Assembly (NCBI RefSeq): GCF_000702945.1
Contig: NZ_JNLE01000003.1
Coordinates: 848,001-912,000, forward strand
Origin: Clostridium sp. KNHs205
Lineage (GTDB): Bacteria; Bacillota; Clostridia; Lachnospirales; Lachnospiraceae
Direction: 5' to 3'
DNA length: 64,000 nucleotides
Shown here: one piece after another, positions 1-64,000 of the stretch
Layout of the letters: every line of letters begins with the position of its first letter
Position numbering within the stretch: the first letter of the stretch is position 1
Translations under genes and position numbers: made by a program
Notes under the pieces: generated by a model
Databases searched by the model: none
What the model was told of the DNA's origin: nothing
Seen by the model: only the letters and a program-made list of their open reading frames with translations

Positions 1-408
1 CCGGTATACTGGAGGTTGGATACAAAGGGAAAAGTATATGGGGTAGGCAATGTAGAACTGGCGCAGCCTGAGAAGCTAAGAGAACTTCTGCCACCTGTCC
101 TCAAGGGCATAAAAGCAGAATTCTATACGATCAGACAGAGGAATAACACCTTCCAGGTACATATGAGTTTAAAAAATGATGGGAAAGATATTGGTTCTTA
201 TTTCTCCAGCCAAATCAGCAGAAGCAGCCTTCCCGAAGAATTAAGAGAATTGGTGGCATCAGATAATGGTATAGGTACTCTTGAGCTTAAAGCAAATTAT
301 GAGATGGATATACCCCTGGTGTCTGAGGGTGAAAATGCTGATAAGGATATATCCCGTATAAAATTAAAACTTACCCTTGTAACCCATATTAAAATATGTA
401 ATGACTAG
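1..408 (+). CDS. Unknown protein, C-terminal part (5' end outside window)
   Basis: The reading frame is open from the first base of the window. The first possible start, a TTG at 16, directly abuts a GGAGG with no spacing, so it is unlikely to be the true start and the gene probably begins upstream. The visible part (about 135 residues) is mixed alpha/beta and hydrophilic, with many Lys and Glu and no membrane segment, Cys pair or nucleotide-binding loop. I do not recognise a family. It ends 360 bp before cysK, with a short U-tract hairpin between them, so it is probably not co-transcribed with cysK. Confidence 0.5.
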   Translation, partial: PVYWRLDTKGKVYGVGNVELAQPEKLRELLPPVLKGIKAEFYTIRQRNNTFQVHMSLKNDGKDIGSYFSSQISRSSLPEELRELVASDNGIGTLELKANYEMDIPLVSEGENADKDISRIKLKLTLVTHIKICND

Positions 409-505
409 AAATAACAAAACCTGATATACTAGATCAGTGATGGATAAAATATAGGAATAACCCAGGAAGTAAAGTAATATACAAATGAATAACAGATAAT
501 AACGG

Positions 506-527
506 CTGCTGATGGCAGTTTTTTTTT
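506..527 (+). terminator. Weak intrinsic terminator
   Basis: A 4-5 bp GC-rich stem (CTGC 506-509 with GCAG 515-518) is followed by nine T residues. The stem is short, so efficiency is doubtful. The rest of 409-771 holds no gene that I can see, only the cysK promoter. Confidence 0.4.
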
Positions 528-680
528 ATGGGATGAAAGAAACCTGCTATAACATAAAAAGCCCGGAGGGTAGGAGCCTCATATATAACGCTGAAGAATG
601 ATAGTCACAAGTTATTTTATTTTCATTGTAGTGGTCACAAATAATTCATAGTAATCATATATGAAATTATAATATAATCA

Positions 681-709
681 TTGACAAATAGAAATACCTG
701 TGGTAGATT
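681..709 (+). promoter_or_regulatory. cysK promoter with small operator-like inverted repeat
   Basis: The -35 TTGACA (681-686) and a -10-like TAGATT (704-709) are separated by 17 bp. An 11-bp inverted repeat, TACCTGTGGTA (695-705), fills the end of the spacer and touches the -10. Rrf2-type cysteine and Fe-S regulators often use TACC/GGTA-like half sites in such positions; which regulator acts here is a guess. Confidence 0.55.
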
Positions 710-771
710 ATAGATAGTTAGCAAGTGCAAAATATTATTTATCATATAAAATATAAAAAGGAGAATAAGTT

Positions 772-1704
772 ATGGCAAAGATAGCAAAGAACCTTACAGA
801 TTTAATCGGAAAAACTCCTCTTCTGGAACTGGCTAAGTTTAGTGAGAGCAATGAAGTTAAGGCGAAATTGATCGGAAAACTTGAATACTTTAATCCCGCC
901 GGCAGTGTAAAGGACAGAATTGCAAAAGCTATGATTGATGATGCAGAAGCGAAAGGATTATTAAAGCCCGGTGCAACAATTATAGAGCCTACCAGTGGTA
1001 ATACAGGAATCGGTTTAGCTTCCGTAGCGGCAGCCAGAGGTTATAAGATTGTTCTTACAATGCCTGAGACAATGTCTGTTGAAAGAAGAAACCTTTTAAA
1101 AGCATATGGTGCTGAGCTTGTATTGACAGAAGGTGCTAAGGGTATGAATGGAGCAATTGCCAAAGCAGAAGAGCTTGCCAAAGAGACTCCTGATTCTTTT
1201 ATTCCCGGACAGTTCGTTAACAGTGCTAATCCTGAGGTTCACAGAAATACTACAGGACCTGAGATCTGGGACGACACAGAGGGTAAGGTTGATATTTTCG
1301 TTGCAGGTATCGGTACCGGCGGAACTATTACAGGTGTTGGTGAATATTTAAAGAGCAAGAATCCCGATGTTAAGATTATTGCAGTTGAGCCCAGCGCATC
1401 TCCTGTATTATCAAAGGGTACACCAGGACCTCACAAGATTCAGGGTATCGGAGCAGGTTTCGTACCTAAGATCTTAAATACTGAGATTTATGATGAAATC
1501 ATCACTGTAGATAACGAGGCAGCATTTGCTACAGGTAAGCTCATTGCTAAAACAGAAGGCCTTTTAGTAGGTATTTCTTCCGGTGCTGCCGCTTGGGCTG
1601 CAACACAGGTTGCTAAACGTCCTGAGAATGAAGGCAAGACTATCGTGGTATTGCTTCCTGATACAGGTGAAAGATATCTGTCTACTCCATTATTCGCTGA
1701 ATAA
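772..1704 (+). CDS. cysK: Cysteine synthase A (O-acetylserine sulfhydrylase)
   Basis: A PLP enzyme that makes L-cysteine from O-acetylserine and sulfide in the cytoplasm. At 310 aa it has the usual family length. The PLP lysine is K47 in NPAGSVKDR, the substrate loop is EPTSGNTG (about residues 72-79), and the phosphate-binding loop is GIGTGGT (about 175-181). The start is the ATG at 772 after AAAAGGAG (756-763). The gene stands alone, with its own promoter 60 bp upstream and a strong terminator 30 bp after the stop. No serine acetyltransferase (cysE) is adjacent, so the two steps are uncoupled here. The CysK rather than CysM assignment follows from overall resemblance. Confidence 0.97.
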
Positions 1705-1733
1705 TTTCATTTTATATAATCTTCCCTAACCGG

Positions 1734-1763
1734 CCGGACCTTTTCATAAGGTCCGGTTTTTTT
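1734..1763 (+). terminator. Intrinsic terminator of cysK
   Basis: A perfect 7-bp stem, CCGGACC (1734-1740) with GGTCCGG (1750-1756), has a 9-nt loop and is followed by seven T residues. Confidence 0.92.
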
Positions 1764-1876
1764 CCTGCCACAAGTTAAGCCACGGCAAATGTCATCGCCC
1801 CTTGACAAGAGAGAAGGGTATAGCGCAAAATAAGTATAGGAATGAGTAAGTTTAGTTATAAAGGAAGGACTTTTAC

Positions 1877-2350
1877 ATGAAGGATGAAAAAACAGTAGAG
1901 GAATCATTTACGGAGCAGGTTCATCTGTTAATGCCGGGACATATCAATGGCAGCGGAAGGCTCTTTGGCGGACAGCTTTTGGAGTGGATTGATATTGTTG
2001 GCGGTGTTACTGCCAAAAGACATGCGGAATCCCATATTACAACAGCGGCAATAGATAATCTGCAATTTAAGGCAGGAGCTTATATAAATAACACAATTGT
2101 ACTTTTGGGAAGAATAACTTATGCAGGAAATACCTCTATGGAAGTAAGGGTAGATACCTATGTAGAGGAACTATCCGGATTAAGAAAACCCATCAACAGA
2201 GCATATCTGGTTTATGTTGCCATAGACAGCGAAGGCAGGCCTGTTAAGGTACCAAAGCTTAAGGTTGAGACAGAGGCACAAAAAGCAGAATGGGAAGGTG
2301 CATTGAAAAGAAATGAGCTTCGCAGGCAACGCAGGATAGAAGGATTTTAA
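1877..2350 (+). CDS. Acyl-CoA thioesterase, hotdog fold
   Basis: A cytosolic thioesterase of the YciA/BACH type, hydrolysing acyl-CoA to free acid and CoA. At 157 aa it is one hotdog domain. The family signature GRLFGGQLLEWID (about residues 28-40) contains the G-G and acidic catalytic-region residues, and HITTAAIDNLQF (about 53-64) matches the second conserved strand. The C-terminal tail is charged and helical, as in many hexameric members. The start is an ATG preceded by AAGGAAGG. It lies 170 bp after the cysK terminator and 70 bp before spoIIID; a shared job with either is not evident. The chain-length preference cannot be read from the sequence. Confidence 0.88.
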   Translation: MKDEKTVEESFTEQVHLLMPGHINGSGRLFGGQLLEWIDIVGGVTAKRHAESHITTAAIDNLQFKAGAYINNTIVLLGRITYAGNTSMEVRVDTYVEELSGLRKPINRAYLVYVAIDSEGRPVKVPKLKVETEAQKAEWEGALKRNELRRQRRIEGF

Positions 2351-2364
2351 CGGATTTTATACTG

Positions 2365-2393
2365 GCATATAAGGGGACAAACAGGCATATATT
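2365..2393 (+). promoter_or_regulatory. Sigma-E-like promoter of intact spoIIID
   Basis: GCATATA (2365-2371) and CATATATT (2386-2393) are 14 bp apart. They resemble the mother-cell sigma-E consensus (KMATATT, 14-15 bp, CATACAHT). This is expected, because spoIIID is a sigma-E gene in Bacillus subtilis. Confidence 0.5.
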
Positions 2394-2419
2394 AGAAAAA
2401 ACAAGCTTGGGGGCCCTAT

Positions 2420-2686
2420 ATGCATCCGTATATGGAAGAGAGAATCATTGAGCTAGCCAATTATACTATTGAAAACAAAGCAACTGTAAGAGAGACTGCC
2501 AACCGCTATGGCATTAGTAAATCAACTGTACATAAGGATCTGCAGGATAGACTGCCGGGAATTAACGGTCAGCTATATAATGCGGTCAATGAAATTCTGA
2601 TGTTTAACAAAGCAGAACGGCACATAAGAGGTGGACTGGCTACGAGAAAGAAGTACAGAAAGACTTTAAGCAGTGCAGGTGTATGA
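2420..2686 (+). CDS. spoIIID: Sporulation transcriptional regulator SpoIIID, intact copy
   Basis: A small DNA-binding protein that activates and represses mother-cell genes after sigma-E and helps switch to sigma-K. At 88 aa it is close to the 93 aa of the B. subtilis protein. The helix-turn-helix is around residues 21-42 (ATVRETANRYGISKSTVHKD) and the conserved C-terminal basic DNA-contacting region is ERHIRGGLATRKKY (66-79). It starts with ATG and has a sigma-E-like promoter. Its DNA at 2526-2537 (CTGTACATAA, then GG) differs by one base from the 12-bp repeat that bounds the element in the second spoIIID 1.2 kb downstream, so two paralogous loci lie side by side. Confidence 0.95.
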   Translation: MHPYMEERIIELANYTIENKATVRETANRYGISKSTVHKDLQDRLPGINGQLYNAVNEILMFNKAERHIRGGLATRKKYRKTLSSAGV

Positions 2687-2825
2687 GCTTACATGCACTT
2701 AAAAAAGCCGTATACCGGATTTCCTTTCTTGCATCATCAGCCCTCTAAGGGTATAATAATAGCAGACAGCCATAATATTAAAAGAATATTAAGCTGCAAA
2801 TGATTAAAGTTTAAGGAGTTACATT

Positions 2826-3209
2826 TTGGAGAAAAGCATACAGGTGAAGAAAAAAGATATAATCCTTATTGCCGTTGTACTGGTAGTGGCCATTGCGGGT
2901 TTACTGGTGTTCTATTTAACGCAAAAAAGAGGGGATACCGTTGTAGTCACCATTGACGGAGTTATTTATAATGAATATCCACTGAACAAAGACATAGAAG
3001 TAGACATACCCGGTATTAATGGTGGTACGAACCATTTGGTTATTAAAGACGGTTATGCAGATATGACGGATGCTGACTGCCCGGATAAAATATGTGTTGA
3101 TTCCAGGAAAATCAGTAAAACGGGAGAAAGTATCATCTGCCTTCCCAATAAGGTAGTAGTTAAGATAGAAGGAAATACCCTTTCGGAGGTTGATGGTTCT
3201 ACAAACTAA
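2826..3209 (+). CDS. NusG domain II-containing membrane-anchored protein
   Basis: A 127-aa protein with one N-terminal transmembrane helix (about residues 12-31) and an extracytoplasmic beta-rich domain. That domain has the DCPDKICV signature (79-86) of the NusG_II family; C80 and C85 could form a disulfide. It starts with TTG, 8 bp after AAGGAG (2813-2818). Proteins of this family commonly sit in loci with FMN-binding lipoproteins, ApbE and Gx-type transporters, and I think EetA of Listeria belongs here. The matching FLEET genes are at 12.6-19.6 kb, so this could be a detached member. Here it is followed at 28 bp by a ferritin-like gene and may be co-transcribed with it. Confidence 0.8.
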   Translation: MEKSIQVKKKDIILIAVVLVVAIAGLLVFYLTQKRGDTVVVTIDGVIYNEYPLNKDIEVDIPGINGGTNHLVIKDGYADMTDADCPDKICVDSRKISKTGESIICLPNKVVVKIEGNTLSEVDGSTN

Positions 3210-3237
3210 AAACATAGGATGAAAAGGAGTGCTGAAT

Positions 3238-3723
3238 ATGGATACTTTAGAACTTGCCTTATCCCTGGAATTAGATCTGGGAAAATACTACAGGGAGCAG
3301 GCTGAAAAGAATGCGAATAACAGCTTACAGGTTGTATTTAACATGCTTGCCAGGGAAGAAGATAAACATGCGGAGATATTAATGAGTAAGGCAGATTTAT
3401 TAACACTTCCTGTCAGTGAAAGCAATATTCTAAAGGAAGCAGAAAAGCTGTTCCGCCACCTGAAAGATTTTGAAAGTGACTTTACGGAATTACCGAGTCA
3501 ATTGGATTCTTATCGCATGGCCCTGGAGATGGAGCATAAAAGTCTTAAGTTTTATACTTCTTTAAGGGATAAAGCTGAATCCAAAGAAGAAAAGACAACT
3601 TACGAATACCTTATTAAACAGGAAGATATCCATTGCATCCTCTTGGAGGAACTTGTTAAACTTACTACAAGACCAGAGGAGTGGGTAGAATCTGCTGAGT
3701 TTGGAGTACGAGAAGATTACTAA
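3238..3723 (+). CDS. Ferritin-like / rubrerythrin-family diiron protein
   Basis: A 161-aa four-helix protein with two repeated E-x(n)-EExxH-type helices: E in LSLELDLGKYY, then REEDKHAE (about residues 44-51), and E in ALEMEHKSLKFY (about 100-111), then KQEDIHCILLE (about 131-141). Such diiron sites reduce peroxide or store iron in anaerobes. No rubredoxin Cys4 domain is present, so it is a rubrerythrin core only. An earlier GTG at 3229 overlaps the Shine-Dalgarno AAGGAG (3224-3229), so the ATG at 3238 is preferred. It ends before a terminator hairpin. The exact electron partner is unknown. Confidence 0.82.
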   Translation: MDTLELALSLELDLGKYYREQAEKNANNSLQVVFNMLAREEDKHAEILMSKADLLTLPVSESNILKEAEKLFRHLKDFESDFTELPSQLDSYRMALEMEHKSLKFYTSLRDKAESKEEKTTYEYLIKQEDIHCILLEELVKLTTRPEEWVESAEFGVREDY

Positions 3724-3730
3724 GAAAATT

Positions 3731-3787
3731 GAGAGCCCCGGTACTTATGATTGCTTCTGCAGTTAAGAGTTCCAGGGCTTTCTTTAT
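3731..3787 (+). terminator. Probable terminator after ferritin-like gene
   Basis: GAGAGCCC (3731-3738) pairs with GGGCTTTC (3775-3782) through one G-U pair, followed by a T-rich stretch. The loop is long, so confidence is moderate. Confidence 0.5.
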
Positions 3788-3812
3788 TTGCCTTATTTGC
3801 TTAGAAGGATAA

Positions 3813-3843
3813 TGATATAATTTGCAATTACCTTGCATACAAT
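3813..3843 (+). promoter_or_regulatory. Sigma-E-like promoter of interrupted spoIIID
   Basis: CATACAAT (3836-3843) is a perfect match to the sigma-E -10 consensus. A TGATATA (3813-3819) lies 16 bp upstream as a -35-like element. It is 31 bp before the TTG start of the split spoIIID, consistent with mother-cell expression. Confidence 0.55.
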
Positions 3844-3874
3844 ATAGAAACAAGTACAATAGGGGGATATCCTT

Positions 3875-4021
3875 TTGAAAGGCTATATAGAAGAACGTGC
3901 AGTAGAAATAGCCAACTACATAATCGACAACAATGCGACCGTGAGGCAGACAGCAAAGCAGTTTGGCATTTCAAAATCAACTGTACATAAAGCCGTTACA
4001 AAAGTGAACGAAGTAACTTGA
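3875..4021 (+). CDS. spoIIID: Second spoIIID, 5' half (interrupted gene)
   Basis: This frame encodes 48 aa starting at TTG 3875, after AGGGGG (3861-3866). Residues 1-39 are a normal SpoIIID N-terminus with the complete helix-turn-helix, including GISKSTVHK (31-39). After K39 the frame enters element DNA, adds nine unrelated residues and stops, so the conserved C-terminal basic region is missing. The rest of the gene lies 8.17 kb away at 12162-12313. Bases 3875-3992 joined to 12162-12313 give a continuous 270-bp frame of 89 codons plus stop. The joined product aligns without gaps to residues 1-79 of the intact copy, with 46 identities by my count. The unexcised product probably cannot work as SpoIIID. 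Confidence 0.9.
   Translation: MKGYIEERAVEIANYIIDNNATVRQTAKQFGISKSTVHKAVTKVNEVT
3981..4000 (+). repeat. Left attachment site (attL)
   Basis: Core CTGTACATAAAG (3981-3992) is followed by two differing bases and then GTTACA (3995-4000), which the right site also has. The core contains the palindrome TGTACA and encodes T36-V-H-K39 of SpoIIID. Confidence 0.85.
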
Positions 4022-4035
4022 AAGGAGGGAATTAA

Positions 4036-4257
4036 TTGGAGGACCCGGAAAATGACAAGAACCTTATGGTAGTGGAGGCTATAGAAGGATATGCCTGGAA
4101 TCACAATATGAAACCCTGGGAAGTCTTTCTGCTCTTCAGGCACAATGGTATATTAGAGCTTCTGCGTACGCAGTACAAGCTATTGCATACACAAAGTCTG
4201 GAAGAAAGCATATACTTTGTGGAGGACATTTTAAGGAGAAGGCAGAATGAAAAATGA
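4036..4257 (+). CDS. DUF3791 family protein
   Basis: A 73-aa helical, acidic protein matching the DUF3791 pattern (WEVFLLFRHNGILELL around residues 28-43). It starts with TTG after AAAGGAGGG (4021-4029); that Shine-Dalgarno overlaps the stop of the split spoIIID. Its last 11 bases overlap the next gene, so the two are translationally coupled. DUF3791 genes are repeatedly found beside DUF3990 genes on mobile elements. A partner or antidote role for the downstream protein is plausible but unproven. In the unexcised chromosome it lies immediately behind the spoIIID promoter. Confidence 0.75.
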   Translation: MEDPENDKNLMVVEAIEGYAWNHNMKPWEVFLLFRHNGILELLRTQYKLLHTQSLEESIYFVEDILRRRQNEK

Positions 4258-4765
4258 TTTTACTTTATACCATGGTACCAATGTTATGTTTGACAAGGTG
4301 GATTTAACCTATTCAAAGGATAAAAGGGATTTTGGAAGAGGATTTTATACTACGACTTTTAAGGAACAGGCAGAAGGCTGGGCTGAAAATATGTATATCC
4401 GGTATGGAGGAGAAGGCAAGTATGTCATGGAATTTAAACTGGCTGTGACAGAGGAGCTTTCTGTTAAGCTGTATCCGGGGCTTACCAGGGAATGGCTTGA
4501 GATGATTAAGAGCAACAGACTGTACGGCGGAATTCAGCATACATATGATATAGTAATCGGGCCGGTAGCCGATGATAACATAATGAGAATAATAGCTCTT
4601 TATGTAGCCGGAATATATTCTGAGGAAACAGCCCTTGACAGGCTGAGACCTTATAAGGCTCATGACCAGGTCTCGCTGCATACGGCAAAAGCACTTGAAT
4701 ATCTGAAATATACGGGAAGGAAAGAATTACCTCCTTTAAGAATTTCTGAGTTGGAAGCGGTATAA
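4247..4765 (+). CDS. DUF3990 family protein (ADP-ribosyltransferase-like fold)
   Basis: A 172-aa protein with the DUF3990 signatures LYHGTN (residues 7-12), DFGRGFYTT (28-36) and the following QAEGWA. The H-G-T and GxGFYTT-type motifs resemble the NAD-binding core of ADP-ribosyltransferase or RNA 2'-phosphotransferase-like folds. This is a resemblance, not a demonstrated activity. The start ATG overlaps the DUF3791 gene by 11 bp and is preceded by AAGGAGAAGG. Together with DUF3791 it could form a toxin-antitoxin-like module that stabilises the element. No signal peptide or membrane segment is visible, so it should act in the cytoplasm. Confidence 0.75.
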   Translation: MKNDFTLYHGTNVMFDKVDLTYSKDKRDFGRGFYTTTFKEQAEGWAENMYIRYGGEGKYVMEFKLAVTEELSVKLYPGLTREWLEMIKSNRLYGGIQHTYDIVIGPVADDNIMRIIALYVAGIYSEETALDRLRPYKAHDQVSLHTAKALEYLKYTGRKELPPLRISELEAV

Positions 4766-4772
4766 AGACAGC

Positions 4773-4889
4773 ATGAAAGAAAATATGGTTGAGTATAAAA
4801 TTAAAAATGTACTGAATTATAAGTTTCTAAGTAATCAGTACTCCAGACAAGCCTGGGATACGCATAAGTATGAAGCCAGAATGAGATAA
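4773..4889 (+). CDS. Possible 38-aa small ORF
   Basis: A short frame starts 7 bp after the DUF3990 stop and is rich in Lys, Tyr and Asn. No Shine-Dalgarno is visible, and translation by read-through coupling would be needed. I do not recognise it. It may be spurious. Confidence 0.2.
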   Translation: MKENMVEYKIKNVLNYKFLSNQYSRQAWDTHKYEARMR

Positions 4890-4912
4890 AGAACATTTGC
4901 ATTTCTTATTAT

Positions 4913-4930
4913 CCGCAAGACCGCTTGCGG
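4913..4930. repeat. Perfect GC-rich hairpin without U-tract
   Basis: CCGCAAG (4913-4919) and CTTGCGG (4924-4930) form a 7-bp stem with a 4-nt loop. No T-run follows, so it is not a standard terminator. A related GCAAG...CTTGC motif occurs in the structured leader at 19011-19026. Confidence 0.5.
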
Positions 4931-4970
4931 CAAGCATGTCAGGTTGGAAATAAAAAAAGGAAAGGATGTC

Positions 4971-5273
4971 ATGCCACGCTTTTCAACCTTTTCTATTTGT
5001 GGCAGTATTCCAGGCTGCCCTGGAATATGCAGTGGGATAAATATGCAGAACCGTTATATATACAGGGACGAAGATGTTACCCTGGATGTTATAATTAAAA
5101 TTGAACACGTAGTACGACTGATAGCCCGAGAAACCGGTAAACCCTTTGATGACTGCCTCTATGAGTTCTATCGATCAAAAGTTTATGAAATGCTGCAGAA
5201 AACAGGCTCTCTAATGTGGGTAGAGAGCGCAGAATTCATAACAGATGAATATTTCAGAGAGAATCCCTTATAA
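4971..5273 (+). CDS. Small conserved-looking protein in DUF3791/DUF3990 group
   Basis: 100 aa from ATG 4971, which follows AAAGGAAAGG; an upstream TTG at 4944 has no Shine-Dalgarno. The N-terminus has an unusual Cys/Gly/Pro run (CGSIPGCPGIC). The rest is helical with FYRSKVYEMLQ and LMWVESAEFITDEYF. I recall such short proteins beside DUF3990 genes, but I cannot name the family. If an ATG at 5043 were used, the Cys-rich part would be leader only. Its 3' end overlaps the convergent corA gene by 6 bp. Confidence 0.5.
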   Translation: MPRFSTFSICGSIPGCPGICSGINMQNRYIYRDEDVTLDVIIKIEHVVRLIARETGKPFDDCLYEFYRSKVYEMLQKTGSLMWVESAEFITDEYFRENPL

Positions 5274-6200
5274 GAACTTTTTCTTTTTAAAGTATAAGAT
5301 ACAAATGATTATAACTGAAACACTTAATATAATTACACCAAGATAACCGTATTTCCAGCCAAACTCGGGCATGTTAAAATTCATTCCGTACCAGCCTACA
5401 ATCAGAGTCAGCGGCAGGAATATCGTAGTAACAACAGTAAAGAGCTTCATGATGCTATTTAGATTATAATCCATCTGAGAATGGTAGGAATCCCTTACAT
5501 GAATGCTGTAATCCTCCAGTTTTCTTACATTGTTGCTTAAGCGGGTAACTCTGTCAGTAAACAGTTTAAAGTAACGTAGCTTGTCCTCTTCAAACAGTCC
5601 GATGGAATTGTCCATCAGCTCATCTCCGATGGAAATAAGCTGCTCGTAATAATTACCCAGAAGAAGCAGTCTTTTTCGTGTCTTTGTGATTTGGTGATAA
5701 AAGTCCTTGGGAAATCTGTTTTCATCTATACTGTCTTCGAAGCTGCTGATGCTGTCTTCTATCTCCTCAAGAATAATAAAATTATTCGTCAAAAATCTTT
5801 CTAAAAATCCATATATCAAACGTTCCAGCGAGATCTTCGTAAAATTAATCTGGCTTAAGGAATCCATTAAATCCTTATGAATACTGTTATCCTGGTCTTC
5901 TATAATTACAATCAGAAAAAGGTTTTCCTTAATATAGATGCCTATTCTGTCCTCCAGATGAATAAAGTACTTTGTATCAATAGCTCTGATAATTCCAAAA
6001 TGGTAATCATCATAAATTCCCATTCCGCCATGGAGCTTCCTGGTAACATCCTGACATTCCAATACAGTGGCCTCAGCAAAACCAAAGGAGCTATAGAGTT
6101 CTGAGAGTTCCTTGAGGTTTATAATGCCTAGAGTAAGGACGGAGGGATTATAATCTTTTAAGTCAATTGGTCTGAGACTGTCCTGAAGCTGATAGAACAT
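5268..6200 (-). CDS. CorA-family magnesium/divalent cation transporter
   Basis: A 310-aa membrane transporter. It has a long soluble N-terminal alpha/beta and coiled-coil domain, then two C-terminal membrane helices (about residues 248-270 and 282-302). The diagnostic YGMNF loop stands between them, followed by a Lys-rich cytoplasmic tail. CorA proteins are pentameric channels for Mg2+ (some for Co2+, Ni2+ or Zn2+). The chosen start is the ATG at 6200, preceded by AAAGGGAA; a start 17 codons upstream has no ribosome site. It lies opposite to its neighbours inside the spoIIID element, so it would be lost from the mother-cell chromosome on excision. Substrate specificity is not readable. Confidence 0.9.
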   Translation of the reverse strand: MFYQLQDSLRPIDLKDYNPSVLTLGIINLKELSELYSSFGFAEATVLECQDVTRKLHGGMGIYDDYHFGIIRAIDTKYFIHLEDRIGIYIKENLFLIVIIEDQDNSIHKDLMDSLSQINFTKISLERLIYGFLERFLTNNFIILEEIEDSISSFEDSIDENRFPKDFYHQITKTRKRLLLLGNYYEQLISIGDELMDNSIGLFEEDKLRYFKLFTDRVTRLSNNVRKLEDYSIHVRDSYHSQMDYNLNSIMKLFTVVTTIFLPLTLIVGWYGMNFNMPEFGWKYGYLGVIILSVSVIIICILYFKKKKFL

Positions 6201-6443
6201 AGAAAATTCCCTTTCTGATTTCTTTTTCAAGAGTATACCATATAAATACAATGGTTAAAATATCTAAATATAAGAAAGTTATAATTAATGGAAGAAAGTG
6301 CAAAATTAAACCATAAGAAATACAGTATATGGGGGTATTGTAATTATTTATTATAAAATTATGGGAAATAAATCATATATTAGCAAAACATATAAATAGC
6401 ATTATTATATTTAATAAAAAACCTATGCTCATAGAACTTTTAA

Positions 6444-6496
6444 AAACTGTCCCAATCCTTTATAATAGACAATGTTCGCCTGCAAAGGGGCAGTTT
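6444..6496 (+). promoter_or_regulatory. NCS2 permease promoter inside an inverted repeat
   Basis: A consensus -10 TATAAT (6461-6466) has only a weak -35 (TTTTAA, 6438-6443). Inverted arms AAACTGTCCC (6444-6453) and GGGGCAGTTT (6487-6496; one wobble position) flank it. This could be an operator. No purine riboswitch signature was found. The rest of 6201-6524 is A+T-rich without genes. Confidence 0.5.
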
Positions 6497-6524
6497 ATAT
6501 ATTTTACAATTAAAGGAGAAAGTT

Positions 6525-7946
6525 ATGGAAAAGTTTTTCAAACTGAAAGAAAACGGCACCACGGTTTCCACAGAAATTGTAGCTGGTATCACAACTTTTT
6601 TTGCGATGGCTTATATTATCTTCGTAAATCCACAGATGCTTAGTCAGACAGGTATACCTTTTGGGGCGGTATTTCTGGCAACCATTATAGCTTCTGTAGC
6701 CGGCACCCTGGTAATGGCACTTTTTGCAAATGTGCCTTATGCGCAGGCACCTGGTATGGGACTAAATGCATTTTTTACGTATACCGTTGTTTTCCTTCTT
6801 GGTTTTTCCTGGAAAGAAGCATTGGCAATGGTTTTCCTGTGTGGCCTTATCAATATTTTAATAACTGTAACCAAAGTTCGTAAGTTAATCATCAAAGCTA
6901 TTCCTTCCAGCCTTCAGAGCGCTATCGGCGGCGGAATTGGTATATTCATAGCATATCTGGGTATTAAAAATGCCGGATTACTGAAATTTACTTTAGATCC
7001 GGGTACTTATACTGCATTGGATAGCGGAACTGTTATCGGCGGAAGCAGCGCTGTACCTGCTCTTGTAGATTTTGACAACAAAGCAGTTATTCTTTCCATC
7101 ATTGCGATTGCTCTGTTTGTAATACTACTGGTTCTAAAGGTAAAAGGAGCTATTCTTATAGGTATAGCTGCAACAACCATTATCGGAATTCCTTTAGGAG
7201 TTGTTAATGTTTCTGACTTAAGTGGTACTACAGGACTGGGAGAATCTTTCTCACAGCTTGGTACAACCTTTGGCGCTGCACTTGGTGCAGATGGCCTTGG
7301 TTCACTTTTCAGCGATGCTTCAAGAATTCCTCTCGTATTAATGACTATATTTGCTTTCAGTTTATCCGATACTTTTGATACAATCGGAACTTTTGTTGGT
7401 ACAGGTAAGAGAACCGGTATCTTTGATGCTGCTGATGAGAAAGCTCTTCAGGAGGGAAACGGATTTAAATCTAAGATGGACAAGGCTTTATTTGCGGATT
7501 CTGTTGCAACCTCAATTGGTGCCATCTTCGGAACCTCTAATACTACTACTTATGTTGAAAGTGCTGCAGGAATCGGAGCCGGCGGACGTACTGGTCTTAC
7601 CAGCGTAGTTACCTCTTTGTTATTCCTTTTAAGTATCTTCCTTGGACCTATTGTTAACATTGTACCTCCTCAGGCAACTGCACCTGCGCTTATAGCTGTT
7701 GGTATCATGATGATGTCCTCCTTTAAGGAAATTAACTGGGCAGATCTGGATGAAGCAATCCCTGCTTTCTTTGCATCTATTTTCATGGCTTTCTGCTACA
7801 GCATATCTTATGGTATCGCTGCCGGTTTTATCTTCTATTGCATCGTAAAGATTTGCAAGGGAGAAGCAAAGAAGATTCATCCTATCCTTTGGGTGGTAAC
7901 AGGTTTATTTGTATTAAATTTCATTGTATTAGCTGTAATTCAGTAA
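6525..7946 (+). CDS. NCS2-family (AzgA-type) purine permease
   Basis: A 473-aa inner-membrane proton symporter of the AzgA/PbuG/PbuO branch, importing adenine, guanine or hypoxanthine. Family marks are GITTFFAMAYIIFVNP (residues 21-36), QAPGMGLNAFFTYT (about 68-81), the acidic FSLSDTFDTIGTFVG region (about 278-292) and SNTTTYVESAAGIGAGGRTG (about 338-357). Twelve or more hydrophobic segments are visible. It starts with ATG after AAAGGAG. It has its own promoter and a terminator into which a group II intron has inserted. It is carried by the spoIIID element. The purine preferred cannot be told. Confidence 0.93.
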   Translation: MEKFFKLKENGTTVSTEIVAGITTFFAMAYIIFVNPQMLSQTGIPFGAVFLATIIASVAGTLVMALFANVPYAQAPGMGLNAFFTYTVVFLLGFSWKEALAMVFLCGLINILITVTKVRKLIIKAIPSSLQSAIGGGIGIFIAYLGIKNAGLLKFTLDPGTYTALDSGTVIGGSSAVPALVDFDNKAVILSIIAIALFVILLVLKVKGAILIGIAATTIIGIPLGVVNVSDLSGTTGLGESFSQLGTTFGAALGADGLGSLFSDASRIPLVLMTIFAFSLSDTFDTIGTFVGTGKRTGIFDAADEKALQEGNGFKSKMDKALFADSVATSIGAIFGTSNTTTYVESAAGIGAGGRTGLTSVVTSLLFLLSIFLGPIVNIVPPQATAPALIAVGIMMMSSFKEINWADLDEAIPAFFASIFMAFCYSISYGIAAGFIFYCIVKICKGEAKKIHPILWVVTGLFVLNFIVLAVIQ

Positions 7947-7992
7947 TAAATTCAGGCACGATAATAAACCTGATATAAATAAAATATCCTAT

Positions 7993-8031
7993 AAAAGAAG
8001 GTCACGCATGAGCGCTGGCCTTCTTTTAATT
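7993..8031 (+). terminator. Terminator of NCS2 gene, intron target
   Basis: AAAAGAAGG (7993-8001) pairs with CCTTCTTTT (8019-8027), with an inner GC-ATGA-GC hairpin. The group II intron begins right after its T-rich tail, as class C introns do. Confidence 0.85.
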
Positions 8032-9922
8032 GTGCGCCTGGCGGCGCACGTTTCTAATGGGTGAAAGTCCCTAGTCTGCCCTAGTAGTGGGAAAGACACA
8101 GCCAAGACCAAGGGTGTCGTGGGTGACTGCGAATCTGAAGGAAGGTGGAGGCAAATCTCTGGTCTGACGAACAGAAATCACATCAGGCTACAGTTAAGGA
8201 TAAGACTGCAATACAAGTTAAAGTCCAATAACTACTCGGAATTAACTGTAGTAAATGTGGCAGATGGATGGAGAGAAAGAAACGTGTGGTACCCAGGGAG
8301 ATCTCGTCAGCAAGTGAAAACAGAGTATGAAACTTGTAGTAACAACGAATGACGAGAAGTCAGCCGAGGTCATAGTACCATTTCAGTTGCAAATGATATG
8401 GGAAGGACTGAACTTTAGGAGGTACAAGCAATGAAAGTAACTGATAGTAGATTTAAGAACAGACAACTTCATATGGAAGACTATCTGCAAATGGTATCTG
8501 CGGAACAGAAAGAGGATGCAGAAGTGTTCGACTACGGGAAGATTACTGAAAAGAGCGGTATCATCACAAACTATTGGATGAATAATCTCTTGGAATTGAT
8601 TTTGCGAAAAGATAACCTCAACAAGGCATATAAGCGAGTGAAATCAAATAAAGGAGCAGGTGGAACAGATGGAATGCAGGTGGATGAACTTCTGCCCTAC
8701 TTAAAGGAAAACCAAGACACCTTAATTCAAGAGATAAAGGGAGGCAGATTTAAGCCAAACCCAGTTCGAAGGGTAGAAATACCAAAAGAAACAAAAGGTG
8801 AGTTCAGAAAGCTTGGAGTTCCAACCGTGGTTGACCGAGTTATCCAACAAGCAATCATACAAGAACTAACGCCTATCTACGAGGAGCAGTTCTCAGAAAA
8901 CAGTTTTGGTTTTCAGCCGAAAAAAGGTGCACATGATGCACTGAAACAATGCCAAAAGAATGTAAACGAAGGCTACGTATATGTGGTTGATATGGATTTG
9001 GAAAAGTTCTTTGATACCGTATGCCAGAGTAAGCTGATTGAGGTATTGGGAAGAACCATCAAAGATGGCAGAGTTATCTCTTTGATACATAAATACCTCA
9101 ATGCTGGAGTGATAACAAAAGGGGTGTTTGAGAAAACAGAGGTCGGCATGCCACAAGGTGGACCATTAAGTCCATTGCTAAGTAATATCATGCTAAATGA
9201 GTTGGACAAGGAACTTGAAAGCAGAGGACATAGGTTTGTCCGATACGCAGATGATTGCATGATTTTCTGTAAAAGCAAAAAGAGTGCAGAAAGAACCTTG
9301 GAAAACATCATACCATTCATTGAGAAAAGGCTATTTCTGAAAGTGAATAGGAAGAAAACGCAAGTCGCGCACATCAGTAAAGTTAAATATCTTGGATATA
9401 CATTCTATAGATATAGAGGTAAATGCAGATTTAGAGTACATCCGAAATCCGTAACAAAGATGAAAGACGCAATACGAAATCTGACAGACCGAAACAATGG
9501 CATGAGCAACACAGCGAGAGAAGATAAATACCAACAGTTTGTGAGAGGATGGATAGAGTACTTTAAACTCGCAGATATGAAGAATCTTCTAAAAGGCATA
9601 GATGAATGGGCTAGACGCAGAATACGAGCGGTCTATTGGAAACAGTGGAAGAAAATCAAGACAAAGTACAGAATGCTTAGAGCCATAGGATGTGAGCATT
9701 GGAGAGCCAAAGAACTTGCCTGTAGTAGAAAAGGGTACTGGCGCATGGCGCAAGTGCTGAACCAGATATTTTCTAATAAAATAATAGCCAAGCTAGGATA
9801 TACATCCATGCTTGACTATTATCTGATAGTTTATGAAAACTAAAGAACCGCCGTATACGGAACCGTACGTACGGTGGTGTGGGAGGTCGGTAGATAAAAT
9901 AATTATCTACCTCCTACCCGAT
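8032..9922 (+). mobile_element. Group II intron, copy 1 (bacterial class C type)
   Basis: A 1891-bp intron. It starts with the GTGCG boundary (8032-8036) and ends with CCTACCCGAT (9913-9922). Domain V is visible at about 9844-9880 (GAACCGCCGTATACGG ... CCGTACGTACGGTGG) with a CGC-type triad, and a domain VI hairpin lies around GGTAGATA/TATCTACC (9890-9914). A reverse transcriptase/maturase is encoded in the middle. Insertion directly 3' of an intrinsic terminator, and a protein without an endonuclease domain, are class C traits. The 77-aa frame at 8119-8352 is ribozyme RNA, not a gene. Copy 2 (24720-26610) has the same length and nearly the same sequence. Confidence 0.95.
8431..9843 (+). CDS. 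ltrA: Group II intron-encoded reverse transcriptase/maturase (copy 1)
   Basis: A 470-aa protein that folds and splices its intron and copies it into new sites. RT blocks run from KGAGGTDGM (about residues 75-83) through FGFQPKKGAHDA to the catalytic YADD (272-275). A maturase (X) domain follows (KYLGYTFYRYRGKCRFRVHPKS), with GWIEYF and the RAKELACSRKGYWRMA end. No HNH endonuclease domain follows, as in class C. It starts with ATG after TAGGAGG. Residue 234 is Glu here and Lys in copy 2; one silent change (8667 versus 25355) is also visible. It should be active, as no frame is broken. Confidence 0.96.
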   Translation: MKVTDSRFKNRQLHMEDYLQMVSAEQKEDAEVFDYGKITEKSGIITNYWMNNLLELILRKDNLNKAYKRVKSNKGAGGTDGMQVDELLPYLKENQDTLIQEIKGGRFKPNPVRRVEIPKETKGEFRKLGVPTVVDRVIQQAIIQELTPIYEEQFSENSFGFQPKKGAHDALKQCQKNVNEGYVYVVDMDLEKFFDTVCQSKLIEVLGRTIKDGRVISLIHKYLNAGVITKGVFEKTEVGMPQGGPLSPLLSNIMLNELDKELESRGHRFVRYADDCMIFCKSKKSAERTLENIIPFIEKRLFLKVNRKKTQVAHISKVKYLGYTFYRYRGKCRFRVHPKSVTKMKDAIRNLTDRNNGMSNTAREDKYQQFVRGWIEYFKLADMKNLLKGIDEWARRRIRAVYWKQWKKIKTKYRMLRAIGCEHWRAKELACSRKGYWRMAQVLNQIFSNKIIAKLGYTSMLDYYLIVYEN

Positions 9923-10074
9923 TTTATATTCTTTTACAATCCGACGATAACCGGAGCAGGAATGGAGTAAACTGCATTGACTGAGATAATTTTACTGGTG
10001 TAAATTTGTCCGCAAAATAAACATATCGCAGAAAGAGTTGTCATAAGATTAAATAAAAACAATTGGCTGGAAAA

Positions 10075-10242
10075 ATGAAACAATTAAAACAAGAGAAACA
10101 ACTGGCTGGGAGAAAAAAATTAAAAGTTACTTTCCATAATACTGACCCTAAAGCACGTACTGCTAAATATCTGGTTGAAATTATAAAAGAAGTAATTGGG
10201 AATAAACATAAACAGGGGACAGAAAGGGATGACTTTTTTTGA
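10075..10242 (+). CDS. 55-aa basic small protein coupled to the recombinase
   Basis: A frame too short for usual ORF cut-offs: very Lys-rich N-terminus (KQLKQEKQLAGRKKLK), then HNTDPKARTAKYLVEIIKEVIG, predicted beta plus helix. Its stop TGA (10240-10242) overlaps the recombinase TTG start (10239), and the recombinase Shine-Dalgarno lies inside it, so the two are translationally coupled. The size and placement recall short transposon proteins (TnpW-like) found before serine recombinases. They also recall recombination directionality factors of skin-like elements and SP-beta (SprB, about 58 aa). No homology was tested. The region 9923-10074 before it holds no other gene; TTGACT (9977-9982) with TAAATT (10001-10006) is a possible promoter. 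Confidence 0.55.
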   Translation: MKQLKQEKQLAGRKKLKVTFHNTDPKARTAKYLVEIIKEVIGNKHKQGTERDDFF

Positions 10243-11705
10243 GGGCAGCGGCATACTGCAGAGTATCAACAAAAAGAGAAGAGCAGCTTGACAGTTTGGA
10301 AAGCCAACAGAAGTTTTTCCAGGATTATGCAGAAAGGAACGGTTATGAGCTGGTGAATATCTATGCAGATGAGGGGAAGAGCGGTACAAAGATGAAAAAC
10401 CGAACCCAGCTGCTTAGATTGCTGGCGGATGCATCTCAGAATGCCTTTGATCTGGTTCTGATAAAGGATATCTCAAGACTGGCTAGAAATACCGTTGACT
10501 TCCTTACCAGTATCCGCAGATTAAAATCAAAGGGAATTAAAGTAATCTTTGTTAATTATGATCAGACCTCCTCGGAAAGCTCAGAGTTTATGCTGACCAT
10601 GTTAAGTGCCATAGCACAGGAGGAAAGTGCCAATACCTCTAAGCGGGTCAGGTTTGGGAAAAAGCAGAATGCAAGGCTTGGAAGAGTACCGAATCTCATT
10701 TATGGCTATGATAAAATCCCGGGAGATTACTTCGAGCTTAGAATCAACGAAAAAGAAGCGGAAATAGTCAAGCGTATTTTTACCCTGTATACTCAACAGA
10801 GAAAAGGGGCAGGTAAAATTGCGGACATACTTAATGCGGAGGAGATCAAGACTAAAAGGGGCTGTTCCTGGAGTCAGATTGGGATATGCCGTTTACTTGG
10901 CAATGAGATATATACAGGAAAGATAATAAATGGAAAAGAGGAGATAGAAGACTTTCTGACTGGTAAAAGAAGGGCTTTGGATAAGGAACAATGGCAGATT
11001 ACCTATAAGCCGGAATTTCGGATTGTAGATGATGAGGTGTTTCAGAAGGCACAGGAAATAAAGAATAAGAGGAATAAGGACAAAGAGCTTAAAAAGAGCA
11101 GGGAGTCAAATAAACACCCCTTCAGCCAGCTTATCAGATGTGACCATTGCGGAGGCTATTTCAGAAGACTTACCAGGAATTATAAAACACCTGTGGTAAC
11201 CTGGGTATGCAGCACCCGTAATATGAACGGAACTCAAAGCTGCTGTAATAATATAACAATCCGGGAAGAGGAGCTGCTTGAAGCGCTTATTAACGGCTTG
11301 ACGGATATAATCAGGCAAAGTCCTAATGCTCTGCGTACTTTGTCAGATTGCTGTTATAGTGGGGCAGGTTCTTCTGATTACTATAATAAGGAAAAGATTC
11401 AAAGTGAAATCAGTAAAAAAGACAAGCAGCGTCAAAAGTACATAGAGCTTTATACGAAAGAAATTATCTCAATGGAAGAATTACGGGAGAGGACATATAA
11501 TCTTGCTGATGAGATTCAAAAATTAAATAATCAATTGCAGGAGACAGAGGGAAAGGATAATCCTTCACCGCCACCAAAATGCAATCCTGAATTCTATGTA
11601 AAAGAAGTTTTTTCTGATAATGTGAACCTGCGGCGTATTCTCGACAGACTTGAAGCTGATGACGAAGGAAATGTTGATATTTATCTTAAAAGGAATCTTT
11701 TTTAA
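10239..11705 (+). CDS. Large serine recombinase, SpoIVCA-like
   Basis: A 488-aa site-specific recombinase. The N-terminal resolvase domain has the catalytic serine S10 in AAYCRVST and the active-site arginine region KDISRLARNT (about residues 77-86). A recombinase domain follows (GKIADILNAEEIKTKRG), then a zinc ribbon with C301 and C304 plus later cysteines, a coiled-coil, and a C-terminal tail. Its length is near that of SpoIVCA (about 500 aa), which excises skin from sigK. The start is TTG 10239, 10 bp after AAAGGG; an ATG at 10229 directly abuts that site and is out of frame. It lies 445 bp from the right repeat and is the obvious enzyme for joining the spoIIID halves. Confidence 0.95.
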   Translation: MRAAAYCRVSTKREEQLDSLESQQKFFQDYAERNGYELVNIYADEGKSGTKMKNRTQLLRLLADASQNAFDLVLIKDISRLARNTVDFLTSIRRLKSKGIKVIFVNYDQTSSESSEFMLTMLSAIAQEESANTSKRVRFGKKQNARLGRVPNLIYGYDKIPGDYFELRINEKEAEIVKRIFTLYTQQRKGAGKIADILNAEEIKTKRGCSWSQIGICRLLGNEIYTGKIINGKEEIEDFLTGKRRALDKEQWQITYKPEFRIVDDEVFQKAQEIKNKRNKDKELKKSRESNKHPFSQLIRCDHCGGYFRRLTRNYKTPVVTWVCSTRNMNGTQSCCNNITIREEELLEALINGLTDIIRQSPNALRTLSDCCYSGAGSSDYYNKEKIQSEISKKDKQRQKYIELYTKEIISMEELRERTYNLADEIQKLNNQLQETEGKDNPSPPPKCNPEFYVKEVFSDNVNLRRILDRLEADDEGNVDIYLKRNLF

Positions 11706-11750
11706 CCAAGCTGCACATACCCGTTATTTAAGGTATGTGCAGTTTTGGTT
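11704..11750. terminator. Terminator between recombinase and XRE gene
   Basis: An 11-bp perfect stem, CTGCACATACC (11711-11721) with GGTATGTGCAG (11732-11742), is extended by AACCAA/TTGGTT flanks. It can serve both convergent genes. Confidence 0.85.
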
Positions 11751-11761
11751 TGGATTTTACA

Positions 11762-11986
11762 TCACTCTTTATTTAAGAGCCACAGAATACTTACATTTAG
11801 AGAGTCTGCCAATGCTACCAGTTCGATGTCTGTTACCGGCCGCTTATAGGATTCGATCTTAGATATGGAGGTGCTCTCCATATAGACACCTCGTATAGCC
11901 AGTCTGGCAAGCAAGTCAACTTGTGTTATTTTCGGGTTTTTCTTATATCTTGCTTCTCTAACCCGATCGCCGATAAGATTTTTCAT
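11762..11986 (-). CDS. XRE-family helix-turn-helix regulator
   Basis: A 74-aa, single-domain Cro/CI-type DNA-binding protein. The helix-turn-helix spans about residues 23-50 (TQVDLLARLAIRG ... TSISKIES), ending in the usual VTDIELVALADSLNVSILWLL. The start is the ATG at 11986, 8 bp after GGAG; a GTG three codons earlier overlaps that site. It faces the recombinase tail to tail and reads away from the right attachment site. A -10 motif (TATAAT on the minus strand, 12026-12031) lies upstream. It is probably the element's own regulator; the target is unknown. Confidence 0.85.
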   Translation of the reverse strand: MKNLIGDRVREARYKKNPKITQVDLLARLAIRGVYMESTSISKIESYKRPVTDIELVALADSLNVSILWLLNKE

Positions 11987-12149
11987 ATGTATCACTCCGT
12001 TTTTCTAAAATATAGCAACAATTTGATTATAAAAGATGTAAATGCGAATATCTTGCTTATAGAGCAAATCATTCGACAAAAAATTAGAAATCCATTGTTG
12101 CTTTATCAGTATGCCACATAAATACGTTTTACATTCATAATTGTTACAC

Positions 12150-12169
12150 CTGTACATAAAGATGTTACA
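12150..12169 (+). repeat. Right attachment site (attR)
   Basis: Core CTGTACATAAAG (12150-12161) and, after two differing bases, GTTACA (12164-12169), repeat the left site. A further GTTACA lies just before the core (12143-12148). The flanking 11987-12149 holds no gene that I can support. Confidence 0.85.
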
Positions 12170-12313
12170 GAACGTTTAGGGCAGCTTAATCCTACGCTTG
12201 CAGATCGGGCAAGAATCGTGCTGGATTTAAACAAATCTGAAAGGCATATCAGAGGCGGTTTAGCCACAAAAGAAAAGTATTTACATAAAACGAAATATAG
12301 TCAAGCATACTAA
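12162..12313 (+). CDS. spoIIID: Second spoIIID, 3' half (no start codon)
   Basis: This frame encodes residues 40-89 of SpoIIID: DVTERLGQLN, then the conserved KSERHIRGGLATKEKY (residues 64-79) and a stop at 12311-12313. The frame is open from 12122, but no ATG, GTG or TTG occurs before the conserved part, so it cannot be translated alone. It is undamaged: no frameshift or stop, and a good terminator follows. This argues for a gene that is used after joining with 3875-3992 rather than a decaying relic. The C-terminal basic region is needed for DNA binding in B. subtilis SpoIIID, so only the joined form should be active. Confidence 0.88.
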
Positions 12314-12360
12314 TGAGTAGTAGTCTATTAATTAGAAATAACTATAATTCCCCATAAGGA

Positions 12361-12391
12361 AAAGCTCTTCTTAAAACAGAAGGGCTTTTTT
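12361..12391 (+). terminator. Terminator of the split spoIIID
   Basis: AAAGCTCTTCT (12361-12371) pairs with AGAAGGGCTTT (12378-12388) with one wobble pair, followed by further T residues. Confidence 0.9.
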
Positions 12392-12559
12392 GGCAATTAA
12401 TAAATATAGGTAGATATATATAATTGATTTTTCTTATAGGTATGATATAATTTAATGTGATTAAATCAAGTAAAATTATATAAAATTGTTAGGTATTGGA
12501 AGAAATACAGTTGCATTCTGATAATCTTTATTAAGAAATTAACAAACTGACAAATATAG

Positions 12560-12588
12560 TTGACGAATCAATGTTTATTTGATACAAT
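12560..12588 (+). promoter_or_regulatory. Promoter of the FLEET operon
   Basis: TTGACG (12560-12565), a 17-bp spacer and TACAAT (12583-12588) form a strong sigma-A promoter 30 bp before the ndh2 start. It overlaps a spurious TTG start at 12579. Confidence 0.85.
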
Positions 12589-12617
12589 GCATCTGTAAAT
12601 TAGCAAAGGAGAACAAA

Positions 12618-14630
12618 ATGGAGAAAAATATTGTTATCGTCGGTGCCGGATATTCAGGTATTCTGACAGCGAAAAAATTAGCCAAGAAATTCAAAAAAAA
12701 TCCCGAAGTAACCATTACAATTATAGACAAAAACCCTTTTCATACAATGCTTACTGAACTCCATGAAGTAGCGGCAAGCCGCGTGGATGAAGATAGTATC
12801 AAGATAAGTCTTAAGAAGGTTTTTGCCGGAAGAAAAGTTAAGGTAGTTCATGATACCGTTACTTCAATCAACTTTGAAAGTAAAAAAGTTGTAGGAAATG
12901 CAGGCGATTATCAATATGATATCCTAGTTCTTGCAGCTGGTTCCAAACCTACCTTTTACGGAGTTCCCGGAGCAGAGGAGCACTCCTTTAAATTATGGTC
13001 TTATGAGGATGCAGTTATACTAAAAGACCGTATTCATAACCTTTTTCGCCAGGCTGCTTGTGAAACAAATATCGAAGAGAGAAAGAAGCTTTTAAGCTTT
13101 TATGTAGTAGGTGCAGGTTTTACAGGTGTGGAAATGGTGGGAGAACTGGCAGAATATGTTCCCTTCCTTTGCGAGAAGTACGAAATTGACAGAAGTGAAG
13201 TAACACTTTTTGATGTAGACGGTTTAAGCCGTGTTATTCCCAATCTTACAGAGAAGCTTTCCGCTAAGGTGGCAAGACGTCTTGAGAAGATGGGCGTAAC
13301 TTTAATAATGAATGCAACTGTTTCTGAAGTGGGCAGTGATTTCATTGAATTAAAACAGAATGATAAAGTAAATCACTATACAGCTGGAACCGTAATCTGG
13401 GCAGCTGGTATTCAGAGTGCCGATATTACCCAGGAAGCAGGAAAAGATCTTGAGCTTACCAGAGGTGCCCGTATCCAGGTTGACAGTTACTTACGTTCCA
13501 GCAAGGATGAGAAAGTATTCATCGCCGGAGATAATATGTATTTCGTTCCGGAAGGTGAAGAGCGTCCCGTTCCTCAGATGGTAGAAAATTGCGAGCAGTG
13601 TGCAGATGTAATAGCTCACAATGTTGCATGTTCCCTCAGAGGCCAGGGAGAGATGGAAGTTTATAAGCCTTCTTTCCATGGTGTTATGGTAAGTATAGGA
13701 GGAAGATATGGTGTTGCTCAGGTAGGAACACCGAAGCATATGTTCAGTCTGGCTTCTTTCTTTGCCATGTTCACAAAGCATTTTATCAATATCGTTTACT
13801 TTATCCAGGTACTTGGCTGGAATAAAGTATTCAGTTACTTAAAACATGAATTCTTTACCGTTAGAAACTGCAGAAGCTTCGTGGGAGGACATTTCTCCAA
13901 CAGAACCCCCAGTTTCCTGCTTGTACCTTTAAGAGTATGGCTTGGTGCTGTATGGGTATTCGAAGGCGTCATGAAGATAGTTGAGGGCTGGTTTAAAACG
14001 GCTAAGCTTACTGGCTTCTTTGGCGGTGCTAATTCCTGGTATGACAGCATTTTAAATGGTGCTTCTGCAGCCGCTACCTCTGCAGCAACTGCAGTAACAA
14101 CAGCAGCCGCTTCTGGTGCAGCAGACGCAACCTCTTCTGCTACAGCAGCCGGTGGAACAGAAGGTGCAGCTGAAGCTTTAGGCCATGTAATCATGAACTT
14201 TGACTTCTTAGGTCTGATCAGATTTATATTTGTAAGCGGCAAGGGTCTTGCAGAATCTACTATAAGTGATTATGCATTTAAATTAGATATACCATTAATG
14301 AACTGGTTTGTTAACCATTTAATCCTTCCCTATAATGGCATGCAGATGTTTATGCAGATATTCATCGTAGTAGCTGAAATTTTAATTGGTCTTGCTTTAA
14401 TGGGCGGACTGTTGACCGGACCTGCAGCTTTGGTATCTTTAGTACTTCAGTTCATGTTCGTATGCACAACAGGTCTTTACTTAAGTAATTTCTGGATGCT
14501 TTTCGGTGGAGTTGCTCTGTTAATCGGTGCAGGAAGAACCTTAGGTTTAGATTACTATGCTATGCCCGGTCTTAAAAAATGGTGGAAGAAGTTACCTATC
14601 GTAAGAAAGTTGTACATTTATAATGACTAA
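12618..14630 (+). CDS. ndh2: Membrane-extended type II NADH dehydrogenase (Ndh2, FLEET)
   Basis: 670 aa. It oxidises NADH and passes electrons to a membrane quinone, feeding extracellular electron transfer. The FAD-binding GAGYSG is at residues 9-14 and the NADH-binding GAGFTG at 165-170, followed by the AAGIQ and FIAGD motifs. Unlike ordinary Ndh of about 400 aa, it has a C-terminal membrane domain with several helices (about residues 420-650, DoxX-like), as in Listeria Ndh2. Within it is an Ala/Ser/Thr/Gly-rich low-complexity stretch (DNA about 14058-14180). The start is the ATG at 12618 after AAAGGAG. It leads the operon and overlaps the next gene by 8 bp. Confidence 0.92.
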   Translation: MEKNIVIVGAGYSGILTAKKLAKKFKKNPEVTITIIDKNPFHTMLTELHEVAASRVDEDSIKISLKKVFAGRKVKVVHDTVTSINFESKKVVGNAGDYQYDILVLAAGSKPTFYGVPGAEEHSFKLWSYEDAVILKDRIHNLFRQAACETNIEERKKLLSFYVVGAGFTGVEMVGELAEYVPFLCEKYEIDRSEVTLFDVDGLSRVIPNLTEKLSAKVARRLEKMGVTLIMNATVSEVGSDFIELKQNDKVNHYTAGTVIWAAGIQSADITQEAGKDLELTRGARIQVDSYLRSSKDEKVFIAGDNMYFVPEGEERPVPQMVENCEQCADVIAHNVACSLRGQGEMEVYKPSFHGVMVSIGGRYGVAQVGTPKHMFSLASFFAMFTKHFINIVYFIQVLGWNKVFSYLKHEFFTVRNCRSFVGGHFSNRTPSFLLVPLRVWLGAVWVFEGVMKIVEGWFKTAKLTGFFGGANSWYDSILNGASAAATSAATAVTTAAASGAADATSSATAAGGTEGAAEALGHVIMNFDFLGLIRFIFVSGKGLAESTISDYAFKLDIPLMNWFVNHLILPYNGMQMFMQIFIVVAEILIGLALMGGLLTGPAALVSLVLQFMFVCTTGLYLSNFWMLFGGVALLIGAGRTLGLDYYAMPGLKKWWKKLPIVRKLYIYND

Positions 14631-15603
14631 TGAAAAAATAAACAGCAAGGATGAGACTGTTCTGATACCCGCTTCTGAAGCCTTTGAAGCGGTGCTTCAG
14701 GAAATGGAGACTGTTATTACCAAAGCTCCCAGGACGGTTAGGCAATATACCACTCACCTTCTTTCCTCCAGAGGAAAATATATTCGCGCTGCATCGGTTA
14801 TTACCTGCAGCGAGAATGAGGAAGGGCTGGTGCACCCCGGAGCCGTTAAGATAGCTGCGGCAATTGAAGTGCTCCACCTGGCAACTCTTGTGCATGATGA
14901 CGTAATTGATGATGCGGATCTGCGTAGGGGAGAAGTAACTCTGCAGAAGAAGTTTGGAAAGAAGACCGCAGTTATTTGCGGTGATTATCTTCTCTGTGCA
15001 GCACTGATACTGGCGGCAAGTGTAGAAGACAAAGATAAATATCTTAAAATTGCATTACCTGACTATGCCGGTAAAATATGTACCGGTGAGCTGGAACAGC
15101 ATATTAACAACTATAATCTGAACTTATCTGTGTATCAGTACCTTAAGATTATCTCCGGTAAGACAGCTGCGTTATTTGAAGCATCGTTTTATGCAGGCGC
15201 TGTCTTTGGTGATTATGACAGGAAAGAATGCGGAAGTTACAGACAATTAGGTTTTTATGTAGGTATGATCTTTCAGCTGACAGATGATTGTATGGATTTT
15301 GAATCTACCAAGGAAGTAAGCCTTAAGCCGGTACAATCCGACTATGAACAAGGTGTTATAACCCTTCCTCTGATCCATGCTCTTAGGAACCTGACAGACT
15401 TTAAGAAGAAGGCGAAAGATAAGAATATTACCAGACAGGAAATCAACACGGCAGTGGAGAAATCCGGCGGACTTAAGATAACGAAGCTGATGGTTGAGAA
15501 ATATTATAAGAAGTCTATGAAAGTAATAGAGGAATTAACGATTACTTCAGCGAAAAAGGATAAGCTTATCGAACTTTTAAACAAAGCATCCCGTAATAGC
15601 TAA
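14623..15603 (+). CDS. Polyprenyl diphosphate synthase (DmkB-like)
   Basis: A 326-aa trans-isoprenyl diphosphate synthase that builds the quinone side chain. The first aspartate-rich motif is DDVID (residues 92-96), with RRG following, and the second is QLTDDCMDFE (about 219-228). GKxxR appears as RGKYIRAA. The ATG overlaps the ndh2 stop (ATGACTAA), giving translational coupling. Its place next to ndh2 and the UbiA gene points to demethylmenaquinone-type quinone synthesis dedicated to extracellular electron transfer. Chain length (C30-C40) cannot be determined from the sequence. Confidence 0.9.
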   Translation: MTNEKINSKDETVLIPASEAFEAVLQEMETVITKAPRTVRQYTTHLLSSRGKYIRAASVITCSENEEGLVHPGAVKIAAAIEVLHLATLVHDDVIDDADLRRGEVTLQKKFGKKTAVICGDYLLCAALILAASVEDKDKYLKIALPDYAGKICTGELEQHINNYNLNLSVYQYLKIISGKTAALFEASFYAGAVFGDYDRKECGSYRQLGFYVGMIFQLTDDCMDFESTKEVSLKPVQSDYEQGVITLPLIHALRNLTDFKKKAKDKNITRQEINTAVEKSGGLKITKLMVEKYYKKSMKVIEELTITSAKKDKLIELLNKASRNS

Positions 15604-15617
15604 AGGAGCGAAAAGAC

Positions 15618-16520
15618 ATGATAAAAAGGTTTTTGGACTATGTTGAAATCCGGACCAAGATAACCAGTCTTTTTGCGTTCCTGATGTCTCTTGGTCTCCT
15701 GCTCTATAAGGAGCAGGAAATCAGCATCATAAACACACTGGTGTTTTTTTGTTCTATGTTTTTGCTGGATCTTGCAACAACGGCCATCAATAATTATATT
15801 GATACAAAGGCGGGGGATCAGAAACTTCCCTTTAACAGAAAGACCGCGTTGCATATAATATATATTTTATTATTTATTGGTGCTTTATTAGGACTTTATC
15901 TGGCTTGGAAAAATGGCCTGGTAGTGCTTGCGATTGGAGCTGTATGTTTCCTGTGCGGTATTTTTTATACCTATGGGCCTGTTCCTATATCAAGACAGCC
16001 ACTGGGAGAATTGTTATCAGGTATTTTCTACGGATTATTTATTCCGTTCCTGATGTTTTATATCAACACTCCGGAAGGTACATTTTTAACTTACAGCATA
16101 AGCCTTAAAGAGATAAATTTAAGTGTTAAAATAATGCCAATCCTGGCAGTTCTGCTGTTTTCAGTGATTCCCTTCTGCTGTACGGCGAACATAATGCTGG
16201 CCAACAATATTTGTGATGTAGAAAAAGATATAAGAGTAAAAAGGCACACGCTGCCTTACTATATTGGCAGGAGATCATTAGACCTGTTTGGTTTTCTTTA
16301 TTATGCCTGCTATCTTTCGGTTATTGTAATGTCAATTGTTAAAATATTATCACCCCTATGTCTGATATCCTTATTGACGATATATCCTGTAGGGAAGAAT
16401 ATCAAGGCTTTTAAAGATAAGCAGAGCAAGAGTGAAACCTTTATACTATCAATCAAAAATTATATAATTATTATGGGAAGCCTGACTATACTGATCTTTA
16501 TCAGTACCCTGCTTCCCTAA
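15618..16520 (+). CDS. UbiA-family prenyltransferase (DmkA/MenA-like)
   Basis: A 300-aa membrane prenyltransferase, likely attaching the polyprenyl chain to 1,4-dihydroxy-2-naphthoate. The two Asp motifs are NNYIDTKAGD (residues 58-67) and NNICDVEKD (about 195-203). About eight membrane segments are visible. It starts with ATG after AAAGGAG, 14 bp behind the polyprenyl synthase. It is the third gene of the FLEET operon. No other men genes lie in the window, so the naphthoate precursor must come from elsewhere in the genome or from outside. Confidence 0.9.
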   Translation: MIKRFLDYVEIRTKITSLFAFLMSLGLLLYKEQEISIINTLVFFCSMFLLDLATTAINNYIDTKAGDQKLPFNRKTALHIIYILLFIGALLGLYLAWKNGLVVLAIGAVCFLCGIFYTYGPVPISRQPLGELLSGIFYGLFIPFLMFYINTPEGTFLTYSISLKEINLSVKIMPILAVLLFSVIPFCCTANIMLANNICDVEKDIRVKRHTLPYYIGRRSLDLFGFLYYACYLSVIVMSIVKILSPLCLISLLTIYPVGKNIKAFKDKQSKSETFILSIKNYIIIMGSLTILIFISTLLP

Positions 16521-16617
16521 GGTACTCACTTGTTGTTTAAGTGTGTAGTATTTCGGTTTATTTTTATCAGCAATGCTGATATTAAAATAAAAAATAAATT
16601 TATGGAGGACAAAAAAT

Positions 16618-17631
16618 ATGAAAAAAAGTTTAGCACTTGTACTAAGCTTAGCACTTGTATTTACCACACTCACCGCATGCGGTAAGAGCGAATCCAAAGG
16701 TGGGGAAGCAATTAAGACTGGTCTTGGTATTGTAACATCAGTAGCTGGATCAACAAATGCAGGAGATGAGGATGGATTAGCTCAGGCATATTCCTACATC
16801 GCTGCTGTAACAGTAGGCGCTGACAACAAGATTATTGATTGTAAACTTGATGCAGCTCAGACAAACATCAACTTCTCAAAAGAAGGAAAGATTACAACAG
16901 ATCTTGCTGCTGGTTTTCAGACAAAGCAGGAATTAAAAGATGCTTATGGTATGAAAGCTGCTTCCAGTATTGGTAAAGAGTGGTATGAGCAGGCTAATTC
17001 CTTTGCTGAGTTTGTTAAAGGCAAGACTTTAGATGAAGTAAAAGGTATCTCTATCAACGAAGAAGGAAAAGCTGGTGATGCTGACCTTGCTTCTTCTGTA
17101 ACTGTACATATTGGTGATTTCGTAGCAGTTGTTTCCAAAGCTGTATCCAACGCTCAGGATTTAGGTGCTAAATCCGGTGATAAATTAGGTCTTGGAACTA
17201 CAACAACAGCTGATAAGTCCAAAGATGCATCTGCTGAAGGAGATGGTTTAGCAGAAGCTTATGCTTTCTACTCTGCAGTAACTGTAGATTCTTCCAACAA
17301 GATTACAAGCTGTGCAATTGATGCTTCTATTGCTGATGTAAATTTCAGTACTGAAGGTGTTATTACAAGCGATATCAATGCAGAAGTTCAGTCTAAGCAG
17401 GAATTAAAAGATGCTTATGGTATGAAATCAGCTTCTGGTATCGGCAAAGAGTGGTTTGAGCAGGCTAACTCATTTGCTAAATTCGTAGTTGGAAAAACTG
17501 CTGATGAAGTTAAAGGTTTATCTGTTAATGAAGAAGGAAAAACTGGCGATGCAGATCTTGCAAGCTCTGTAACAGTACACATAGCTCCTTTCATGGGTAT
17601 TGTTGAAAAAGCTGCAACTAACGCTAAATAA
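16618..17631 (+). CDS. PplA-like flavinylated lipoprotein, two FMN domains
   Basis: 337 aa. The lipoprotein signal ends in LTAC, with C21 the lipidated residue. Two tandem domains (about residues 53-180 and 210-335) are very similar. Each has DLASSVT, whose threonine (T162, T319) is the expected site of FMN attachment by ApbE/FmnB; the usual motif has Ala where Val stands here. PplA carries electrons from the quinone pool to extracellular acceptors. It starts with ATG after GGAGG (16604-16608). A small hairpin (ATCAGC/GCTGAT, 16566-16580) precedes it and a strong terminator follows. Functional assignment rests on these motifs and the neighbours. Confidence 0.9.
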   Translation: MKKSLALVLSLALVFTTLTACGKSESKGGEAIKTGLGIVTSVAGSTNAGDEDGLAQAYSYIAAVTVGADNKIIDCKLDAAQTNINFSKEGKITTDLAAGFQTKQELKDAYGMKAASSIGKEWYEQANSFAEFVKGKTLDEVKGISINEEGKAGDADLASSVTVHIGDFVAVVSKAVSNAQDLGAKSGDKLGLGTTTTADKSKDASAEGDGLAEAYAFYSAVTVDSSNKITSCAIDASIADVNFSTEGVITSDINAEVQSKQELKDAYGMKSASGIGKEWFEQANSFAKFVVGKTADEVKGLSVNEEGKTGDADLASSVTVHIAPFMGIVEKAATNAK

Positions 17632-17655
17632 TTTAAGTTAACAGACTATATTTTG

Positions 17656-17684
17656 GGGAGGTAGTTCTACTACCTCCCTATTTT
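17656..17684 (+). terminator. Terminator of the pplA-like gene
   Basis: A perfect 9-bp stem, GGGAGGTAG (17656-17664) with CTACCTCCC (17670-17678), is followed by TATTTT. Confidence 0.9.
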
Positions 17685-17779
17685 AACGAATGAAAAGAAC
17701 GCAGAGAATAAAAACACTTACATTATCGTTTTTCCAAAATAATTATGAAAACTAAAACGTAGCATCTATAACAAACAAA

Positions 17780-17808
17780 TTTACAAGGAAAAATAATTAA
17801 TATATAAT
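17780..17808 (+). promoter_or_regulatory. Promoter of the fmnB-like gene
   Basis: TTTACA (17780-17785), 17 bp and TATAAT (17803-17808). fmnB and the following gene can therefore be transcribed apart from ndh2-pplA. Confidence 0.75.
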
Positions 17809-17909
17809 ATAGGAACCTTACAACAAACAGATAGTATAGACAAAACTTATGTAAAGGTAAAGCTTATATATAAGCAAAACGTATATATTAATGTAGAATG
17901 GAGAACAAC

Positions 17910-18953
17910 GTGGGAAAGAGGCTTATAGCGATTGTATTAATATTGGTAAATGTAATTACCCTCACCTCCTGTGCGTCCGAGCAGAAAAGATATCAGGCAG
18001 AGTTTCTGGTTTTGTTTAATACGGTAACAAAAATTGTCGGCTATGCAGACAACAAAGAAGACTTCGACAAATATGCCCAGATGATCTATGATGAGCTTAA
18101 GGTATATCATGAGCTTTATGATATTTATAACGATTATGAAGGGATTAATAATATAAAGACCATTAATGACAATGCAGGAATAAAACCCGTTAAGGTGGAT
18201 AAGAAAATTATAGATATGCTCTCCTATGCCAAAGAGGCATACAAAGAAACTGACGGAAAATTGAATATAGCCCTGGGTGCAGTGCTCAAAGTATGGCATG
18301 AGTACAGGGAAGAAGGAATAGACAATCCGGAAAAAGCAAAAGTTCCTCCTATGGAATTGCTGGAAGAAAAGAATCAGAATACCAATATAGAGGATATGAT
18401 TATCAATGAAGAAGAATCAACCGTATATTTAAAGGACCCTGAAATGTCCCTTGATGTGGGAGGAGTAGGAAAAGGTTATGCCACTGAAAAGGTATGCCAG
18501 TATGCCGAAGAGAATGGTTTTGTTAACGGCATGGTAAGTGTAGGCGGAAATGTAAGAGTAATCGGAAGCAGGGACGGTAAAGGTGATCCCTGGCGTGTAG
18601 GAATCCAGAACCCGGACCTGACCAGCGAACAGGCTAATCTTTATATATTAAATTTAACCGAAGCCTCACTGGTATCCAGTGGTGATTATGAACGCTTCTA
18701 CATGGTAGACGGTGTGAAATACCATCATATAATAGACCCGGCAACACTGATGCCTTCCACTTATTTTACGGCAGTCTCAATTGTCTGCAAAGATTCAGGA
18801 ATGGCGGATGCCTATACCAAAGCAATCTTTAACATGTCCTATGAGGATGGCGTAAAATTTGTAGAAGCACACCCTGATATTGAAGCCTTATGGGTATTTA
18901 AAAACGGTGACTTAAAATACAGCTCTGGTTTTGAAAAGTATATCAGAGAATAA
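17910..18953 (+). CDS. FAD:protein FMN transferase lipoprotein (ApbE/FmnB)
   Basis: 347 aa. It moves FMN from FAD onto a threonine of extracytoplasmic flavoproteins, here most likely the PplA-like protein. A lipoprotein signal ends in LTSC. ApbE marks are DVGGVGKGYA, MVSVGGNVRVIG, DPWRVGIQNP, SSGDYERFY and YHHIIDPATLMPS, the last with the metal-binding region. The start chosen is the GTG at 17910, 5 bp after GGAGA; an ATG four codons upstream has no ribosome site. It is separated from the pplA-like gene by a terminator and own promoter, and followed by a highly structured leader. Confidence 0.93.
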   Translation: MGKRLIAIVLILVNVITLTSCASEQKRYQAEFLVLFNTVTKIVGYADNKEDFDKYAQMIYDELKVYHELYDIYNDYEGINNIKTINDNAGIKPVKVDKKIIDMLSYAKEAYKETDGKLNIALGAVLKVWHEYREEGIDNPEKAKVPPMELLEEKNQNTNIEDMIINEEESTVYLKDPEMSLDVGGVGKGYATEKVCQYAEENGFVNGMVSVGGNVRVIGSRDGKGDPWRVGIQNPDLTSEQANLYILNLTEASLVSSGDYERFYMVDGVKYHHIIDPATLMPSTYFTAVSIVCKDSGMADAYTKAIFNMSYEDGVKFVEAHPDIEALWVFKNGDLKYSSGFEKYIRE

Positions 18954-18986
18954 AGTAGGTGCGTCAAAGTGCACAGATGGGAGTTA

Positions 18987-19064
18987 GGTTGAAAAATAAA
19001 TTTTTCAACCGCAAGTTTGTGCTTGCGCACCACAAACTTGGTATACGCAAAAAGCGTGCGCAAG
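18987..19064 (+). promoter_or_regulatory. Structured leader with potential pseudoknot
   Basis: A near-perfect palindrome (GGTTGAAAAAT 18987-18997, ATTTTTCAACC 19000-19010) is followed by CAAGTTTGTG (19012-19021), which pairs with CACAAACTTG (19031-19040). The loop CTTGCGCAC (19022-19030) pairs with GTGCGCAAG (19056-19064), which would make an H-type pseudoknot ending 13 nt before the next ATG. It could be a cis-regulatory RNA or an extragenic repeat. Confidence 0.5.
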
Positions 19065-19077
19065 AATAGAGGTTAAA

Positions 19078-19590
19078 ATGAAAAAATCCGTAGCCGGTAA
19101 GGTGGCATACTACGGTATATTCGTAGCCCTTGCGTTTGTATTTAGTTTTGTTGAGGTGCTTGTTCCCATATCTCTTGGTATACCGGGTATAAAGCTTGGG
19201 CTTGCCAATATTGTAGTGCTTACTGCCCTCTATGCAATGGGGCCCAAGGATGCCTTCTTTATCTCCTGTGTCCGGGTGGTGTTGGTGGGATTTACCTTTG
19301 GAAATATGGCAGCTCTGCTCTACAGTCTGGCAGGGGGAATCCTCAGCTGGCTGGTAATGTGCCTGTTAAAGAGAATAAAGGGATTTAGTATGATAGGAGT
19401 CAGCCTGGCTGGCGGTATCGCGCATAATATTGGTCAGATTTTTGTGGCAGGGCTTATGTTAAAGACCTCAAGCGTAATATATTATCTGCCGGTATTATTG
19501 ATTGCCGGTACTGTTACAGGAGTTTTAATTGGAATACTGGGTGGAATACTATTAAAAGCTCAGCTCAGGCTTAAGAATACTCTTGGATAG
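19078..19590 (+). CDS. Gx transporter family / ECF-S-like protein (EetB/FmnA-like)
   Basis: A 170-aa integral membrane protein with about five or six helices, of the family once called heptaprenyl diphosphate synthase component I. The N-terminus is ALAFVFSFVEVLVP followed by GIKLGLANIVVL, both family hallmarks. In Listeria the related EetB (FmnA) acts as an ECF transporter substrate subunit that supplies flavin for extracytoplasmic flavinylation. It starts with ATG after AGAGGTT. It follows the ApbE gene by 125 bp of structured RNA. Energy-coupling subunits (EcfA/EcfT) are not in the window. Direct involvement in quinone chain synthesis is unlikely. Confidence 0.82.
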   Translation: MKKSVAGKVAYYGIFVALAFVFSFVEVLVPISLGIPGIKLGLANIVVLTALYAMGPKDAFFISCVRVVLVGFTFGNMAALLYSLAGGILSWLVMCLLKRIKGFSMIGVSLAGGIAHNIGQIFVAGLMLKTSSVIYYLPVLLIAGTVTGVLIGILGGILLKAQLRLKNTLG

Positions 19591-20036
19591 GAGTAGCTTT
19601 GGATGCGGATATGATAGATGATCACGCCTTTTGGATAAATTATCTTTGGAATTATACATCATGAAAAGAATACTTTCTAAAAAGTGTATTTGATTAATAT
19701 GTACTGTTGAATATCTTCAGGTTATTACGTAGGAAGAAAATCGATTTTACTTGAAAAATAATCACCTGTTATATAATATATAAATTAAATTGAAGTTTAC
19801 TACGTCTTATGGGCAGATATAATTATTATGCTGCACCTGATTAGGACGAGTCTGGAAACCCATGATATTGTTCTGACTGTTTTGCTTTGCAGTATACAGC
19901 ATTGCACTTTTTGGAGTATGTAGAAACATTACAAGCCTTAAACAGCGCCTTGCCCCTTCACATAAGCGGAACACTCAGCACAGAGTAAGCAAATTCAAAC
20001 GCAATCTAAATAAATTATAAAAAGTGGTGATAAGAT
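19591..20036. other. 446-bp gap without genes
   Basis: I see no supported gene. TTGAAA at about 19751 with TATAAT or TAATAT 15-17 bp downstream is a possible promoter for the LacI gene. The remainder is A+T-rich and then moderately mixed sequence with no clear hairpin terminator. Confidence 0.5.
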
Positions 20037-21047
20037 ATGGCTACCATTAAAGATATTGCAAATAAATGCGGTGTATCAACTTCGACTGTCAGTAAGGCCT
20101 TAAACGGATATCGTGATATCAGTGACGATAAAAGAGAAGAAATAAAAAAAGCGGCAGTGGAGCTGGGATATCTGTCAGCAGACAGCGGAAAGGCACCGAA
20201 ATCAAAAAAGACATATAATATCGGAGTGTTATTTTCCACTCTGTTTAATTACGGAATGCGAAATGAATATTTCGCTCATATTCTTGCGGCCTTCAAGGAA
20301 AAAGCCGCCCTGAAAGGATATGATATAACTTTTATTGAGCATAATATAGGTAAGCGTAAGATGAGTTATCTGGAGCATTGCAGGTATCGTGATTTTGACG
20401 GTGTATTTATTGTCTGTGCGGATTTTAATGAGACAGAGGTTATAGAGCTGGTTAACAGTTCTTTCCCGGCTGTGACCATTGACCAGGTATTTAATGAAGT
20501 GATATCCGTATTGTCAGATAACTATGACGGAATGAAGCAGCTTACACAATATATTATAGATTCAGGCCACAGTAAAATCGCTTATATCCATGGCAGTATG
20601 TCTTCTGTTACCCATAACCGCCTGGTCAGTTTTCACAATACCATGAGAGAAAACGGGTTGATAGTAAAGGAAGAGTATCTGGTGGAGGGAATCTATCGGA
20701 ATGCGGAGAAATGCGAAGAGCTGGCAAAGAGCCTTATCTTTCTGCCTGATCCGCCTACCTGTATCATAGCTCCGGATGATTATGCAGCCATGGGGGTTAT
20801 GAACTGTGCGAAGAAAATGGGACTTAAGGTACCGGAGGATATATCCGTTGCCGGTTACGACGGAGTCTCTGTATCACAGGCAATCGAGCCTAAGTTAACC
20901 ACAGTGAAACAGGATACGGACAAGCTGGGTTCAGAGGCTGCCAGGCAGCTCATCAATCTGATTGAAAGTCCAATGACCACATCCCTGGATTCTATCAGCC
21001 TTGGTGTTAGTCTGATAGAGGGTGGAACTGTAAAAAAAATTCATTGA
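20037..21047 (+). CDS. LacI-family transcriptional regulator
   Basis: 336 aa. The N-terminal LacI helix-turn-helix (IKDIANKCGVSTSTVSKALN, residues 4-23) and hinge precede a periplasmic-binding-protein-like sensor domain, ending with the family pattern SVAGYDGVSVSQ and LTTVKQD. Such proteins repress or activate sugar genes on effector binding. It starts with ATG after a weak AAAAGTGGTG. No sugar transporter or enzyme lies next to it, so its target is not obvious. The rpmG promoter begins inside its stop region. Confidence 0.93.
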   Translation: MATIKDIANKCGVSTSTVSKALNGYRDISDDKREEIKKAAVELGYLSADSGKAPKSKKTYNIGVLFSTLFNYGMRNEYFAHILAAFKEKAALKGYDITFIEHNIGKRKMSYLEHCRYRDFDGVFIVCADFNETEVIELVNSSFPAVTIDQVFNEVISVLSDNYDGMKQLTQYIIDSGHSKIAYIHGSMSSVTHNRLVSFHNTMRENGLIVKEEYLVEGIYRNAEKCEELAKSLIFLPDPPTCIIAPDDYAAMGVMNCAKKMGLKVPEDISVAGYDGVSVSQAIEPKLTTVKQDTDKLGSEAARQLINLIESPMTTSLDSISLGVSLIEGGTVKKIH

Positions 21048-21072
21048 CTGGAACTCATAAGTATGTTATAGT
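21044..21072 (+). promoter_or_regulatory. Promoter of rpmG-secE-nusG
   Basis: TTGACT (21044-21049) overlaps the lacI stop; after 17 bp follows TATAGT (21067-21072). Confidence 0.75.
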
Positions 21073-21145
21073 AGATTGGCGATGGAAGAGGTCTTTTTTT
21101 TATGCCTAAAATTTTAAATTTAAATTTCAAGCGGAGGTGGAAGCT

Positions 21146-21295
21146 GTGCGCGTAAAGATCACATTGGCATGTACGGAGTGCAAACAACGTAATTATAATA
21201 CGACAAAAGAAAAGAAAGCACATCCAGACAGAATGGAAACAAAGAAATATTGCAAGTTCTGCAAATCACACACAACACACAAAGAAACAAAATAA
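21146..21295 (+). CDS. rpmG: Ribosomal protein bL33
   Basis: A 49-aa large-subunit protein, too short for usual ORF cut-offs. It has the zinc-binding C9-x2-C12 (ACTECK) and C36-x2-C39 (YCKFCK) pairs of the Zn-containing form. It starts with GTG, 8 bp after GGAGG (21133-21137). It stands directly before secE and nusG, the usual Firmicutes order, which supports the call. Confidence 0.96.
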
Positions 21296-21366
21296 CGGAA
21301 TCGAATAGTCTCATCAGTTATCTGCCGGGTTAAACCGGTTATACTGATAGGAAAGGATAAGAGAAT

Positions 21367-21576
21367 ATGGGAGAAAACTTAACTACAACAGAAAAGGCTC
21401 CAAAGAAAAGCAAGTTCTCAGGACTGAAAGCTGAATTCTCAAAAATCGCCTGGCCTGACAAAGAAACCCTTGTAAAGCAGTCAACAGCTGTTTTAGTAGC
21501 ATCTGTTGCTTTAGGTTTAATAATATCTCTACTTGATGTTATCATTAAGTTCGGATTCGGATTTATTATTAAATAG
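21367..21576 (+). CDS. secE: Preprotein translocase subunit SecE
   Basis: 69 aa with a charged N-terminus, the conserved amphipathic region LKAEFSKIAWPDKETL (about residues 20-35) and one transmembrane helix. This is the short Gram-positive form. SecE clamps SecY in the Sec translocon. It starts with ATG after AGGAAAGGAT. A small hairpin (CCGG...CCGG) lies just upstream. It is co-transcribed with nusG, 16 bp downstream. Confidence 0.95.
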   Translation: MGENLTTTEKAPKKSKFSGLKAEFSKIAWPDKETLVKQSTAVLVASVALGLIISLLDVIIKFGFGFIIK

Positions 21577-21592
21577 AAATAAAGGTGGTCAT

Positions 21593-22108
21593 ATGTCAAA
21601 GACGAATTGGTACGTTGTTCATACTTACTCAGGATATGAGAATAAGGTTAAAGCCAACATTGAGAAAACAATTGAAAACAGAAAGCTTCAAGATCAAATC
21701 TTAGAGGTATCCGTTCCCCTTCAGGATGTTATTGAAGTAAAGAACGGTGTTAAGAAAAAAGTTCAGAAGAAGTTGTTCCCTGGATATGTTTTACTTAACA
21801 TGGAAATGAACGACGATACCTGGTACGTTGTGCGTAATACCCGCGGCGTTACCGGATTTGTCGGTCCTGGCTCCAAACCGGTTCCCTTAACGGACTTAGA
21901 AATGAAGGCCATGGGAATCAAAAAAGATGATGTTGTTATTGATTTTGAAATCGGTGATATGGTGGAGGTTGTTTCCGGTGTGTGGGAAAATACAACTGGC
22001 ATCATTAAGCAGATTAATACTCACAAACAGATCGTTACAATCAGTGTCGATATGTTTGGCCGTGAAACTCCTGTCGAGATCAGTTTCACGGATATCAGGA
22101 AAATGTAG
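21593..22108 (+). CDS. nusG: Transcription elongation/termination factor NusG
   Basis: 171 aa. The NGN domain begins NWYVVHTYSGYE, and the C-terminal KOW domain has FEIGDMVEVVSGVWENTTG. NusG links RNA polymerase to Rho or to the ribosome (S10). The start is the ATG at 21593 after AAAGGTGG; an upstream in-frame start lies within secE and is not likely. It sits between secE and rplK, as in most bacteria. Confidence 0.97.
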   Translation: MSKTNWYVVHTYSGYENKVKANIEKTIENRKLQDQILEVSVPLQDVIEVKNGVKKKVQKKLFPGYVLLNMEMNDDTWYVVRNTRGVTGFVGPGSKPVPLTDLEMKAMGIKKDDVVIDFEIGDMVEVVSGVWENTTGIIKQINTHKQIVTISVDMFGRETPVEISFTDIRKM

Positions 22109-22184
22109 TGACTATTACTGAATAGTTACAAACTGTAAACAAACGCATCCGGTAGAAAATACTTCTATTGCAAAAAACCGGATG

Positions 22185-22211
22185 GTGGGAGGGCAATCCC
22201 GATAAAACCAC
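22185..22211 (+). promoter_or_regulatory. L1-type autoregulatory leader before rplK
   Basis: Helix GTGG/CCAC (22185-22188, 22208-22211), asymmetric loop GA / GATAAAA and inner helix GGG/CCC (22191-22193, 22198-22200) imitate the ribosomal L1-binding fold. An outer helix, CATCCGG/CCGGATG (22146-22152, 22178-22184), stacks before it. The same pattern recurs before rplA. Confidence 0.6.
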
Positions 22212-22232
22212 AAATTCAGGAGGTATGCTATA

Positions 22233-22658
22233 ATGGCAAAGAAAGTTACAGGATATATTAAATTACAGATTCCCGCTGCAAAGGCAACACCTGCACCGCC
22301 CGTAGGACCTGCTTTAGGTCAGCACGGTGTTAACATTGTGCAGTTTACAAAGGAATTTAATGCAAGAACTGCAGATCAGGAAGGAATGATCATCCCTGTA
22401 GTTATCACAGTATATGCGGATAGAAGCTTCAGCTTTATCACTAAGACTCCTCCCGCTGCTATATTGTTAAAGAAAGCTTGCAATTTAAAGTCCGGTTCAG
22501 CTGTTCCTAACAAGACTAAAGTTGCTACAATCACAAGAGCTGAAGTTCAGAAAATCGCAGAATTAAAGATGCCTGATTTAAATGCAGCTAATATTGAAAC
22601 AGCAACCAGTATGATTGCAGGTACTGCAAGAAGTATGGGAATCACTGTAGTTGACTAA
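22233..22658 (+). CDS. rplK: Ribosomal protein uL11
   Basis: 141 aa, full length. The N-terminal proline-rich switch region is [26 protein letters not shown] (quoted in part: [11 protein letters not shown]). The C-terminal rRNA-binding domain contains [18 protein letters not shown] and ends in GTARSMGI. It forms the GTPase-associated stalk base. It starts with ATG after AGGAGG. It is the first gene of the rplK-rplA pair, with an L1-like leader. Confidence 0.97.
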
Positions 22659-22670
22659 TTTATTTTAAGT

Positions 22671-22755
22671 GTGGGAGGGTAATGGAAGGTTTTATATTCC
22701 ATGATGGAACTGTTTAGCGAAAAGAACAGATTCTTTAAGCTCCCGATAATACCAC
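22671..22755 (+). promoter_or_regulatory. Second L1-type leader before rplA
   Basis: GTGG-GA-GGG (22671-22679) and CCC-GATAATA-CCAC (22742-22755) repeat the rplK leader pattern, with about 60 nt of hairpins inserted at the tip. It ends 1 nt before the AGGAGG of rplA, so L1 binding could block translation. Confidence 0.55.
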
Positions 22756-22769
22756 TAGGAGGTAATGTA

Positions 22770-23465
22770 ATGAAAAGAGGAAAGAAATACGCAGAAGCTG
22801 CAAAGCTTATCGACAGGGCTGTTCTTTATGATGCAGATGCTGCTATCGGCTTAGTTAAGAAAACAGCAGTTGCTAAATTTGATGAAACAGTAGAAGCTCA
22901 TATCAGACTTGGTGTTGACGGTCGTCACGCTGATCAGCAGGTACGTGGTGCAGTTGTTCTTCCCCACGGAACTGGTAAAGATGTTAAAGTTTTAGTATTT
23001 GCAAAGGGTGACAAGCTTACAGAAGCTGAAGCAGCCGGAGCAGATTACGTAGGCGGAGAAGAATTAGTGCCTAAAATCCAGAACGATGGCTGGGTTGACT
23101 TTGACGTAGTTGTTGCAACTCCTGATATGATGGGTGTAGTAGGACGTTTAGGACGTGTACTCGGACCTAAGGGCTTAATGCCTAACCCTAAAGCTGGAAC
23201 TGTTACTATGGATGTAACAAAGGCTGTTAAGGAAATCAAAGCTGGTAAGATTGAATACAGATTAGACAAGACAAATATCATTCACGTGCCGTTGGGAAAA
23301 GCTTCTTTTAGCGAAGATCAATTAGCGGACAACTTCCAGACGCTTATTGGTGCAATCAATAAAGCAAAACCTTCTGCAGCAAAGGGTCAGTATTTAAAAA
23401 GCGTTACACTGTCTTCCACTATGGGACCTGGTGTAAAATTAAATACAGCTAAGCTTGCTCAGTAA
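22770..23465 (+). CDS. rplA: Ribosomal protein uL1
   Basis: 231 aa, full length. It builds the mobile L1 stalk and often represses its own mRNA. Conserved regions are LPHGTGK, the [22 protein letters not shown] stretch (about residues 122-144, quoted in part) and the C-terminal [10 protein letters not shown]. The start is the ATG at 22770 after AGGAGG; a start 23 codons upstream lies within the leader RNA and would add a non-conserved tail, so it is rejected. Confidence 0.97.
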
Positions 23466-23494
23466 TATTTTTTGCAAAAGATTTTAATTTATGG

Positions 23495-23523
23495 TTGACA
23501 CTATAATAGATTAATGTTACAAT
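23495..23523 (+). promoter_or_regulatory. Promoter of rplJL
   Basis: TTGACA (23495-23500), 17 bp and TACAAT (23518-23523), near consensus. Confidence 0.88.
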
Positions 23524-23726
23524 ACGTTAGCAATAACTGCCGTAGACAGTAGGTGCCGTAAGGCATAAGGAGAAAACGCCTACCGAGGGAATGGTTTTTA
23601 AGATCATAAGATCTTATGAACTTTAATTCATACGGAACTTAAGATAAATAGAAATATTTCTGTTTACCCTGCGTTCCAGATACGAATTTTCGAATCCCTT
23701 ACTGTCCGGCAGTAAGGGATTTTTTA
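23524..23726 (+). ncRNA. L10-type leader with attenuator
   Basis: The 5' untranslated RNA of rplJL contains the L10-leader-like block GTAGGTGCCGTAAGGC ... GCCTACCGAGGG (about 23549-23588). It ends in a terminator (AATCCCTTACTG 23693-23704, CAGTAAGGGATT 23710-23721, T-run). Ribosomal L10(L12)4 is known to bind such leaders and reduce rplJL expression. Confidence 0.75.
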
Positions 23727-23750
23727 AAATCTATAAGGAGGTATACCAGA

Positions 23751-24245
23751 ATGGCAAAAGTAGAATTAAAACAACCTATTATCGATGAGATTAAAGGTTA
23801 TGTTGATCAGGCGAAATCAATCGTTGCAGTTGACTACCGTGGACTTACTGTAGAAGAAGATACAAAGCTTCGTAAGCAGTTAAGAGAAGCTGGAGTTGTA
23901 TATAAAGTATACAAGAATACTTTGTTAAAGCGTGCGTTTGAAGGAACTGCTTATGAGAGTCTTGCTAAACACTTAGAAGGACCTACAGCAGTAGCTTTCG
24001 GCATCGAAGATGCAACATCTCCTGCAAGAATCATCAATGATACAATCAAGACTGCTCCTAAGTTAGAGTTCAAGGCAGGTGTTGTTGAAGGAACCTACTA
24101 TGATGAAAAAGGTATCCAGGTTATCGCAACAATTCCTTCCAGAGAAGTACTTATTTCCAAGTTACTTGGAAGCTTACAGTCACCTATTACCAACTTTGCT
24201 CGTGTTCTTAAGCAGATCGCTGAGAAACAGTCTGAAGTGGCATAA
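23751..24245 (+). CDS. rplJ: Ribosomal protein uL10
   Basis: 164 aa. The N-terminal rRNA-binding domain contains SIVAVDYRGLTV, LRKQLREAGVVYKVYKNTL and LEGPTAVAF. The C-terminal helix that carries L7/L12 dimers ends in LKQIAEKQSEVA. It starts with ATG after AAGGAGG. It is co-transcribed with rplL, 52 bp downstream, under the L10-leader attenuator. Confidence 0.97.
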   Translation: MAKVELKQPIIDEIKGYVDQAKSIVAVDYRGLTVEEDTKLRKQLREAGVVYKVYKNTLLKRAFEGTAYESLAKHLEGPTAVAFGIEDATSPARIINDTIKTAPKLEFKAGVVEGTYYDEKGIQVIATIPSREVLISKLLGSLQSPITNFARVLKQIAEKQSEVA

Positions 24246-24297
24246 GGAACAAAAATTAGTTTCAGTACAATAAATTATTAAACGGAGGTATTTTCAA

Positions 24298-24663
24298 ATG
24301 ACAACTCAAGAGTTTATCGAAGCTATTAAGAGCTTAACAGTATTAGAATTAAATGATTTAGTAAAAGCATGTGAAGAAGAATTCGGTGTATCCGCAGCAG
24401 CTGGTGTTGTAGTTGCTGGTCCTGCAGCTGGTGCAGCAGAAGCTGAAGAGAAGACAGAATTTGATGTAGAGTTAACAGATTGCGGTCCTAACAAAGTTAA
24501 GGTTATCAAAGTTGTTCGTGAAATCACTGGCTTAGGCTTAAAAGAAGCTAAAGACCTTGTAGATGGCGCTCCTAAGACATTAAAAGAAGCTGCATCTAAA
24601 GACGAAGCTGCTGATATCAAAGCTAAACTTGAAGCAGAAGGCGCTAAAGTTACAGTTAAATAA
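24298..24663 (+). CDS. rplL: Ribosomal protein bL12 (L7/L12)
   Basis: 121 aa, the usual length. It has the N-terminal dimerisation domain ([22 protein letters not shown]), an Ala-rich hinge (about residues 33-50) and the C-terminal factor-binding domain with [18 protein letters not shown] and PKTLKEA. It starts with ATG after CGGAGG. It ends the rplJL unit, followed by a strong terminator into which a group II intron has inserted. Confidence 0.98.
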
Positions 24664-24680
24664 TTTACACCAAATGATAA

Positions 24681-24719
24681 AAGTCTGTTCTGACAAATGC
24701 CAGAACAGACTTTTTTATT
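24681..24719 (+). terminator. Terminator of rplJL, intron target
   Basis: AAGTCTGTTCTG (24681-24692) pairs with CAGAACAGACTT (24701-24712), followed by T residues. The intron starts at 24720, directly after the U-tract. Confidence 0.92.
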
Positions 24720-26610
24720 GTGCGCCTGGCGGCGCACGTTTCTAATGGGTGAAAGTCCCTAGTCTGCCCTAGTAGTGGGAAAGACACAGCCAAGACCAAG
24801 GGTGTCGTGGGTGACTGCGAATCTGAAGGAAGGTGGAGGCAAATCTCTGGTCTGACGAACAGAAATCACATCAGGCTACAGTTAAGGATAAGACTGCAAT
24901 ACAAGTTAAAGTCCAATAACTACTCGGAATTAACTGTAGTAAATGTGGCAGATGGATGGAGAGAAAGAAACGTGTGGTACCCAGGGAGATCTCGTCAGCA
25001 AGTGAAAACAGAGTATGAAACTTGTAGTAACAACGAATGACGAGAAGTCAGCCGAGGTCATAGTACCATTTCAGTTGCAAATGATATGGGAAGGACTGAA
25101 CTTTAGGAGGTACAAGCAATGAAAGTAACTGATAGTAGATTTAAGAACAGACAACTTCATATGGAAGACTATCTGCAAATGGTATCTGCGGAACAGAAAG
25201 AGGATGCAGAAGTGTTCGACTACGGGAAGATTACTGAAAAGAGCGGTATCATCACAAACTATTGGATGAATAATCTCTTGGAATTGATTTTGCGAAAAGA
25301 TAACCTCAACAAGGCATATAAGCGAGTGAAATCAAATAAAGGAGCAGGTGGAACGGATGGAATGCAGGTGGATGAACTTCTGCCCTACTTAAAGGAAAAC
25401 CAAGACACCTTAATTCAAGAGATAAAGGGAGGCAGATTTAAGCCAAACCCAGTTCGAAGGGTAGAAATACCAAAAGAAACAAAAGGTGAGTTCAGAAAGC
25501 TTGGAGTTCCAACCGTGGTTGACCGAGTTATCCAACAAGCAATCATACAAGAACTAACGCCTATCTACGAGGAGCAGTTCTCAGAAAACAGTTTTGGTTT
25601 TCAGCCGAAAAAAGGTGCACATGATGCACTGAAACAATGCCAAAAGAATGTAAACGAAGGCTACGTATATGTGGTTGATATGGATTTGGAAAAGTTCTTT
25701 GATACCGTATGCCAGAGTAAGCTGATTGAGGTATTGGGAAGAACCATCAAAGATGGCAGAGTTATCTCTTTGATACATAAATACCTCAATGCTGGAGTGA
25801 TAACAAAAGGGGTGTTTAAGAAAACAGAGGTCGGCATGCCACAAGGTGGACCATTAAGTCCATTGCTAAGTAATATCATGCTAAATGAGTTGGACAAGGA
25901 ACTTGAAAGCAGAGGACATAGGTTTGTCCGATACGCAGATGATTGCATGATTTTCTGTAAAAGCAAAAAGAGTGCAGAAAGAACCTTGGAAAACATCATA
26001 CCATTCATTGAGAAAAGGCTATTTCTGAAAGTGAATAGGAAGAAAACGCAAGTCGCGCACATCAGTAAAGTTAAATATCTTGGATATACATTCTATAGAT
26101 ATAGAGGTAAATGCAGATTTAGAGTACATCCGAAATCCGTAACAAAGATGAAAGACGCAATACGAAATCTGACAGACCGAAACAATGGCATGAGCAACAC
26201 AGCGAGAGAAGATAAATACCAACAGTTTGTGAGAGGATGGATAGAGTACTTTAAACTCGCAGATATGAAGAATCTTCTAAAAGGCATAGATGAATGGGCT
26301 AGACGCAGAATACGAGCGGTCTATTGGAAACAGTGGAAGAAAATCAAGACAAAGTACAGAATGCTTAGAGCCATAGGATGTGAGCATTGGAGAGCCAAAG
26401 AACTTGCCTGTAGTAGAAAAGGGTACTGGCGCATGGCGCAAGTGCTGAACCAGATATTTTCTAATAAAATAATAGCCAAGCTAGGATATACATCCATGCT
26501 TGACTATTATCTGATAGTTTATGAAAACTAAAGAACCGCCGTATACGGAACCGTACGTACGGTGGTGTGGGAGGTCGGTAGATAAAATAATTATCTACCT
26601 CCTACCCGAT
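24720..26610 (+). mobile_element. Group II intron, copy 2 (bacterial class C type)
   Basis: 1891 bp, the same length and boundaries (GTGCG at 24720, CCGAT at 26606-26610) as copy 1 at 8032-9922, with the same domain V. I see two base differences between the copies, both in the maturase gene. It sits behind the rplL terminator and ahead of rpoB, in the same orientation as the operon. Near identity implies very recent movement of one copy. Confidence 0.95.
25119..26531 (+). CDS. ltrA: Group II intron-encoded reverse transcriptase/maturase (copy 2)
   Basis: 470 aa, identical in my reading to copy 1 except Lys instead of Glu at residue 234 (codon 25818-25820). All RT blocks, the YADD at 272-275 and the maturase domain are intact, and there is no endonuclease domain. 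The charge change lies just before the conserved EVGMPQGGPLSP block of the RT fingers/palm; its effect is unknown. It starts with ATG after TAGGAGG. It should support splicing and retrohoming of its own and perhaps the sister intron. Confidence 0.96.
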   Translation: MKVTDSRFKNRQLHMEDYLQMVSAEQKEDAEVFDYGKITEKSGIITNYWMNNLLELILRKDNLNKAYKRVKSNKGAGGTDGMQVDELLPYLKENQDTLIQEIKGGRFKPNPVRRVEIPKETKGEFRKLGVPTVVDRVIQQAIIQELTPIYEEQFSENSFGFQPKKGAHDALKQCQKNVNEGYVYVVDMDLEKFFDTVCQSKLIEVLGRTIKDGRVISLIHKYLNAGVITKGVFKKTEVGMPQGGPLSPLLSNIMLNELDKELESRGHRFVRYADDCMIFCKSKKSAERTLENIIPFIEKRLFLKVNRKKTQVAHISKVKYLGYTFYRYRGKCRFRVHPKSVTKMKDAIRNLTDRNNGMSNTAREDKYQQFVRGWIEYFKLADMKNLLKGIDEWARRRIRAVYWKQWKKIKTKYRMLRAIGCEHWRAKELACSRKGYWRMAQVLNQIFSNKIIAKLGYTSMLDYYLIVYEN

Positions 26611-26807
26611 TCGCAAAAGTTTCAGAGTGAGAACTTCAAACTTAATATAATGAATAAAAAAATTTATGTAATCAAAATTAATTGGAAATATTTAAATTCA
26701 GGACATAAAAAATACAGGGGTCCCTGGTATAGACTTATCAAATTGGGGAATAAACTTAAGATAGGGAACTTTTTTGCATGGGAATAGAAAAAAAGGACAA
26801 AAACATA

Positions 26808-26836
26808 TTGACATCTTGACAAACTTGTGATAGTAT
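26808..26836 (+). promoter_or_regulatory. Promoter of rpoBC
   Basis: TTGACA (26808-26813), 17 bp and TAGTAT (26831-26836); a second TTGACA (26816-26821) overlaps. The stretch 26611-26807 after the intron holds no gene, only a CAGGG/CCCTG hairpin (26715-26726). The leader 26837-26973 has no obvious fold. Confidence 0.75.
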
Positions 26837-26973
26837 GAAAGATGCACTATTGTGCGAAGATATGCCTACAATATCTATTATAGCACATATAAGTGTAAAA
26901 GAAAAGTGGTTTAAACAAATTATTCTAGAATCTTTCTGGAAATAAAAATAAAACTCAAGGGGTGAAAACGTCA

Positions 26974-29900
26974 ATGGATAAAAACAGGATACGTCCAATC
27001 AAAGTTGGTAACGGCGTAAGAATGAGCTATTCTAGGCAAAAAGAAGTTTTGGAAATGCCAAATCTTATTGAAGTTCAAAAAAATTCCTATCAGTGGTTTT
27101 TAGATGAAGGACTGAAGGAAGTTTTTGAAGATATTTCTCCAATAGAAGATTACAGTGGGCATTTGAGCTTAGAATTCGTTGATTTTGCGCTGTGCGAAGA
27201 TGATGTCAAATATTCAATTGAAGAGTGCAAGGAAAGAGATGCTACCTATGCTGCACCTTTAAAGGTGAAAGTCAGACTTCACAACAAAGAGAACGATGAA
27301 ATCAATGAACACGATATTTTTATGGGTGACTTGCCTTTAATGACGGAAACCGGAACCTTCGTAATAAACGGAGCAGAAAGAGTTATCGTTAGCCAGTTGG
27401 TACGTTCCCCCGGAATTTATTATGCAATTGGACACGACAAAATAGGTAAGAAACTCTTCTCCTCCACTGTTATCCCCAACAGAGGAGCTTGGTTGGAGTA
27501 CGAAACAGATTCCAACGATGTATTTTACGTTCGTGTAGACCGTAACAGAAAAGTTCCCATTACTGTACTGATCCGTGCCCTCGGAATCGGCAGCAACATT
27601 GAAATTCAGGAACTTTTCGGTGAAGAGCCAAAGATTCTTGCCAGTATTACAAAAGACCCTTCTGATAATTATCAGGATGGTTTACTTGAGCTGTACAAAA
27701 AGCTGCGTCCCGGCGAGCCTCTTTCTGTAGAAAGTGCAGAGTCTTTAATTAACAGCATGTTTTTTGACCCCAGAAGATATGACCTTGCTAAGGTAGGCAG
27801 ATTCAAGTTCAACAAGAAACTTTCCTTAAAGAACAGAGTTATTGGAGCTATTCTGGCTGAAGATGTTGTTAACAGGGAAACCGGTGAAATTTTAGCAGAA
27901 GCAGGTACTACGATTAATGAAGAGCTGGCAGTGGAGATTCAGAATGCTGCAGTACGTTCCATAATGGTACAAGCGGAAGAAAGAAATGTTAAAGTACTTA
28001 CGAACCAGATGGTGGATTTGAACTATTATCTGGATGTAGATAAAAAAGAACTAGGGGTAACCGAAGAAGTTTATTACCCTGTGTTAAAGAGTATCTTAGA
28101 TGAATTCAAAGATATTGAAGAAATAAAATTAGCAATTAAGAGAAATATTAATGAATTGATTCCTAAACATATAACCAAGGATGATATCATTGCTTCCATT
28201 AACTACAATATTCATCTTGAATATGAAGTGGGAGGCTCTGATGATATTGACCATTTAGGAAACAGAAGAATCCGTGCGGTAGGTGAGTTACTTCAGAACC
28301 AGTACCGTATCGGTCTTTCCAGAATGGAACGTGTAGTAAGAGAAAGAATGACTACACAGGATTTAGAAGGTGTAAGCCCTCAGTCCTTAATCAATATCAA
28401 ACCTGTAATTGCAGCAGTGAAGGAGTTCTTTGGTAGTTCCCAGCTGTCACAGTTTATGGATCAGCATAATCCTCTTGGTGAATTAACCCATAAGAGACGT
28501 CTCTCAGCCTTAGGACCTGGCGGTCTGTCCCGTGATCGTGCCGGCTTCGAGGTTCGTGACGTACATTACTCCCACTATGGAAGAATGTGTCCCGTAGAGA
28601 CACCCGAAGGCCCTAACATCGGTCTTATTAACTCCTTAGCATCCTATGCCAGAATTAATGAGTATGGATTTATTGAAGCGCCTTATCGTAAGGTAGATAA
28701 GACAGATCCTAAGAATCCCAGAGTTATTGATGAAGTTATCTATATGACTGCTGATGAAGAGGATAAATATGTCGTTGCACAGGCAAATGAGTCTCTGGAT
28801 GAAAACGGATATTTTACAAATGTAAATGTATCCGGTCGTTTTAGAGAAGATACCCTTGAGTTCCCTAAGTCAAGAATTGATTTAATGGACGTATCTCCTA
28901 AGATGGTATTCTCCGTTGCTACAGCCATGATTCCTTTCCTTGAGAATGATGATGCCAACCGTGCCCTCATGGGATCTAACATGCAACGTCAGGCCGTGCC
29001 TTTATTAATTACTGAGTCTCCTGTAGTAGGAACCGGTATTGAGTTAAAAGCAGCCGTTGACTCCGGTGTATGTGTGGTTTCTGAAAAGGCAGGCGTGGTT
29101 GAGAAATCCACCTCCAAGGAAATCATTATCAAAAATGATGATGGAACGAAGAAAGCATATAAATTATTAAAATTTGCAAGAAGTAACCAGGGAACCTGTA
29201 TCAACCAGAGACCTATCGTTGTTAAGGGTGATAAGGTAGAGGCCGGCCAGGTTATTGCAGATGGTCCTTCCACTTCACAAGGTGAATTAGCTTTAGGTAA
29301 GAATCCCCTTATCGGCTTTATGACCTGGGAAGGATACAATTACGAAGATGCGGTTCTTTTAAGTGAAAGACTGGTGCAGGAGGATGTATATACCTCCGTT
29401 CATATTGAAGAATATGAAGCAGAATCCAGAGATACCAAATTAGGACCCGAAGAAATCACAAGAGACGTACCAGGCGTCGGTGATGATGCGTTAAAAGATC
29501 TGGATGAGCGCGGAATTATCCGTATCGGTGCGGAAGTACGTGCCGGAGATATTCTGGTAGGTAAGGTAACTCCTAAGGGAGAAACTGAGCTTACGGCAGA
29601 AGAAAGACTCCTTCGTGCTATTTTCGGTGAGAAAGCAAGAGAAGTCAGAGATACCTCCTTACGTGTTCCTCACGGTGAGTATGGTATTATTGTTGATGCC
29701 AAAGTATTTACAAGAGAAAACGGTGATGAACTCTCTCCTGGAGTAAATCAGACCGTTAGAGTATATATTGCACAGAAGAGAAAAATCCAGGTTGGTGATA
29801 AGATGGCCGGACGTCATGGTAATAAGGGTGTTGTTTCCCGTGTATTACCGGCAGAAGATATGCCTTTCCTTCCCAACGGAAGACCTCTTGATATCGTGCT

Positions 29901-30807
29901 TAACCCTCTGGGTGTGCCTTCCCGTATGAACATCGGTCAGGTGCTTGAGATTCACTTAAGCCTTGCCTCCAAGGTTCTCGGCTTTAAGGTAGCAACACCA
30001 GTATTTGATGGTGCAAACGAGTATGATATTATGGATACTCTTGAGCTTGCCAACGATTATGTAAATACCGATTGGGAGGAATTCCAAGATAAGTATAATG
30101 ATATCCTTGACCCTGAGGTTATGGATTATCTGGAAAATAACAAAGCTTACAGAGAGCAATGGAAGGGTGTACCCATTAACAGAGACGGTAAAGTAAGACT
30201 CCGTGACGGAAGAACCGGAGAGTTCTTTGACGGAGCCGTTACAGTGGGCTTCATGCACTACTTAAAACTCCACCATCTGGTAGATGATAAGATTCATGCT
30301 CGTTCCACCGGTCCTTACTCCTTAGTAACACAGCAGCCACTTGGTGGTAAAGCTCAGTTTGGTGGACAGAGATTCGGTGAAATGGAGGTTTGGGCACTGG
30401 AAGCATACGGTGCTGCTTATACACTCCAGGAAATCCTTACGGTGAAATCCGATGATGTTACCGGTCGTGTTAAGACCTATGAAGCAATTATTAAGGGAGA
30501 GAACATCTCCGATCCCGGAATTCCGGAATCCTTCAAGGTACTCTTAAAAGAGCTTCAGTCTTTAGCGCTGGATGTTATCGTGTTGGATGAAAGCGGTCAG
30601 GAAGTAAAGATGACTGAAAATATCGACTATGGTGAAGGTGATCTGACTCCTCTAATTGAAGGTGATAACAACTTCCGTTATGACGAAGATTATACGGAAG
30701 CAGGATATCGTGAGACCACACCTGAGGAGGAAGAAAGCTTCTTTGATCCTTTTGATGAGGAGACGGTAGAAATCAGCGATATTGAGGAAGAAGAATTCGA
30801 AGACTAG
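26974..30807 (+). CDS. rpoB: RNA polymerase beta subunit
   Basis: About 1277 aa, with all beta lobes, fork and flap. It includes the rifampicin region [19 protein letters not shown] (S and H wild type by eye), [17 protein letters not shown], and the C-terminal clamp [20 protein letters not shown]. The start preferred is the ATG at 26974; a GTG at 26962 overlaps the Shine-Dalgarno AAGGGGTGA. The C-terminus carries a very acidic tail (about the last 50 residues, Glu/Asp-rich), as does RpoC. It is followed 56 bp later by rpoC. Confidence 0.98.
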
Positions 30808-30863
30808 TCTACTGTAAGAAAAGGACTGATTAAAAGGTCCGTTACTATGAAAGGGAGTGCCAG

Positions 30864-33800
30864 ATGATGCCAGAAGTGGTAAATAACCAAAGTAGTCCGG
30901 AAATAACCTATGATGCTATAAAGATTGGCCTTGCTTCTCCTGAAAAAATCAGAGAGTGGTCCAGGGGCGAGGTAAAAAAACCGGAGACCATTAACTACAG
31001 AACTTTAAAGCCTGAAAAAGACGGGTTGTTCTGTGAGAAAATTTTCGGACCCAGCAAGGATTGGGAGTGTCATTGTGGAAAATATAAAAAGATTCGCTAT
31101 AAAGGCGTTGTGTGCGACAGATGTGGTGTTGAAGTAACCAAGGCATCTGTCCGCAGGGAAAGAATGGGCCATATTGAGCTCGCTGCCCCTGTATCTCATA
31201 TATGGTACTTTAAAGGTATCCCCAGCCGTATGGGATTAATTCTGGACTTATCACCCAGAACACTGGAAAAAGTACTCTACTTTGCCTCCTATATCGTACT
31301 TGATAAAGGAAGCAGTGATCTGCAGTATAAGCAGGTTCTTAATGAAAAGGAATACAGAGAAGCCTATGAAAAATACGGAAACAGATTCCGTGTTGGAATG
31401 GGTGCGGAAGCAATCCAGGAACTGTTAATGGCAATCGATCTGGAAGCAGAATCCAAAGACTTAAAGAAAGGCTTAAAGGATTTTACCGGACAGAAGAGAG
31501 CCAGAGTAATCAAGAGACTGGAAGTAGTAGAAGCTTTCCGTGAGTCAGGAAACAGACCGGAGTGGATGATCCTTTCCGTAGTACCTGTAATTCCCCCGGA
31601 TTTAAGACCTATGGTTCAGTTGGATGGTGGACGTTTCGCTACCTCTGATATGAACGATTTATACAGAAGAATCATTAACCGTAATAACCGTTTAAAGAGA
31701 CTTTTAGAGCTTGGCGCACCTGATATCATCGTAAGAAATGAGAAGAGAATGCTTCAGGAAGCTGTTGATGCTTTAATTGATAACGGAAGAAGAGGAAGAC
31801 CCGTTACTGGACCCGGAAACCGTGCTTTAAAATCCTTATCTGATATGTTAAAGGGTAAACAGGGACGTTTCCGTCAGAACTTACTTGGTAAACGTGTTGA
31901 CTACTCCGGACGTTCCGTTATAGTAGTAGGACCGGAATTAAAGATTTATCAGTGTGGTCTGCCTAAGGAAATGGCAATTGAGTTATTCAAACCTTTCGTT
32001 ATGAAAGAGCTGGTTGCCAAAGGAACTGCACATAATATAAAATCCGCCAAAAAGATGGTGGAAAGACTTCAGTCTGAGGTATGGGACGTATTAGAAGAGG
32101 TTATCAGAGAACATCCGGTAATGCTTAACCGTGCCCCGACACTCCACAGACTTGGTATCCAGGCATTTGAGCCGGTATTGGTAGAAGGTAAGGCTATTAA
32201 GCTTCACCCTCTGGTTTGTACCGCCTTCAACGCCGACTTCGACGGTGACCAGATGGCTGTACATTTACCTCTTTCCGTAGAAGCTCAGGCAGAGTGCAGA
32301 TTCCTTCTGCTCTCCCCTAACAACCTCTTAAAGCCTTCCGACGGTGGTCCCGTTGCCGTTCCTTCACAGGATATGGTACTTGGTATCTATTACCTGACTT
32401 TACAAAAGCCCGGTGATTTAGGAGAAGGACATTTCTTTAAGAGTGTAAACGAAGCAATCCTTGCTTATGAGAATGGTGCAATTACCCTTCATGCAAAAAT
32501 AAAGGTAAGACGTACTGGTGTAAACAGCAACGGTGAGACTATCACTAAGACAGTTGAATCCACTCTCGGACGCTTTATCTTTAATGAAATCATCAGCCAG
32601 GATCTGGGATTTGTTGACAGAACCAACCCCGATAACTTCCTGATTCCTGAAGTAGATTTCCATGTTGGCAAGAAACAGCTTAAGAAGATTCTTGAGAAAT
32701 GTATCAATACTCATGGAGCCACTAAGACAGCGGAAACTCTGGATGCTATTAAATCCTTGGGTTATAAATACTCTACAAGAGCAGCTATGACCGTATCCAT
32801 TTCTGACATGACCGTTCCTCCTCAGAAGAAGACCATTATCGCAGAGGCAGAATCAAGAGTTGAAGAAATCTCAAAGAACTTCCGCCGTGGTCTTATGACA
32901 GAGGATGAAAGACACAAAGCAGTTATTGACACCTGGAAGGTAGCCGATGATGATATTACAGAGGCGCTTCTTACAGGACTTGATAAATACAACAACATTT
33001 ACATGATGGCAGACTCCGGTGCCCGTGGTTCCGATAAGCAGATCAAACAGCTTGCCGGTATGCGTGGACTTATGGCGGATACCTCCGGTCGTACTCTGGA
33101 GCTCCCTATTAAATCCAACTTCCGTGAAGGTCTCGACGTTCTCGAGTACTTCATGTCAGCACATGGTGCGAGAAAAGGTCTCTCCGATACTGCTCTTCGT
33201 ACAGCCGATTCCGGTTACTTAACCCGTCGTCTGGTAGACGTATCCCAGGATCTTATCATCCGTGAGGTTGATTGCTGTGAAGGCAAAGAAATCCCTGGTA
33301 TGTGGATCAAAGCCTTTGCAGATGGCAGCGAATTAATCGAAAGTCTGGAAGAGAGAATTACGGGCAGATATTCCTGTGAAACTCTTACAGATGATAGCGG
33401 TGAGGTGATCGTTAAGGCGAATCATATGATTACACCTAAACGTGCAGCCAGAATCGTTGCAACGAAGAAGATTGACGAACAGGGATTTAATGCCAAATTA
33501 AAGATTCGTACCATTTTAACCTGTAAATCACACATCGGTGTATGTGCTAAATGCTACGGTGCTAACATGGCTACCGGTGAAGCGGTTCAGGTAGGTGAAG
33601 CAGTTGGTATTATTGCTGCCCAGTCCATCGGAGAGCCCGGAACACAGCTTACCATGCGTACTTTCCATACCGGTGGTGTTGCCGGTGATGATATTACACA
33701 GGGTCTTCCCCGTGTAGAAGAATTATTTGAAGCAAGAAAACCCAAGGGACTTGCAATTATTGCAGAGTTCGGCGGTATTGTTACTATAAAGGATACCAAG

Positions 33801-34592
33801 AAGAAACGTGAAGTCATTGTAACAAACAATGAAACCGGAGAAGCTAAAACTTATCTGATTCCTTATGGTTCACGTATCAAGGTTCTTGACGGGGATGTAT
33901 TAGAAGCCGGAGATGAACTGACAGAGGGTAGCGTTAATCCTCATGATATCTTAAAGATTAAAGGTGTTCGTGCCGTACAGGATTATATGATTCAGGAAGT
34001 ACAGCGTGTTTACCGTTTACAGGGTGTTGAGATCAACGATAAGCATATCGAGGTCATTGTACGTCAGATGCTTAAGAAAATCCGTATTGAGAACAGCGGA
34101 GATTCTGAATTCTTACCTGGTAAACTGATTGATATTCTGGAATTTGATGATGCCAATGAGATATTAGAGGAAAAGGGACTCACCGTTGCAGACGGAAAAC
34201 AGGTAATGCTTGGAATTACAAAGGCTTCCTTAGCAACAAACTCCTTCCTTTCAGCAGCATCCTTCCAGGAAACCACGAAGGTATTAACAGAAGCTGCTAT
34301 TAACGGGAAGATTGATCCACTTATCGGATTAAAAGAGAACGTTATTATCGGTAAGTTAATTCCTGCCGGTACTGGTATGAAGAGATACCGTTCTGTTAAG
34401 CTTGACAGTGACATGGAAGAAGAGTTAATCCTTTCCGAAGATTTTGAGGATGATGATTATCAGAGCTTCAATTATTCAGAGGATGCCATGGATGATGATT
34501 TAGACAGCATTGAACTGGATGAATTTGAAGACGAGGATTTATCCGATGAAGATTTTGATGATGTTGATTTCGAGGATGATTCCGACAAATAA
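30864..34592 (+). CDS. rpoC: RNA polymerase beta' subunit
   Basis: 1242 aa. The N-terminal zinc site ([20 protein letters not shown], residues about 70-89) and the catalytic Mg2+ loop NADFDGD (456-462) are intact, as are the second zinc site ([13 protein letters not shown]) and the trigger-loop/bridge-helix region with [16 protein letters not shown]. The last 50 residues are almost wholly Asp/Glu, longer than in many relatives. It starts with ATG (ATGATG) after AAAGGGAG. A terminator follows, so the operon ends here. Confidence 0.98.
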
Positions 34593-34618
34593 TTAATACG
34601 ATATAATAATATATAGCG

Positions 34619-34654
34619 AAAGCCTCCAAAGAGTGATTCTTTGGAGGCTTTTTT
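34619..34654 (+). terminator. Terminator of rpoBC
   Basis: AAAGCCTCCAAAGA (34619-34632) pairs perfectly with TCTTTGGAGGCTTT (34638-34651), and T residues follow. From 34655 to 34900 I see no gene and no cobalamin riboswitch. Confidence 0.95.
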
Positions 34655-34907
34655 GCATGCGCCGTGTCAAGGGTTGATAGGAAGCTGGTTATATGCCAAA
34701 TAGAAAATGGCACAGAAACATTTTACAAAGCTTTTACGCTGTTTTAATACATATGGCATAGAGATTATATATTATAGATTAGTATTATTATAAGTATTAT
34801 CCATTACCGCGAATCAAATATTTAGTTCTAGAGGCTGTATGATAAGGCAGTGGTTAGGAAAAAAAGAGAGTGAAATTCTGAGTGAGAATATTTCTCTTTT
34901 AGTAGCA

Positions 34908-34956
34908 TTGACATATATATAGTATAGGTATATAATTTATATACTATATATAGCGT
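34908..34956 (+). promoter_or_regulatory. nrdJ promoter with tandem NrdR-like boxes
   Basis: A consensus promoter: TTGACA (34908-34913), 17 bp, TATAAT (34931-34936). ATACTATATATAGCGT (34941-34956) matches the NrdR box ACACWATATATWGTGT at 14 of 16 positions. A weaker box (34910-34925) lies 31 bp upstream, the usual three-turn spacing. A 13-bp perfect inverted repeat (34914-34926, 34940-34952) results. Confidence 0.75.
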
Positions 34957-35045
34957 CTACATAAAAATACGACCATTGGAAAAACTAAACATTTATGAAG
35001 TATTTACATTGTTTATCTGTAAACTACTGATCTGGAAAGCAGGTA

Positions 35046-37148
35046 ATGGAAATGATGAAAGAATTGCAAATAGAAGATTTGTTAACGGAAGAGTTTTTGT
35101 CTGAATACCGTAAGAGAGATAATCCAATGACAGGTATCGGTGAGTTCGTTTATTTGCGGACTTATGCCAGATACGTGGAGGAGAAAGGCCGTAGGGAAAA
35201 CTGGTTTGAGACTGTATACCGTACGGTACAGTATAATGTTATGCTGGGTATAGAATATAAAGTAAAGCATGGTATCCGGATAGATGTCACAGAAGAGAGA
35301 AAAGAGGCAGAAAGCTTTTTTGATCATCTTTTTTTCCTAAGAACCTTCCCTTCAGGCAGGACTCTTTATATGGGTGGTACAGAAATTGTGAAAGAATACC
35401 CGCTCTCCAACTATAATTGCTGTTTTACTACCATAGATCAACTAAAAGATTATACGGATGTATTTTACCTGCTGATGTTAGGCTGTGGAGTTGGTGTTCG
35501 GATTGAGAAGAAAGCAGCGGATAAAATGCCAGAGGTAAGAAACGTCCAATTGCTTGGCAGGTATGAAGAAGAGCTTCATAACCAGCTGACGAAGGAAGAA
35601 AGGGAGAATACGCTTCTTTCTCTTGAGGAGAACACAGCAGTCTTATTTATTGGTGACAGTAAAGAAGGCTGGTGCAAGGGACTGGAAATGTACTTTGAGC
35701 TTATCAGCCGTAAAGAATATAACAATATTCATAACATAATTATTGATTACAGCTATGTAAGACCGGAAGGCGAACGGCTTAAGCGTTTTGGCGGAAGAGC
35801 TTCGGGACATAAATCCTTAAAGAGGATGTTTGAGAAAATCAATAAAGTAATGGCAGAATCGGGTGGTAGGTTAAGAACAATCGATCTTTTGGATATTGCC
35901 ACTATTATCAGTGAGAATGTAGTCTCCGGCGGTGTTAGAAGAAGTGCGATGATGGTAATCTGCGAAGAGGATGATACAGAGGTTATAGAAGCGAAAAGGA
36001 ATTTATATAAAGTAATAGACGGACAGTGGATAGAAGATACAAAGATTTCTCATCGAAAAATGAGCAATAATTCTGTGCTCTATAACCGTGTTCCCGGTAA
36101 AGAGGAAATAAAGGCAATTCTTGATTCTATTCGTATTAATGGTGAACCGGGTTTTCTAAATAACAGGGAAGCAATCCGCCGGAAAGAAACCTTCCTGGGC
36201 TGCAATCCCTGTGGTGAAATTCTTCTGCGTTCCAAGCAGTGCTGTAATTTATCCACCAATAATTTATTAGCTTTTGTAAAGGAAGATAATACCCTGGATA
36301 TGGAAGGGCTGTTAGAAGTAATCAGGTTATCTGCCAGAGTTACTTTACGAATGACCCTGGTTGATGTCGAACTTCCGGAGTGGAATAAGGTTATGCAGGA
36401 AGACCGGATTGTAGGGGTCTCCTTAACGGGAATGATGGATATGATGAATCGAACCGGTATGGATTACAATGAATTAAGAAAACTGCTGGAAATCTTAAAG
36501 AAAGCGGTTCATGAGGAAGGGGAACGCTATTGCACGGAACTTGGAATAGAAAAACCTCAGTTGATGACAACCATCAAACCAGAAGGAACTCTGTCTAATC
36601 TGCCGGGGGTAAGTTCCGGGGTGCATTATGCTCATGCACCTTATTATATCAGGAGGGTCCGTATTTCAATAACTGATCCGTTATATAAGATGGTCGAACT
36701 TCTGGGGTGTTATCCGGTCTATAACGAAGTGGGTCAGACGGATGAGAACTGCACTGTTAAAGTCATCGAATTTCCTATGAAATCACCGGAAGGAAAAACA
36801 AAGTATCAGGTTGGTGCTATTGAACAGCTTAACCTTTATAAACTTACCATGGAAGCCTGGACGGATCATAATACCAGTATTACGGTTCATGTAAGAGAAG
36901 AAGAATGGGAGGAGGTTGGTGAGTGGCTTTCTGCTAACTTTGACAGCGTTGTAGGAATCACTTTTCTGCCGCTGATGGAAGAGACCTATCCACTTCTTCC
37001 CTATGAGTCCACCACAAAAGAAGACTACGAAAGACGTGTCAGCTTAAGCAGACCAATAGACTATTCCTTATTAAAAGCATTGGAAAATGCAGAAGAGAGC
37101 GAACTTTTGGAGGAAGACTGTGAAACCGGAGCCTGCCCGGTCAGGTAA
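35046..37148 (+). CDS. nrdJ: Adenosylcobalamin-dependent ribonucleoside-triphosphate reductase (class II)
   Basis: 700 aa. It makes dNTPs from NTPs with a B12-generated thiyl radical. It resembles the monomeric Lactobacillus leichmannii enzyme: YLRTYARY...GRRENW at the N-terminus, TFPSGRTLYMGGTE, GCGVGV, RFGGRASG, VSGGVRRSA, and NPCGEI with the radical Cys. The C-terminal CETGAC is the redox Cys pair (CxxxxC). The annotated start is ATG 35046; ATGs at 35052 and 35055 fit the weak GCAGG better and are equally possible. It is controlled by NrdR-like boxes and lies, unusually, between rpoC and rpsL. Confidence 0.93.
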   Translation: MEMMKELQIEDLLTEEFLSEYRKRDNPMTGIGEFVYLRTYARYVEEKGRRENWFETVYRTVQYNVMLGIEYKVKHGIRIDVTEERKEAESFFDHLFFLRTFPSGRTLYMGGTEIVKEYPLSNYNCCFTTIDQLKDYTDVFYLLMLGCGVGVRIEKKAADKMPEVRNVQLLGRYEEELHNQLTKEERENTLLSLEENTAVLFIGDSKEGWCKGLEMYFELISRKEYNNIHNIIIDYSYVRPEGERLKRFGGRASGHKSLKRMFEKINKVMAESGGRLRTIDLLDIATIISENVVSGGVRRSAMMVICEEDDTEVIEAKRNLYKVIDGQWIEDTKISHRKMSNNSVLYNRVPGKEEIKAILDSIRINGEPGFLNNREAIRRKETFLGCNPCGEILLRSKQCCNLSTNNLLAFVKEDNTLDMEGLLEVIRLSARVTLRMTLVDVELPEWNKVMQEDRIVGVSLTGMMDMMNRTGMDYNELRKLLEILKKAVHEEGERYCTELGIEKPQLMTTIKPEGTLSNLPGVSSGVHYAHAPYYIRRVRISITDPLYKMVELLGCYPVYNEVGQTDENCTVKVIEFPMKSPEGKTKYQVGAIEQLNLYKLTMEAWTDHNTSITVHVREEEWEEVGEWLSANFDSVVGITFLPLMEETYPLLPYESTTKEDYERRVSLSRPIDYSLLKALENAEESELLEEDCETGACPVR

Positions 37149-37280
37149 AAACAGAATTGTAAAAATTCCCATGGAGTATTGCGCACAAATACAAATTTTG
37201 CTATGATTATACAAACCCTTAGCTGTTTGGACGGCTATATCAGGATTTACCACTAATATGCAACAGGAGAGGATAATTGT

Positions 37281-37721
37281 ATGAAAAAAGTATTTGTCTA
37301 TTTAGCAATTCTGCATTTCTTTATAGGTATAGGAGCTATATTCGGAGGAACCATGGGTATGCTTTATCCGGATAATCCAATGGGTATATCCAATGACCTG
37401 CTGAAAGGTTCGCCATTTACCAATTATTTTTACCCAAGTCTTATATTATTTGCGGTAATAGGTCTTGGAAACGTACTGGCAGGCTTTGCAGTAAGACTTC
37501 ATTCAAAATATCAGGGTTATGTAAGTGGTGTATTCGGAGGTGCACTGGTAATCTGGATTGGGGTGCAGGTGATAATCATGGGAAGCGTACATCCCCTGCA
37601 TATCATCTACTTTATCCTCGGAGTGGCGACAGTATCAGGTGCAGCTGTCGTGTTATACAAAGAAAGGCTCTTTCCCATGAACATTTTAACAGCTGTTTTT
37701 GACAGCAGGACAAATAAATAA
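37281..37721 (+). CDS. Small membrane protein of unknown function
   Basis: 146 aa with four hydrophobic helices (about residues 5-27, 50-71, 77-101, 105-126) and short polar ends. There is no catalytic motif, and I do not recognise the family. It starts with ATG after AGGAGAGG. It lies 130 bp after nrdJ with no clear terminator between, so co-transcription is possible. It is upstream of and separate from the rpsL promoter. Confidence 0.6.
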   Translation: MKKVFVYLAILHFFIGIGAIFGGTMGMLYPDNPMGISNDLLKGSPFTNYFYPSLILFAVIGLGNVLAGFAVRLHSKYQGYVSGVFGGALVIWIGVQVIIMGSVHPLHIIYFILGVATVSGAAVVLYKERLFPMNILTAVFDSRTNK

Positions 37722-37862
37722 AATCCGGAAACTAAACAGTCATACAGTGGTGTATGAACATAAGAAGTTTTGGCTGTTCATTATGGAATCAAAATATAAG
37801 AGCTATTAATACTGGAAAAACATACCTGAAGAACTGTACAGCCTAAATTCATATTAAAACTA

Positions 37863-37891
37863 TTGACAAGTCCTCGAATTTAAAGTATAAT
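37863..37891 (+). promoter_or_regulatory. Promoter of the rpsL operon
   Basis: A perfect consensus: TTGACA (37863-37868), 17 bp, TATAAT (37886-37891). The start codon is 100 bp further. Confidence 0.93.
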
Positions 37892-37992
37892 CATTAAGCG
37901 CGATTTTATATTGCGTCAATGTTTATGTTTATTTTAAGCAAGAATGCAAGGCGGCCCAAAGTATTCATACAAAAATCAGGAGGTGAAAATTA

Positions 37993-38412
37993 ATGCCTAC
38001 ATTTAATCAATTAGTTAGAAAAGGTAGAAAGACGGTTGAGAAGAAATCTACTTCTCCTGCTCTTCAAAAAGGATTTAACTCCTTAAACAAGAAGTCTACT
38101 GATGTGTCCTCACCCCAGAAGAGAGGTGTTTGCACCGCGGTTAGAACAGCTACTCCTAAGAAGCCTAACTCAGCTCTTAGAAAAATTGCCAGAGTTCGTC
38201 TTTCTAACGGAATCGAAGTAACAAGCTATATCCCCGGTGAAGGCCACAACCTTCAGGAGCATAGTGTCGTTCTGATCAGAGGTGGAAGGGTTAAGGATTT
38301 ACCTGGTACCCGTTACCATATCGTCAGAGGTACACTTGATACAGCAGGTGTTGCTAAGAGAAGACAGGCTCGTTCCAAATATGGAGCAAAGAGACCTAAG
38401 CCAGCAAAATAA
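37993..38412 (+). CDS. rpsL: Ribosomal protein uS12
   Basis: 139 aa, full length. It has [20 protein letters not shown], with K56-K57 matching the E. coli K42-K43 pair where streptomycin resistance arises (wild type here), and [16 protein letters not shown] with the second resistance-determining lysine. It is involved in decoding. It starts with ATG after AGGAGG. It is first in rpsL-rpsG-fusA-tuf. Confidence 0.98.
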
Positions 38413-38721
38413 TTAAGTTTTCCGCTAATCATTAAGTGCCGGATTAATTTTTATTTCAGATTAGGATAAAATAAGGGAGCCGCGTTTTATCACCCAAGAG
38501 GAAGAATGTTTCATCAGTGGTATAGATTTGAAAGATAAGTTAAACTGAGCGCGAACACAGTAAAAGAGTATAGGATTATTCCTATACTACCCTAACAGGG
38601 AATGTGAGTACCGATGATTTAAGTGAACTTATTTATGTAAAGCAGTGATAGCTGTTTTACTGGTCCGTGAAAAGAATAGTATATAACACGGGCAATAAGG
38701 ATTATTAAGGAGGGAAGAAAC
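38413..38721 (+). promoter_or_regulatory. rpsL-rpsG intergenic leader, structured
   Basis: 309 bp without a gene. Hairpins are AGTATAGGA/TCCTATACT (38567-38575, 38580-38588), CCC-TAACA-GGG just after, and AAAGCAG/CTGTTTT near 38640-38657. In E. coli this gap binds S7 for feedback; a similar role here is an inference. Confidence 0.4.
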
Positions 38722-39192
38722 GTGCCACGTAAAGGACATATACAAAAAAGAGATGTATTAGCAGATCCTATTTACAATAGTAAGATTGTAACTAAGCTTA
38801 TCAATAACATCATGTTAGACGGTAAGAGAGGAACTGCACAGAAGATTGTGTACGGAGCTTTCGCTAAGATAGCAGAGAAGTCTGGAAAAGAAGCTATCGA
38901 AGTATTTGAAGAAGCTATGAATAACATCATGCCGGTTCTTGAAGTAAAAGCAAGACGTATCGGCGGTGCTACTTATCAGGTACCAATCGAAGTTAGACCC
39001 GACAGAAGACAGGCATTAGCACTTCGTTGGTTAACACTCTACTCACGTAAAAGAGGAGAGAAGACCATGGAAGAAAAGTTAGCAAACGAGATTTTAGACG
39101 CTGCTGGCAATACCGGTTCTGCTGTTAAGAAGAAAGAAGATATGCATAAAATGGCAGACGCTAATAAGGCATTTGCGCATTATCGTTGGTAA
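38722..39192 (+). CDS. rpsG: Ribosomal protein uS7
   Basis: 156 aa. It has the N-terminal [33 protein letters not shown] (about residues 75-90) and the C-terminal [20 protein letters not shown], all typical. It is a primary binder of the 16S 3' domain and often the translational repressor of its operon. It starts with GTG after AAGGAGG. Confidence 0.98.
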
Positions 39193-39327
39193 TCTTCTGG
39201 AATGGGTTGTGGCCTATGCCAGAACCCATACAGCATTAAATGCAGCAAACTATTATAGTTTGCTGTAAATAAATTATGTTCTGTGATTATAAAATCACAT
39301 GTGACTTTAAGATAAGGAGGAATTTCC

Positions 39328-41448
39328 TTGGCTGGAAGAGAATACCCGTTAGACAGAACCAGAAACATCGGTATCATGGCTCATATTGATGCCGGAAAGA
39401 CCACTCTTACTGAGCGTATCTTATATTATACCGGTGTTAATTATAAAATTGGTGATACTCACGAAGGAACTGCTACCATGGACTGGATGGAACAGGAGCA
39501 GGAAAGAGGTATCACAATTACTTCAGCCGCTACCACCTGTCACTGGACTCAGGAATTTGAGCACCAGAAATTAGCTGGCGCATTACCTCACCGTATCAAT
39601 ATCATTGATACGCCGGGACACGTTGACTTTACTGTAGAAGTAGAGCGTTCCTTACGTGTTCTTGATAGTGCCGTTGGTGTTTTTTGTGCTAAGGGCGGTG
39701 TTGAACCTCAGTCTGAAACAGTATGGCGTCAGGCTGATAAATATCAGGTACCCAGAATGGCTTTCGTTAATAAGATGGACATTTCTGGTGCTGATTTCTA
39801 CAATGTAATAAGCATGATTAAATCAAGACTTGGCAAGAATCCTGTTGCTATCCAGATACCTATCGGTAAAGAGGATGAGTTCAAGGGCATTATTGACCTG
39901 TTTGAAATGAAAGCTTATTTCTACAATGATGATAAGGGAGATGACATCAGTATCTCCGAAATACCTGCTGATTTATTAGAGCAGGCAGAAGAATACAGAG
40001 CAGCAATGATCGAATCCATTTGTGAGACCGATGATGTTCTGCTTGAGAAATTCTTAGAAGGCGAAGAGCCTTCAACAGTTGAATTAAAAGCTGCTTTAAG
40101 AAATGCTACTATCGCAACTACCATTATTCCTGTAACATGCGGTTCCGCATACAGAAATAAGGGTGTTCAGAAGTTACTGGATGCTGTTATCGAGTACTTG
40201 CCCGCTCCTACTGATGTCGCTGATATCAAAGGTGTTGATGAAGACGGTAACGAAGTTCACAGAAAATCTTCTGATGAAGAGCCTTTTGCAGCTCTTGCAT
40301 TCAAGATCATGGCTGATCCTTTCGTAGGTAAGCTTGCATTCTTCCGTGTATACTCCGGTACTTTAAATTCCGGTTCTTATGTACTTAACTCTACAAAGAA
40401 CAGGAAAGAGCGTGTTGGACGTATCCTTCAGATGCATGCTAACAAGAGAGAAGATCTGGAGAAAGTATATTCAGGAGATATCGCTGCTGCAGTTGGTTTA
40501 AAGGGCACCACAACCGGTGACACTATCTGTGACGAGAAATTCCCTGTTATCCTTGAATCCATGGAATTCCCTGAACCTGTTATCGAGGTTTCTATCGAGC
40601 CTAAGACAAAAGCAGGACAGGATAAGATGGGTGAGTCTTTAGCGAAATTAGCAGAAGAGGATCCTACTTTCAGAACTTACACCAATGAAGAAACCGGTCA
40701 GACAATTATCGCCGGTATGGGTGAGCTCCATCTTGAAATTATCGTAGACAGACTTCTTCGTGAATTTAAGGTAGAGGCTAATGTTGGTGCACCTCAGGTT
40801 GCTTACAAAGAAACCTTTACAAAATCTGTTGAAGTTGACTCTAAATATGCAAAGCAGTCCGGTGGACGTGGACAGTACGGTCACTGTAAGGTTCGTTTCG
40901 AGCCTATGGATGCTAATGCAGAAAAGACTTTCGAATTCGTATCTACCGTTGTTGGTGGTGCTATTCCTAAAGAATACATCCCTGCAGTTGGTGCTGGTAT
41001 AGAAGAAGCTTCCAAAGCTGGTATCCTTGGAGGATATCCTGTGCTTGGTATTAAGGCTACCGTTTATGACGGTTCCTACCATGAAGTAGACTCCAACGAA
41101 ATGGCATTTAAGATTGCCGGATCTATGGCGTTTAAAGATGCGATGCACAAAGCAGGCGCTGTTTTATTAGAGCCTATCATGAGAGTTGAAGTAACAGTTC
41201 CCGATGAATATATGGGTGATGTTATCGGTGATATCAGTTCACGTCGTGGACGTATCGAAGGTTCTGAAGATATCAACGGTACAAAGCTTATCAGAGGATT
41301 CGTTCCCCTCTCAGAAATGTTTGGTTATTCCACTTCCCTTCGTTCCAGAACTCAGGGCCGTGGTGCTTACTCCATGTTCTTCTCCAACTATGAGCCCGTT
41401 CCTAAGAATGTTCAGGAAAAGGTTCTTGCAGCAAAAGGAAAGAACTAA
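39328..41448 (+). CDS. fusA: Elongation factor G
   Basis: 706 aa, a five-domain translocation GTPase. G1 is AHIDAGKTT (residues 17-25), switch I contains the RGITI threonine, G3 is DTPGH and G4 is NKMD. It contains the usual GGRGQYGH of domain IV and RGRIEGSED of domain V. It starts with TTG after AAGGAGG. It lies between rpsG and tuf. Confidence 0.98.
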
Positions 41449-41624
41449 TCCACAAATATACGTGGAATCATTAATTATGCTTGAAAATATTTCTAAACTG
41501 AAATATAATAAAGCTATGAGCTCAAAATCAAATGCCCGCAGATAATGACTTTGAGTCTTTTCTGCAGGCGATAAAAAAAGTATGTGCACAAAGATGCATT
41601 TATTTAAAGGAGGACGTTACAAAA

Positions 41625-42818
41625 ATGGCTAAAGCTAAATTTGAAAGAAACAAACCCCATTGTAATATCGGTACCATCGGACACGTTGACCATGGTAAAA
41701 CTACTTTAACAGCAGCTATCACTAAAACTCTTCATGAGAGATTAGGTACTGGTCAGGCTGTAGCTTTCGATCAGATCGATAAAGCTCCCGAAGAAAGAGA
41801 AAGAGGTATCACAATCTCTACAGCTCACGTTGAGTATGAGTCAAAAGCTAGACATTACGCTCACGTTGACTGCCCTGGACATGCCGATTATGTAAAGAAC
41901 ATGATCACTGGTGCTGCTCAGATGGACGGCGCTATCCTTGTTGTTGCTGCTACTGATGGTGTTATGGCTCAGACTAAAGAGCACATCCTGTTATCCCGTC
42001 AGGTAGGTGTTCCTTACATCGTAGTATTTATGAACAAGTGTGATATGGTTGATGATCCTGAATTACTTGAATTAGTAGAGATGGAAATCAGAGACCTGTT
42101 AACAGAGTATGAGTTCCCCGGCGATGATACACCTATCATCCAGGGTTCTGCTTTAAAGGCTCTTGAAGATCCTTCTTGCCCTTGGGGAGATAAGATCCTT
42201 GAGTTATTTGATGCTGTTGATAGCTGGATTCCCGATCCTCAGAGAGAGACAGATAAGCCTTTCTTAATGCCTATCGAGGACGTTTTCTCCATCACAGGAC
42301 GTGGTACAGTTGCTACAGGCCGTGTTGAGCGTGGTGTTCTTCACGTATCTGAAGAAGTTGAAATCGTTGGTATCAAAGAAGAGACACGTAAAGTTGTTGT
42401 TACTGGTATCGAAATGTTCAGAAAGCTTCTTGATGAGGCTCAGGCTGGAGATAACATCGGAGCACTTCTTCGTGGTGTTCAGAGAACTGAAATCGAAAGA
42501 GGACAGGTTCTTTGCAAACCCGGCTCAATCAAATGCCACAAGAAATTCACAGCTCAGGTTTACGTTTTAACAAAAGATGAAGGTGGACGCCATACTCCTT
42601 TCTTCAACAACTACAGACCTCAGTTCTACTTCAGAACAACTGACGTAACTGGTGTTTGCAACCTTCCTGATGGTGTTGAAATGTGTATGCCTGGCGACAA
42701 TATCGAAATGAGCATCGAGTTAATCCATCCTATCGCTATGGAGCAAGGTTTAGGCTTCGCTATCCGTGAAGGTGGACGTACTGTAGGTTCTGGTAAAGTT
42801 GCTACTATCGTTCAGTAA
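41625..42818 (+). CDS. tuf: Elongation factor Tu
   Basis: 397 aa. It delivers aminoacyl-tRNA to the ribosome. G1 is GHVDHGKTT (19-27), switch I contains [11 protein letters not shown]3 is DCPGHADY and G4 is NKCD. The start is the ATG at 41625 after AAAGGAGG (41606-41613); an in-frame start 31 codons upstream lies in the intergenic region and is not used. A strong terminator ends the operon. Confidence 0.98.
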
Positions 42819-42832
42819 TTAAAATAAATATT

Positions 42833-42870
42833 ACCCCAAGTCTTTATTTATAAGGACTTGGGGTTTTTTT
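42833..42870 (+). terminator. Terminator of the rpsL-tuf operon
   Basis: ACCCCAAGTC (42833-42842) pairs with GACTTGGGGT (42855-42864), followed by seven T residues. Confidence 0.95.
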
Positions 42871-42947
42871 ATTACCATTAAATATAAACTATGAGCTAAG
42901 TCAGATACGTTTATGTAAGTAGCAAAAGTAATTTCTTTGATATGGAA

Positions 42948-43919
42948 CTACAGTCCAAATCCCCTTCGGAATGCACTGGGTGTAATTTCGTGGACTGCTT
43001 TGAATGCTGCTGTGAACTTCGCCGGATTTTCATAACCGCAGAGCGTTGCAATATTTTTAATACTCAGCTCGTCATAGGCTAGCAGCTGCATAGCCCGCTT
43101 CATAACGGCTTCACGAATATAGGCATAGAGAGGTTTGCCATACAGACCTTTGAAGGCGATTCTCAATTTGCTTTCGCCCATTTCGGCAAGCTGGCAAAGT
43201 GTCTCCGTACTTGGTGTATTCAGTGGGTCTTTATCAATCAGCTCCCGTACACGATGGAGCTTCTGCTCGTTTTCCCAGGTGACATAGTGGCGGCGAGGTT
43301 TTATACGGTTTTCCTGGGAGAGCGCGTGTGCGAACAGGCATAGGAGTTCACCTGCTTTCCATAAATAAGCAGGCTGCGGAAGCCTGTTTCCCCGCACTCC
43401 CCAGCGAAGCTGCTCCATCACAAGCATTACAATAGGCGTATCCACATGCTGAGGCAGCCAATAACGGGCGTCTGAAACCCGGATCGGGTAGGTTATATTA
43501 TTTGCCTGAAGAAAGGTCTCAATCCAGGAATCAAAGATTAGCAAACTGGTAAAGCAGACAGGCTCACCCGGTGTAATGTTGAGTCGAAGCGGCTTGCCAT
43601 TGCAGATAATCAGCTGCGTAGATGGGGAAAGTTGCCGGGAGGGTACTCCCTGCCGTGTGAAGCTGAGGCTGCCATTATCAACACAAAAGACCCACAAGCA
43701 GGGCTTTTCCGTATGCATGGTATACTCAATCTGATCTTTGGCGGTGAACCAGGCGCTGGCGACATGCAGCCCCTCTACGGGAGTCACCTGGGTAATCCAC
43801 CCGTTATCCCAAATATCCGGGATATCATAATAGGAATATATTCCGTTTTGGCTCGTTTTAAACCCAAGGTGCTCTGCCATTGCACCCCAGCCCAAAGCAT
43901 AATCATTAGTGTGCTGCAT
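42948..43919 (-). CDS. AraC-family transcriptional regulator
   Basis: 323 aa. The C-terminal double helix-turn-helix (about residues 225-320) has ATLCGYENPAKFTAAFK and TPSAFRRGFG. The N-terminal sensing half is cupin-like and not closely recognisable. It starts with ATG (43919 on the minus strand) after GGAGGGA. It is divergent from a siderophore-binding lipoprotein, a setting typical of YbtA-like regulators that sense ferric siderophores and activate uptake genes. That link is inferred. Confidence 0.9.
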   Translation of the reverse strand: MQHTNDYALGWGAMAEHLGFKTSQNGIYSYYDIPDIWDNGWITQVTPVEGLHVASAWFTAKDQIEYTMHTEKPCLWVFCVDNGSLSFTRQGVPSRQLSPSTQLIICNGKPLRLNITPGEPVCFTSLLIFDSWIETFLQANNITYPIRVSDARYWLPQHVDTPIVMLVMEQLRWGVRGNRLPQPAYLWKAGELLCLFAHALSQENRIKPRRHYVTWENEQKLHRVRELIDKDPLNTPSTETLCQLAEMGESKLRIAFKGLYGKPLYAYIREAVMKRAMQLLAYDELSIKNIATLCGYENPAKFTAAFKAVHEITPSAFRRGFGL

Positions 43920-44124
43920 TTATTCCCTCCTTTTTTAACCTATCTGATGCAATAGTATACTTCAAAGCTTAGTATTTTACAATCCAAAACTAATCCAAAA
44001 TGTGATGTGTATAATCCGAAATAAATATGACAAGAGAGTATTTTACACACTGAAAGTCATATAATTCGGCCTTCTCCAAATTATTGTCTAAAGGGTAAGT
44101 TAACACTTCCCGTCTATCTTGTTC

Positions 44125-44179
44125 TTGACAGTTAATACTCCACACCGTAAAATAGCAATTGAGTTAGAAGAGTCTAACT
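44125..44179 (+). promoter_or_regulatory. Promoter and inverted repeat before siderophore-binding gene
   Basis: TTGACA (44125-44130), 17 bp and TAAAAT (44148-44153), followed by AGTTAGA (44162-44168) and TCTAACT (44173-44179), a perfect 7-bp inverted repeat that may be an operator. The remainder of 43920-44231 is promoter space for the two divergent genes. Confidence 0.65.
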
Positions 44180-44231
44180 TAACGGCAGCGCGCGCCTGAT
44201 CAATATAATATACCTGTCAAGGAGAATTAAC

Positions 44232-45254
44232 ATGAGGATAATTATGAAAAAGATAATGCCAATTATTTTGTCTCTTGCCATTGTACTTACGTTTTCAGCC
44301 TGCACAAGTAGTAAGTCCGAGACACCAGCTGATTCTGAATTAACAGCAGAGTCTGAAGTAATATCGGAGCCTGAAGTAACATCGGAGTCTGAGATATCGG
44401 CAGAGTCTTCCGAAGAAAGTGGTACCCGCGTAGTTAATACAGTAATGGGCGATATTGAAATTCCTGCCAATCCACAGCGGGTTGTTGTTAACTGGTATAT
44501 CGGAGATACGCTGGCGACAGGCCTCAATATAGTGGGATACTATGGCTGGATGCAAAAAACAATGCCTTTCTATGATCAGATGATGGCGTCAACAAAGATT
44601 GAGAATTGGGAACAGGAAGAGGTCATGGCACTGGAGCCGGATCTGATCATTACATATAGTAAAGAGGATTATGAAACCTTTAGCCAAGTGGCCCCTGTGC
44701 TTGTTATTGAGGAGAGTATTAAATCTCCTGAACGCACGAGAATCATTGGCGAAGCCACCGGAACCCTTGAGAGAGCAGAAAAAACGATTACTGCATTTGA
44801 AACAAAGCTAAAGAATGCAAAAGAAATATTTAATACCGAGGCGTTTAAAGGTAAAACCTTCAGTATTCTGGAGGACTGGGGTTCTTCCGGCGAGTGGGCC
44901 GGGCTCTCTTATGAAACCGGGTCAAGAGGCGGGACACTCTTATACACATACCTTGAACAGCAGTATCCGGATAAACTGAGGGAATTAATCGAGACCTCCG
45001 GCAACGGAAGAGGAACCATCAGCTACGAGGTTGCCCATGAATATTTTGGTGATTATATTATCTGGTGCCGTCAGGAAGGTACTGAATCAGAATATGCACA
45101 ATCTGATATCTGGAAGAGTATTCCTGCTGTGGCGGATGGACATGTCTTGGAAATCCCCGGTGAATACCAAGGTTTGTTCTACTTTGATGATGTACTGAGC
45201 CTTGAAGCTCAGCTCGACTATTTGGTGGAAGCCCTCAATACCCTGGTGGATTAA
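44232..45254 (+). CDS. Siderophore/iron ABC transporter substrate-binding lipoprotein
   Basis: 340 aa. A lipoprotein signal ends in FSAC (C24), followed by a repetitive Ser/Glu linker (about residues 27-63). Then comes a FhuD/FepB-type class III binding domain: NPQRVVV, EEVMALEPDLIITY, a long central helix and AVADGHVLEIPGE. It captures ferric siderophore outside the cell for an ABC importer. It starts with ATG after AGGAG (44219-44223). No permease or ATPase gene is adjacent, so the rest of the importer must be elsewhere. The AraC gene upstream and divergent probably controls it. Confidence 0.9.
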   Translation: MRIIMKKIMPIILSLAIVLTFSACTSSKSETPADSELTAESEVISEPEVTSESEISAESSEESGTRVVNTVMGDIEIPANPQRVVVNWYIGDTLATGLNIVGYYGWMQKTMPFYDQMMASTKIENWEQEEVMALEPDLIITYSKEDYETFSQVAPVLVIEESIKSPERTRIIGEATGTLERAEKTITAFETKLKNAKEIFNTEAFKGKTFSILEDWGSSGEWAGLSYETGSRGGTLLYTYLEQQYPDKLRELIETSGNGRGTISYEVAHEYFGDYIIWCRQEGTESEYAQSDIWKSIPAVADGHVLEIPGEYQGLFYFDDVLSLEAQLDYLVEALNTLVD

Positions 45255-45422
45255 CCGGATTTCGTTCTGAGAGCTCCCAAATTGGTATTCTATATAGCAT
45301 ATATAAACACAACAGTGCTTGCCTGTGCACCTCAAATTACTTTTGATTTCAAAATATACCAGAAATAACAGCCTGATACCGGAGTTTGGGATACACACCT
45401 TTTTACGGAATAATAATTGACT

Positions 45423-45456
45423 GGAGCAGTATACAATAGGATATGTATACTGCTCC
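45423..45456. terminator. Long hairpin between convergent genes
   Basis: A perfect 12-bp stem, GGAGCAGTATAC (45423-45434) with GTATACTGCTCC (45445-45456). Only TTAT follows, so termination efficiency is unclear. It could serve the gene ending at 45254. The rest of 45255-45650 shows no gene. Confidence 0.55.
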
Positions 45457-45650
45457 TTATGTCGTTAACTGTGTTAAAGCTGATATTAATTTACTGCATC
45501 CTTTTATCTCCTACCCTGCACATAAATACATTCTTACACAATTACACTTCGAGTTGAAATCCTTAGACCCTGTATTGACAAAAGTATATCTATAGTTCAT
45601 TATGAGGCATTACCATAATGGAATTTAGTTTTAATGGAATTTAATTACTA

Positions 45651-46745
45651 TCAGGAATTCTTTATTTCCTGATATAGTAATATTAACTGGCTGGAACTAT
45701 TTACTTTCAGCTTGGTATAAATACTTTCTTTATGGCGTTTAACTGTATTTAAGCTTATTTTTAATATATCCGCTATTTCTTTGACCTTATTGCCCTGGCA
45801 TAGCAATCCCGCTACTTCGCACTCCCGCTTTGTAAGTTCTCTTTCTTTGAGATAGGCAGTCCAGGAGGTTCTGCTATTACCGGCAGATAGATTCAGAAAG
45901 ATTGCATAGCGAGTTACAAAACTGTCAGTTATATGCTCCTTTGCAATAATATTTTCCAGAAATACCTCAACTCCCTCTGCCAGACGCAGGCAGAATCTGT
46001 GAGTGGCTCCTTCCTGGTAAACGGGAAGGATGTAATCATTTAAGAGTAAACCTGCTCCATCTTTATTGGCAGGCAGGTCAATCAGATCCAGGATATGGAG
46101 GGCCTCCTGGTTAATCTCCTGTATAGAAAAATTACCGTCACATAATATCATTCCAATAGGGTGACGAGCAAACATCCTGTTGAAGAAGTTCAGGTTATTT
46201 TGCATAGAGAGATAATTCAGATGTAATCGTGTAGCTTTCTCCAGGATAATCCCTATTTCTTCAAGAAGGAGCTGCTCCCGAGGTGTAAATCCGGAGGAAT
46301 TTTTTCCATGATATACGGCAACAGCACCTAGGGGTTTACTCTTATCATCTCTTAGCAGAACCAGAGCTTCATAATAAAATCCATTAAAGTATAAACACTG
46401 ACTGTACAAAGAGGATGTTTCATAATCAATATAGGAAGTAAAATCTTCAATGGTATAAACAGATTTCTGCTTTGCTTCCTTTAAATTAGCTGGGGCAAAG
46501 AAATCATTTTTATAACAGTCTCGTTCGTAGGATTCAATCGAAACAGGTGTAAAATTCACATAGATAAGATGTTTATAGTATCCTTTTCCATCTACCAGAG
46601 GAAAGGCAGCACCATCAAAAGGAAAGTAATGAAGCAGATCCTCCATAGCTGTCTTACGGAAATTCATATCGCAGGGATTTAAGCCTTCGGAAAATAAAAG
46701 CAGCCTTTTGTAATCTTCTTGTGTTAAAGAATTAATTTCAGTCAT
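45651..46745 (-). CDS. LuxR-family regulator with GAF/PAS-like sensor
   Basis: 364 aa. The C-terminal LuxR helix-turn-helix has LTKRECEVAGLLCQGNKVKEIA and LNTVKRHKESIYTKL. The N-terminal part looks like a GAF domain followed by a PAS domain, so it probably senses a small ligand. The start is the minus-strand ATG at 46745, 7 bp after GGAG; an upstream in-frame ATG has no ribosome site. It is divergent from the glycerol dehydrogenase gene, with a palindrome between (46970-46987), so it may control that gene. The signal is unknown. Confidence 0.85.
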   Translation of the reverse strand: MTEINSLTQEDYKRLLLFSEGLNPCDMNFRKTAMEDLLHYFPFDGAAFPLVDGKGYYKHLIYVNFTPVSIESYERDCYKNDFFAPANLKEAKQKSVYTIEDFTSYIDYETSSLYSQCLYFNGFYYEALVLLRDDKSKPLGAVAVYHGKNSSGFTPREQLLLEEIGIILEKATRLHLNYLSMQNNLNFFNRMFARHPIGMILCDGNFSIQEINQEALHILDLIDLPANKDGAGLLLNDYILPVYQEGATHRFCLRLAEGVEVFLENIIAKEHITDSFVTRYAIFLNLSAGNSRTSWTAYLKERELTKRECEVAGLLCQGNKVKEIADILKISLNTVKRHKESIYTKLKVNSSSQLILLYQEIKNS

Positions 46746-46969
46746 AATAACTCCAATTAGTTGTGCAGGTAAACTTTGCATTCCTGTTTAACGGATGTGA
46801 TTTGGGAAGTATCTCTAAAGCATATAAAAATTCATTGTACCATTCTGGCAGTTCAACTTAGGAGCATACTTCGTTGCGATTTAAAATACAGCACCATTAA
46901 ACCCTAAAATCGTGTATTACTTCTAAGAAATGGAATGTTAGCCCTGCACTGGCATTTATCGACTCAATA

Positions 46970-46987
46970 CTAGGGTATTTACCCTAG
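46970..46987. promoter_or_regulatory. Palindrome between luxR-type gene and gldA
   Basis: CTAGGGT (46970-46976) and ACCCTAG (46981-46987), separated by 4 nt, form a perfect inverted repeat about 140 bp before gldA. It is a possible operator in the divergent control region 46746-47123, which holds no gene. Confidence 0.4.
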
Positions 46988-47123
46988 AAGAATAGGTGTT
47001 GTGGGTAATTGTTACTTTATTATATAGGTGCTATTATTAGATTGTCAAGATAATAACAAAGTATCAAAAATATACCAGACTAAAATTAAGTATGTATAAA
47101 CACAGGAAAAGGAAGGGACATCA

Positions 47124-48218
47124 ATGGCTGTATTAAAATTATTAAGAGCACCTTTAAAATACTTACAGGGAAAAGGAGCGCTACTGCATTTTTATCAGGA
47201 AACAAAGGAGTTAGGGACCTCCTATTTATTTGTCTGCAGTAACAGCGGTTATAAGAACTGCTCTGATAAAATAAAGAAAAGTTTTGAAGGAAGTAATTGT
47301 GAACTTCATTTTGAAATATTCAAAGGTATAAGTTCTGTAGGTGAAATCAGCAGGATGAGAGAAATCGTTCAGGATAAACAGATTCAGGTAGTAGTTGGCA
47401 TCGGCGGCGGATCGGCAATTGATACTGCCAAAGCTACTGCTCATTATGAAAAACTTCCGGTTGTAATCGTGCCCACAGTAGTGGCCACAGATGCACCATG
47501 TACTGGATTATCAGTTATCTATCAGGATGATGGAGCTTTTGACAGCTATCTTTTCTATCCTAAGAATCCGGAAGCTGTTATCGTGGATAGTGAGATTATA
47601 GCCAATGCACCGGTCAAATTCCTGATTGCTGGAATGGGAGATGCTTTAGGAACTTATTTTGAAGCCAGAGCATGTGTCAGAACGGATTCCCCCAGCCTTG
47701 AGAATGGAGGAATCGCCCTTTCGGCAATGGCTCTATGCGAATTGTGTTATAAAACTCTATTAAAAAACGGATACCAGGCAAAGCTTGCCTGTGAGAATCA
47801 TTTGGTAACTCCTGCCCTGGAAGCAATTATTGAAGCAAATACCTACTTAAGTGGTGTAGGAGCTGATAACGGTGGATTAGCAACAGCTCATTCTGTGTAC
47901 AACGGTTTTACAGCCCTTCCTGAATGTGAAGAAACAATGCATGGCTCTGTAGTGGCATTTGGAACCATAACTCAGCTTCTGTTAGAGAGTGCTCCCTCAG
48001 AGGAAATCAAGGAAGTAATGGATTTCTGTCATAAGGTGGGATTGCCGGTTACCCTGAAGGAGTTAGGAGTAACAGATGTGACCAGAGTAAGGATAGCAGC
48101 TGAAAAAGCCTGTATACCAGGTGAGACCATACATAATATGGCGGGAGATGTAACTGCCGATCAGCTCTACGATGCACTTCTTGCAGCGGATTTATTAGGA
48201 CAGGAATATTTCAATTAA
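47124..48218 (+). CDS. gldA: Glycerol dehydrogenase family, iron-type alcohol dehydrogenase
   Basis: 364 aa. NAD-dependent oxidation of glycerol to dihydroxyacetone, or a related polyol reaction. The nucleotide-binding GIGGGSAIDTAK is at about residues 93-104. The metal ligands are the Asp in GMGDAL (about residue 172), His in ATAHSVYNG and His in ETMHGSVVAFG. It starts with ATG after AAGGAAGGG. No dihydroxyacetone kinase lies next to it. It is divergent from a LuxR regulator. The substrate is inferred from the family only. Confidence 0.88.
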   Translation: MAVLKLLRAPLKYLQGKGALLHFYQETKELGTSYLFVCSNSGYKNCSDKIKKSFEGSNCELHFEIFKGISSVGEISRMREIVQDKQIQVVVGIGGGSAIDTAKATAHYEKLPVVIVPTVVATDAPCTGLSVIYQDDGAFDSYLFYPKNPEAVIVDSEIIANAPVKFLIAGMGDALGTYFEARACVRTDSPSLENGGIALSAMALCELCYKTLLKNGYQAKLACENHLVTPALEAIIEANTYLSGVGADNGGLATAHSVYNGFTALPECEETMHGSVVAFGTITQLLLESAPSEEIKEVMDFCHKVGLPVTLKELGVTDVTRVRIAAEKACIPGETIHNMAGDVTADQLYDALLAADLLGQEYFN

Positions 48219-48277
48219 AGTAATTGATTATTAAAATTAGTATTATTTATATACCGATCTATAGTCAGGGGCTTTTG

Positions 48278-48438
48278 AAACCCATTGGGTTTTTCTGTAA
48301 TGCACTGCATGAAAGACATGCTGCCGGTTTTGTGTGTTAAAAGCGAAGAATCTATATTCGATTATACACAGGAATTGGGAATGTGTTTAAAATCCGGTGT
48401 GTGTGAAAAACCAATGGGATTTTTTCAGCCCATTGGTT
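48278..48438. terminator. Hairpins between convergent gldA and Sel1 genes
   Basis: AAACCC-ATT-GGGTTTTT (48278-48294) is a short terminator for gldA. A second stem, AACCAATGGG (48409-48418) with CCCATTGGTT (48429-48438), lies nearer the Sel1 gene. Both share the CCCATTGG word. No gene lies in 48219-48502. Confidence 0.6.
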
Positions 48439-48502
48439 AAAAAGCAACCGATCCTTTTTAGTGTAACCCTATGCAGGCAGAATCCAATAGTTGGTTATTT
48501 TA

Positions 48503-49024
48503 TTATGTACTTGTTATCTTCAAAGCTGCTTTTGCACTTCCATGGCCTTGTGCAGCTGCCTGTTGCCATAGGGCAATTGCTTTTTCAGTATTTTGCGGAA
48601 TGCCTATTCCTTGGTCATACAGAAATCCCAAATCATACTGAGCGTACTTTTGACCCTGATCTGCTGATTCTGTAAACAGATGTATGGCGGTTTCTATATT
48701 TTTCTTAACACCATGACCATCTCGATAATAACAAGCTAGATCATATTGAGCATCGGCATTACCCTGCTGTGCGGCTTTTTCATACCATTCGATTGAAAGC
48801 CTTCTGCTGACAGGCACACCATAACCATTTCCATATCGAAACCCAATCTCATATTGCGCCTGTGAATGTCCTTGCAGAGCTGCTTTCATGTACCACTCAA
48901 ACGCCTTTTTATAACAGCCTCGTTTACCTACAAGGGCTTCTCTGGAGTAATGATTACCAAGTTGAAATTGTGCATTGACATCGTTTTCTTCAGCTTTTGT
49001 CGTAAGTTGTTCAATATTATCCAC
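48503..49024 (-). CDS. Sel1-repeat protein
   Basis: 173 aa, composed of four to five Sel1-like helical repeats of about 36 residues, each with A-x-Y-x-L-G-x-x-Y and A-x-x-W-Y-x-K-A-A patterns (for example AFEWYMKAALQGHSQAQYEI). Such solenoids bind other proteins. There is no signal peptide, so it is cytoplasmic. It starts with GTG after GGAGG. It stands alone between gldA (convergent) and the mbl promoter region; the partner is unknown. Confidence 0.88.
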   Translation of the reverse strand: MDNIEQLTTKAEENDVNAQFQLGNHYSREALVGKRGCYKKAFEWYMKAALQGHSQAQYEIGFRYGNGYGVPVSRRLSIEWYEKAAQQGNADAQYDLACYYRDGHGVKKNIETAIHLFTESADQGQKYAQYDLGFLYDQGIGIPQNTEKAIALWQQAAAQGHGSAKAALKITST

Positions 49025-49559
49025 TTTAATCCTCCGTTCTGTTATTACTAATTCTTGTTTACCCTGATTATCTTAAAAATATTATCATCATACCATAACA
49101 CCGGAAGCAACTCAATTAATTAACTTACTGTTTAAGTGATTAAATAGCTGTTTCATTAAGGAATCTATGCAGGCAACTGTAGTAATGAGCTTTCAAATCA
49201 GGTAAAACAGCATATTTCTTTAAGAAAATATTAATATTCCAATATTTCTAAAATTTCCTTTGAAAAAAACTATAAATATGTATATAATAAAAAAGAGTGT
49301 GTTTAATTGACAGGTTTATGGAAAAAATCGAAATGTTAAGTGTGTATCAGTATTTTGATAGCTTCCTGAAAAGTCGGCAATAATAGAAGTAACAAAGAAT
49401 AATTCAGCAGTTTTAATCGTGCTTATCATAAAATGAATACAAGCATTTTTCGTTTATAACAAAGTAAATTGACAGTATAGGATAGATGCAGAACCGGCGG
49501 CGGTCTGAGGTTTGGCAGCAGCCAAAGAATAACCTTGAGAATCTGAAAGGAGATTAGAT
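49025..49559. other. 535-bp upstream region of mbl
   Basis: No supported gene. In B. subtilis spoIIID stands directly before mbl; no such frame is found here. TTGACA words occur around 49310 and 49470, each without a clear -10, so the mbl promoter is not certain. Confidence 0.5.
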
Positions 49560-50549
49560 ATGTTAGGTAGTGACATAGGGATTGATTTAGGAACAGCAAG
49601 TGTATTGGTTTATTTAAAGGGAAAAGGGGTTGTGCTGAAAGAGCCCTCTGTAGTTGCCTTTGACAGAGATACAAATAAGATCAGAGCCATAGGTGAAGAA
49701 GCAAGATTAATGCTTGGAAGAACTCCTGGTAATATCGTAGCGGTACGTCCCTTAAGACAGGGCGTTATTTCTGATTATACAGTAACAGAGAAAATGTTAA
49801 AATATTTTATACAGAAAGCTGTCGGTAAACATCGTTTCCGTAAGCCCATTATCAGTGTATGCGTACCAAGTGGTGTAACAGAGGTTGAGAAGAAGGCAGT
49901 TGAAGATGCAACCTATCAGGCAGGCGCCAGAGATGTCAAGATAATTGAAGAACCCATTGCAGCAGCTATCGGAGCTGGAATTGAGATATACAGACCTTGC
50001 GGTAATATGATAGTAGATATCGGAGGCGGAACAACAGATATTGCAGTTATTTCATTAGGAGGTACAGTTGTAAGTACTTCTATTAAGATTGCCGGTGATG
50101 ATTTTGACGAAGCTATTGTTAGATATATGCGTAAAAAACATAATCTTTTAATCGGTGAGAGAACTGCGGAAGAAATCAAGATAAAAATCGGTTCAGCTTT
50201 TAAGAGGCCAGAGGTTGTTACTATGGATGTCAGAGGACGTAACCTGGTTACAGGTCTTCCAAAGACAATAACAGTATCCTCTGATGAGACAGAAGAAGCT
50301 TTAAAGGAAACTACATCACAGATAGTTGAAGCAGTACACAGTGTGCTGGAGAAGACTCCCCCGGAACTTGCAGCAGATATTGCAGACAGAGGAATTGTAC
50401 TTACCGGAGGCGGATGCCTTTTATACGGACTGGAAGAATTAATTGAGAATAAGACAGGTATTAATACCATGACTGCAGAAGACCCCATGACTGCTGTTGC
50501 TATTGGTACCGGAAAATATATTGAATATTTAAGTGGCTCCAGGGATTAA
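49560..50549 (+). CDS. mbl: Actin-like cell-shape protein Mbl/MreB
   Basis: 329 aa. Cytoskeletal ATPase filaments guide lateral wall synthesis. Phosphate 1 is DIGIDLGTASVLVY (residues 5-18), phosphate 2 is MIVDIGGGTTDIAVIS (about 150-165), and the adenosine motif is GIVLTGGGCLLYGL (about 281-294). It starts with ATG after AAAGGAG. Its position directly before two FlgG-like genes matches the mbl-flhO-flhP order of B. subtilis, so Mbl is more likely than MreB. Confidence 0.93.
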   Translation: MLGSDIGIDLGTASVLVYLKGKGVVLKEPSVVAFDRDTNKIRAIGEEARLMLGRTPGNIVAVRPLRQGVISDYTVTEKMLKYFIQKAVGKHRFRKPIISVCVPSGVTEVEKKAVEDATYQAGARDVKIIEEPIAAAIGAGIEIYRPCGNMIVDIGGGTTDIAVISLGGTVVSTSIKIAGDDFDEAIVRYMRKKHNLLIGERTAEEIKIKIGSAFKRPEVVTMDVRGRNLVTGLPKTITVSSDETEEALKETTSQIVEAVHSVLEKTPPELAADIADRGIVLTGGGCLLYGLEELIENKTGINTMTAEDPMTAVAIGTGKYIEYLSGSRD

Positions 50550-50761
50550 GTATTTGAAGTAAACGTCCGATAATATATACATCGGTATGCCGTGTATAGG
50601 AATAATGCCGGATTGAGGTATTACACGGATTACATTAAACTAGAAATTACTTGTAATATCCCAAGGTGACTTGCGGATTATACAAAATAGAACTTCAACT
50701 ACTGATCAGTGCTTTATTCGCTTATATATATGCAGTGTGGATATGGCAGAAAGGGGTTAGA

Positions 50762-51535
50762 ATGGTAAAGGGATTATTTACTTCCTGGACCGGTATGGTA
50801 AATGAACAGAAGCGTCTTGATGTTATAACAAACAACCTGGCTAATGCTTCTACTGTAGGCTATAAGAAGGATGGTGTCACAAACCAATCTTTTAAAAATC
50901 TTTTAACCTATAAAATAAAAGATGTTTCAGAAAATTATTCTAATAAAAAGGTCGGGTCAATGAGCCTGGGAGTTAGAATCGGTGAGGTCTATACAGATTA
51001 TAACCAGGGATCCCTGCGAAGCACAGGCAACACTTATGACTTTGCTATCCAAGGCTCCGGTTTCTTTAATGTAACCACCACTGACAGTGCAGGAAATCAA
51101 ACAGTTAAATATACAAGAGATGGTTCTTTTACAGTGAATCAGGATGGTAAGCTCATGGATGCGAGCGGAAATGCACTGATGGGAGAAGGCGGAGAAATTA
51201 CGATACCTTCCGAGGCTGCAGAAGTAAGAGCTGATGAGAGCGGAAATATTTATGCAGATGGTGTATTTATTGATAAGATAAAGCTTACGGATTTTACAGA
51301 TTATAATTATCTGAAGAAACAGGGAGACAGCTTTTATCTGGCACTTGACGGCGCAACACAGTTAGACAGTACTGCAACCATTCAGCAGGGATATACAGAG
51401 CAGTCTAATGTTAATGTTGTAAGAGAAATGACAAACATGATTGCCATAACAAGAGCCTATGAAGCTAATCAAAAAGTTATACAGACCATTGACGGTTCAC
51501 TTGAGCAGGCTGTGAGCTCCGTAGGTAAGGTATAA
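50762..51535 (+). CDS. flhO: Flagellar rod protein FlhO/FlgF-like
   Basis: 258 aa. Its N-terminus, KGLFTSWTGMVNEQKRLDVITNNLANASTVGYKK (quoted in parts: NEQKRLDVITNNLANAST), is the flg_bb_rod domain. The C-terminal FlgBC-like helix is NVNVVREMTNMIAITRAYEANQKV. It forms part of the basal-body rod. The start is the ATG at 50762 after AAAGGGG; an upstream in-frame start adds a non-conserved hydrophobic stretch and is rejected. It lies 21 bp before flhP. Confidence 0.92.
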   Translation: MVKGLFTSWTGMVNEQKRLDVITNNLANASTVGYKKDGVTNQSFKNLLTYKIKDVSENYSNKKVGSMSLGVRIGEVYTDYNQGSLRSTGNTYDFAIQGSGFFNVTTTDSAGNQTVKYTRDGSFTVNQDGKLMDASGNALMGEGGEITIPSEAAEVRADESGNIYADGVFIDKIKLTDFTDYNYLKKQGDSFYLALDGATQLDSTATIQQGYTEQSNVNVVREMTNMIAITRAYEANQKVIQTIDGSLEQAVSSVGKV

Positions 51536-51556
51536 TACGAGAAAGGATAAACTTCT

Positions 51557-52372
51557 ATGATGCGTTCACTGTGGACAGCAGCTTCCGGTATGATATCTCA
51601 GCAGACAAATGTTGATACGATTTCAAATAATCTGGCTAATATTAACACAACCGGATTTAAGAAGGAAACTGCTCAATTTAAATCATTGTTATATCAGACA
51701 ATTCAGAATAAATCAACAGACAGTACAGGCGAAGCAAAGCCTGTGGGAGCACAGACAGGTCTGGGAGTTAAAAATTCCGCTATCGTCTCCCAGTATACCC
51801 AGGGATCTTTAAAGCAGACAGAAGGAGATTATGACTTTGCTATACAGGGTAATGGTTTCTTTATGGTACAGACAGCCGATGGTGGTATTGGATACACCAG
51901 AAGCGGTACATTTGGTTTGTCGGTAGGAACTGATGGTATAACCCTTGCAACCACAGAAGGGTATCCCGTACTTGATACAGCAGGACAACCCCTGGTATTT
52001 GACAGCACCATAGATGCTTCTTTACTTGAGGTTGATGAATATGGAAACTTCCTTTATCCAGATGCATCAGGTAATCTGGTAACAACAGGTAAGCAGATTG
52101 GACTTGCTCAATTTAATAATCCGGCCGGTCTTGAGAAGACTTCCAACAGTATAATGTTAGAAACAGCAGCTTCCGGAACAGCCAGAGTGGAAGGTCAGGA
52201 CGCAACTGTAAAAAGAAGCACTGTAAAAAGAGGATACCTGGAGAACTCCAATGTACAGGCAGCTAATGAGATGGTAGATCTTATTGTAGCCCAAAGAGCT
52301 TATGAGATGAACTCCAAGGCCATCAATGCAGCAGATGAAATGCTTCAGCAAGCGAATAGTCTTCGCAGATAA
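51557..52372 (+). CDS. flhP: Flagellar distal rod protein FlhP/FlgG-like
   Basis: 271 aa. It has the rod signature MRSLWTAASGMISQQTNVDT and SNNLANINTTGFKKE, a central DFAIQGNGFF domain, and the C-terminal SNVQAANEMVDLIVAQRAYEMNSKAI (quoted in parts: EMVDLIVAQRAYEMNSKAI). It starts with ATG (ATGATG) after AGAAAGGA. It is in an operon with flhO upstream and the rod-binding gene 11 bp downstream. Confidence 0.94.
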   Translation: MMRSLWTAASGMISQQTNVDTISNNLANINTTGFKKETAQFKSLLYQTIQNKSTDSTGEAKPVGAQTGLGVKNSAIVSQYTQGSLKQTEGDYDFAIQGNGFFMVQTADGGIGYTRSGTFGLSVGTDGITLATTEGYPVLDTAGQPLVFDSTIDASLLEVDEYGNFLYPDASGNLVTTGKQIGLAQFNNPAGLEKTSNSIMLETAASGTARVEGQDATVKRSTVKRGYLENSNVQAANEMVDLIVAQRAYEMNSKAINAADEMLQQANSLRR

Positions 52373-52383
52373 GGAGGCTACAA

Positions 52384-52719
52384 ATGAGTATAGGAATTGG
52401 AAATAATTACTCAGTAGAATCAGCCCTTGCTCAGACACAGGCAAAGCAAAGTACTACAAAATTGCAGGAAACGCTGAACCAGGATCTCAGCAAAGCTACT
52501 GACGATGAGTTAATGTCAGTATGTAAAGACTTCGAATCCTATCTGGTTGAACAGATGTTTAAGGAAATGAAGAAAAGCGTTGGGTCAGAAGAAGACCAAG
52601 GGGAATATGTTTCCTACTTTGGTGATATGTTATATGAAAAATACGCAGATGATGTTGTTGAGACCGGTGGCATGGGAATTGCCCAGATGCTGTACGAATC
52701 CATGAAACGTAATGTATAA
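52384..52719 (+). CDS. Rod-binding protein (FlgJ N-terminal domain type)
   Basis: 111 aa, matching the Rod-binding domain of FlgJ: ELMSVCKDFESYLVEQMFKEM (about residues 40-60) and GGMGIAQMLYESM near the end. It lacks the muramidase domain of enterobacterial FlgJ, as usual in Clostridia. It probably caps or scaffolds the growing rod. It starts with ATG after AAGGAGG. It is last in the mbl-flhO-flhP unit. Confidence 0.88.
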   Translation: MSIGIGNNYSVESALAQTQAKQSTTKLQETLNQDLSKATDDELMSVCKDFESYLVEQMFKEMKKSVGSEEDQGEYVSYFGDMLYEKYADDVVETGGMGIAQMLYESMKRNV

Positions 52720-52742
52720 TAAGATAAATATGATTTTTTATG

Positions 52743-52804
52743 CGCCTAGAGAATTTCTGTATTGCATTTCTGTTATGAAATGGGGTATAGTTGTTTTCTA
52801 GGCG
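52743..52804 (+). terminator. Long-stem terminator after rod genes
   Basis: CGCCTAGA (52743-52750) pairs with TCTAGGCG (52797-52804), with an inner ATTTC/GAAAT hairpin. It is T-poor on the 3' side, so efficiency is moderate. Confidence 0.55.
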
Positions 52805-52967
52805 TAATTTATAAATTAAACATTTCACTTTTCATCCAATAACTTTGCAGGTATGGGGTATGCATGATTTGCAGCAGTACCACATATGAAAGCAGATGTG
52901 GTATATAGGAGTGTATGAATAAAATTAAGTATAAAATAGTCGCAGTCTAAAGGCAGGTGAAATATTA

Positions 52968-55190
52968 TTGGCTGAAGAATTAGAAGGGTATGTAGATCGG
53001 ATCGTATTCCGCAATGCTGAAAATGGCTATACAGTATTAACCCTTACAAAAGAAAAGGAAGAAATAACCTGTGTGGGGACTTTTACCTTTATCAATGAGG
53101 GTGAATTTATACATTGCACCGGTAAATACACTGCACATCAGCTATACGGAGAACAATTCCTGGTGGAGACCTATGAATTTAAGGAGCCGGAGGATCTGGA
53201 CTCTATGGAGAAGTATCTGGGCTCAGGTGCTATAAAAGGAGTAGGAAGTGCTCTTGCGGCACGTATAGTAAGAAGGTTTAAGGCAGATACTTTTCGTATT
53301 ATGGAAGAGGAGCCTGAGCGATTGGCAGAAGTAAAAGGCATCAGTGACCATATGGCAAGAGAGATTGCTTCTCAATTTAATGATAAAAGAGATATGAGAG
53401 GAGCTATGATATTCCTTCAGCAATATGGGATTACCACAGCTCTGGCGGTTAAGATATATAAAGAATATGGAATGCGAATGTATCAGGTGATTAAAGAGAA
53501 TCCATACCGTCTGGCAGAAGACATTAATGGTGTTGGTTTTAAGCTGGCAGATGAAATAGCTGCAAGAGTAGGCATCGGTACAGAGTCAGATTACCGTATC
53601 AAGGCAGCCATATTATATGTACTGCTGCAGGGAAGCACAAATGGACATGTCTACCTGCCGGAGGATATATTATACCGGAAAGTATGTGAGCTTCTAGGTA
53701 TCTCCCCCAAGGGCTTTGAAGATCAGATAAGTAATCTTTCTATGGAGAGAAAGGTTATTATCAAGACAGAAGGTGAGCAGAAACTTATATATAGCGCAAG
53801 CCTTTATTACCTGGAATTAAACACTGCCAAAATGCTAAGTGATCTTAATATAAAATATGACTTGCCTCTCCTTGAGATTGAGCGCCGCTTAAAATCAGTG
53901 GAAAAGCAATTTCAGATAGAGCTGGATGAACTGCAGCGGACAGCTGTAATGGAGGCAGCAAAAAACGGTATACTGATAGTAACAGGAGGACCAGGTACCG
54001 GTAAAACCACCACCATTAACGCCATTATTCGTTTCTTTGAAGCGGAAGGAATGGATTTGTTATTAGCTGCACCTACGGGAAGAGCGGCTAAACGTATGAC
54101 AGAAACAACAGGTTATGAAGCCAAGACAATTCATCGGCTTTTAGAAATCTCCAAAATGTCCGGTGATATGGAGAACAAGCTGGTATTTGAACGAAATGAA
54201 GGCAATCCTTTGGAAACCGATGTAATAATTATTGACGAAATGTCCATGGTTGATATCAGCCTGATGCATTCCCTCCTGCGTGCCATTACAGTAGGAACCA
54301 GACTGATACTGGTGGGTGATGTTAACCAGCTGCCCTCTGTGGGACCCGGAAATGTCCTTAAGGATATCATTAATTCCCATGTATTCAACGTAGTTAAGCT
54401 GACTAAGATTTTCCGTCAGGCAAAAGAAAGTGATATTATCGTCAATGCCCATAAGATAAACGATGGAGAACAGATTGAGCTTAACAATAAGTCCAAGGAC
54501 TTCTTTTTATTAAAAAGAGCAGAAGTAAATGATGTAGTTGGTGTTACCATTGCTTTAGTAAGAGATAAGATGCCAAAGTACGTTAATGCTTCTCCTTATG
54601 ATATTCAGGTATTAACGCCTATGCGTAAGGGTGAGCTGGGAGTAGAGAAATTAAATGGTGTGCTTCAGCAGTATTTAAATCCCCCGTCAGCCGATAAGAA
54701 AGAAAAGGAGTTCCATAATATAATCTTTCGAGAAGGTGATAAGGTCATGCAGATCAAGAATAATTATCAGCTGACCTGGGAGAGTAAGAGTAAATACGGT
54801 ATTACAAATGAAAGCGGCACCGGAATTTATAATGGAGATACAGGTATTATTCGGGAAATCAATCACTTTGCGGAACAGCTGACCGTAGAATTTGACGAAG
54901 GCAGGCAGGTAGAGTATCCTTTCAGTCAATTGGAAGAATTAGAACTGGCATATGCAATTACCATTCATAAATCCCAGGGAAGCGAGTATCCGGCTGTTGT
55001 CCTTCCACTGTTAACCGGACCCAGGATGTTATTAAACCGCAATATCCTTTATACGGCCGTAACAAGAGCGAAAAATTGTGTTACCATTGTAGGCAATTCG
55101 GATACTATCCAGTTTATGATTGATAATGAAAGTGAGCAGAGAAGGTACTCTGGTCTTGCAAAACGCATCAATGAGCTGGAAGAAAAATAA
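52968..55190 (+). CDS. recD2: RecD2-type 5'-3' DNA helicase
   Basis: 740 aa, an SF1B helicase acting in replication-fork repair without RecBC. An N-terminal OB-like domain and tandem helix-hairpin-helix segments (IKGVGSALAARIV, VKGISDHMAREI) precede the motor. Walker A is GGPGTGKT (340-347), Walker B is IIIDEMSMVD, and the C-terminal motif is YAITIHKSQGSEYPAV. It starts with TTG after AGGCAGGTGA. It has a full-length match to the family and stands alone between flagellar genes and the nucleotidyltransferase. Confidence 0.96.
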   Translation: MAEELEGYVDRIVFRNAENGYTVLTLTKEKEEITCVGTFTFINEGEFIHCTGKYTAHQLYGEQFLVETYEFKEPEDLDSMEKYLGSGAIKGVGSALAARIVRRFKADTFRIMEEEPERLAEVKGISDHMAREIASQFNDKRDMRGAMIFLQQYGITTALAVKIYKEYGMRMYQVIKENPYRLAEDINGVGFKLADEIAARVGIGTESDYRIKAAILYVLLQGSTNGHVYLPEDILYRKVCELLGISPKGFEDQISNLSMERKVIIKTEGEQKLIYSASLYYLELNTAKMLSDLNIKYDLPLLEIERRLKSVEKQFQIELDELQRTAVMEAAKNGILIVTGGPGTGKTTTINAIIRFFEAEGMDLLLAAPTGRAAKRMTETTGYEAKTIHRLLEISKMSGDMENKLVFERNEGNPLETDVIIIDEMSMVDISLMHSLLRAITVGTRLILVGDVNQLPSVGPGNVLKDIINSHVFNVVKLTKIFRQAKESDIIVNAHKINDGEQIELNNKSKDFFLLKRAEVNDVVGVTIALVRDKMPKYVNASPYDIQVLTPMRKGELGVEKLNGVLQQYLNPPSADKKEKEFHNIIFREGDKVMQIKNNYQLTWESKSKYGITNESGTGIYNGDTGIIREINHFAEQLTVEFDEGRQVEYPFSQLEELELAYAITIHKSQGSEYPAVVLPLLTGPRMLLNRNILYTAVTRAKNCVTIVGNSDTIQFMIDNESEQRRYSGLAKRINELEEK

Positions 55191-55351
55191 AGTCAACTGA
55201 AATAATCAAAAATAGGAAATATATAGTAATTATTAAAAAAATTAGTGCGTATTCATCCGGTATAAGGTATAATTTAAGTATAATAATATAAGTAAGGGGC
55301 TTAAATAAGTCTTTAATATATATATGGGTGAAGGCAGAAATGGAGGAGATA

Positions 55352-56251
55352 ATGAAAAAAACAGCATTAGTTATTATGGCAGCAGGTCTTGGCAGCAGAT
55401 TTGGCGGTATTAAGCAGTTAGAACCCGTGGGAGTAAGCGGCGAGATTATTATGGACTATTCCATCTATGATGCGATAAAAGCAGGTTTTAATAAGGTTAT
55501 ATTTATAATAAGAAAAGACCTCGAAAAAGATTTTAAAGAAGTAATAGGTAATCGTATAGCTGAAAAGGTAGAGGTGGAGTATGCTTTTCAGGAGCTGACA
55601 AATTTACCTGAGGGATTTTCTGTACCGGAAGGCAGAACAAAGCCATGGGGAACCGGACAGGCAGTATTAAGCTGTAAAGGACTTATAAAAGAACCCTTTG
55701 TAGTAATTAACGCAGATGATTATTATGGCAGCGAGGCCTTTGTTAAGGTCCATGATTACCTGGTGGCAAGCGAGAATGAGGGTGATTACTGTATGGCAGG
55801 CTTTATCCTCGGTAATACCTTAAGTGAAAATGGTACTGTTACAAGAGGCGTATGCCAGGTTAATGCAGAGGGTTATCTTATTGATATTAAAGAAACCAAA
55901 GCCATTGAGAAAAAGGGAACAAATGCAGTAGCCATTGAAGATGGTGTAGAGACAGAGCTTGAGATAAGTACCCCTGTATCTATGAATATGTGGGGATTTC
56001 AGCCAGGTTTGTTAGCTGATCTGGAGGAAGGTTTCGTGGAGTTTTTAAAAGAAAACGGTCAGGAACTAAAGTCAGAATACTTACTTCCCGAGGAAGTAGG
56101 AAACCTGATTAAGCAAGGCAAAGCGTCTGTAAAAGTCCTTTCAACCAATGACAAATGGTTCGGTGTTACTTACAAAGAAGATAAGCCTATTGTAATGGAT
56201 TCAATTAAAGAACTTGTAAATAAAGGGTTATATCCAACAAAATTGTTCTAA
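55352..56251 (+). CDS. Nucleotidyltransferase (sugar-phosphate type)
   Basis: 299 aa. A GT-A-like fold with the signature ALVIMAAGLGSRFGGIKQLEPVG (quoted in part: MAAGLGSRFGGIKQL), acceptor-loop KPWGTGQAVL and metal-binding NADDYYG. It would activate a sugar phosphate with an NTP. The chosen start is the ATG at 55352 after GGAGGAG; the start eight codons upstream is poorer. It directly precedes comFC; the substrate cannot be told. Confidence 0.85.
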   Translation: MKKTALVIMAAGLGSRFGGIKQLEPVGVSGEIIMDYSIYDAIKAGFNKVIFIIRKDLEKDFKEVIGNRIAEKVEVEYAFQELTNLPEGFSVPEGRTKPWGTGQAVLSCKGLIKEPFVVINADDYYGSEAFVKVHDYLVASENEGDYCMAGFILGNTLSENGTVTRGVCQVNAEGYLIDIKETKAIEKKGTNAVAIEDGVETELEISTPVSMNMWGFQPGLLADLEEGFVEFLKENGQELKSEYLLPEEVGNLIKQGKASVKVLSTNDKWFGVTYKEDKPIVMDSIKELVNKGLYPTKLF

Positions 56252-56260
56252 GGAGCCGTT

Positions 56261-56983
56261 ATGTTCAACTCATTGCTGGATATCCTTTACCCTCGCAGAT
56301 GCCCCGTATGTTCTGAAATCGTAGATGTACGGGGAGAACTATCCTGCAAAGAATGCTGTAAGAAACTTATTCTTATAGAGGAACCGAAATGTAAGTGCTG
56401 CGGCAAACCAATGGAACAAGAGAATAAAGAATACTGTTATGACTGTGAAAAGAAAAGCCGGGATTTTACCAGAGGTATAGCGCTATGGCTATATAATAAA
56501 GAAATGAAGAAATCTATGGCTGAGTTTAAGAACCATGGAAGAAGAGAGTATGCCGCATTCTATATCGAAGAGCTGTTAAAAGCATATAGGGAGGAGATTG
56601 AAGAAATCTCACCGGAGGTCTTGATCCCGGTCCCTATTCATAAAAAGAAGTTAACGGAACGGGGATATAATCAGGCAGATGTATTAGCCAGGAGTTTAGG
56701 GGATAAACTGGATATACCAGTCTTATCTGACCTGCTTATAAGAAAAAAGGATACACTTCCCCAGAAACAACTCAATGATAAGGAGCGTATGCTTAATCTG
56801 GCGGAAGCATTTGACTTTTCCCCCACAGAAAGAAACAGTTTTCGTAATAAGCTAAACAAAGTACTTTTAGTAGACGATATCTATACTACAGGCAGTACTA
56901 TTGAAGCTTGTGCCAGAATACTTAAAAATAATGGTATAAATGAGGTTTACTTTGTCACAGTATGTATTGGAAAAGGTTACTAA
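56261..56983 (+). CDS. comFC: ComF-family amidophosphoribosyltransferase-like protein
   Basis: 240 aa. N-terminal Cys pairs (CPVC, CKEC, CKCC, CYDC) form a zinc ribbon. A phosphoribosyltransferase domain follows, with ILIPVPIHKKKLTERGYNQA-type sequence and the PRPP loop KVLLVDDIYTTGST (about residues 204-217). ComFC is needed for DNA uptake in competence. It starts with ATG after AAGGAG, which overlaps the stop of the upstream gene. It is followed by yvyF as in B. subtilis. ComFA is not here. Confidence 0.92.
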   Translation: MFNSLLDILYPRRCPVCSEIVDVRGELSCKECCKKLILIEEPKCKCCGKPMEQENKEYCYDCEKKSRDFTRGIALWLYNKEMKKSMAEFKNHGRREYAAFYIEELLKAYREEIEEISPEVLIPVPIHKKKLTERGYNQADVLARSLGDKLDIPVLSDLLIRKKDTLPQKQLNDKERMLNLAEAFDFSPTERNSFRNKLNKVLLVDDIYTTGSTIEACARILKNNGINEVYFVTVCIGKGY

Positions 56984-56994
56984 GGAGGATTGCA

Positions 56995-57408
56995 ATGGAT
57001 GTTAGAAATTGTAAAAGCTGCGGTAAGTTATATAACTATATAGGAGGTCCGCCTTTATGCCCCTCCTGTGCTAAAGCTCTTGATGACAAATTCGATCAGG
57101 TAAAACAATACATTTATGATAATCCAAGAGCAGGAGTTCAAGAAGTTTCGGAAGCGAATGATGTAACTACTATGCAGATTCATAAATGGATTAGAGATGA
57201 AAGGCTTGCTTTTACGGAGGACTCTATGGTAGCTCTGGAATGTGAGATGTGCGGTGCTTCCATTAGAACAGGACGTTTTTGCAAGAGCTGTAAAGATAAG
57301 CTGTCCAGCCATTTTGGCAGTCTCTATGAAGACATCTCTGAAGAGAAGAAGAAAGAATTTAAAGAGAAAGAGAAAAAAATGCATTTCCTTCAAAGAGGAG
57401 GAAAGTAA
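56995..57408 (+). CDS. yvyF: Flagellar-operon protein YvyF-like
   Basis: 137 aa. Two Cys-rich zinc ribbons (CKSCGKLY...CPSCAK; CEMCGASI...CKSCKDK) flank a helix-turn-helix-like stretch VQEVSEANDVTTMQIHKWIRD (quoted in part: EVSEANDVTTMQIHKWI). It matches the TIGR03826-type flagellar region protein. The start is the ATG at 56995 after AAGGAGG; an upstream in-frame start lies inside comFC. In B. subtilis flgM and flgK follow; here a terminator follows, so the flagellar part of the operon has moved. A regulatory role is likely. Confidence 0.85.
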   Translation: MDVRNCKSCGKLYNYIGGPPLCPSCAKALDDKFDQVKQYIYDNPRAGVQEVSEANDVTTMQIHKWIRDERLAFTEDSMVALECEMCGASIRTGRFCKSCKDKLSSHFGSLYEDISEEKKKEFKEKEKKMHFLQRGGK

Positions 57409-57448
57409 TAAATTTGATTACGAGATTAAAATATAAAAGGTAAAATAT

Positions 57449-57520
57449 AAAAGTTCCGATATCTCCTTTGCTGCCTGGGATAGCTATCCTATAGCAGTGA
57501 ACTGGATAATCGGAACTTTT
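57449..57520. terminator. Terminator of comFC-yvyF and cvfB (bidirectional)
   Basis: AAAAGTTCCGAT (57449-57460) pairs with ATCGGAACTTTT (57509-57520) over 12 bp, with an inner palindrome GGATAGCTATCC (57477-57488). A and T runs on either side can serve both convergent genes. Confidence 0.85.
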
Positions 57521-57539
57521 GTTATGAATATTTGGTCTG

Positions 57540-58517
57540 TTATATTTCCAGAGCTTCAATTCCCTCTGAGGTTATTCTGATTTTCTGCTCTTTCATAAGC
57601 CTTCCAATAGCGCGCTTAAAAGCATTTTTACTTAGGCCGAATTTTTCGGAGATAATAGCAGGATCGGTCTTGTCGTGATAGGGTAGAGAACCGCCGGCCT
57701 CTTTTAACAGTTTGTATATGATTTCTGCATCGGAATCAATCTGAACAGGAATAGCCTCCTGAAGGCTTAGATCAAGTTTACCGTCTTCTTTAACAGCGGT
57801 AACCCTTGCCTCTACGCTATCACCTGGTTTCAGAGAACGCTTTAATTCTTTTTGTGGAATCAATCCGCTGTAGAGATTGTCAACAGCTACAAAAGCGCCG
57901 AAGTTACTGCTTATCTCATAAACGGTTCCAAGAACCTTGTCTCCTTTCTTATAAGGAGAATCCAGTCTTAGATACTCATATATCTTCATTGTGGCACAGA
58001 GACGGCTGCTTTTGTCAATATATAAGGCAACCAGTACTTGTTCTCCTGTGTGAACTCTTTCAGTCTGTTCCTTAAAGGGAAGAAGCAGATCCTTTGCCAG
58101 TCCCCAGTCTAAAAAGGCACCGATGGTAGTGACTTCTTTTACCTGCAGAAGAGCAACCTTGCTCTGAGCAACCTTGCTCTGAGTAACTTCGTTCTGAGCA
58201 ATGCTACTCTGATCAATATTGCTCTCAGTAAGCTCGCTATTCAGAGCATCACTCTCATCGATAGGATTAACTCCCGGCCGACTTACCTCAATTCCGCTTA
58301 AGGTCAGCTTGGGTGTAAGGGTTGTTGCTATTGGTCTGTCATCAGAATCCTTATAAATAAATACGGATATCTTGTCACCGGTTTTTAAAGTTTTTGGAAC
58401 CTGAGCTTTGGGCAGCAGGATACGTTCATCAGTAGTGTTACCCGGTTCCTTCAGATAGACACCGAAATCAGTACTTTTTATCATTTCTAATTCTTGTATT
58501 TCACCTAATTTTATCAT
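57540..58517 (-). CDS. cvfB: S1-domain RNA-binding protein CvfB/YitL
   Basis: 325 aa. Three S1-like OB domains, of which the third (KGDKVLGTVYEISSNFGAFV) is the clearest, and a C-terminal winged helix (FGLSKNAFKRAIGRLMKEQKI, quoted in part: LSKNAFKRAIGRLMKEQKI). Such proteins bind RNA and affect virulence or fitness genes in staphylococci. Between S1 domains 1 and 2 it has an extra Ser/Gln/Val/Ala linker made by 15-bp repeats (58152-58241). It starts with ATG at 58517 after GAGGTC. The acyl-ACP thioesterase lies 15 bp upstream on the same strand, so the two form an operon. Confidence 0.9.
   Translation of the reverse strand: MIKLGEIQELEMIKSTDFGVYLKEPGNTTDERILLPKAQVPKTLKTGDKISVFIYKDSDDRPIATTLTPKLTLSGIEVSRPGVNPIDESDALNSELTESNIDQSSIAQNEVTQSKVAQSKVALLQVKEVTTIGAFLDWGLAKDLLLPFKEQTERVHTGEQVLVALYIDKSSRLCATMKIYEYLRLDSPYKKGDKVLGTVYEISSNFGAFVAVDNLYSGLIPQKELKRSLKPGDSVEARVTAVKEDGKLDLSLQEAIPVQIDSDAEIIYKLLKEAGGSLPYHDKTDPAIISEKFGLSKNAFKRAIGRLMKEQKIRITSEGIEALEI
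58152..58241. repeat. Six 15-bp tandem repeats inside cvfB
   Basis: Units AGCAACCTTGCTCTG (58152-58166, 58167-58181 identical), then four diverged ones up to 58241. On the coding strand each adds five residues of the type QSKVA. The length is a multiple of 3, so copy changes keep the frame. Confidence 0.88.
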
Positions 58518-58532
58518 AAGACCTCCTCTTGG

Positions 58533-59237
58533 TTATACGGTGTATTCAATAATGGTATATGGTTTCCTGGCTGAATCGGCAAGTACAATGGTCAGAGTAC
58601 TTTCGTTCTGATGTATCAGGGGGATGATTATATCACCCATTACAGCTGATTTTCTATATTCTGCCCGCATTCCGGCAGGTTTAAAATTCTCGGGAATAAA
58701 TTCTTCTGACATTCGGATATATTCACCATTATTTACGTGATTATTTGTGTCCAGATTTCTTCTGAGAACTGGAAAGGGTGTACCTTCCACCAGGTTGTCA
58801 GGAAGAGAGATTTTGCGAGGGGCATAATCCATGGGATAGGGCTCCTCGGGCCTATAGGCTCTGGCAATGTCTTCGTCAATCTTAACAGGACGGTTGTTTT
58901 CCGTGTCCATATATATCCAGATAGAATTTGCATAAGCACAAACTTTACCCTGATTATCTTCTATGAGAAAATTTCGGTAACCATACATAGCATTGAAATC
59001 ATATGCCCAGGTGGATACTTTTATATCTTCACCGAATACGGGAAAACGAGAGACCTGAATCTGCCAGGCATTCATTAACCAGATACGGTGTCTTTGTTCC
59101 AGGTCATCAAAACCCTGTCCCACTGCTTCTGAATGAAAGAGACTGCAGTCTTGAAAATAATTAATGATTGAGAAAAAATCCAGTTCTTTGTTGCTGCAGA
59201 CTTCGCTGTAGCGTATTCTGCTGTTAAAACTGTACAT
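58533..59237 (-). CDS. Acyl-ACP thioesterase
   Basis: 234 aa with a duplicated hotdog fold. It hydrolyses acyl-ACP to end fatty acid synthesis or supply free acids. Family marks are LDFFSIINYFQDCSLFHSEAVG (quoted in part: INYFQDCSLFHSEAVG), WQIQVSRFPVFGEDIKVSTW, and the second-half NLDTNNHVNNGEYIRM, with the N-H catalytic-region residues. The start preferred is the minus-strand ATG at 59237 after AGAGG; a start 28 codons earlier adds a basic non-conserved tail. It is followed by cvfB at 15 bp. Chain-length preference is unknown. Confidence 0.9.
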   Translation of the reverse strand: MYSFNSRIRYSEVCSNKELDFFSIINYFQDCSLFHSEAVGQGFDDLEQRHRIWLMNAWQIQVSRFPVFGEDIKVSTWAYDFNAMYGYRNFLIEDNQGKVCAYANSIWIYMDTENNRPVKIDEDIARAYRPEEPYPMDYAPRKISLPDNLVEGTPFPVLRRNLDTNNHVNNGEYIRMSEEFIPENFKPAGMRAEYRKSAVMGDIIIPLIHQNESTLTIVLADSARKPYTIIEYTV

Positions 59238-59488
59238 ATATAACCTCTTTTCTGAATATCCTATCCAATCAGACAAACTAATATTTGTCTTCTTAAACTT
59301 ATCTGGCAATGTTTTGCCCATATGCCTAATTGTACCATAAGTAATGGAATTTTGATAGAAGTTCTTTCATGTTTCCCTGTTTGTCCGCATAAAAATGAAT
59401 TAATGATGCATTTTTTATAAAAAATAGTGAAAAACCTTTCGGTATAGTATATAATGGTTCTTAATATGAATAAACGGAGGTTATATAA

Positions 59489-59866
59489 ATGAAGAAAATA
59501 GTAAGCACAACAAATGCACCTGCAGCAATCGGCCCTTATTCACAGGCTGTTATCATTAACAACATGGTTTATACCTCTGGTGTAATTCCCATTAATCCTG
59601 AAGACGGAACCATTGTGGAAGGAGATATAAAGAAGCAGGCAGAAAGAGTTCTAAAGAGTCTTTCCGCATTGCTAAAGGACAGCGGTTCAGATCTTACGAA
59701 AGTAGTAAAAACAACAGTATTTATAAAGAACATGGAAGATTTTCCTCTGATAAACGAAGTATACGCCTCCTTTTTTACCGAGAATTATCCTGCGCGTTCC
59801 TGCGTTGAAGTTGCAAGACTTCCTAAGGATGTCCTCATAGAAGTGGAAGCAGTGGCGTATCTATAA
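59489..59866 (+). CDS. ridA: RidA family reactive-imine deaminase
   Basis: 125 aa. It hydrolyses reactive enamine/imine intermediates from PLP enzymes. It has APAAIGPYSQAV (residues 11-22), YTSGVIPINPEDG, and the signature ARSCVEVARLPKDVLIEVEAVA (quoted in part: RSCVEVARLPKDVLIEVEA) with the active-site Arg. It starts with ATG after CGGAGG. A TATAAT-like word lies about 40 bp upstream. It is followed 60 bp later by a methyltransferase. Confidence 0.95.
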   Translation: MKKIVSTTNAPAAIGPYSQAVIINNMVYTSGVIPINPEDGTIVEGDIKKQAERVLKSLSALLKDSGSDLTKVVKTTVFIKNMEDFPLINEVYASFFTENYPARSCVEVARLPKDVLIEVEAVAYL

Positions 59867-59926
59867 TAAGAAAACAATATCGCAGGATAGTCTGCGAAGG
59901 GGTTATATTTGAAAGGAAGGACTTTT

Positions 59927-60526
59927 TTGGACTCGATAGATTATTATAATAAGAATGCAAGTCTTTATTTTGAGAACACAGTAGATATCAATACAGAAGA
60001 AAACAGAGAAAAATTCATGTCAGCCATTCCGGAAGGTGCTGCAGTATTAGATCTTGGCTGCGGTTCAGGAAGGGACAGCCTGGAGTTTATCGAAAGAGGA
60101 TATGATGTCACAGCCATTGACGGAGCAGAAGAGCTCTGTGAGCTTGCTTCTATCCATATTGGACAGGATGTACTCTGCATGCAGTTTGACGAACTGGATT
60201 TTGATGAAGTATTTGATGGGATATGGGCCAGCGCAGCACTGATACATATCTCCCCGGAGGAGTTAAAAGGGGTCTTTGAGAAAGTCATCAAGGCGTTAAA
60301 GCCCGGCGGAATATTATATATGTCTTTTGGGCACGGTGATTTTACAGGATATCTTAACGGGAGATACTTTCAGAATTTTAAGACAAAAGCTATGAAGGAT
60401 TTCCTGGTAGGTTACTCGGGACTTGAGCTTCTTGAAATATGGAAGAGTACAGAGAACCTTGGAGAAGCAAATCTTGATGAGTGGCTGCATATCATATTAA
60501 AAAAGCAGGAAGAGAAGCAGGAGTAA
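59927..60526 (+). CDS. Class I SAM-dependent methyltransferase
   Basis: 199 aa. It has motif I VLDLGCGSGRDSLEF (about residues 41-55), the acidic motif II VTAIDGAEELCELA, and motif III around LKPGGILYMSFGHG. The start preferred is the TTG at 59927, 7 bp after AAGGAAGG; an earlier TTG at 59909 overlaps the ribosome site. It is a general small-molecule type with no specific acceptor visible. It ends 4 bp before the CPBP protease gene, so they are co-transcribed. Confidence 0.85.
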   Translation: MDSIDYYNKNASLYFENTVDINTEENREKFMSAIPEGAAVLDLGCGSGRDSLEFIERGYDVTAIDGAEELCELASIHIGQDVLCMQFDELDFDEVFDGIWASAALIHISPEELKGVFEKVIKALKPGGILYMSFGHGDFTGYLNGRYFQNFKTKAMKDFLVGYSGLELLEIWKSTENLGEANLDEWLHIILKKQEEKQE

Positions 60527-60530
60527 ATAT

Positions 60531-61577
60531 ATGAACCAAGTAAAATCGGTTAACAGAGTGTTCCTTGCAACAGTACTGATTACTTTTGCCGGAATAATAA
60601 TTAATCCCTGGGTATATGACAGAACCAATAATATTATTTCTGCTCTGATAGTATCACAGCTGCTATTGATTATACCTTCTGTGATTTATCTAATAAAGAG
60701 TAAGGAGGGGCTTTCTCAGGCAATTGGATTTCATAAGATAAGCGTCGGAAATGTGGTATTATTGGTTATTCTGACCTTCTTAATCATGCCTCTTATGGGA
60801 TTGATAAATTCTATTTCCATGCTTTTTGTCAGAAATGATACAACGGCTGTTATCGATAATCTTATAGGTAAAAATGGATTTTTAATAAGTCTGATAATGG
60901 TTGCTGTTGTACCGTGTTTATTTGAAGAAAGCGTTTACCGGGGAGTATTGTTTCAGAACTACCGTAAAGTCAACCCTCTGAAAGGTATTTTTATCAGTGG
61001 GCTGCTCTTCGGACTGATTCACCAGAATTTTAACCAATTCTCCTATGCATTTGTCTTGGGTATGATATTTGCGCTTATTATAGAAGCAACGGGCTCCATC
61101 CTGTCAACAATGATAGTTCATTTTATTATAAATGGAACCTCCGTGGTCAGCCTTACCTTATACCCCAAGCTTTTAGAGCTGTCCGAAGGAATAACCGGCA
61201 ATGGTGTAAGCCAGGATGAGGTAATGCAGGCGGCTGCTGAGATAACCCCTATGTATATAGTTTCCGTGTTATTGCCCCTTGCAGTTGTGTCCACTGTGAT
61301 TGCTTTCTTTGTATTCCGGGTACTTGCTGATAATTCAGGAAGATGGGAGCATATTAAAAGCATTTTTAGAAGAAAGGAACATGCTGCAGAGAACGGGGAT
61401 GAAGCAGTAAAGGTAAGGTTTGTAACACCCAGCCTGGTAATTGGAATTATTGTCTGTATTCTTATTATGATAGCTACTGAACTGGCAGGAAGCGGGTCAG
61501 ATGGAGCAGCCTCCCATGAAGGATTCACAACAGTTATATTGGGATTTATAAACAATGTTAAGAATTATCTGATGTAA
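60531..61577 (+). CDS. CPBP family intramembrane glutamic endopeptidase
   Basis: 348 aa with about eight membrane helices. The catalytic CPBP motifs are EESVYR (132-137), FGLIHQNFNQF (about 162-172) and HFIINGT. These Rce1-like enzymes cleave within membranes or act in bacteriocin self-protection; the substrate is unknown. It starts with ATG after AGGAG. It has a soluble charged loop (about residues 270-300) before a last helix, longer than many relatives. Confidence 0.9.
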   Translation: MNQVKSVNRVFLATVLITFAGIIINPWVYDRTNNIISALIVSQLLLIIPSVIYLIKSKEGLSQAIGFHKISVGNVVLLVILTFLIMPLMGLINSISMLFVRNDTTAVIDNLIGKNGFLISLIMVAVVPCLFEESVYRGVLFQNYRKVNPLKGIFISGLLFGLIHQNFNQFSYAFVLGMIFALIIEATGSILSTMIVHFIINGTSVVSLTLYPKLLELSEGITGNGVSQDEVMQAAAEITPMYIVSVLLPLAVVSTVIAFFVFRVLADNSGRWEHIKSIFRRKEHAAENGDEAVKVRFVTPSLVIGIIVCILIMIATELAGSGSDGAASHEGFTTVILGFINNVKNYLM

Positions 61578-61686
61578 AGCAGTTCGGTCAGGTATCTTCC
61601 TAAATTATAAAGAATAAAATGTGCAGATGGCTTTCAAAAAGTTCCTCATAAGAAACAAATCAGCCGGACTGCAGTTAAATAAAGAA

Positions 61687-61745
61687 AGAGAAGCTGCCTG
61701 ACTTTCCTGTTACCAACAGGTAAAAGGATGCAGCTTCTCTCTTTT
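61687..61745 (+). terminator. Terminator after CPBP gene
   Basis: AGAGAAGCTGC (61687-61697) pairs with GCAGCTTCTCT (61730-61740), with an inner CCTG/CAGG hairpin, followed by CTTTT. No gene lies in 61578-61878. TACAAT near 61781 may be the trxB -10. Confidence 0.9.
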
Positions 61746-61878
61746 AATAATTTGGGGCTTTTCTTTTTTGTAAAATGTGATACAATATAAATGCAATTAA
61801 ATTGTAAGCAATTAATAAAATGTGTATATCTGTTATTACATCAGGGTATTATAAGTTGAAATGAATGGAGGATTTATC

Positions 61879-62802
61879 ATGGATAAGATATATGAGTTGG
61901 CTGTTATCGGATCAGGACCGGCGGGATTAACTGCGGCACTTTATGCCGGAAGAGCAGAACTGGATACAGTTGTAGTAGAGAAGGCACCTATAAGCGGAGG
62001 CCAGATAATTAATACCTATGAAGTTGATAATTATCCTGGAATACCTGGAATCAGCGGTTTTGAACTGGCAACCAGATTCAGGGAGCATTGCGATAAGATG
62101 AATCTGCCTTTTGTAACCGGTGAAGTGAAAGACTTCCATATAGAAGAGGATATTAAAGTTATTACCTTGGATGATGGAACTGTTATACGTTCAAAAACAG
62201 CCATAATTGCTACAGGTGCTAATCCCAGAAAGCTGATGGTAGAAGGTGAGGAAAGACTTGCAGGTATGGGAGTATCCTATTGTGCTACCTGCGACGGAGC
62301 TTTTTTCCGTAATAAAGTTACAGCTGTAGTCGGCGGAGGTGATGTAGCTGTGGAGGATGCAATCTTCTTAGCAAGACTATGTAAGAAAGTATATGTAATT
62401 CACAGAAGAGATGAATTCAGGGCAGCCAAGACCTATATCAGTAAGCTGCTATCCATGGAGAATGTTGAAATAATCTGGGATAGTGTAGTAGAAGAAATAA
62501 ACGGCGGAGAAGTCGTTGAGAAAATACAGGTTAAGAACCTTAAGAGCGGAGAAAATAAAGAACTGGCTGTGGACGGTATATTTATTGCAGTAGGTTATAA
62601 TCCCAGTTCAGAGGTTTATAAGGAGGTGCTTGAACTGGCACCGGGCGGATATATCAAAGCTGATGAATCAGGAATAACAAATGTTCCGGGAGTATTTGCA
62701 GCAGGAGATATCCGAACCAAAGAGTTAAGACAGATAATAACAGCAGCTTCAGATGGAGCTAATGCGGTTACCGGGGTTGAAAAATACCTTAATAGTCTAT
62801 AA
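61879..62802 (+). CDS. trxB: Thioredoxin reductase
   Basis: 307 aa, an FAD/NADPH disulfide reductase that reduces thioredoxin. FAD loop GSGPAG (about residues 11-16), redox-active CATC (135-138), NADPH loop GGGDVA, and C-terminal FAD GVFAAGDIR. The start is the ATG at 61879, after the GGAGG that overlaps an earlier ATG at 61861. It stands alone here, with no trxA next to it. Confidence 0.96.
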   Translation: MDKIYELAVIGSGPAGLTAALYAGRAELDTVVVEKAPISGGQIINTYEVDNYPGIPGISGFELATRFREHCDKMNLPFVTGEVKDFHIEEDIKVITLDDGTVIRSKTAIIATGANPRKLMVEGEERLAGMGVSYCATCDGAFFRNKVTAVVGGGDVAVEDAIFLARLCKKVYVIHRRDEFRAAKTYISKLLSMENVEIIWDSVVEEINGGEVVEKIQVKNLKSGENKELAVDGIFIAVGYNPSSEVYKEVLELAPGGYIKADESGITNVPGVFAAGDIRTKELRQIITAASDGANAVTGVEKYLNSL

Positions 62803-62888
62803 AATTAAATATATATAGACAATTTGTAACTTTTGAGACGGTTTTACGAATATGAACAAATAAAGCTTAAAATATGTTAAATTATGCG

Positions 62889-62917
62889 TTGACAGCAGTA
62901 GTATGCTTTGATATAAT
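62889..62917 (+). promoter_or_regulatory. Promoter of secreted SH3 protein
   Basis: A perfect consensus: TTGACA (62889-62894), 17 bp, TATAAT (62912-62917). A leader of about 115 bp precedes the start codon. Confidence 0.92.
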
Positions 62918-63040
62918 TACCTCAGGATATTTAATAAATTTGTAACATTTCATATTGATTCTAATACGCGATAACATATATTTAATTTCTATTTAATTAT
63001 TTGTCACATTCGAGAAAACCGTAAGGAGGTTACATATAAA

Positions 63041-64000
63041 ATGCTTAGAAGTACTGCTGTTAAGGCATCCTTGTGTACTGCTGCGCTGCTCTTTTCGTTG
63101 GGAATGGGAGTGAAGGCTCAGGCAGCAGAGGGTGCATCAGATGTTGGTTTGGCAGGTATTATGCCTGCGCTGGATAATTATTATGTAGCTACAGCCACTG
63201 AGGAGAAAGGCGAAGCAGAACAATTACTTGAAACATTGGTAAAACAAAAGGACGAGCCAAGCAGCAGTGAAGTGGAAAAAGTGAAATCACCTTACGAAAA
63301 CTTAGGAATATCCATAGCCAATGACTATGTTAATATTCGAAAGGAACCCAATACCGACAGTGAAATAGTCGGTAAGCTCTACAGGGGATGTGCCACAGAC
63401 ATCCTGGCAACAAAAGGCGAATGGGTAAAGATAAAATCCGGTAAGGTCAAAGGATATATCAAATCAGAATTTCTTGCAATTGGTGAAGAAGCTGAGAAGC
63501 AGGTAGATGAATTTGCAGATAAGTATGCTACTGTTGATACAGAAACATTATTTGTAAGGGAAAAGCCCGGAACAGATAACGCCATAACAACTATGATACC
63601 ATACGGAGAATCCTATTACGTACTCAAAGAATATAATGATTGGGTTAAAGTTGAAATTGATGAAGGCGAAACCGGTTATGTATCAAAAGATTTCATTAAG
63701 TTGGATGTAAAATTCAAATATGCTATTTCTATAGAAGAAGAGATGGCCAAGATTGCTGCAGAAGAGGCAGCCAAGAAGGCAGAAGCTGAAAGACTTGAAC
63801 AATTAGCAAGAGATAAAGAAGCTGAGAGACAGAGACAAGCGGCAGCTAATGCAGCAGCCAACTCCAACAAGAGTAATAGTTCCAAGGATTCAAGCTCCTC
63901 GAATTCTGGCTCTTCTAACTCAAGCTCATCAAACTCAAGTTCTTCAAATAATTCCGCATCAGGTTCAGGAAGCGGAAGCACAATAGCAAATTACGCATTA
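63041..64000 (+). CDS. Secreted SH3-domain protein, probable NlpC/P60 hydrolase (3' end outside window)
   Basis: 320 codons are open to the window end. A signal peptide (about residues 1-28, ending AQA) is followed by two bacterial SH3 domains: one with VNIRKEPNTDSEIVGKLYRG (about residues 99-118) and one with LFVREKPGTDNAITTMIPYG (about 170-189). Then come an Ala/Glu/Arg coiled coil (about 230-270) and a Ser/Asn-rich linker. The last visible residues, GSGSTIANYAL, look like the entry of an NlpC/P60 peptidase domain. It likely cleaves peptidoglycan stem peptides. It starts with ATG after AAGGAGG (63023-63029). The catalytic part cannot be seen. Confidence 0.82.
   Translation, partial: MLRSTAVKASLCTAALLFSLGMGVKAQAAEGASDVGLAGIMPALDNYYVATATEEKGEAEQLLETLVKQKDEPSSSEVEKVKSPYENLGISIANDYVNIRKEPNTDSEIVGKLYRGCATDILATKGEWVKIKSGKVKGYIKSEFLAIGEEAEKQVDEFADKYATVDTETLFVREKPGTDNAITTMIPYGESYYVLKEYNDWVKVEIDEGETGYVSKDFIKLDVKFKYAISIEEEMAKIAAEEAAKKAEAERLEQLARDKEAERQRQAAANAAANSNKSNSSKDSSSSNSGSSNSSSSNSSSSNNSASGSGSGSTIANYAL

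What the first reader, a model, noticed from the sequence alone, without database searches (positions are those of the whole stretch)
3875..12313. A skin-like element splits a second spoIIID gene
The 5' part of a spoIIID gene (3875-3992) and its 3' part (12162-12313) lie 8.17 kb apart, in the same orientation, each next to a copy of CTGTACATAAAG. Joining them at the repeat restores one in-frame 89-codon gene. The product aligns without gaps to the intact SpoIIID at 2420-2686 (46 of the first 79 residues identical by my count). Neither half has a stop or frameshift, the 5' half has a sigma-E-like promoter and the 3' half a terminator. A SpoIVCA-type serine recombinase lies inside. Known developmental elements of this kind interrupt sigK and a few late genes; I know of none in spoIIID.
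Basis: partly seen in the sequence, partly recalled or inferred. Interest (0 to 1): 0.95.

Follow-up and report, generated by a model that had tools for sequence, protein, structure and literature searches.

The report
Excisable DNA element splits spoIIID
In the bacterium Anaerocolumna the gene for the spore-formation regulator SpoIIID is cut in two by an 8-kb DNA element that is likely removed by its own recombinase in the spore-making mother cell, which would rejoin the gene; the same split is found in 13 of the 15 genomes of the genus examined and recurs in other Clostridia.

Summary
In detail: the halves at 3875-3991 and 12158-12313 join in frame at a shared core into an 89-codon gene. One correction: the split gene is the canonical spoIIID (up to 89% identical to intact SpoIIIDs elsewhere); the intact neighbour at 2420 is a divergent paralog. 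In Anaerocolumna 13 of 15 genomes have both halves and a homologous serine recombinase. All 13 joined genes are 89 codons under strong purifying selection, and the recombinase is inherited vertically. Two traces of the rejoined state exist: a database protein identical to the joined product, and a congener assembly that breaks exactly at the core on all four ends. A putative directionality factor precedes the recombinase behind a sigma-E-like promoter in 12 of 12 elements examined. The same codon is split in 14 other Lachnospiraceae genera and in further families, and virus-collection contigs carry the matching attP and integrase. Mother-cell timing is inferred. Eight paper searches found no interrupted spoIIID. 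It is a new variant of skin-type elements, moved from sigK to its upstream activator.

The parts
2420..2686 (+). Intact SpoIIID paralog (88 aa), divergent; a separate clade in the tree
   Evidence: PF12116 123.5 bits; 13 Anaerocolumna paralogs form one clade at 100/100
3817..3843 (+). Sigma-E-like promoter of the split spoIIID (ATAAT-N14-CATACAAT)
   Evidence: 0 mismatches in 12 of 13 Anaerocolumna genomes tested, same distance to the start; G005 2 mismatches
3875..3991 (+). 5' half of canonical spoIIID, codons 1-39, TTG start; unexcised frame runs on to a stop at 4021 (48 aa)
3981..4010 (+). attL: repeat CTGTACATAAAG (core ACATA 3985-3989) and left element arm ending in GAACG (4006-4010)
4036..4257 (+). 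DUF3791 protein (73 aa)
   Evidence: PF12668; tblastn homologs in 8 genus loci incl. the window
4247..4765 (+). DUF3990 protein (172 aa)
   Evidence: PF13151; 8 genus loci incl. the window
4944..5273 (+). Unknown protein (109 aa)
   Evidence: no Pfam match; 8 genus loci incl. the window
5268..6251 (-). CorA-like transporter
   Evidence: PF01544; 10 genus loci incl. the window
6525..7946 (+). NCS2-type nucleobase permease
   Evidence: PF00860; 13 genus loci incl. the window
8117..9917 (+). Group II intron (RNA domains at 8117-8287, 8335-8408, 9846-9917) with reverse transcriptase ORF 8431-9843; a later passenger
   Evidence: Rfam RF02001, RF01998, RF00029; RVT_1+GIIM; RT absent from all other genus loci searched
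10023..10049 (+). Sigma-E-like promoter of the RDF-recombinase pair (ATATC-N14-CATAAGAT)
   Evidence: pattern at this place in 12 of 12 Anaerocolumna elements examined, 0 of 6 others
10063..10242 (+). Putative recombination directionality factor (59 aa from TTG, or 55 aa from ATG at 10075); overlaps the recombinase start
   Evidence: profile hits in 18 of 20 elements, 16 of them used to build the profile
10239..11705 (+). Large serine recombinase (488 aa), catalytic motif YCRVS
   Evidence: PF00239, PF07508, PF13408; PDB relatives over the catalytic domain; motif in all 31 class-1 rows
11762..11995 (-). Small HTH protein (77 aa), possible element repressor
   Evidence: HTH_3 at E 2e-4, below cut-off; 7 genus loci incl. 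the window
12128..12161 (+). attR: right element arm and repeat CTGTACATAAAG (12150-12161; core 12154-12158)
12158..12313 (+). 3' half of canonical spoIIID, codons 39-89 and stop; no ATG/GTG/TTG in frame between the upstream stop and the half
   Evidence: start codons read from the sequence
12358..12391 (+). Hairpin with U-rich 3' arm, possible terminator
   Evidence: fold z -3.5; not called by the consensus scan

Best explanation
The canonical spoIIID gene is split at codon 39 by an 8.17-kb element that is predicted to be cut out in the mother cell by its own large serine recombinase, helped by a likely directionality factor encoded just before it, which would rejoin spoIIID. Inferred steps: (1) sigma-E, made after asymmetric division, transcribes the 5' half of spoIIID and, in Anaerocolumna, the directionality factor-recombinase pair. 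(2) The recombinase crosses attL and attR over at the CA of the ACATA core; the element leaves as a circle and the chromosome carries an 89-codon spoIIID. (3) Joined SpoIIID then activates sigK and the later mother-cell genes. (4) The forespore keeps the element, so the next generation is split again. Because the split gene is SpoIIID itself, excision cannot wait for SpoIIID as in B. subtilis and C. difficile; sigma-E alone, or the intact paralog at 2420, must suffice. The lineage behind it is a phage-type integrase that uses spoIIID as its attachment site across Clostridia; in Anaerocolumna it has been kept by vertical descent as a fixed part of the genome.
For: Both halves in 13 of 15 genus genomes, same codon; G003 partial, G001 none. 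13 of 13 joined genes are 89 codons with no stop or indel; pN/pS is 0.013 (codons 1-38) and 0.061 (39-80), lower than in the intact paralog (0.136, 0.143). The 3' half has no usable start of its own, so its conservation needs the joined gene. Recombinase homolog in all 13 and in G003. Recombinase distances track the chromosomal sigE-sigG region (Mantel r 0.92, P 0.0001, 13 genomes). Over 26 genomes the one stretch shared by every attL/attR pair is the dinucleotide CA, where the arm spacing also puts the centre; attP arms are 5 bp longer than the attB 3' arm. The rejoined protein exists in a public collection, letter for letter. In congener G012 four contig ends stop at the same 9-bp core, with the 7042-bp element as its own contig. 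Sigma-E-like promoters: 5' half in 12 of 13; directionality-factor gene in 12 of 12, expected 0.56 of 18. sigK uninterrupted in 11 of 15 genus genomes; SpoIVA in 12 of 15.
Against: No reads or expression data: timing and cell type are inferred. The protein P0125 sits on a 1373-bp contig of withheld source and could come from a strain that lost the element. G003's 3' half stops matching after about codon 57; its assembly is 63% complete. The sigma-E-like pattern for the directionality factor was chosen after seeing six of the twelve genomes; only the other six are an independent test (6 of 6). No such promoter was found in front of that gene in the six other-genus elements, and no consistent one directly before the recombinase. 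The directionality factor is a guess from position and conservation. The paralog could make the split gene dispensable.
Confidence: 0.85

Rival explanations
1. An integrated mobile element (phage remnant) sits in spoIIID and leaves at random or under stress, not on a developmental schedule; spoIIID is merely its attachment site.
For: The recombinases of other genera are very alike across genera (short branches), as expected of recent horizontal spread; IMG/VR contigs carry attP and a 45%-identical integrase with phage-type genes; within one Clostridia genus some genomes are split (G404, G463) and others intact (G378, G511, G539). No sigma-E-like promoter was found before the directionality-factor gene outside Anaerocolumna.
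Against: In Anaerocolumna the element is in 13 of 15 genomes and vertically inherited, the halves stay under strong selection, and the directionality-factor gene has a sigma-E-like promoter in 12 of 12.
Confidence: 0.1
2. spoIIID has been broken for good; the intact paralog at 2420 took over and the halves are relics.
For: An intact paralog lies directly upstream in all 14 genus genomes with a split gene. G003 shows an incomplete 3' half.
Against: 13 of 13 joined genes are free of stops and indels and are more constrained than the paralog. At least 14 other genera have only the split gene and no intact copy. A protein identical to the joined product exists.
Confidence: 0.03
3. The truncated 48-aa product of the 5' half is itself the active regulator and the 3' half is irrelevant.
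For: The 5' half holds the helix-turn-helix part (profile positions 1-42 of 82) and is the more conserved half (pN/pS 0.013).
Against: The 3' half, which cannot be translated from a common start on its own, is also conserved (pN/pS 0.061, 13 genomes); the reading past codon 39 in the unexcised gene differs between species.
Confidence: 0.02

Closest known systems
skin element in sigK of Clostridioides difficile (CD1231/CD1234; PMC5025042, abstract and passages read) and of Bacillus subtilis (SpoIVCA/Skr; PMC6957869, passages read)
   Same: Serine recombinase inside the element, recombinase next to the 3' half, short shared repeat at the two joints, small separate directionality factor (in B. 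subtilis its gene overlaps the recombinase gene, as here), mother-cell gene as target.
   Different: Target is spoIIID, not sigK. [quoted passage not shown] The att sequences differ from any I read about; no phage genes were recognised in the window's element.
gin element in gerE of Bacillus cereus (PMC5595907, passages read)
   Same: Splits a very small gene for a mother-cell transcription factor; no phage genes; recombinase plus a separate small factor.
   Different: gerE acts after sigma-K, spoIIID before it; gin carries three serine recombinases and the window's element one. The class-2 elements seen here in G125, G179 and G214 do carry two or three.
yin in yabG of Clostridium botulinum (PMC10747680, passages read); SP-beta in spsM and vfbin in spoVFB as that paper lists them
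   Same: Intervening elements in sporulation genes with integrated and excised forms coexisting in culture.
   Different: Other target genes; yin is described there as unique to one strain, whereas this split is near-universal in a genus.
Regulated gene integrity by integrative elements (Mageeney et al. 2020, 10.1093/nar/gkaa156)
   Same: General concept: an element breaks a host gene and its exit restores it.
   Different: The paper is not held. From recall its abstract names sigK and spsM among known cases and does not name spoIIID; its full list was not seen.

Membership tests
Sporulation gene-intervening (skin-type) elements | Interrupts a sporulation gene whose halves join in frame | tested here: met
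   13 of 13 in the genus; 15 of 15 joined genes of other genera in frame, 83-93 aa
Sporulation gene-intervening (skin-type) elements | Carries its own site-specific recombinase | tested here: met
   intact frames with YCRVS motif in 31 of 31 class-1 rows
Sporulation gene-intervening (skin-type) elements | Direct short repeat at both joints, inside the gene | tested here: met
   12 bp in the window; at least CA shared in 26 of 26 genomes, ACATA in 18 of 26
Sporulation gene-intervening (skin-type) elements | Rejoined gene or excised circle can be found | tested here: inconclusive
   identical joined protein P0125 and four-way contig break in G012; no reads seen, and not from the window's own strain as far as the tools tell
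Sporulation gene-intervening (skin-type) elements | Excision restricted to the mother cell during sporulation | not testable with these tools
   only sigma-E-like promoters
Sporulation gene-intervening (skin-type) elements | Separate directionality factor needed for excision | tested here: inconclusive
   candidate in 18 of 20 elements; function untested
Large serine integrases | Resolvase catalytic domain followed by Recombinase and zinc-ribbon domains | tested here: met
Large serine integrases | attP half-sites about 5 bp longer than attB half-sites (rule recalled) | tested here: met
   GAACG-like motif at +16 on the attB 3' side in 27 of 27 rows (motif list permissive, and the place codes for conserved Glu-Arg); exact GAACG at +21 on the attL arm in 14 of 27, +22 in one, not scored in 12; attR arm at +22 in 22 of 27. 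The attB 5' arm was not tested
SpoIIID (PF12116) | Full-length match of the joined product and grouping with canonical SpoIIID | tested here: met
   halves match positions 1-43 and 35-81; split genes nest among intact SpoIIIDs of relatives

The most novel reading that the evidence does not exclude
spoIIID is a Clostridia-wide attachment site for a phage integrase lineage, and Anaerocolumna has domesticated one such integrase into an obligatory developmental switch: the mother-cell programme cannot pass from sigma-E to sigma-K until DNA is cut out of spoIIID. The DNA-rearrangement checkpoint has thus moved one tier up, from sigK to its activator, and an intact SpoIIID paralog covers the early, pre-excision phase.
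Probability: 0.55. Interest if true: 0.9.

Novelty: new variant of a known kind. Interest (0 to 1): 0.83.

Why it matters
Known developmental excisions in spore formers restore sigK or later genes, and in the two best-studied cases SpoIIID itself drives the excision. Here SpoIIID is the gene that is restored, so the order of the cascade must be different, and this is testable. The set found here spans the whole path from free virus-like form with attP, through recently spread insertions in many gut and soil genera, to a fixed, vertically inherited element in one genus. It gives a natural series for asking how a parasite becomes a developmental switch. It also means that spoIIID will look missing or broken in automatic annotation of many genomes that may sporulate perfectly well.

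Tried and rejected
Searched for the window's recombinase in viral contigs by protein: none confirmed; the attP pattern did find three contigs, and a wider pattern found the same three. Looked for the HK97-type capsid Pfam in those three records: 0 of 3; they may be fragments, and 3 of the 9 L214 proteins examined had no phage-family match. Looked for sigma-E promoters directly upstream of 22 recombinases plus G012: one perfect match, no consistent site; a first scan before the directionality-factor gene with a strict -10 gave nothing consistent, and only the looser pattern did. Looked for the window's flanking genes around 32 uninterrupted spoIIID loci of other genera: none shared, so gene neighbourhood gives no support outside the genus. 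Assembly artefact rejected: several single-contig genomes show the split (G006, G008, G009, G010, G011, G014, G270). Checked whether G135's contig ending at the core is the same locus as its intact copy: no shared flank, so not used as evidence. The 75-kb insertion of G154 was not shown to be a prophage. The survey of Mageeney et al. could not be read. Rows dropped before counts: G003 (incomplete 3' half) and G001 (no spoIIID); G003 and G013; G013; G125 and G179 (class 2) from the spacing counts and, and G012.
Full report
What is there. The window lies in a 6.36-Mb genome (G000, contig C3). By the names and contig lengths of its closest recombinases its genus is Anaerocolumna: P0001 of Anaerocolumna sp. 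AGMB13020 lies on a 5,810,646-bp contig, as G014 does, and A. sedimenticola, A. sp. MB42-C2 and A. cellulosilytica match G006, G008 and G009 in the same way. The genome holds three SpoIIID (PF12116) matches: an intact gene at window 2420, a 5' half at 3875 and a 3' half ending at 12313. The halves meet at CTGTACATAAAG, present twice in the window, and join into an 89-codon gene. Between them lie DUF3791 and DUF3990 proteins, a 109-aa protein of unknown kind, CorA, an NCS2 permease, a group II intron, a small protein overlapping the recombinase start, the recombinase, and a small HTH protein on the other strand.

Which copy is split. The joined product is up to 89% identical to uninterrupted SpoIIIDs of other Lachnospiraceae (80 best loci kept of a capped list). 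In a 67-row tree the 13 split genes sit among intact SpoIIIDs, next to L034, while the 13 intact Anaerocolumna paralogs form their own clade (100/100; few columns, many forks unresolved). So the canonical gene is the split one.

Genus-wide. Of 15 genus genomes, 13 have both halves; G003 (63% complete) has a 5' half and a 3' piece that stops matching after about codon 57; G001 (63% complete) has neither. None has an uninterrupted canonical gene in the PF12116 search. The twelve intervals measured run from 4.8 to 27.0 kb. A recombinase homolog is present in all 13 and in G003: 90-91% identical in G012 and G014, 50-60% in the other genus genomes. It lies within 2 kb of the 3' half in 12 of 13; in G004 it is about 16 kb away. 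The thioesterase gene upstream of the paralog is found at 14 of 14 genus loci, so the locus is the same. The 13 joined genes are all 89 codons. Pooled pN/pS is 0.013 for codons 1-38 and 0.061 for codons 39-80; for the intact paralog it is 0.136 and 0.143. The recombinase has diverged along with the chromosome: Mantel r 0.92, P 0.0001, against the sigE-sigG region in 13 genomes. This is what a long-kept, working arrangement looks like.

Site and chemistry. In 26 genomes with both joints (class-1 elements) the run shared by attL and attR always covers the CA of ACATA, and CA is all that is common to every pair. Independently, the arm spacing puts the centre of symmetry at the same CA: the GAACG motif starts 21 bases from the core start on the attL arm and 22 on the reverse-complemented attR arm (exact or near counts in the membership table). 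On the attB 3' side the motif is at 16. The attP arms are therefore 5 bp longer than attB, the spacing rule of large serine integrases (recalled). The recombinase has the domains of that family, and PDB matches cover its catalytic domain.

Traces of excision. First, a collection of 5.8 billion proteins holds P0125, 89 aa, on a 1373-bp contig with four member sequences. Its sequence is letter for letter the joined product of the window, down to the Leu of the TTG start; the next best proteins are 91% identical. Its source is withheld, and it may be an excised chromosome or a strain without the element. Second, the assembly of congener G012 is broken exactly here: contig C5 ends, contig C53 starts and ends, and contig C60 starts with the same TACATAAAG; C53 is 7042 bp and is the element, recombinase included. 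Two copies of 9 bp do not by themselves break an assembly; a mixture of joined and unjoined molecules does (inference).

Control. The 5' half has a perfect sigma-E-like promoter, 31-32 nt before the start, in 12 of 13 genus genomes tested; outside the genus, of eight tested, G105 is perfect, G303 and G044 have one mismatch, and the other five two or three. The small protein before the recombinase (motif FHNPN...TA.YL) is found by profile in 18 of 20 elements, 16 of which made the profile. In other genera it can lie kilobases from the recombinase, which suggests a separate conserved function; I propose that it is the directionality factor. In B. subtilis the directionality gene skr overlaps spoIVCA in the same way (PMC6957869, passages). 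In 12 of 12 genus elements examined an ATAnn-N14-CATAnnWW pattern lies just before this gene; 0 of 6 other-genus elements have it; 0.56 of 18 were expected from random windows of the same elements. I chose the pattern after seeing six of the twelve, so the independent score is 6 of 6. Directly before the recombinase there is no consistent site. In C. difficile excision of skin needs sigma-E and SpoIIID (PMC5025042, abstract and passages). Here it cannot need the SpoIIID it creates.

sigK. In 15 genus genomes sigK is full-length in 11, split in G002, partial in G013 and not matched in G001 and G003. In the 14 other genera with a two-half spoIIID, sigK is uninterrupted in 13 and split in G261; in 17 genomes with intact spoIIID it is uninterrupted in 16 and split in G353. 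So the two interruptions can coexist, and spoIIID is the usual place in these lineages.

Beyond the genus. Among 299 Lachnospiraceae genomes, nearly one per genus, 189 have a SpoIIID match. Nineteen of these have no full-length match; 14 of the 19 show both halves, nine on one contig, and five show one half. One, G270, is a one-contig genome with the halves 17.7 kb apart. A recombinase 43-51% identical to the window's lies beside the 3' half in 11 of the 14. G171 has a fragment of a distant one at its contig start. G125 and G179 carry unrelated-looking serine recombinases and other arms at nearly the same codon, a second class. Two further genomes (G431, G533) have a single weak match and were not followed. 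Outside Anaerocolumna the recombinases differ little between genera, which points to recent spread; the host spoIIIDs follow their hosts. Three virus-collection contigs carry a palindromic attP with a 45%-identical recombinase ending about 50 bp away; the three recombinases are identical, so this may be one virus. Six of nine neighbouring proteins match phage families, such as DNA polymerase, PhoH and a head-maturation protease.

What is known. Papers seen: PMC5025042 (abstract, passages), PMC6957869, PMC5595907, PMC10747680, PMC3533761, PMC3416734, PMC12888040, PMC10294663, PMC10111431 (passages). They name sigK, spsM, spoVFB, gerE, yabG and kamA as interrupted; none of the passages names spoIIID as interrupted. 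Eight searches found no such report. The library lacks most subscription papers, and the most relevant survey was not held.

Shown and inferred. Shown: the split, its conservation, the recombinase, the site geometry, the vertical descent, a protein identical to the joined product, the assembly break. Inferred: that excision is made by this recombinase with the small protein, that it happens in the mother cell under sigma-E, and that it gates sigma-K.

Noticed in passing
L182-L185, L190 (G125, G179, G214); L201 (G267): A second class of insertions at nearly the same spoIIID codon, with other arms (GATGATGGYGTCATAATA / TATTATGACGCCAGCA) and, in G125, G179 and G214, two or three distant serine recombinases in a row: an independent lineage chose the same target.
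   Followed up: partly
L177-L181 (G333, G341, G159, G260, G036), L064, L048: Non-disruptive variants: promoter and 5' half of spoIIID are duplicated up to the core, an attL-like arm follows, and an intact spoIIID lies 2-7 kb downstream; no recombinase found there. L048 has two such 5' halves in tandem.
   Followed up: partly
L213 (G002 C62:161476-170956); G261 C1; G353 C2: sigK itself is split in these three genomes; G002 and G261 have both sigK and spoIIID split.
   Followed up: no
window 5268-7946: CorA and an NCS2 permease are carried inside most Anaerocolumna elements (10 and 13 genus loci), so the mother cell would lose both transporters on excision.
   Followed up: partly
window 8117-9917: A group II intron sits inside the element just before the directionality-factor promoter; its reverse transcriptase was not found at any other genus locus searched.
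   Followed up: partly
L214, L215, L216: IMG/VR contigs of 50, 69 and 119 kb with the same attP and identical recombinase, plus anaerobic ribonucleotide reductase genes next door.
   Followed up: partly
proteins P0003, P0004: Two database recombinases nearly identical to the window's lack about 33 residues in the Recombinase domain; they may be disabled copies in sister strains.
   Followed up: no
attL arms of many elements, e.g. window 3993-4010: The element arm (GTAACAAAAT and variants) resembles the SpoIIID-binding motif TGTAACAAT quoted for C. difficile in PMC5025042; SpoIIID might bind its own att site.
   Followed up: no
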